Virus record (IMG/VR): IMGVR_UViG_3300031456_000023
Span: 1 to 22,391 of that record
Source of the DNA: a virus
DNA length: 22,391 nt
Reading direction: 5' to 3' (one strand)
Shown: one piece after another, positions 1-22,391 of the stretch
Layout: every line of letters begins with the position of its first letter
Numbering within the stretch: the stretch's first letter is position 1
The notes under the pieces: model-generated
Database searches by the model: none
Told to the model about the DNA's origin: nothing
What the model saw: the letters and a program-made list of their open reading frames with translations, nothing else
Program-made: the position numbers and the translations under genes

Positions 1-392
1 ATCTGGACCGATTCCAGGTTAAAGAGCTGTGTTTCGACCCGTGGAACGCCACCCAGCTGACCAATGACCTCACCTCGGCCGGCGCGCCGATGGTGCAGGT
101 GCGCCAGGGCTACATTTCGCTGTCGCCGCCGCTCAAAGAGATCAAGCGGCTGCTCATGCAGGGCCACGAGAAAGACCCCAAGCTGCGCCACGGCGGCAAC
201 GCCATCATGCGCTGGATGATCTACAACTTGGCCGTGGCCTCGGATCCGAGCGGGAACGTGAAGCCGGACAAGGCCAGCGCCAGCGACAAGATCGACGGGG
301 TGTCCGCGTTGGTCACCGCGATGAACCGGGCCATGCATCACCAGGGCTCCGGGCGCTCGGTCTACGAAGACGACGATCTGGAAATCGTGTGA
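1..392 (+). CDS. Phage terminase large subunit, C-terminal part (5' truncated)
   Basis: This is the ATP-driven DNA-packaging motor that also cuts the phage concatemer; only the end of its nuclease domain is in the window. The frame is open from base 3, giving about 129 residues to the TGA at 390-392. Seen: an FDPWNATQL segment, then PMVQVRQGYISLSPPLKEI, then DKIDGVSALVTAMNRA near the end. This series is typical of the RNase-H-like nuclease half of HK97/lambda-type terminases, in which the Asp of the DKIDG segment is expected to help bind metal. The last residues are acidic (EDDDLEIV). The gene is followed by a GTGA overlap with the next gene, and the portal lies about 500 bp downstream, as in most siphovirus packaging modules. 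The ATPase half lies outside the window. Confidence 0.93.
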   Translation, partial: LDRFQVKELCFDPWNATQLTNDLTSAGAPMVQVRQGYISLSPPLKEIKRLLMQGHEKDPKLRHGGNAIMRWMIYNLAVASDPSGNVKPDKASASDKIDGVSALVTAMNRAMHHQGSGRSVYEDDDLEIV

Positions 393-592
393 CGGTGGCG
401 CTGGCCACGCTGCGCGGCACCGTGAGCCGGATCGACGTGCCCACCCGCACCGTGAAGGCGGACACCGAGATCGGCCCGGTGCGCGCGACCGTGCTCCCCT
501 CGGTGCACACGCCGCGGCTCGGGGACACCGTGCTGCTACTGGGCGGCTCCGAGGGCTGGGCCGTCATCGACTCTTGGAGCTCGCCTTCATGA
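389..592 (+). CDS. Small beta-rich hypothetical protein between terminase and portal
   Basis: A 67-residue protein starting at a GTG that overlaps the terminase stop (GTGA at 389-392), so translation is probably coupled. It is not recognised by name. The pattern RGTVSRIDVPTRTVKADT, then VRATVLPSV, then PRLGDTVLLLGGSEGWAVID alternates short beta strands with turns. It resembles the short OB or SH3-like barrels seen in small phage proteins, where GDTVLL...GWAVI forms the final strands. No membrane segment or catalytic motif is visible. It ends in an ATGA overlap with the next gene. The overlaps on both sides support a real gene with a packaging or portal-related role, but that role is inferred from position only. 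Confidence 0.72.
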   Translation: MTVALATLRGTVSRIDVPTRTVKADTEIGPVRATVLPSVHTPRLGDTVLLLGGSEGWAVIDSWSSPS

Positions 593-882
593 CCTGGTCC
601 CTGGCCGTCAACCTGATCACCAACGTGCTGCTGTTGGCCGGCGCGGCCGGCTGGGTGATCTACCAGGTCCGCGCCGACCGGTTGGCGATCAACCGCCGGG
701 TGCTGGCCAACCTGATCGACGGCTCGGCCATGGACGGCGTGCTCATCGCTCGCAGGAGGGGGTATCTGGTGCTCAAGAGCGTTACGCGACTGGACCCAGG
801 ATCTGAACCGACCCCGGTGGACGGCGAGGTGCTGGTGGACAAGGACCGGGTGGACTTTCTGCAGGTGTTGGGGCCGGGCTGA
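589..882 (+). CDS. Small single-pass membrane protein, unknown function
   Basis: A 97-residue protein. I chose the ATG at 589 because it overlaps the previous stop (ATGA, 589-592). An in-frame ATG at 574 would add five residues and lie deeper in the upstream gene. Residues about 5-27 (AVNLITNVLLLAGAAGWVIY) form one clear transmembrane helix. A basic segment (RADRLAINRR) follows, suggesting a cytoplasmic C-terminal part. Residues about 45-95 (GVLIARRRGYLVLKS ... DGEVLVDKDRVDFLQVL) look like a small five-strand barrel. It ends in a TGATG overlap with the portal gene. A membrane-anchored protein inside the packaging cassette is curious. It lacks the length and multiple segments of a typical holin and lies far from any lysis gene, so I assign no function. 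Confidence 0.75.
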   Translation: MTWSLAVNLITNVLLLAGAAGWVIYQVRADRLAINRRVLANLIDGSAMDGVLIARRRGYLVLKSVTRLDPGSEPTPVDGEVLVDKDRVDFLQVLGPG

Positions 883-2867
883 TGGCGTTTGTGTTCTCGG
901 CCGGCCGGCTCGCGCAGCTCGACCGGTACGCGGTGCCCGAGCGCCCGCTACCGGCCGGGCTGACCCTGGACAATCAGAGCTGGTCGTACAAGGAGCTGTA
1001 CCGCACCCAGCCGCAGCTGCGCACGGTGGTCAACTTCCTGGGTCGCAACATCGCCCAGCTGGGCCTGCACCTGTACAAGCGGGTGTCCGACACCGACCGC
1101 GAGCGGATCAACGACCACCCGATGGCGAAGCTGTTCGACAAGCCCTCGCCCTGGACCACGCCCTACCGGCTGATCAACGATCTCGTGTGCGACCTGGCGA
1201 TCTACGACCGGGCGTTCTGGCTGAAGACCTCGGCCGGCGGCACCGACGCGCTGGTCCGGCTGGACCCGATCAAGGTGCTGTTGCGGGGCAACAACCCGTT
1301 CGTGGCCGAGGGCTACCGGTATATGGGCGGCGCGGCCAGCGGCTACACCGACTTCCCGACCGACCAGGTGGTGCACTTCCACGGCTACAACCCGGGGGAT
1401 CACCGCGACGGCTGCAGCCCCATTGACGCGCTGCGCACCCTGCTCCTGGAGGAGCTGCACGCCGCGCAGTACCGCGACCAGCTGTGGCGCAACGGCGCGC
1501 GCGCCGCCGGCTACATCCGCCGCCCCCTGGAGGCCGCACAGTGGTCGCGGGACGCGCGTAACCGGTTCCGCCAGCAGTGGCAGGCCCAGTACTCCGGAGA
1601 CTCTCCCCTGGCCGGCGGCACGCCCATCCTGGAAGACGGCATGGAGTGGACCAGCGCCTCGGTCACCCCCGAGCAGGCCCAGTACCTGGAGTCGCGCAAG
1701 CTCACCCGCGAGGAGGTGGCGGCGGCGTACCACATTCCGCCGTCCATGCTCGGCATTCTGGACCACGCCAACTTCGCCAACATCCGCGAGCAGCACAAGA
1801 TCCTTTACCAGGACACCGTGGGCCCGTGGCTGATGATGATCTCTCAGGAGATCGACCTGCAGCTCAAACCGGACTTCTCCGGCACCGAGAAGCTCTACAC
1901 CGAGTTTAACCTGGACGAGAAGCTGCGGGGCGCGTTCGAAGACCAGGCCACCCAGCTGCAGATTGCGGTAGGCGGGCCGTACATGACCCGCAACGAGGGT
2001 CGCTCGCGGCTGAACCTGCCCACGGTCGACGGTGGGGACGAGCTGATCACCCCGCTGAACGTGCTGGTCGGGGACGATCCGCAGGCCAACCCCCGCGATT
2101 CCGCGCCGCCGCCGAATGTGCCCACCGACCAGCTGCCCGCCGACAACGGGGCACCCCGGGCGCTGCCGGCCGCCGCGGCTCGCCGGCCCAGTGGCAAGGC
2201 CCGGGTCGACGCGGCGTATGTGGAGCTCGCGGCCAAGGTGCTGCAGCGGTATTTCGCCCGGCAAGCCAGCTCGGTGTCCGCCGCGCTGAACGCCCGGAGC
2301 CGGCACCGCCTCACCTCGGTCAGCGCTATCTACGACCAGGGCCGTTGGACCCGCGACCTGGCCGCCGAGCTGTACGGGCTGTCCGGGCGGATCGTGGCCG
2401 GCGCGGCGAAGTCGGCGCTGCGCGAGCTCGGCCTGGACCCCACTCGGTTCGACGAGACCCGCACCCTGGGCTGGCTGCGCGAGCACTCCGAACGGGTTGC
2501 CAAGCGCCTGGAGGAGGGCACAGCGGGCGCGCTGGCCAAGGCCCTCAAGGCGGAAGACTCGGTGGCCGCCGTGGCCGCCCTGTTCGCCTCTTACACGGCC
2601 GGCCGGGCCCGCGAGGTGGCCGAGACCGAGGTGACCGCGCTGTCCGGGTTCGGCACCACCGAGGCGGTCAAGACGTCCGGCAAGACGGCCACCAAGACCT
2701 GGCGCACCACCTCCAGTCACCCCCGCTCGGCGCACGCCGCGATCAACGGCGAGACCGTGCCGATCGAAGGGAAGTTCTCCAACGGCGCGAGCTTCCCGGG
2801 GGACATCGCGCTGCCGCCCGAGCAGCGGGTGGGCTGCAAGTGCGAGATCGACGTCAAGATCAGCTAG
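882..2867 (+). CDS. HK97-type portal protein fused to a MuF-like C-terminal domain
   Basis: 661 residues. The first 400 or so form a portal protein, the dodecameric ring at the capsid vertex through which DNA is pumped. Portal signatures seen: NFLGRNIAQLGLHLYKR, HPMAKLFDKPSPW, the basic run around residue 210, PPSMLGILDHANFANIREQH and FNLDEKLRGAFEDQ. A Pro/Ala-rich linker at about 400-435 leads to an Ala-rich helical region. Residues about 604-656 then carry the MuF pattern: KTWRTTSSHPRSAHAAINGE, a FPGD turn, and a terminal GCKCEI. MuF/SPP1 gp7 proteins are minor head proteins injected or packaged with DNA, usually encoded by a separate gene after the portal. Here both are one polypeptide, and no separate MuF gene follows. 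The usual NCRC end is GCKC here. The start is the ATG of a TGATG overlap. Confidence 0.93.
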   Translation: MAFVFSAGRLAQLDRYAVPERPLPAGLTLDNQSWSYKELYRTQPQLRTVVNFLGRNIAQLGLHLYKRVSDTDRERINDHPMAKLFDKPSPWTTPYRLINDLVCDLAIYDRAFWLKTSAGGTDALVRLDPIKVLLRGNNPFVAEGYRYMGGAASGYTDFPTDQVVHFHGYNPGDHRDGCSPIDALRTLLLEELHAAQYRDQLWRNGARAAGYIRRPLEAAQWSRDARNRFRQQWQAQYSGDSPLAGGTPILEDGMEWTSASVTPEQAQYLESRKLTREEVAAAYHIPPSMLGILDHANFANIREQHKILYQDTVGPWLMMISQEIDLQLKPDFSGTEKLYTEFNLDEKLRGAFEDQATQLQIAVGGPYMTRNEGRSRLNLPTVDGGDELITPLNVLVGDDPQANPRDSAPPPNVPTDQLPADNGAPRALPAAAARRPSGKARVDAAYVELAAKVLQRYFARQASSVSAALNARSRHRLTSVSAIYDQGRWTRDLAAELYGLSGRIVAGAAKSALRELGLDPTRFDETRTLGWLREHSERVAKRLEEGTAGALAKALKAEDSVAAVAALFASYTAGRAREVAETEVTALSGFGTTEAVKTSGKTATKTWRTTSSHPRSAHAAINGETVPIEGKFSNGASFPGDIALPPEQRVGCKCEIDVKIS

Positions 2868-2871
2868 GAGG
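2866..2871 (+). promoter_or_regulatory. Strong Shine-Dalgarno for the 57-residue basic protein
   Basis: AGGAGG overlaps the portal stop codon (TAG 2865-2867) and sits five bases before the ATG at 2877. It is one of the best ribosome binding sites in the window, and it is the main reason for accepting the very short gene that follows. Confidence 0.8.
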
Positions 2872-2876
2872 TGCCC

Positions 2877-3050
2877 ATGGCCGGCGCTCGTGGCAAGGGG
2901 AAGGGCCGAGGCTCGCACCGCTTCTACTCGAAGAAACAGTGGCGCTGGGCGTTCGCCACCAAGCAACCGTGGGCACGAAAGCACGCTCATGCAACACCTG
3001 GTGGGCCGAAAGCCCGGTACCGCCGTCTTCCAACCCGATCGAGGAGTTGA
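2877..3050 (+). CDS. Small basic protein between portal and protease
   Basis: 57 residues, starting MAGARGKGKGRGSHRFYSKK and continuing QWRWAFATKQPWARKHAH, ending PKARYRRLPTRSRS. It is extremely basic, with only Lys/Arg/His as charged residues, and rich in Trp. Short phage proteins with a SKxQWRxxFA...A+xWAxxTP...LP layout often occur near portal and capsid genes in actinophages, and this one fits. Their function is not established; nucleic-acid contact or a structural role in the head is plausible from charge alone. A perfect AGGAGG precedes the ATG, and the gene's last codons carry the GAGGAG that serves the protease. The longer overlapping frame beginning at 2890 is explained as upstream read-through of the protease frame. 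Confidence 0.8.
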   Translation: MAGARGKGKGRGSHRFYSKKQWRWAFATKQPWARKHAHATPGGPKARYRRLPTRSRS

Positions 3051-3054
3051 TCTA

Positions 3055-3996
3055 GTGCGTGCCAAGACAGCCCCCGCGCGGGTGAAGACCAAGGACGAGT
3101 CCGGCGCCGACCTACCGGCCGGGGAGTTCAAGGCCCTGGTGAGCGTGTTCGGCACCGTGGACTCCGTCGGCGACGTGGTGATGCCCGGCGCGTTCTCGAA
3201 GTCGCTGGGCTCGCTGGCTGAGAAGGGCGCGCCGATCCCGATCGTCTGGTCACACGACTGGAATGATCCTTTCTCGCACATCGGGGTGGCGAGCTCGGCG
3301 ACCGAGACCGAGGCCGGCCTGGAGATCGCCGGCACCCTGGACATCGGGGACAACCCCAAGGCGCTGCAGGTGTACAAGCTGCTCAAGGGCGGCCGGGTGC
3401 GAGACTTCTCATTCGCCTATGAGGTGCGCGACTCCGGCGAGGCCACCCGGGACGGCAAGTCCGTCACCGAGCTGCGCGAGCTCGACATCTTCGAGGCCGG
3501 CCCCACCCTGGTCGGCGCGCACCGGGACACCGAGCTGCTCGACATCAAGGCCGGTACCCGCAACGTGCGGCTGGCCAAGGATCTCCCGGGCGACCTGAAG
3601 CCGGGCACCGAGGTCGAGACCATCCACATGGTCAGCCAGACCGAGCTGACCGAGCTCATTACCGAACAGGTCACCGAGGCACTGAGCGCGCTCGGGGACG
3701 CGGTGAAGAACCAACAGCCCGCCGGGGTGAAGTCCGGCCGGGTGCTGTCCAAGGCCAACGAGTCGCGGATCAAACAGATCGCCGAGTTGGCCCAAGAGCT
3801 GCTCGCCAGCGTGGCGAGTGAAGAGAACAACGACGACAGCAAGGCCACGCCAGCCTCGCCCGCGGCCGTCCAGGAGCCCCCTGCCGGGGCCAAGACGGAT
3901 CCGCCAGCCGGGCACGCCGCCGCAGCGAATCGTCTCCTGTTGGACCTTGAGCTGATGGAGCTTGAGGCCGAAACGCGAGAGGAGAGCGGCACATGA
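3055..3996 (+). CDS. HK97-family prohead protease with scaffold-like C-terminal extension
   Basis: 313 residues from the GTG at 3055 (GAGGAG at 3041-3046, eight-base spacing). An in-frame ATG at 2890 exists, but it would overlap the basic protein almost entirely and has no ribosome binding site. The protein cleaves the capsid delta domain during head maturation (peptidase family S78/U35, herpesvirus-protease fold). Seen: FKALVSVFGTVDSVGDVVMPGAF, the catalytic-His candidate in IVWSHDWNDP, the catalytic-Ser candidate in VRDFSFAYEV, and ELDIFEAGPTLVGAHRDTEL. About 185 residues complete the protease. The remaining 125 contain TELTELITEQVTEALSAL, the GRVLSKANESRIKQIAELAQ helix, a Pro/Ala-rich linker and a terminal acidic Leu-rich helix. 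This tail probably acts as a built-in scaffold, since no separate scaffold gene is present. It ends ATGA onto the capsid gene. Confidence 0.93.
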   Translation: MRAKTAPARVKTKDESGADLPAGEFKALVSVFGTVDSVGDVVMPGAFSKSLGSLAEKGAPIPIVWSHDWNDPFSHIGVASSATETEAGLEIAGTLDIGDNPKALQVYKLLKGGRVRDFSFAYEVRDSGEATRDGKSVTELRELDIFEAGPTLVGAHRDTELLDIKAGTRNVRLAKDLPGDLKPGTEVETIHMVSQTELTELITEQVTEALSALGDAVKNQQPAGVKSGRVLSKANESRIKQIAELAQELLASVASEENNDDSKATPASPAAVQEPPAGAKTDPPAGHAAAANRLLLDLELMELEAETREESGT

Positions 3997-5336
3997 CCGC
4001 CACCCTGAGCCGGATGGACCGGCTGACCGAAGAGTTCAACACCCACCTCAAGGACGCCCGCGGCATCGCCGCCGAGGCGGAAGCGGCCGGCGGCGAGTTC
4101 ACCGACGACCAGCGCAGCAGGCTCAACGAGTCGATGGGCAAGGCCAAGGACGCGAAGACCGCGCTGGACGCGGCCAAGGCCGACCAGAAGACCCTCGAAG
4201 CGGTCCGCGGCCTCGGCGACCTCGGCGAGCTCGGCGGCGGCAAGCGCACCGACTCCGGGCTTCACGTGCCGGATGACGGCCAGAGCATCGGCGAGTTCTT
4301 CGTAGGCTCCTACGGTTACAAGGACGTCATGGCGCAGAGCCCCTCGGGGCACTTCACCAAGGACCAGAGGGTAGAAGGCCGCCCCGTGGGCTTCCAGCGG
4401 CTGATCCCGCAGCGCGGGCAGAAGACCCTGGTGACGGGTCTGTCCGACACCTCCGGCGGCGCGCTGGTGCGCAACGACTGGCTGGGTCTGCAGGTCGGTT
4501 TGGGGCCTTTCCAGCGCCCGCTTCGGCTGCGTGAGCTGTGCTCCTCGGGGCGCACCGCCAGCGACACGGTGGAGTACGCCCGGGTCACCGGTACGACCAA
4601 CGCCGCCGCGCCGGTCGCGGAAGCAACGGCCACCACCGGCAGCTCGGGTGACAAGCCCGAGTCCGGTCTGGCCACGGCGAAGGTCACCACACCGGTGAGG
4701 ACCATCGCGCACTGGGTCCCGATCACCAAGCGCGCCATGAGCGACGCCAGCCAGATGCTGACGCTGATCGATCAGTTCCTGCTCTACGGCCTCGAAGAGG
4801 TCATCGACGCGCAGATCATCACCGGCGACGGTACCGGCGAGAACTTCGACGGCATCGGGCACCTCTCCGGCGTGCAGACCCAGGCGGCCAGCGATGATGC
4901 CGACTTCCGCAACGCCATGCTGTACACGTTGCGCCAGGCCAAGACCAAGGTGCGGCTGATCGGCCGGGCCGTGCCGGGCGCGTACCTGATGAACCCGGCC
5001 GATGTCGAGGTGCTCGACCTGTTCGCCGATGGCAACGAGCGCTACTACTTCGGTGGCCCCGGCGGCTCGTTCGTCACTCAGGGCGGCTCGGCCGGCCCGC
5101 TGTGGAACCTGCCGATTGTCGAATCCGAGGTGGTGCCCGCAGGTACCGCCTACGTCGGCGACTGGTCCAAGGCCATGATTTGGGACCGCGAGCAGGCCAG
5201 CATCACCATGAGCGATTCCCACCTCGGGTTCTTCACCCGCAACATGGTGGCGATCCTGGCTGAGTGCCGCCTTGCGTTCGGCGTGCTGCAGCCGTCCGCG
5301 TTCGTGGAAATCACCCTGCCCGTGGTCACCCCGTAA
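3993..5336 (+). CDS. Major capsid protein, HK97 fold
   Basis: 447 residues from an ATG that overlaps the protease stop. AGGAG within 3977-3986 lies eight bases upstream. The protein builds the icosahedral head. Residues about 1-75 are a charged helical segment (LTEEFNTHLKDARGIAAEAE ... LDAAKADQKTLEAV) matching the delta domain that the protease removes. The mature shell domain follows: a GALVRNDW strand, the extended-loop region ending VAEATATTG, KVTTPVRTIAHWVPITKRAM, a long spine helix with LTLIDQFLLYGLEEVIDAQI, ITGDGTGENFDGI, then the C-terminal strands PAGTAYVGDW and GFFTRNMVAILAECRLAFGV. Length and order agree with HK97 gp5 relatives. The exact cleavage site and any crosslinking Lys/Asn pair cannot be assigned from sequence alone. 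Confidence 0.96.
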   Translation: MTATLSRMDRLTEEFNTHLKDARGIAAEAEAAGGEFTDDQRSRLNESMGKAKDAKTALDAAKADQKTLEAVRGLGDLGELGGGKRTDSGLHVPDDGQSIGEFFVGSYGYKDVMAQSPSGHFTKDQRVEGRPVGFQRLIPQRGQKTLVTGLSDTSGGALVRNDWLGLQVGLGPFQRPLRLRELCSSGRTASDTVEYARVTGTTNAAAPVAEATATTGSSGDKPESGLATAKVTTPVRTIAHWVPITKRAMSDASQMLTLIDQFLLYGLEEVIDAQIITGDGTGENFDGIGHLSGVQTQAASDDADFRNAMLYTLRQAKTKVRLIGRAVPGAYLMNPADVEVLDLFADGNERYYFGGPGGSFVTQGGSAGPLWNLPIVESEVVPAGTAYVGDWSKAMIWDREQASITMSDSHLGFFTRNMVAILAECRLAFGVLQPSAFVEITLPVVTP

Positions 5337-5353
5337 GGGCTGATCGTGACGCT

Positions 5354-5398
5354 GGTCCGGAGCGGGCACGCGCGTGGGACCGTGGCCCGCTCCGGACC
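5354..5398 (+). terminator. Perfect 14-bp inverted repeat after the capsid gene; possible terminator or attenuator
   Basis: GGTCCGGAGCGGGC (5354-5367) is followed after 17 bases by its exact reverse complement GCCCGCTCCGGACC (5385-5398). It lies in the only sizeable gap of the head module (5337-5438). The 3' side is pyrimidine-rich but has no T run, as is common for hairpins in high-GC genomes. The strong stem is visible; a role as partial terminator or mRNA-stabilising 3' end that boosts capsid message is inferred. Confidence 0.6.
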
Positions 5399-5438
5399 TC
5401 CTACTACCCCCACAGCGAACAGATCAGGAGCAGAGCGG

Positions 5439-5711
5439 ATGGCCGAGCAGAACGAGAAGCTGGGTGTCTATGAGGTCACCATCGGGGGCGGCGTGACGAC
5501 CATGAAGCTGACCCCGAGCCACGCGCAGGCCATGGCCAACGACGGCCAGGGCGTCAAAGATCCGTCCGGCAAACAGATCAAGCCCGAGGGCGGCTCGTTC
5601 GCCAACGGTGGCGAGCCGGCCGAGCGGGCCGAGGCGGAGAAGCCACCGGCCAAGGCCCGCAGCTCGGCCGCCAACAAGAGCCGCTCGGCGGCCGACACCG
5701 AGGCGAAGTAG
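5439..5711 (+). CDS. Small hypothetical protein after capsid
   Basis: 90 residues from the ATG at 5439, chosen because AGGAG (5426-5430) lies eight bases before it. The same frame is open back to a GTG at 5346, but that would translate through the strong hairpin. The N-terminal 40 residues (LGVYEVTIGGGVTTMKLTPSHAQAMA) look like a short two- or three-strand unit followed by a helix. A type of small protein with YEVTxGGxxTTMxL after the capsid gene is common in actinophages, without an established role. The C-terminal half is low-complexity Ala/Lys/Ser/Glu and probably disordered (PPAKARSSAANKSRSAADTE). Position suggests a minor head or neck component. Confidence 0.8.
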   Translation: MAEQNEKLGVYEVTIGGGVTTMKLTPSHAQAMANDGQGVKDPSGKQIKPEGGSFANGGEPAERAEAEKPPAKARSSAANKSRSAADTEAK

Positions 5712-5717
5712 CCGCAG

Positions 5718-6320
5718 GTGGCAACGGTGGAGCCCGTGCACGGGTACATCAGTCTGGCGGCGTTCAAAAAGGCTCTCAACGATGAGCAGAACACCGAATA
5801 CGACTGGCTGTACTCGTGGGCGATCGAGACAGCCTCACGGCAGGTCGACGGCGAGCGCGGAGACCAGTTCTGGCGCACGCCGGCCCCCACCGTCCGCACC
5901 TTCCGCCCGGAGGACTCCCGGCAGCTCTGGACGGGTGACTTCGCCACCACCGACGGGCTGATCGTGCGTACCGACGACTCGGACAACGGCAGCTACAGCA
6001 CGCTCTGGTCCGCCAGTGACTACTCGGCGGAAGCTGATGAGGGCGTGCACGGCATGATCCGGCCCTGGGTCAAGCTGGTGGCGGTCGGCGGCCGCACCTG
6101 GCCCACCTCGGGCTACCGCCGCTCGGTGCAGATCACCGCCACCTGGGGCTGGCCCGAGGTGCCCCGCGAGGTCAAACAGGCCACCCAGATCCTGGCCCTG
6201 GATCACTTCCGCAGCCGGGACCTCACCGGCGGCGTGGCGGCGTTCAACGACGCCGGCCCGGTCCGGGTGGCGGCGTTCAACCCGATCGCCCGCAAGCTGC
6301 TGCAGGAGCTGCGGCTATGA
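5718..6320 (+). CDS. Head-tail adaptor (connector), HK97 gp6-like
   Basis: 200 residues from a GTG six bases after the previous stop; the ribosome binding site is weak, so coupling is likely. The protein should form the ring beneath the portal. Seen: an N-terminal helical part with YISLAAFKKAL and WLYSWAIETASRQVD, a central beta insertion (WTGDFATTDGLIVRTDDSDNG), and the characteristic end ITATWGWPEVPREVKQATQ, then LALDHFRSRD and GPVRVAAFNPIARKLLQEL. The TWGW-x-(E/A)VP-x-(E/D)VKQA pattern is typical of actinophage adaptor proteins after the capsid gene. It ends ATGA on the next gene. An alternative start at the GTG at 5727 cannot be excluded. Confidence 0.85.
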   Translation: MATVEPVHGYISLAAFKKALNDEQNTEYDWLYSWAIETASRQVDGERGDQFWRTPAPTVRTFRPEDSRQLWTGDFATTDGLIVRTDDSDNGSYSTLWSASDYSAEADEGVHGMIRPWVKLVAVGGRTWPTSGYRRSVQITATWGWPEVPREVKQATQILALDHFRSRDLTGGVAAFNDAGPVRVAAFNPIARKLLQELRL

Positions 6321-6745
6321 CCACGGTGTTCGGCGACTTCGGCGGCGACCCCGGGCCGGAGGTCGAAACGATCTTCACCCAGATCACCGACACAGCCAAG
6401 ATGGTCGAACCCGGCCTGCGCACCTACCCGCTGCTCAAGATCGCGGTCGACGCGCCGGCCATCGTGTGCCGCCTCTCGGACGTCAACTACCGCGAGGTGT
6501 TCGAGGCCAACGACGCCGGTTACGTGTTCGACGTGATCATGCTGGTGACCAAGGTGGTCGAGGTGAACGCGCTGCGCCGGGCCTACGGCTGGGCGAACCC
6601 CCGTTCCACCCTCAAGCAAGCCCTGAACACCGTTCCGGGCCTGACCATCGCGCAGGCGACCGACTTCGGCGACTACCAGGTGGGCGACATCTTGAGCGGC
6701 GCCACGTTGTGGGGCTTCACCTGGCGCGCGGTCTACGACGGCTGA
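6317..6745 (+). CDS. Tail terminator-like protein (tail completion)
   Basis: 142 residues, ATG overlapping the adaptor stop. Features that fit tail-terminator proteins (lambda gpU-like alpha/beta fold): a helix near the N-terminus, RTYPLLKIAVDAPAIVCRLS, a long strand pair around AGYVFDVIMLVTKVVEVNAL, a helix with PRSTLKQALN, and a last strand pair LSGATLWGFTWRAVYDG. These proteins cap the finished tail tube and bind the head connector. No separate head-closure (stopper) gene is recognisable between the adaptor and this gene, so this could instead be the stopper; I prefer the terminator on the strand pattern. Confidence 0.65.
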   Translation: MTTVFGDFGGDPGPEVETIFTQITDTAKMVEPGLRTYPLLKIAVDAPAIVCRLSDVNYREVFEANDAGYVFDVIMLVTKVVEVNALRRAYGWANPRSTLKQALNTVPGLTIAQATDFGDYQVGDILSGATLWGFTWRAVYDG

Positions 6746-6767
6746 CGCACCCCCCTAGCGACGTACC

Positions 6768-6773
6768 GGAGGA
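6768..6773 (+). promoter_or_regulatory. Shine-Dalgarno GGAGGA for gene at 6779
   Basis: GGAGGA lies five bases before the ATG at 6779, inside a 33-base gap after the tail-terminator-like gene. It fixes the start of the small gene that follows. Confidence 0.7.
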
Positions 6774-6778
6774 CACCC

Positions 6779-7030
6779 ATGCCCGAGAACACCCGTTGGA
6801 CCTCGAATGTGCCACTGGCCCTCAAGCGCGCCGATGGCAACGTCTACGCGTTCGGCCCCGGCGAGCCCATCACGGGCATGGCCGAGGGCTGGACGCCCGG
6901 AGAGCACCTCACTTCCGGGAACCCCCCCAAGATCTCCCCTGCACCGGGCTCCGAGCCGGCCGCCGGGAAGGGCAAGTCAACCAAGAGGCCCAGCCGTGCG
7001 GCTGCGGGCGATGAGGAGGGATCTGCCTGA
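6779..7030 (+). CDS. Small hypothetical protein before the major tail protein
   Basis: 83 residues. The first 40 (NVPLALKRADGNVYAFGPGE and MAEGWTPGEHLTSG) could form a short beta unit. The remainder is Pro/Gly/Ala/Lys-rich and likely disordered, ending KRPSRAAAGDEEGSA. The layout, a compact head plus a disordered Lys/Ala tail, matches the small gene at 5439, although the sequences are not obviously related. The stop overlaps the ATG of the major tail protein (TGATG), so the two are likely co-translated. I recognise no function. Confidence 0.75.
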   Translation: MPENTRWTSNVPLALKRADGNVYAFGPGEPITGMAEGWTPGEHLTSGNPPKISPAPGSEPAAGKGKSTKRPSRAAAGDEEGSA

Positions 7031-7779
7031 TGGCAACCAAGGCCGTACAGGGCAAGCTGACCAGCGTTTACGTCGATCACCTGAACGCAAGCCCCTACTT
7101 GCAGGAATACGAGGTCGATTCGCAGCGCGATGACACCGACGTGACCGCGTTCGAGGCCGACGACAAGGAATTCATCACCAGCGCCGCCGAGAACGACGTC
7201 ACCCTGACGGGGTTCTGGAATGGCGAAGAGGGCAGCCTGGACGAGCTGCTGTTCCTCACCTACGGCACCGACGTGCAGAACGTGGTGACGCTCATGCCGG
7301 CCGGTTCGCTGGCCGTGGCCCGGGGTTGTTTGCTGGTCCCCGGTACTCAGGTCGGGATGAACATCTCGGCCGCCGCCGACGAGCAGCAGGCCCTCGAAGC
7401 GGATTTCAAGTCCCGCCTCGTGCCCGGCCGCGTGCTCAAGACCCCGGTTCCGCAGACGGCCACCGGCGCCTCGGCCAGCCCCTGGGTCTCGCCCAAGGTC
7501 AGCCAGCTAGGCCTGTCGGCCAACCTGCACGTGGTGGCGCTCAGCCACGGGGTCACCACCCCGACCGCGATCACGGTGGAGGTCGAGCACGGCCCGGACG
7601 GCACCGATTGGGACACGCTGGTGACGTTCGACATCGACCCGGCGGACCCGCTCGGCGGCTACACCGCGAGCACGCTGAAGACCCTGGAGATCGAGAAGCA
7701 GATCCGCTACACCACCACGATCACCGGCGGCACCACGCCCAGCCTGCTCTACTTGCTGGCCGCCGGCCGACGGGCGTAG
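7030..7779 (+). CDS. Major tail protein (tail tube)
   Basis: 249 residues. Polymerised rings of this protein form the tail tube. Seen: the opening SVYVDHLNASPYLQEYEVDS, then DVTAFEADDKEFITSAAEND, then VTLTGFWNGEEGSLDELLF. This is the strand and loop order of tube proteins in many actinophages: a domain test strand, a DVTxF...(K)xFI/V loop, then TLTGFWNG. Residues about 140-249 form a second beta-rich domain (LSANLHVVALSHG, then AITVEVEHGPDGTDWDTLVT, then QIRYTTTITGG) resembling a decoration domain facing the tube exterior. Position before the chaperones and tape measure supports the call. The start ATG overlaps the previous stop. Confidence 0.85.
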   Translation: MATKAVQGKLTSVYVDHLNASPYLQEYEVDSQRDDTDVTAFEADDKEFITSAAENDVTLTGFWNGEEGSLDELLFLTYGTDVQNVVTLMPAGSLAVARGCLLVPGTQVGMNISAAADEQQALEADFKSRLVPGRVLKTPVPQTATGASASPWVSPKVSQLGLSANLHVVALSHGVTTPTAITVEVEHGPDGTDWDTLVTFDIDPADPLGGYTASTLKTLEIEKQIRYTTTITGGTTPSLLYLLAAGRRA

Positions 7780-7789
7780 GGGGGCCAGG

Positions 7790-8197
7790 GTGGCCGGCGG
7801 AGACGCCTCGCAGGTGACGCGCATGTTCGAGCGCACCAAGCGTGTGCTGCGCGGCTCCTCGGGCCCTCTGCGGGCCGCCCTGGACGTCTACGCGGCCGGC
7901 ATCAACCGGCGCGCCCCCCGGCGCACCGGCGCGCTGGCCGCCAGTTTCAAGGTCACCACCAACGGCCCGGCCAGTGGGTCGGTGTCGAGCTCTTCGGTGG
8001 CGGCGCATACCCAAGAGTTCGGTGCCCGCATAGCCCCGACCAAGACCGCGCTGCGGTTCACCGGCCCGCCGGTGACGTTCATCCGCCGCGCGGTGTTCGT
8101 ACCGGCCCAGCCCTACGTGGCGCCGACGTTCACCCAGGACACCCAGCGGGCGGTAGACGCCGCCGGCCGGGCCCTGGCATCTGAAATCACCCACTAG
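7790..8197 (+). CDS. HK97 gp10-like neck/tail-completion protein
   Basis: 135 residues from a GTG, after a run of G that may serve as ribosome binding site. Seen: VYAAGINRRAPRRTGALAAS, the hallmark of the HK97 gp10 family (a helix, then APxRTGxLxxS), followed by HTQEFGARIAPTKTALRF and an RPA-like PAQPYVAPTFTQD near the end. Family members act at the head-tail joint. They are usually encoded before the major tail protein, between adaptor and terminator; here the gene sits after it. This displacement is the only oddity, since length and motifs are standard. Confidence 0.8.
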   Translation: MAGGDASQVTRMFERTKRVLRGSSGPLRAALDVYAAGINRRAPRRTGALAASFKVTTNGPASGSVSSSSVAAHTQEFGARIAPTKTALRFTGPPVTFIRRAVFVPAQPYVAPTFTQDTQRAVDAAGRALASEITH

Positions 8198-8203
8198 TCC
8201 CAC

Positions 8204-8210
8204 AGAGAGG
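8204..8210 (+). promoter_or_regulatory. Shine-Dalgarno for the tail assembly chaperone
   Basis: AGAGAGG seven bases before the ATG at 8218 fixes the start of the first chaperone frame. Confidence 0.6.
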
Positions 8211-8217
8211 TAGCCCA

Positions 8218-8637
8218 ATGGCCCGGATCAAGTCCATCGGTGACGTGCAAACCAAGGTCAATATCGAGGTGATCTCGGTCCCCGAGTGGGGCGACGCCGA
8301 CACCGAAATCTGCGTGCGCAACCTGGCCTCGGGCGAGGTCAGCACGTATCACAACAAGCTGATGGCCCAGCCCAAGGACAAGTCCCCGCATGTCACCGCG
8401 GGCAAGCTGCGGCACGCCAACGCCTGGTTGATCATCATGGGCAGCTGCGACGACAACGGGGATCCGATCTTCACGGAGATCGACATTCCCGAGCTGGAGC
8501 GCAAGGACAACGGCGGCGCGGCCAAGGTGGCCGACGCCATTCAGCGGCTGTCCGGCATCGGAGACTACGCGCAGTCGAGTGAGGCGCTGGCGGGAAAATC
8601 CGGCACCAACCAGGACTCGAATTCCGACTACGACTAG
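8218..8637 (+). CDS. Tail assembly chaperone, short frame (gpG-like)
   Basis: 139 residues made without frameshifting. Together with the frameshifted long form it chaperones the tape measure protein during tail assembly, as lambda gpG and gpGT do. Seen: an N-terminal VNIEVISVPEWGD strand unit, a central helical part (KLRHANAWLIIMGSCDDNGD, then AKVADAIQRLSGIG), and a disordered end after the slippery site (KSGTNQDSNSDYD). Sequence identity to lambda gpG is not visible. The call rests on position just before the tape measure, size, and the frameshift arrangement with the next frame. Confidence 0.85.
   Translation: MARIKSIGDVQTKVNIEVISVPEWGDADTEICVRNLASGEVSTYHNKLMAQPKDKSPHVTAGKLRHANAWLIIMGSCDDNGDPIFTEIDIPELERKDNGGAAKVADAIQRLSGIGDYAQSSEALAGKSGTNQDSNSDYD
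8592..8598 (+). promoter_or_regulatory. -1 programmed ribosomal frameshift slippery site GGGAAAA
   Basis: In the gpG-like frame the codons read GCG GGA AAA, so G GGA AAA is a canonical X XXY YYZ heptamer, almost the lambda G/GT site (GGGAAAG). After slipping -1 the ribosome reads ATC CGG CAC and runs without a stop into the downstream frame that ends at 8942. No strong downstream hairpin is apparent. The predicted long product is 127 + 114 = 241 residues. Confidence 0.9.
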
Positions 8638-8942
8638 CGAGCCACCTGCACATGACGGTGGGCGAGCTCGATGCCCGGATGTCCTGGCGGGAGATGCAGC
8701 TATGGGCGGCCTACGAACTCGTGGCCGGCCCACTCGGCCCGGTGCGGATGGATCACCTGATGTCCATCCTGGCGGCGGTCATCCGCAACACGTTCAGCAA
8801 GAAACGCAGCACGCCGGAACAGTTCCGCCCGAAGTGGGGGACCAAGGCTGGGCCGGCGGAACGCAAGACGCTGGGCCAGGACAGCACCACGCAGCTGCCC
8901 GAGTGGGCGCAGGAGCTGCGTGAGATCGAAGCGGCGGACTGA
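8598..8942 (+). CDS. Tail assembly chaperone, frameshift extension (gpT-like domain)
   Basis: This frame is entered by -1 frameshifting at 8592-8598 and adds 114 residues to the first 127 of the gpG-like protein. The linker reads IRHQPGLEFRLRLASHLH, followed by MTVGELDARMSWREMQLW, a pattern typical of gpT-like domains (MTVGEL..RMS..E...W). The end is basic, then acidic (FRPKWGTKAGPAERKTLG, LPEWAQELREIEAAD). There is an ATG at 8652, but no ribosome binding site before it, which supports expression only as the fusion. The domain is thought to bridge the tape measure and the tube subunits. The frame ends 20 bases before the tape measure gene. Confidence 0.88.
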   Translation: MRHQPGLEFRLRLASHLHMTVGELDARMSWREMQLWAAYELVAGPLGPVRMDHLMSILAAVIRNTFSKKRSTPEQFRPKWGTKAGPAERKTLGQDSTTQLPEWAQELREIEAAD

Positions 8943-8962
8943 CAGGGAAGGTGGGGTGAGCC

Positions 8963-11900
8963 ATGGCGAGTAAGAACGCCCGGTTGGGTATCGACGTCGA
9001 CATGGCCACCGCCAACGCCCAACGCGAGGCCGACAAGATCCAACGCCAGATGGAGCAGTTGGCCAAGCTGTCCCCGCAGATCAAGGTTGGCGCGAACGGC
9101 GCGGAGGTCACCCGGGTTGCCGAGGAGGCCACCGCCGCCGTCAAGGCAATCCCGAGCCAGGTCAAGACCAGCATCGACGTCGACTTTGCTAAGGCCCAGG
9201 TCAAGCTCGACCAGGCCCAGGCCCGCCTCGATGAGCTGACCCACCGGGGCGCCGATGTCCTGATAGACGCCAACCTCGCGCCGATCGACCGCAAGATCGC
9301 GATCGTGAACGCCGGGCTGGACGCATTGCGCGCGCTGCAGCCCACGGTCACCGTCCAGGCCGACATTGCCAAGGCGGAAACCGAGCTGGTCACCCTCCGA
9401 GATCAGGCCACCGCCATCTCCTCGCGCGACTACACCGTGCAGCTCAAGGCCGAGGTCAAGGAAGCCAAGGCCAACGTTGCCTCGCTGCAAGCCATCGTGG
9501 CCTCGGTACCGAACAACGTCACAGTCAAATTCGACGCCTCGGCCGCCGGGATCACCGCCGCCACCGCCCAGGTGATCGCTGACCTGGCCACCGTGCCGGA
9601 CTCCAAGACGCTCAAGTTCATCGCCGACTATCAGCGGGCCCTGGCCGACATTGCCCTGTTGACAGCCAAGATCGAAGCGCTCGGCAAGCTGAAGCCGTCC
9701 CCCGAAGTGCAGCTTCAGATCGACAAGGCCAACGTGCAGCTGCTCACGCTGCAGGCCAAGCTGCTGGACCTCGAACGTAAGAAGACCAACCTGCGGGTCG
9801 ACCTGGACTCCTCGGGCGCGGTGAAGAGCCTGCAGCTGGTCGAGAACGAGGTGGTCAAGACCGGTTCGAGCCTGTCCCGGATGCAGCTGATCGTGTTCGC
9901 GGTGGCGGCGGCGTTCCCGCTGATCGCGGCCGCCGTGGTCGGGCTGCCGGCCATCATTGCGCTGATCGCGGTGCCGATCGCCGCTGTGATCACCGGGCTG
10001 GAAGGGATCAAACAGGCGGCCCTGCCACTCAAGGCGGCGTTCGCCCAGGTCCAGGGCGCCGTGTCGGCCGCCTTCGAAAAGGGCCTGGCCCCGGCCATCG
10101 CCAACATCAATAAGATCTTGCCGGCGCTGAGCAAGGGGCTATCCGGCGCGGCGACGTCGCTGTCCGCCATCGCCACCCAGGTCACCGCTGTGGTGTCCAG
10201 CTCGGCCGGGCTGAGCGGGCTGTCCATCATTTTCGACCAGGTCAACACCGTGCTGGCCTCGCTGGGTCCGAGCCTCGCCACGCTGACCCAGAACATCATG
10301 ACCCTGGCCAGCCAGGCCCTGACCGGGCTGAGCGGACTCGGCCAGGTCATGACCGACATCGGGGCGGCCTGGACGTCGGCCATCGCCGAGATGTCACAGA
10401 CCGGCACCGTGCAAGCCGCGGTCGCCGCCTTGATCCAGGTGTTCGGCTCGCTGATGAAATTGCTGCCGCCGCTGGTCGAGCTCGGCGCAAAGCTAATGGC
10501 CGCGTTCGGCCCGGCGCTGGCCTCCGCCCTGGATGCGATTGCTTCGATCTTGTCCGCGCTGGCCGGGCCGCTCAGCGGGGTCACCACCGCCGTGCTCGGT
10601 GCGGTGGCCGCCTGGAAGCTGCTGCAGTTGGCCGTCAAGGGCGTCACCGCCGTGGTGGGCGCGGTCAGCTCCACCCTGGGCACGGCGGTCACCTCGATGC
10701 GCAACTTCGGCACGTCGGCGGCGACATCCGGGACCGGTGTGGCGGCGGCCGAGTCGGCTACCTCGAAGTTCACCGGCGTACTCGGCAAGATCGGCAACGC
10801 GCTGCCCATCGTGGGCGCCGTGCTGATCGGACTGGGCGAGGCGTACAAGGCCAGCATTCCGGACATCGAGGGCACCGCCTCGGCGATGACCGCCGGGGGT
10901 GCGGCGGCCGAGGCGGCGTCTCAGAAGTTCGCCGAGCAGAACGCCCATTTCGATGAGGGCTCGATCGCGGCGAAGCTGTTCGGCGCCAGCCAGGCCGATC
11001 TCACCGCCGAGATCGACAAACAGGTGGCCGCGATGTCGCCGCTGGCCGCCGCGCAGGCCAAGGTCAACCTGGCGCAACAGGCCCTCACCCAGGCCACCAA
11101 GGACTACGGCGCCGCCTCGCCCGAGGCCGCGATGGCCCAGCAGACCCTCACCCAGCGGGTCAACGAGTCCGAGGCCGCGCAACGCGCCGCCGGCACCGCC
11201 ACCAGGACCACCACCCAGGCGATCAAGGACCAGCTGTCCGCCGTGCAGGGCCTGATCAACGCCAGCCTCGGCTACTCGGGCGCCCTGCTCAATGTGGAGT
11301 CCGCGCAGAAGAACGTCAACCAGGCGATCAAGGACCACGGCGCCGGGTCCCTGGAAGCGCGGCAGGCCGTGCAGAGCCTGGAGGAGGCCAACAACGCCCT
11401 GGCGGTGGCCGCCCAGAACCAAGCGGAGGCGCTCACCAAGACGCTGGGCCCGCAGGCCTCGGCCGCCGCCGGTGCGCTGGCCTACGGCGCCGGCATCGCC
11501 AACGTGGCGGCCACTCAGTCCGGCCCGGCGGCGGCGGCGGCGAAGACGTGGCTGACCACGATGGACGACGCCACCCAGCAGATGATCACCGCCGCGTCCA
11601 AGGCCTCGGGGCTGAAGACCGCGATCGTCACCCTGCCGGACGGTAAGAAGATCGAGATCGTGGCGGACCCATCCAAGATCCCGCAGGTGATCGCGGACTA
11701 CCAAAAGAAGATCGCCGGCTCGCCCGGTCAGCCGCCGGTCATCCCGACCACCACCCCCGGCGTCGGTAACGCGATGGCCGAGAGTCAGAAGACAGCCGGC
11801 GGCACCGTGTTGGGCCCGCAGGTGCAGCCCAACGGGCAGGCGGTCAACCCGTTCCTGCAGAACCTGGTGACCCAGTTCGGCGGCACGACGCTGCCGCCGG

Positions 11901-13453
11901 GCGTGGTGCCCGATCCGGCCAAGGTCGGGCCAGTCCTGCAAGGTGTGGTGGCCCAAGGCGCGCAGACCACGGTTGTTCTGCCGGTGACCGCCGACACCGC
12001 CCAGGCCACCACCAACCTGAACAACTTGAACACCGCGGTCTCCACACTGAATCAGAGCGCGGCCACCCTGAACACCTCGCTGGGCCCGACCGCGACCAGC
12101 TTCGCCGCCATGGCGACCAGCCTGCCCACCGTGGCCGCCCAGGCCGCCCTGCTGGCCGTCTCGATGCCGACCGTGGCGACCCAGTTCGGCCTACTCGCCC
12201 CGACCAGCACCACCGTGGCCGCACAGTTCGCCCTGCTCGGGCCCTCCATGACGACCGTGGCCACCCAGATGGGTCTGCTCGGCCCGTCCAGCACGGTGGT
12301 GGCGACCCAGTTCGGCCTGCTCAACGGTTCGCTGCCCAACATCGCCACCCAGATGGGTCTGCTCGGCCCGTCCAGCACGGTGGTGGCGACCCAGTTCGGC
12401 CTGCTCGCCCCGACCAGCACCACCGTGGCAACCCAGTTCGGCCTGCTCGCGCCGACCAGCACGGTGGTGGCGACCCAGTTCGGCCTGCTCGGCCCATCGA
12501 GCACGATCGTGGCGACCCAGTTCGGTCTGCTCGGCCCGTCCAGCACGATCGTGGCGACCCAGTTCGGTCTGCTGTCCACCTCGCTGCCGATCGCGGCGAC
12601 CCAGTTCGGCCTGCTGGCGACCAGCCTGCCCACCGTGGCGCTGCAGTTCTCCGGGCTGGCCTCCTCGCTGCCCACCGTGGCCACCGCGCTAGCCAACGTC
12701 AACACCGCGCTGCTGGCGTTCGTGACCAACGTGCAGAACATGGTCACCAACACCGGCACCCAGCTCGATGCGCTGCTGGCCAAGGTACAAACGATCATGG
12801 ATCAGGTCGCGGCGGCGGTCGAGGCCGCCGGTACCCGGGTCACCGATGCCTGGCAGGCGGCCATGGATGCCCTGGTCCAAGGCACGCAGACCGGAATGCA
12901 GGATGTCGCCAACGTCATCCAAGACACGATGAATGCGATCTTGGATTACTTCGAGGCCCTGTATGCGATCTTCGAGGCGGAGGGCACCAACCTCGGTATT
13001 TCGTTCGTGAATGGCCTGCTGTCTCAGGTGCAGAACGCGTACAACGCGGGCGTGGCGCTCGGCTCGGCGGCGGCAAAGGGCATCAACGCCGGCATTGCCT
13101 CGGGCTCGCCCTCGAAGGAAGGCCTGGACGCTGGCAATAACCTGGGCTACTCGTTCGCCTCCGGCATCGACGAGACCACCCGCATTGTTGCCGCGTCCGC
13201 CGAGCAGCTCGGCCAGCTGGCGTCCAGCACGGCTAACGCCCAGCTCGGCGCCATGGTCAGTTCCGGCGACGTCGGGGTGGTGGGCACGATCTCCGACCCG
13301 GGTATGACGACGGGCGATGAACCGCCGATCGTGGTCAACAATGCGGTGACCGTGCAGCTGCCGACGGGTGAGTTCGTGCGGTTTGTCGATGGCCGGCTGG
13401 CGCGTAACAACAAGAACCTGAAGCGCGGCATCGAAGGGCAGCGGGACTACTGA
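8963..13453 (+). CDS. Tape measure protein
   Basis: 1496 residues, the largest complete gene here. Tape measure proteins line the tail lumen and set tail length; at 0.15 nm per residue this one predicts a tail of about 220 nm. Residues 1-300 are a series of VxIDxDxA..Q..L.. units and helices. About 309-348 is a strongly hydrophobic region (LIVFAVAAAFPLIAAAVVGL and on), with further hydrophobic stretches near 545-570 and 610-625. Residues 690-830 are charged coiled-coil-like (QATKDYGAASPEAAMAQ). Residues 1057-1238 contain 13 tandem 14-residue repeats. The end carries a SGSPSKEGLDAGNNLGYSFA motif, common near tape measure C-termini (SPSxxxxxxGxxxxxGxxxGI). No lytic enzyme domain is visible. It directly follows the chaperones, as expected. 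Confidence 0.95.
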   Translation: MASKNARLGIDVDMATANAQREADKIQRQMEQLAKLSPQIKVGANGAEVTRVAEEATAAVKAIPSQVKTSIDVDFAKAQVKLDQAQARLDELTHRGADVLIDANLAPIDRKIAIVNAGLDALRALQPTVTVQADIAKAETELVTLRDQATAISSRDYTVQLKAEVKEAKANVASLQAIVASVPNNVTVKFDASAAGITAATAQVIADLATVPDSKTLKFIADYQRALADIALLTAKIEALGKLKPSPEVQLQIDKANVQLLTLQAKLLDLERKKTNLRVDLDSSGAVKSLQLVENEVVKTGSSLSRMQLIVFAVAAAFPLIAAAVVGLPAIIALIAVPIAAVITGLEGIKQAALPLKAAFAQVQGAVSAAFEKGLAPAIANINKILPALSKGLSGAATSLSAIATQVTAVVSSSAGLSGLSIIFDQVNTVLASLGPSLATLTQNIMTLASQALTGLSGLGQVMTDIGAAWTSAIAEMSQTGTVQAAVAALIQVFGSLMKLLPPLVELGAKLMAAFGPALASALDAIASILSALAGPLSGVTTAVLGAVAAWKLLQLAVKGVTAVVGAVSSTLGTAVTSMRNFGTSAATSGTGVAAAESATSKFTGVLGKIGNALPIVGAVLIGLGEAYKASIPDIEGTASAMTAGGAAAEAASQKFAEQNAHFDEGSIAAKLFGASQADLTAEIDKQVAAMSPLAAAQAKVNLAQQALTQATKDYGAASPEAAMAQQTLTQRVNESEAAQRAAGTATRTTTQAIKDQLSAVQGLINASLGYSGALLNVESAQKNVNQAIKDHGAGSLEARQAVQSLEEANNALAVAAQNQAEALTKTLGPQASAAAGALAYGAGIANVAATQSGPAAAAAKTWLTTMDDATQQMITAASKASGLKTAIVTLPDGKKIEIVADPSKIPQVIADYQKKIAGSPGQPPVIPTTTPGVGNAMAESQKTAGGTVLGPQVQPNGQAVNPFLQNLVTQFGGTTLPPGVVPDPAKVGPVLQGVVAQGAQTTVVLPVTADTAQATTNLNNLNTAVSTLNQSAATLNTSLGPTATSFAAMATSLPTVAAQAALLAVSMPTVATQFGLLAPTSTTVAAQFALLGPSMTTVATQMGLLGPSSTVVATQFGLLNGSLPNIATQMGLLGPSSTVVATQFGLLAPTSTTVATQFGLLAPTSTVVATQFGLLGPSSTIVATQFGLLGPSSTIVATQFGLLSTSLPIAATQFGLLATSLPTVALQFSGLASSLPTVATALANVNTALLAFVTNVQNMVTNTGTQLDALLAKVQTIMDQVAAAVEAAGTRVTDAWQAAMDALVQGTQTGMQDVANVIQDTMNAILDYFEALYAIFEAEGTNLGISFVNGLLSQVQNAYNAGVALGSAAAKGINAGIASGSPSKEGLDAGNNLGYSFASGIDETTRIVAASAEQLGQLASSTANAQLGAMVSSGDVGVVGTISDPGMTTGDEPPIVVNNAVTVQLPTGEFVRFVDGRLARNNKNLKRGIEGQRDY
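12131..12676 (+). repeat. 13 tandem 42-bp repeats (14 residues each) within the tape measure gene
   Basis: Successive 42-bp units, each in frame, encode variants of VATQFGLLGPSSTI. Best-kept positions are A-T/A-Q-F/M-G/A-LL, with a variable six-residue turn (GPSSTV, APTSTT, NGSLPN, STSLPI). Units 9 (12467-12508) and 10 (12509-12550) encode identical peptides and differ at three bases. A 63-bp stretch is identical at 12260-12322 and 12344-12406. Outer units are more divergent, as expected when the array grows from its middle. These are coding repeats, not a CRISPR. Confidence 0.95.
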
Positions 13454-13463
13454 TGGGGGGCTC

Positions 13464-15149
13464 ATGCCGATAATCACCGTGCGCCCGGACGCCACGCTGC
13501 AGAAGGGCGTGTGGGACATCGTGGGGCCGGTCGGCGCGGCGGCTCACCAGGTGGTCAACGACGACAACGATCTGACCTGGTTGGAAGTCCCCGGGCTCAA
13601 ACAGGTGCTTAACGACGCCGACATCTGCAAGCTGAGCATCCAGGATTTCGATATCCCCACCGGGGCGAAGATCTTCGCCGTGCGCGCGCGGGCCCGGGTG
13701 GAAAAGATCGTGGCCACCCCGGACAACCCCAACCCGCCGACGCCGCGCCCCGGTTGCGGGTTCCACCGCCATGGCTTCCTGGAGGATCTCCTCCGGTTCA
13801 TTTTCGTGATCCTGATGCTGTTCTTCTGCCCGAGGAAGCCCGTCCCGCCCGGCGGCACCGACCCGGGAGACCCGCCGTTGCCGGCCGAGTGGGGCAACGT
13901 TGACCTGCAGTACTACCTGGAGCAGCCCGGCGGCGGGGAGTGGACGGAGGAGTCGTTCAACGACTTCTTTGTGTCCCTGTTCCGCTCCGATGTCGAGGAC
14001 GTGACGCTGCGCTTCGGCGAGGTCTGGGTGGACCTGGAGTACAACGAGCAGCCCGTGGTGACCGTGACCGGGCCGGTGGGGCCGCTGACGGACATCACCC
14101 TGCCCACCACTACGTGGGAGTTCGTCGACCCCGAGGGCGACAGCCAGGCGGCGTTCTGGTGGCGCAGCTTCGATGAGGCCACCTACACCGCGCCGGACTT
14201 CGATCCAGCCACCGCCGTAGCGTTCGACGAAACACCGCGTCCCGACCTGAACGACGGCGGCTGGGTGCTCGGCGCCGACACCTTCTGGACGGCGCGCCGC
14301 GACCATCCGAACGGCAACTACCGGGCGTACGTCAAGACCAAGCAGGTCTGGAAGGGCATCGGGTCGCACGAGTCCGAGTGGGCCTATCACCAGTGGGCTC
14401 AGGAGGTGCCCGGCCCGCCCAGCCCGAGCCTCTCGGCGACGTTCGAGCCCGACCTGGACCGGGTGCGCCTGGACCTGCACGAGGGTGGCAGCTCACCGGC
14501 CACCGACACCTACGACATCTTCTATTCCGACGATCTCGCCTACACGTGGGAGCTCGTGCGGGACGGCTCCAAGGTCGACATTGACGCCGTGCGGGACTCG
14601 ACCATCTACGACTACGAAGCCCCGCACAACAAGGTCCGGCTCTACCGCGCGCAGGCCTTCCGGGTGCTCAACTCGATTTTGGTCACCTCGGGCTACTCGA
14701 ACGAGGTTTCCGTGATCGCCCGGATCGACGGATTCCGGCTGAAAGATCTGGTGGTGCCGGCGCTGTCGATGCGGCTCAACGTGCACGATCTGTCCTGGCA
14801 GGCGGTCGACGCGGTGGGCGTGGTCTATCCGCTCACCAGTACCGATCCAGCCGGCCGGGAGGCCCGCGCCATTGCCCTGGTGGGGCCCGAGTACGGGGTC
14901 AAGGCCAAGATGGTGCTGACCTTCCGAACCGACGCGGAGTACGACGCGTTCATGCAGCTCAAACACACGCGGCGCCAGCTGTTCCTGCAGTACCCCACCG
15001 GCGAGCAGCACTACATCCAACTCCTCGGCGACATGGACTCCGGCAAGTGGATCATGAAGGGCGATCAGAACAAGCTGCGCCAGCCCTCGATCAGCTGGGT
15101 CGACGTGGACAAGCCGCCGGTGCCGATGCTGCGCAAGTTAAGGAGCTGA
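13464..15149 (+). CDS. Minor tail protein: jelly-roll + Fn3-like domains + Dit-like C-terminal domain
   Basis: 561 residues. Residues 1-80 and 143-192 together look like one beta-sandwich (GVWDIVGPVGAAAHQVV, IPTGAKIFAVRARARVEK, then DVTLRFGEVWVDLEYNEQP). They are interrupted at 84-142 by a Pro-rich insert holding a hydrophobic stretch, LLRFIFVILMLFF, at 109-121. Residues about 193-425 contain two Fn3-like modules (VTVTGPVGPL ... NYRAYVKTKQVW; PSLSATFEPDLDRVRLDL ... SGYSNEVSVI). Residues 428-561 (FRLKDLVVPALSMRLNVHD to PSISWVDVDKP) match the distal-tail (Dit)-type domain that links tube and baseplate hub. The gene follows the tape measure, the usual place of the Dit gene. The start has a G-rich site just upstream. 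Confidence 0.82.
   Translation: MPIITVRPDATLQKGVWDIVGPVGAAAHQVVNDDNDLTWLEVPGLKQVLNDADICKLSIQDFDIPTGAKIFAVRARARVEKIVATPDNPNPPTPRPGCGFHRHGFLEDLLRFIFVILMLFFCPRKPVPPGGTDPGDPPLPAEWGNVDLQYYLEQPGGGEWTEESFNDFFVSLFRSDVEDVTLRFGEVWVDLEYNEQPVVTVTGPVGPLTDITLPTTTWEFVDPEGDSQAAFWWRSFDEATYTAPDFDPATAVAFDETPRPDLNDGGWVLGADTFWTARRDHPNGNYRAYVKTKQVWKGIGSHESEWAYHQWAQEVPGPPSPSLSATFEPDLDRVRLDLHEGGSSPATDTYDIFYSDDLAYTWELVRDGSKVDIDAVRDSTIYDYEAPHNKVRLYRAQAFRVLNSILVTSGYSNEVSVIARIDGFRLKDLVVPALSMRLNVHDLSWQAVDAVGVVYPLTSTDPAGREARAIALVGPEYGVKAKMVLTFRTDAEYDAFMQLKHTRRQLFLQYPTGEQHYIQLLGDMDSGKWIMKGDQNKLRQPSISWVDVDKPPVPMLRKLRS
15140..15145 (+). promoter_or_regulatory. Shine-Dalgarno AAGGAG for the hub N-terminal half
   Basis: AAGGAG inside the last codons of the Dit-like gene lies seven bases before the ATG at 15153, supporting separate translation of the short cistron. 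Confidence 0.7.
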
Positions 15150-15152
15150 CCC

Positions 15153-15527
15153 ATGCTCGGCAGCACCCCCGAACACGACGCCCTGGTGGTCACCACGCAC
15201 ATCCACCGGCTCCGCTTCGAGGTCTGGCAGGATGACGCGTTCGTGATGACCTTGCCGGTGATCGACGGCGGGGTGGATCTGGACCGCAACAACAAGATCG
15301 TCGGCAGCTTCACCGCCACCATCGGCGACGCGGGCGGCCGGTTCTCCCCGGCCAGCATCCGCGACATTCTGAGCCCCATTGCCGGGACCGAGGTGAAGCC
15401 GTTCGCTGGGCTCGCCGTGCCGGTGCCGATCGATTACATCTCTCGCCTGGAGGACGCCGACGACTGGGCCGGCGGACGCGGGTACGGCACGGCCGTCACC
15501 CCCGAGGGCTACCTGACGATGGCCTGA
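15153..15527 (+). CDS. Baseplate hub protein, N-terminal half only (split gene)
   Basis: 124 residues. In actinophage minor tail proteins of the DUF5047 type, an N-terminal unit of form LPV.DG.V.(L/V)DR...I..SF...I.D..G..SP......LSP.GTE(V/L)... is followed in the same polypeptide by ...PLGVF.I...... Here the N-terminal unit is present (LPVIDGGVDLDRNNKIVGSF, ILSPIAGTEVKPFAGLAVP). It continues as DDWAGGRGYGTAVTPEGYLT and stops at TGA 15525-15527. The expected continuation, a beta-sandwich and then EEVFPLGVFNIND, reappears 1.3-1.6 kb downstream inside the gene at 15997. I read this as a hub protein broken into two cistrons by an inserted block. It may work as a two-chain hub or be a decayed fragment; its good ribosome binding site favours expression. 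Confidence 0.7.
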   Translation: MLGSTPEHDALVVTTHIHRLRFEVWQDDAFVMTLPVIDGGVDLDRNNKIVGSFTATIGDAGGRFSPASIRDILSPIAGTEVKPFAGLAVPVPIDYISRLEDADDWAGGRGYGTAVTPEGYLTMA

Positions 15528-15529
15528 CC

Positions 15530-15535
15530 GGAGGA
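15530..15535 (+). promoter_or_regulatory. Shine-Dalgarno GGAGGA for gene at 15541
   Basis: GGAGGA lies five bases before the ATG at 15541, within the 13-base gap after the short hub cistron. Confidence 0.75.
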
Positions 15536-15540
15536 CCCCC

Positions 15541-15993
15541 ATGCCACTGACCAACCCGGGCGTATTCAACATCGCCAAGGGAATCTGGCGGTACTACTGC
15601 ACGCTGCCCGGTTCTGATGACGCCATCATCTGGGTGTTGCTCAAGGCGCCCACCCAGTCCGACGACGTCATGAACAACTACGACAATTTGGCCTCGCTGA
15701 TCGCGCAGAACCCGGAGTGCAACCGGTCCAATTACGCCCGCAAGGTCACCACCTCGATGACCCCGACCCAGAACAACACCGCGAACACCGCCGACGTCGA
15801 TGCCGCTGACCAGACCTGGGCCGCGCTGGTCACCGGGGACTCACTCGGCGGGCTGGTGCTCGCCTACCGGCCGGCCAGCAACTCCAACGACGGCGCCTGC
15901 ATCCCGCTGTTCTACTACCCGTTCGTCGGCCCCACCAACGGCTCCGACGTGGTCGCCGCGGTGCACGCCGCCGGCCTGGCCGGTGCCGCCTAG
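15541..15993 (+). CDS. Conserved phage tail-region protein of unknown function
   Basis: 150 residues. It matches a protein type often seen among tail genes of actinophages and other siphoviruses: an opening GVFNIAKGIWRYYC, then AIIWVLLKAPTQSDDVMNNY, DNLASLIAQNPECNRSNYAR, DVDAADQTWAALVTGDSLGG, LVLAYRP, then IPLFYYPFVGPTNGSDVVAA ending Ala/Gly-rich. In that type, the A.N.AKG opening, the NYARK segment and the ADQTW segment recur. No catalytic role is known to me; a virion surface or tail-tip role is inferred from position. It lies inside the block that separates the two hub halves. Its TAG stop is the only barrier to the next gene, which is in the same frame. Confidence 0.75.
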   Translation: MPLTNPGVFNIAKGIWRYYCTLPGSDDAIIWVLLKAPTQSDDVMNNYDNLASLIAQNPECNRSNYARKVTTSMTPTQNNTANTADVDAADQTWAALVTGDSLGGLVLAYRPASNSNDGACIPLFYYPFVGPTNGSDVVAAVHAAGLAGAA

Positions 15994-15996
15994 CCC

Positions 15997-17928
15997 GTGG
16001 GCCTTACCCATTTCGACGTCTACAGCAACGTTGGGTTCACTACCTCCGCGCCCAACATTCCGCTGTACATCGGCACCCAGTGGCAGCCCGGTGACAAGCG
16101 GTTCATCTGGGTGGAGTGCGCCCCCGGGCTGACGTTCAGCCAGTTCGCCGGCTGGCAAAAAGTGCACGACCAGCTGATCAGCGGGTCGCGCCGGGTCGGC
16201 ATCTTCACCCGGGTCCTAGCGGCCGGTGACGGGGACGGTCAGCTGCAGTTCTCCACTGTGGGCGGGTGGGGCTACGTCGGGTTCACCGCGCGCGGTTGGG
16301 ACGCCTCGCAGACCCTGGCGCCGGCCAGCGGCGGCTCATCGAGCAACTCCGCCAGCACGGTTGCCCCTTCCGTGGCCACCGGGCTGGGCCGGCTGTTCAC
16401 GTTCCACACGGTGAGTGCCCCGGACAACCCGTCCGGCGCGTTCTGCTACTCCACCCCGGCCGGCATGACCCCGGAGATCTACCGCGCCGACCGGTGGGTG
16501 GCGGCCTCGGCTGGCCGCGTCACCTTGGCCATGTTCTCCGAGAACCGCACCACCGGAACCTCGGGCACCCGCACCGCCATCCAGTCTCCCAACGGCAACG
16601 GCACCGCGATCTACCCGGGGCCGTGGGGCGCAACGAGCCTGTTCATCCGCACCTTGCCGACCACCACGATCAATCTCGGCAAGGCGATCGAGACCGACAC
16701 CGCGCGGGCGGTGGCGCTGACCTACGGGCCGGTCACCATCGAGCTCGGCAAGGCCATCGAGACCGACACCGCGCGTGAGATCCGCAACCCGCTGATGACC
16801 GTCTGGGAGGCGCCGCCGGTCTACCTCAAACCCGGCATCCCGCTGGGCGGCTCCTCGGTCGCCTTCGATATCAACACCCCGGGCACTACCTCGGCGCAGA
16901 TTCAGTCGAGCGTGGACAACGGGGCCAGCTATCAGGACTGCGTGGACGGCTCCTCGGTGCCCCGCCTCGCGGTCGGCAAGATGGTCGCGCAGGTGGTGCT
17001 GTTCCGCGCCGTGCTGCGCCGCCACGCCGCCGGGGACACCCCGCCACAGCTGCGCCGCCTGGAGACCCGCATCACCCTGGACGCCACCCGCGAAGAGGTC
17101 TTCCCACTCGGCGTGTTCAACATCAATGACTCCGAGATGCAGGACTCCCTGGACGGGCTGACCCTGGAGATCTCCGGCGCCGACAGATCGCGGAAGGTCT
17201 CGCGCAACCGGTGGGAGACCACCTACGTGCTGTACCAGGGCACCAACGCCGGCACCGCCGTCCGCTCGATCATCGCGGACCGGTTGCCGGGCACTCAGTT
17301 CAACTTCGCCAGCACCGAAGAGATCGTGGGCACCCTGTTCCTCGGCGAGGACAGCAGCAACGATCCGCTGCAGGATGCGCAAGACGTCACCCTCGGCGCC
17401 GGCATGGAGCTCTATTGGGACCGGTACGGCGTGTGCACCTGGCGCCCCGAGCCGGACCCCGATATCGACATGCCGGTCTGGAAGTTCGAGGACAAGGTGT
17501 GGCCCACCATCCTCTCGGCCACCCGGCGGCTCTCGGACGCCAACACCTACAACCGGATCGTGGTGCTCGCCGAGGGCTCGGCCGTGGACGTTCCGGTTCG
17601 GGGCACCGCCGAGGATGAGGATCCGGCTAGCCCCACCTACGTGCTCGGCCGGTTCGGGCGCTCTACGCTGATCATCCGCTCGGACACCGCGCTGACCGGG
17701 CCGCAGTGTTACAAGGCCGCCCAGGCCGCGCTGCTGCGCCAGAAGGGCGCGACCGAGGAGGTCGAGCTGCAGGTGGTGCCGGTCTACAAACTGGAGCAGG
17801 GCGACATCATCGTTGCCGAGCGCGAGCTGTCCAAGCTGTCCGGCGCGTTCATCATCGACTCGATGCACCTGCCGTTCAGCCACCTCACTTCGATGCGGGT
17901 CACCTCGCGTCGCCAGCGCCTTACTTAA
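15997..17928 (+). CDS. Minor tail protein: jelly-roll adhesion module fused to C-terminal half of the baseplate hub
   Basis: 643 residues from a GTG three bases after the previous stop, with no clear ribosome binding site, so it is probably coupled. Residues 1-220 look like a jelly-roll surface module (GWQKVHDQLISGSRRVGIFT, QLQFSTVGGWGYVGFTARGW, CYSTPAGMTPEIYRADRWVA). Residues 225-265 hold two 23-residue-spaced LGKAIETDTAR stalk repeats. About 275-365 is a beta-sandwich (SVAFDINTPGTTSAQIQSSV ... PPQLRRLETRITLD). From about 370 comes the hub: EEVFPLGVFNINDSEMQDSL, ISGADRSRKVSRNRW, FLGEDSSNDPLQDAQDVTLG, RRLSDANTYNRIVVLAEGS, and a tail ending HLTSMRVTSRRQRLT, as in DUF5047-type/Tal-like baseplate proteins. 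The hub's N-terminal unit is missing here and is found at 15153. Confidence 0.8.
   Translation: MGLTHFDVYSNVGFTTSAPNIPLYIGTQWQPGDKRFIWVECAPGLTFSQFAGWQKVHDQLISGSRRVGIFTRVLAAGDGDGQLQFSTVGGWGYVGFTARGWDASQTLAPASGGSSSNSASTVAPSVATGLGRLFTFHTVSAPDNPSGAFCYSTPAGMTPEIYRADRWVAASAGRVTLAMFSENRTTGTSGTRTAIQSPNGNGTAIYPGPWGATSLFIRTLPTTTINLGKAIETDTARAVALTYGPVTIELGKAIETDTAREIRNPLMTVWEAPPVYLKPGIPLGGSSVAFDINTPGTTSAQIQSSVDNGASYQDCVDGSSVPRLAVGKMVAQVVLFRAVLRRHAAGDTPPQLRRLETRITLDATREEVFPLGVFNINDSEMQDSLDGLTLEISGADRSRKVSRNRWETTYVLYQGTNAGTAVRSIIADRLPGTQFNFASTEEIVGTLFLGEDSSNDPLQDAQDVTLGAGMELYWDRYGVCTWRPEPDPDIDMPVWKFEDKVWPTILSATRRLSDANTYNRIVVLAEGSAVDVPVRGTAEDEDPASPTYVLGRFGRSTLIIRSDTALTGPQCYKAAQAALLRQKGATEEVELQVVPVYKLEQGDIIVAERELSKLSGAFIIDSMHLPFSHLTSMRVTSRRQRLT
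16675..16775 (+). repeat. Two copies of the LGKAIETDTAR stalk motif
   Basis: A 32-bp segment coding LGKAIETDTAR occurs at 16675-16706 and again at 16744-16775, 69 bp apart. It differs by one base (GCG/GCC) within the unit. Short (L/I)G.A.ETDTA repeats join modules in actinophage tail proteins; they mark the linker between the jelly-roll and the hub part of this protein. Confidence 0.85.
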
Positions 17929-17939
17929 GGGGGGCAACT

Positions 17940-18296
17940 GTGACTATCACGGTCGGCAGTTTCAACTACCGCGAGGCCATGAGATGGGACGGCACGAACG
18001 GGCAAGATTTGTGCGACTGGCTGAACACCCACTTGCCTCCCCCGGGCGGTCCCACTGGCACTAAGCCCCCTTGGGAGGTGACCGACGCCGGCCCGCCACT
18101 GGTGATCGAAGGATGGAACGGATCGCCGCTAGGTACCAGCACCACAATTGTCACCATCGGGCTGAACAGCCTGGTCGGTTGGGGCCCGAACCTGGCTCCT
18201 GGGCCTATTCCGACTGTGCTTTCGGACGCCCAGTATTGGGAGGCGGGCAACGTGTTCGGACGGCCCGTTTCAGCTGGTGACGTTGAGGCGCTATGA
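17940..18296 (+). CDS. Small hypothetical tail-region protein with atypical codon use
   Basis: 118 residues from a GTG preceded by a run of six G directly after the upstream TAA. The frame is open further upstream (to 17706) inside the hub gene, but the hub's own frame is convincing there, so the GTG at 17940 is the start. Seen: TVGSFNYREAMRWDGTNGQD, LCDWLNTHLPPPGGPTG, then PPLVIEGWNGSPL, a possible small beta domain with an (R/Q)WDGTNG motif that recurs in short actinophage tail-region proteins of unknown role. By my count about 33 of 118 codons end in A or T, clearly more than in its neighbours, which suggests recent acquisition. It ends ATGA on the next gene. Confidence 0.75.
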   Translation: MTITVGSFNYREAMRWDGTNGQDLCDWLNTHLPPPGGPTGTKPPWEVTDAGPPLVIEGWNGSPLGTSTTIVTIGLNSLVGWGPNLAPGPIPTVLSDAQYWEAGNVFGRPVSAGDVEAL

Positions 18297-19009
18297 CTGC
18301 ACCGGCGCTCGTCATCCCCACCCAGCTGGTGCCCAGCCCCTTGGACGCCAACTCTCAGGCCCGGGTGCTGCGCAAGGACAAGCCGGTCAAGTCGCCGCCC
18401 CTGGAGCTGCGCGGCGGCCTGGTGACCGCGGTCGACATCGCCGCTGGCGAGTGCACCATCCGGCTCGGGGGCTCGGATACCGACGTGCCCAACGTGCCGC
18501 ACTTGAGCAACTACGTGCCCACCGTGGACGACTCGGTCAAGGTGCTGGTGGCCGGCAAGACCATGTACGTGCTCGACCGGATCACTAACGCCGGCCCGAG
18601 TGTGATCAGCCAGACCCAGCAGGCCAGCGTGCTGGCCGAAGACTTCACCACCAGCACGCTGTACAGCCTGCTCACCCAGGGCCCGGTTCTCTCTGATGTG
18701 CGCGTCGGCCCGTCGGGGCGGCTGCTGGTGCAGATCTCGTCCTTGGCCTACTCCGAGACTTCCAACACCCTGGCGCTGATGGGCGTGCTGCTCACCCACC
18801 AGGAGTACGCCTTCTCGGTCAACCCGCTGGCGATCAACAGTCAGATCATCTACTCGAAGACCTCGGCTGGCTTGGGGGTGGCAGCCAGCAAGGTGATCAT
18901 GTTTACCGACCTGCCTCCTGGCATCTACACCGCGCAGACTATGTACGCGTCCAACTCGGGCAATGCCTGTTACTTCTCGAACCGGCACATCTGGGCGATG
19001 CCGCTATGA
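18293..19009 (+). CDS. Minor tail protein: OB-like domain plus fibre-type knob
   Basis: 238 residues, ATG overlapping the previous stop. Residues about 38-98 (GGLVTAVDIAAGECTIRLGG ... DSVKVLVAGKTMYVLDRI) fit an OB-type barrel as used in baseplate and spike proteins. A short helical link (SVISQTQQASVLAEDF) leads to a beta-rich C-terminal domain (GPVLSDVRVGPSGRLLVQIS ... FSVNPLAI ... PPGIYTAQTMYASNS) ending CYFSNRHIWAMPL. A knob of this outline, ending in a FSNR(R/H)I...PL strand, is common at the C-terminus of actinophage tail-tip proteins and is a receptor-binding candidate. It is probably a trimer, which is inferred from the type. It overlaps the next gene by ATGA. Confidence 0.72.
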   Translation: MTAPALVIPTQLVPSPLDANSQARVLRKDKPVKSPPLELRGGLVTAVDIAAGECTIRLGGSDTDVPNVPHLSNYVPTVDDSVKVLVAGKTMYVLDRITNAGPSVISQTQQASVLAEDFTTSTLYSLLTQGPVLSDVRVGPSGRLLVQISSLAYSETSNTLALMGVLLTHQEYAFSVNPLAINSQIIYSKTSAGLGVAASKVIMFTDLPPGIYTAQTMYASNSGNACYFSNRHIWAMPL

Positions 19010-19626
19010 CCGCTGAAATGCCCGGCTACGACGCCAGCGCCCTGATGGACGCCGCCATGGCCAGCGCCCTGGTGGAGGCGCTGCGCGTACCGACCCAGCA
19101 GCTCGAAGTCACGCAGACCGAGGTCATGCTGGGCCCGGCGTGGGAGAAGCCCGGCCACCCGGTGGAGAACACCGAGCTGGACGCCGACCAGCTGCAGGCC
19201 GATTTCGCCCAAGCCCTCGGCCGCGACGTCGCCGTGGTGGCGCGCGCCGCCACCGAGAGCACCACCGGCGTGCTGCACGTGCTCGATGCCAAAACCGGTC
19301 ACCAACTCACCGTGGACCCCGAGCTCGTGGCCGCTGTGCTGGCCGAGCACGCACCGCCGGAGCCCGAGGAGGACCGGTTCGCCCGCGAGTACGACGACGC
19401 GGAGGACGACGCCGGCAGGTTGGCCGCGTACCGGGCGCACATCGGCCGCCAGCGTGACGAACAGGCTCGGGTCAGGTTCCTGGCCCAGCGGATGCGTCAG
19501 CGCCTCTCAGAAGCTTCTCCGAGGCTGTCCGGCCCAGCCGCCGCGCAGCCGCCGCGCCCGCAGGTGCCGCCGCCGGTTACCAGCCGCAACCCGTGGAACC
19601 GGCCCAACCGCGGACGGTCGAGCTGA
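19006..19626 (+). CDS. Hypothetical acidic helical protein upstream of the tailspike
   Basis: 206 residues, ATG overlapping the previous stop. Not recognised. Residues 1-50 are helical (ASALMDAAMASALVEALRVP). About 65-110 alternate helix and strand (LDADQLQADFAQALGRDVAV, TTGVLHVLDAKTGHQLTVDP). About 110-170 are highly charged and helical (EEDRFAREYDDAEDDAGRLA, RQRDEQARVRFLAQRMRQRL). The last 40 residues are Pro/Arg-rich. No membrane segment or enzyme motif is seen. Its final 34 bases or more overlap the tailspike frame, which lies in the -1 frame relative to it. It could be an assembly factor for the spike, or its N-terminal attachment part if frameshifting occurs, but I see no slippery heptamer in the overlap. 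Confidence 0.7.
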   Translation: MTAEMPGYDASALMDAAMASALVEALRVPTQQLEVTQTEVMLGPAWEKPGHPVENTELDADQLQADFAQALGRDVAVVARAATESTTGVLHVLDAKTGHQLTVDPELVAAVLAEHAPPEPEEDRFAREYDDAEDDAGRLAAYRAHIGRQRDEQARVRFLAQRMRQRLSEASPRLSGPAAAQPPRPQVPPPVTSRNPWNRPNRGRSS

Positions 19627-22391
19627 CCACCTACACGTGCACCCCGTCCGACAACCTGCAGCTGAAGATCAACGCGCTGTTGCCCGGGGACACCCTGTTG
19701 GTCGGCGGCGGCACCTACACCTACTCGAACCTGGTTATCGGGGTGTCCGGCTCGCCCGCCAACGAGATCAAGATCATCGGCGAGTGGAACGTGAACGGCA
19801 CCCACGCGGTGCTGATCTGGACCGGCGGCCCCACCACCGGCGAAGCGGCGATCAAGGTCACCGGCAACTACCTGCATATCGAGGGGTTCGACGTCTGGAA
19901 GTCGCCCCGGGCGATCGTGGTGTCCGGCGCGAGCCACGTGAAAATGCGCTCGATCTCGGCCATCTACTGCCGCAACGAGGCGGTGTGGATCAAGGACAAC
20001 AGCCACCACATCCTCTGCTGGTGGATGTCGATGGGGTCGGTCGACCTGCCGGCGGACAACTTCACCATCGCCTACCGGATCGGCAAGCCCAACGCCCAGT
20101 GGGCCAACGCCAACACCCCGGACGCCACCAACAACATCCACCTGTATACGTGCAGGTCGGATTGGAATCCGGGTTGGTCGGTGGCCGTGCACGAGGGTGC
20201 ACACCACGTGCTGGTGGAAGATCACATGTTCGATTCCAGCTCGGGCCCGGACCACCGCCCGGCGCTCGGCGCGGCCAACGGGGACGGCGGGTACTTCTCC
20301 CAAGGCAGTGACGTCCAGTTCCTGCGCTGCTGGGCGGTGGCCGTCACCAACAACTACTTCAAGATCAATAAGATCGTGGTGGGCGGTGTCACCTACGGGG
20401 TGCGGCAGGCGATCAAGGGTGGCGGCGGCCGCCCGTTCGGCATTCTGAACCCCGACGACTACGATCCGACCCTTTACCACGCGGCTATCGCCAGCAACAC
20501 CTTGGACCTCAAGGTCTACCGCAACTTTTTCGACGTCTACCAGATCGTGTTCCCCAGTTATGACGAGTCCGGCGGCGGGAACTGGGCAGCCACCGGGTTC
20601 CGCGTGCCGGGAGACCAGTACGTCAAGCTGGACATCGGCTCCCCGGCCCGGAACTACCGGCTGGCCAACGAACAGCTGCCGTTCGGCCAGTACAACCCGT
20701 GGGTGGACCTGCACTGGAAACAGAGCGGCTTCGAGACCACCGCGCCGCAGACCGCCGCCATCACCTACGGCATCGAGTTCGTCCTAGAAAAGACCGGCGG
20801 GTGGCTGGTCGGCTACGCCTACTGGCGCACAGTCGACTACATCAAACCCGACTTCGCCCGTCTCTATCACCTGGAAATGCCCGAGGGCGGAGTGGACTTC
20901 ACCAACGATTTCGCCCCCGCTCCGTTGGTGCCGGACTTCACTTCTTTCGAGGAATGGTATGTGGCCTACCAAGCCTGGTCGGTGGAGTACGTGAACTGGC
21001 TGAACAGCAGCCAGGAGGTCAAAGACTTCTACGCATCGCGGGCCCTGTTGACCACCTCGAAAGCACTGCCGTACCGAGGCGTACCGACTCAGCAGTACTG
21101 GCAGTACGAGTACCTGGATGCCGCGGTCCCCCTGGAGAAGAACCACCACTACGTCGCGGCGTTCCACCTGCCTCCGAACAGCACCATCCAGAGCGCGCAG
21201 GGCTGGACGTGCGGCCTGTTCGAGCAGGGCTTCTGGGGCCGCTCGTGGGGCGCCAACGGCATCCGCCAGGGCCCGGTGCTGGTGCCCGCCGTGGGCCAGA
21301 CCGAGCAGATCGCGGGCGACTCGGCCCGGTCTGGGTTCGACAACAGGGAGAACGGCCACAACACCGTGACCCGCACCATCACCGGGTTCGCCAACAAGGA
21401 ATCGTTCGGGCTCACCCCGCCACTACCCGGCGAACAGATCACCATGCCGGACGTCGGCATGCCGCTGTTCTCCGCCGGGCTGTCCATCGGCCCGATCATC
21501 TCGTTCGCCCGGCAGATCCCGGAGACCGTCACGGTCACCCCGGGCATGAACCTGCAAGACGTGCTCGACACCCGCATCCCCGGCGACACGGTGATCATCT
21601 CCGGCACGCACACCGGCGAGTTCGTGATGAAGCAATCGGGCAATCCGGTCAAGCCCATCAAGATCTTCTCCGACGGCACCGCCCGGCTGCGCTACCGGTT
21701 CGCCTCCCTGCCGGCGCTGCACATCAAGGCCAGCTATCTGTGGCTGCGCGGCCTGGCCCTGGAGAACGGCCGCTACGGGCTGCTCATCGAGAACTTCGTC
21801 CAGTCGGTCCGGGTGGAGGACTGCACGGTGGCGAACGTCCGGGACGACGGTTTCGTGGTCCAGGAGGACACGAAGGACGTTTGTTTCCTGTCCTGCTCGA
21901 CCACCGACACCGGGCTAGGGAAGATCACCGGCACCGGGTTCCGGATCGGCCGGCACGGCGGTAACTGGATGGCCGACGATCACCCCGACGCGTGCGAACG
22001 CATCCTGATCCTGGACTGCACGGTGACCCGGGCCTACGGGGCCGGCGTCACGTGCTGCGACGGCGCCACGCAGGTAGTCGTCAAGAACACCTCGGTCAAC
22101 CACGGCGCCGGCAACACCCCCGTCGGCGTCTCGGCCGGCACCTACTATGACCCGGCCGCCGGCTTCTGGTCCAAGGCCGACCGCATCCAGTTCATCGGCT
22201 GCACCGTGGTTTCCGCGCCGGGCGCCGGGTTCCTGATGTTCGACTCACAGTGGCGCCCCACCACCGCCGACTACGGCCGCGCGGTGGAGATCAAGGGCGG
22301 CAGCTCCACCGGCCAGGGCGACGCCGGGGTGGTGAGCCAGTCCGAGGGGCTCAAGGTGTACGCGGACTTCACCTCCACCTCACCGCGGATC
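19593..22391 (+). CDS. Large beta-helix tailspike / adsorption protein (3' truncated by window edge)
   Basis: The frame is open from 19458 to the right edge with no stop: at least 933 residues from the GTG at 19593, the only in-frame ATG/GTG in the early region. It has no good ribosome binding site, so the start is uncertain. Residues about 10-340 form a right-handed beta-helix with a polysaccharide-lyase-like opening (LLPGDTLLVGGGTYTYSNL, NEIKIIGE, AIKVTGNYLHIEGFDVW) and repeated short strands (EGAHHVLVEDHMFDSSSGPD). About 360-640 is a Trp/Tyr-rich beta region (NPWVDLHWKQSG, WLVGYAYWRTVDY, YWQYEYLDAAV). A second beta-helix opens at about 645 (TVTVTPGMNLQDVLD, IPGDTVIISGTHTGEF, KPIKIFSD) and continues to the edge. 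The openings resemble chondroitinase B/PL6-type folds, but catalytic residues cannot be assigned. A receptor-binding or capsule-degrading role is inferred. Confidence 0.82.
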   Translation, partial: MEPAQPRTVELTTYTCTPSDNLQLKINALLPGDTLLVGGGTYTYSNLVIGVSGSPANEIKIIGEWNVNGTHAVLIWTGGPTTGEAAIKVTGNYLHIEGFDVWKSPRAIVVSGASHVKMRSISAIYCRNEAVWIKDNSHHILCWWMSMGSVDLPADNFTIAYRIGKPNAQWANANTPDATNNIHLYTCRSDWNPGWSVAVHEGAHHVLVEDHMFDSSSGPDHRPALGAANGDGGYFSQGSDVQFLRCWAVAVTNNYFKINKIVVGGVTYGVRQAIKGGGGRPFGILNPDDYDPTLYHAAIASNTLDLKVYRNFFDVYQIVFPSYDESGGGNWAATGFRVPGDQYVKLDIGSPARNYRLANEQLPFGQYNPWVDLHWKQSGFETTAPQTAAITYGIEFVLEKTGGWLVGYAYWRTVDYIKPDFARLYHLEMPEGGVDFTNDFAPAPLVPDFTSFEEWYVAYQAWSVEYVNWLNSSQEVKDFYASRALLTTSKALPYRGVPTQQYWQYEYLDAAVPLEKNHHYVAAFHLPPNSTIQSAQGWTCGLFEQGFWGRSWGANGIRQGPVLVPAVGQTEQIAGDSARSGFDNRENGHNTVTRTITGFANKESFGLTPPLPGEQITMPDVGMPLFSAGLSIGPIISFARQIPETVTVTPGMNLQDVLDTRIPGDTVIISGTHTGEFVMKQSGNPVKPIKIFSDGTARLRYRFASLPALHIKASYLWLRGLALENGRYGLLIENFVQSVRVEDCTVANVRDDGFVVQEDTKDVCFLSCSTTDTGLGKITGTGFRIGRHGGNWMADDHPDACERILILDCTVTRAYGAGVTCCDGATQVVVKNTSVNHGAGNTPVGVSAGTYYDPAAGFWSKADRIQFIGCTVVSAPGAGFLMFDSQWRPTTADYGRAVEIKGGSSTGQGDAGVVSQSEGLKVYADFTSTSPRI

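Follow-up and report, generated by a model that had tools for sequence, protein, structure and literature searches.

Few components of tailed phages and of related injection machines are as conserved as the hub, a closed trimeric ring. The Tal hub of known siphophages is trimeric, with its gp27-like sub-domains 1 and 4 arranged as a pseudo-hexameric ring on the Dit hexamer (PMC9437275), and the loops of Tals and Dits can hold binding or lytic modules (PMC7291167, PMC9437275). In such 'evolved' Tals and Dits the modules are inserted in loops of the gp27-like or the galectin domain, and the known cases are single-chain proteins (PMC7291167, PMC9437275). In the Brussowvirus Tal, for instance, the insertion is found between sub-domains 3 and 4. 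Structural genes in two parts are also known from actinophages, namely the intron-split tail and capsid genes of the Cluster J mycobacteriophages, among which BAKA and LittleE possess a self-splicing intron that is removed from the message (PMC3706429).

The window considered here is a 22,391-base viral record of 68% G+C, from a soil-type actinobacterial phage, that carries the structural half of an actinobacterial siphophage-type genome: a portal with a Mu F-like end, prohead protease, capsid, tail genes, tape measure and tail tip. Its hub is comparable to the evolved Tals and Dits, in that the inserted material is located within the gp27-like domain. Unlike the known cases, however, the hub is not a single uninterrupted polypeptide, as the insertion brings in a stop, a whole gene and another start, and it falls in the first domain rather than between sub-domains 3 and 4. 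In common with Cluster J, an actinophage structural gene is in two pieces, but the Cluster J splits are spliced at the RNA level, whereas the insert in the window is coding, in frame with the second half of the hub gene, and without an intron match. The locus is a real and unusual interruption that varies the decorated-hub theme, and not a separate kind of system; most likely it is an 'evolved Tal'-like decorated hub whose decoration came as whole genes and left a two-chain hub behind.

The three genes in question, termed P1, P2 and P3, follow the tape measure and a Dit-like gene (Table 1), with the positions and lengths given in an earlier note on this DNA. The same order, with the hub slot after the tape measure and a Dit-like gene, is seen in the viral contig L123 and in phages Kuleana and AbbeyMikolon. 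P1 and P3 are two cistrons in different frames, separated by the 150-aa P2 gene. P1 and P2 start at ATG codons preceded by Shine-Dalgarno sequences (AAGGAG and GGAGG, respectively), while P3 starts at a GTG codon. The new ribosome binding site that had been proposed after the P1 stop is thus present for P2, but none is visible for P3. Since the P3 GTG codon is 4 nucleotides past the in-frame P2 stop, P3 is probably made by termination and re-initiation at TAG CCC GTG. The codon-position G+C of all three genes is like that of other genes in the window, with third-position values of 0.91-0.94. The small gene 3' of the hub has no family match in Pfam or PHROG. In AbbeyMikolon, Samy and Shagrat, small genes are likewise found directly after the hub. 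The tail gene that comes next in the window shows synteny with L123, being homologous to the gene right after the L123 hub.

Table 1. Features of the interrupted hub locus and what each assignment is based on
Feature	Position	Strand	Basis or remark
P1, hub N-terminal cistron, 124 aa	15153..15527	+	residues 12-89 match hub positions 12-88
P1 C-terminal tail, residues 90-124 (DDWAGGRGYGT...)	15420..15524	+	no counterpart in intact hubs (alignments)
P2, 150 aa, stand-alone protein, PHROG 26662	15541..15993	+	adjoins stalk-repeat genes in many phages
TAG CCC GTG, P2 stop and P3 start, same frame	15991..15999	+	no Shine-Dalgarno
P3, 643 aa fusion: jelly-roll-like N-terminal region, stalk repeats, sandwich-like region, remaining hub	15997..17928	+	
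P3 residues 1-225, beta-rich, probable jelly-roll or adhesion domain	15997..16671	+	sequence character only
P3 stalk, two LGKAIETDTA repeats	16660..16782	+	motif also in genes just 3' of P2 homologues
P3 residues 263-358, sandwich-like linker domain	16783..17070	+	absent from other hubs found
P3 residues 359-641, remaining hub, hub positions 86-374	17071..17919	+	tblastn, profile, model
Small gene 3' of hub	17940..18296	+	position only
Tail gene homologous to gene right after intact L123 hub	18293..19009	+	35% over 65 aa, E 2e-6

A full-length hub profile of 31 sequences, from which the window rows were left out, matches P1 at E 4e-11 and the last 283 residues of P3 at E 9e-60. The two matches are essentially non-overlapping, abut within three positions and jointly cover the hub, meaning that no part of the hub core is missing. 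To avoid circularity, P1 was also left out of a profile of 12 hub N-termini, with which the complete set of 273 window ORFs 40 aa or longer was searched. Here, P1 is the sole significant match (E 8e-7), followed by an ORF at E 2.2. A complete hub N-terminal domain within P3, which had been named as a finding that would speak against a split, was not detected by this profile (E 3). Alignment of P1 with hubs such as those of REQ1, Jflix2 and Shagrat begins at residue 1 of P1 and takes in residues 1-87 of the hubs; its identity to hubs is low, at 20-30%, and the conserved RR pair of most hubs is IV in the P1 alignment. For P3, tblastn matches of residues 366-640 extend to 'minor tail protein' hubs of Rhodococcus, Streptomyces, Brevibacterium, Arthrobacter and other phages (88 records; Shagrat at E 3e-22), but begin only near residue 93 of those hubs. 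PHROG 1887 also matches P3 (E 7e-36). These results directly support two complementary hub halves, and bear out the earlier claims that the N-terminal unit is a separate 124-residue cistron and that the rest of the hub is at the C-terminus of a 643-residue protein. At the level of sequence, the split of the hub between P1 and P3 is real.

Designation of the hub as DUF5047-type holds by way of its homologues, the intact Shagrat hub being a clear member that matches DUF5047 (PF16466) end to end (E 6e-14, 53 bits). The match of P3 itself, however, is sub-threshold (E 0.009-0.047, 14.5-16.8 bits against a gathering score of 25 bits, profile positions from 50-53), and P1 has no match to this family, nor to any other in Pfam, PHROGs or NCBIfam. 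As neither half reaches the Pfam threshold, the hub assignment rests on homologues and not on Pfam. The literature searched makes no mention of DUF5047.

The place of the break can be judged from an AlphaFold2 model of the intact REQ1 hub with its relatives (mean pLDDT 87.6), which matches Mu gp44, T4 gp27, VgrG and related hubs (VIA-align Z 18-25, rmsd 3.2-4.5, ~300 residues). Strands of the first domain in this model are at residues 17-25, 31-44, 51-59, 79-87, 93-97, 101-111 and 119-128, and the equivalent of the break is the turn at 88-92, between the fourth and fifth of them. According to the model, the break therefore sits in a surface loop, the turn of a beta-hairpin within hub domain I (the gp27/Mu gp44-like domain), and the strand positions, carried over by homology, suggest that P1 supplies four of the seven strands of domain I and P3 the other three. 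The earlier note was right to place the break inside a domain but named the wrong one, the beta-sandwich: residues 90-124 of P1 are not recognisably the start of the P3 sandwich, and among the hubs found none has that sandwich. A model of P3 also matches gp27/gp44/VgrG hub folds, and is confident only from about residue 371, the N-terminal 370 residues being of low confidence.

Residues 359-366 of P3 align with hub positions 86-93, so that P3 itself contains a counterpart of the strand adjoining the break. This counterpart, together with the loss of the conserved RR pair from P1, would fit a reading in which P1 is a vestige: the insertion would have removed the hub N-terminus and P3 alone would be the working hub, the strand LRRLETRITLDA and the sandwich at 263-358 taking the place of the strands lost. 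Such a reading is unlikely, as P1 retains a strong Shine-Dalgarno sequence, its frame is open, its coding bias is that of the other genes and it can still be recognised as part of a hub, whereas P3 has no hub N-terminal signal and the intact-hub model assigns four of the seven strands of domain I to P1.

In nearly all relatives examined, the hub is one continuous gene. Among the non-redundant hub loci fetched, 45 distinct hubs are encoded by one ORF in which the two parts follow each other without a gap, single-chain homologues of the sort that the earlier note had proposed to look for. Five more are single ORFs with 207-361 extra residues near the same place, and none is split by a gene; the remaining loci are fragments at contig ends (L127 and L146, at contig ends, were left out) or, in the apparent split of L128, a plain frameshift. 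Nor was a stand-alone P1 gene, the other finding that would have counted against the split, found in any relative. The hubs that P3 matches are mostly about 360-390 aa long, the hub part of the uninterrupted ones being about 352-390 aa, and single genes likewise encode three Arthrobacter hubs of 415-417 aa. In the Arthrobacter phages whose portals come nearest to that of the window (~46% identity; for instance, Kuleana), a single hub gene occupies the corresponding slot: it is preceded by the gene 3' of the tape measure and followed by the next tail gene. The closest hub to P3, that of contig 3300013132_000081 (L123/L148), is 36% identical and uninterrupted, with the P1 match at residues 180-239 and the P3 match at 247-502 of one ORF, seven residues apart; the next gene is the homologue of 18293-19009. 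Like the hubs of Rhodococcus phages REQ1 and Shagrat and Streptomyces phage AbbeyMikolon, it is homologous over its whole length to P1 plus the end of P3, but encoded by one uninterrupted gene. These directly observed uninterrupted relatives imply, by parsimony, that a single hub gene is ancestral.

The five enlarged hubs, those of Gordonia phages Jumbo (gp23), Woes (gp26) and GordDuk1, Tsukamurella phage TIN3 and Rhodococcus phage Reynauld (PHROG 1887), belong to the same hub family and carry their inserts in the same stretch of the first domain. Their inserts, however, are in frame within one polypeptide and unlike the window insert in content.

Searches of viral contigs with individual proteins (P1, full-length P3, the portal) found no close relative of the window, nor did the hub profile among genome contigs. 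In a sample of 396 actinobacterial genomes no split hub was seen among the matches resolved, namely the two strongest (L085 and L086), which have both halves in one ORF; the matches of P1 in that sample stayed at E 0.004-0.009 and were at loci where no hub was recognised. With no close relative sharing the arrangement, conservation of the split under selection cannot be shown. Split hubs are not described in the literature searched, and may exist elsewhere.

An arrangement seen once could be an artefact of misassembly or sequencing error, or belong to a decayed, non-productive phage. The record is a 22.4 kb viral contig that may be incomplete, and the L128 hub illustrates how a plain frameshift can break such a gene. 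In the window, however, the order of the hub halves and the genes on either side are as expected, the other structural genes are intact and have a uniform coding bias, and no single-base change could join the halves because an intact 150-aa gene is between them. An artefact is accordingly improbable.

The inserted material is a cassette that also occurs elsewhere. P2 is a full-length match to PHROG 26662 (function unassigned; E 7e-23, 5-147 of 151 aligned), and profile scans recover homologues of about 148 aa, as a stand-alone protein, at 45 viral and 15 genome loci. In Streptomyces phage Keanu, gp12 is a P2 homologue (41%), and gp13, the next gene, has many LGxAxxxxxA-type repeats; viral contigs similarly have a P2 homologue followed by a gene with repeats of the LGxAxExDxA type, as in the window, where the stalk repeats of P3 stand after its N-terminal domain. 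Across the 60 P2 loci, with the window itself left out, ORFs downstream of P2 contain at least two stalk repeats (LGxAxETDxA) at 35, compared with 2 of 60 after shuffling and 3 of 527 upstream ORFs. A stricter repeat pattern, with the window counted in, gives at least one repeat in 24/46 versus 0/420. This excess 3' of P2 indicates that the P2 gene and a stalk-repeat gene form a recurring pair, normally apart from the hub. Pairs elsewhere are independent of a DUF5047 hub, the Keanu pair being found between capsid and head-tail genes, and on contig 3300047444_000171 an intact hub and a P2/stalk pair are about 28 kb apart. In the window, on the other hand, the pair is inside the hub gene, and the stalk gene continues through the sandwich-like region into the hub. 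The independence of the pair, which these comparisons support directly, and the single hub gene of relatives agree with the proposal in the earlier note that inserted tail-module genes divide the hub gene.

Other parts of the insert are without recognisable relatives. Residues 1-225 of P3 have no Pfam, PHROG, PDB-sequence or phage tblastn match, and neither the jelly-roll region nor the sandwich has a convincing match in other phages. A hub fusion in the stalk genes of L036 and Pam4_36 seemed plausible by eye, and was rejected when profile comparison with the hub gave a probability of 0.2%. The tail wing arm protein gp31 of Bxb1 was also rejected as a relative of P2, its match of E 0.14 with three sequences being gone with 44.

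It could be asked whether the hub is a single chain after all, either because a self-splicing intron takes the insert out of the message or because a frameshift combined with read-through of the TAG codon joins P1, P2 and P3. Group I introns do split actinophage tail and capsid genes (PMC3706429), and P2 and P3 are in the same frame with one TAG between them. No Rfam match exists in the window, however, nor at E values up to 5 in 15100-17300, although divergent introns could escape such a search, and, unlike an intron, the insert is coding throughout, with P3 in frame into the hub. In addition, P2 has its own Shine-Dalgarno sequence and stand-alone homologues of the same length, and no classic slippery heptamer can be seen by eye at the P1/P2 overlap. 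We consider a joined chain slightly less credible still than an artefact. Least credible of the four disfavoured alternatives is that P1 is an unrelated small tail protein that merely resembles a hub N-terminus, for in spite of low identity and no family match it is colinear with hubs from residue 1, unique among 273 ORFs, encoded in the slot directly upstream, and matched up to exactly the point where the P3 match begins.

The reading that we regard as probable is that an ancestral single-chain hub gene was interrupted by a cassette, and that P1 and P3 complete domain I in trans. A cassette of whole genes, P2 followed by a jelly-roll/stalk gene, would have entered a gp27/Tal-like hub gene where the latter encodes the beta-hairpin turn of the first domain, and the downstream gene of the cassette would have become fused through a sandwich-like domain to the remaining hub. 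Three proteins would now be made, and we infer that P1 and P3 assemble with each other, completing hub domain I during assembly of the tail tip to give a (P1+P3)3 ring. P3 would have an arm, consisting of N-terminal domain, stalk and sandwich, that departs from the ring at the hairpin turn, close to the site of the inserts in Gordonia-type hubs, and binds the cell surface, with P2 a separate structural subunit that probably works with the stalk arm. On balance, though by no means firmly, we favour a naturally split gp27-like hub whose ring-forming first domain is built from two chains, and whose hairpin loop anchors a receptor-binding arm; the two-chain state of the domain would result from insertion of an adhesion cassette, made up of whole genes, at the hairpin turn.

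Two aspects of this arrangement go beyond the earlier note: the inserted pair of P2 and stalk-repeat genes recurs elsewhere as independent genes, and the place of insertion also carries in-chain inserts in other actinophage hubs. As a putative natural example of fragment complementation within a virion, the window hub lends itself to direct testing, and should the chains not complement, it would still indicate to what extent domain I can be dispensed with or substituted in a hub. If the proposed reading is true, a two-chain hub cut in its first domain would mark a permissive point for new host-binding arms, and would represent a route by which a stand-alone pair of adhesion genes becomes an arm built into the tail tip.

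Two features of the tail assembly chaperone-like region, a classic slippery heptamer (G GGA AAA) and a second ORF that reads in the -1 frame, make a programmed frameshift of the lambda G/GT type probable for this pair. Further downstream, the repeat within the tape measure gene encodes units resembling VATQFGLLGPSST. The product of the Dit-like gene had no match in the phage tblastn search. Near residue 113, this protein carries a strongly hydrophobic segment, FIFVILMLFFC, followed by a proline-rich stretch, an arrangement that is odd in a tail protein. The long ORF at the contig end matches the right-handed beta-helix family PF13229 (E 9e-9) and, weakly, chondroitinase B, and thus probably encodes a tailspike or depolymerase.

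Coordinates of features in the window and in loci fetched for comparison (L-numbers)
Source	Position	Feature
Window	8218-8637, 8652-8942	Tail assembly chaperone-like ORF pair
Window	8592-8598	Slippery sequence of this pair
Window	12123-12685	Tandem repeat (42/84-base) within tape measure gene
Window	13464-15149	Dit-like gene, 561 aa
Window	about 19623-22391	Long ORF, runs off contig end
L015	7558-11430	Long protein gene 3' of P2-family gene
L036	6466-9714	Long protein gene 3' of P2-family gene
L128	1108-2299	DUF5047-type hub with plain frameshift, short contig

Among hubs from other loci, the frameshift in L128 is ascribed to sequencing error or decay. The in-chain inserts of Gordonia, Tsukamurella and Rhodococcus phage hubs (L009, Jumbo gp23; L010, Woes gp26; L102-L104) resemble, as judged by eye, a flavodoxin/amidotransferase-like domain; the Jumbo gp23 insert also has a weak match to CBM_4_9.

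The P2 family, PHROG 26662, was examined for downstream stalk repeats in 60 loci (L024-L068 and L069-L083), and LGxAxETDxA-type stalk-repeat genes lie downstream of its members in more than half. The long L036 protein combines a LamG domain with a stalk of the ETDTA type and a portion bearing a peptidoglycan-binding motif, and its C-terminal region is 53% identical to that of its L015 counterpart. The PHROG 26662 gene and the stalk-repeat gene form a recurring adhesion-type pair of actinophages and prophages.
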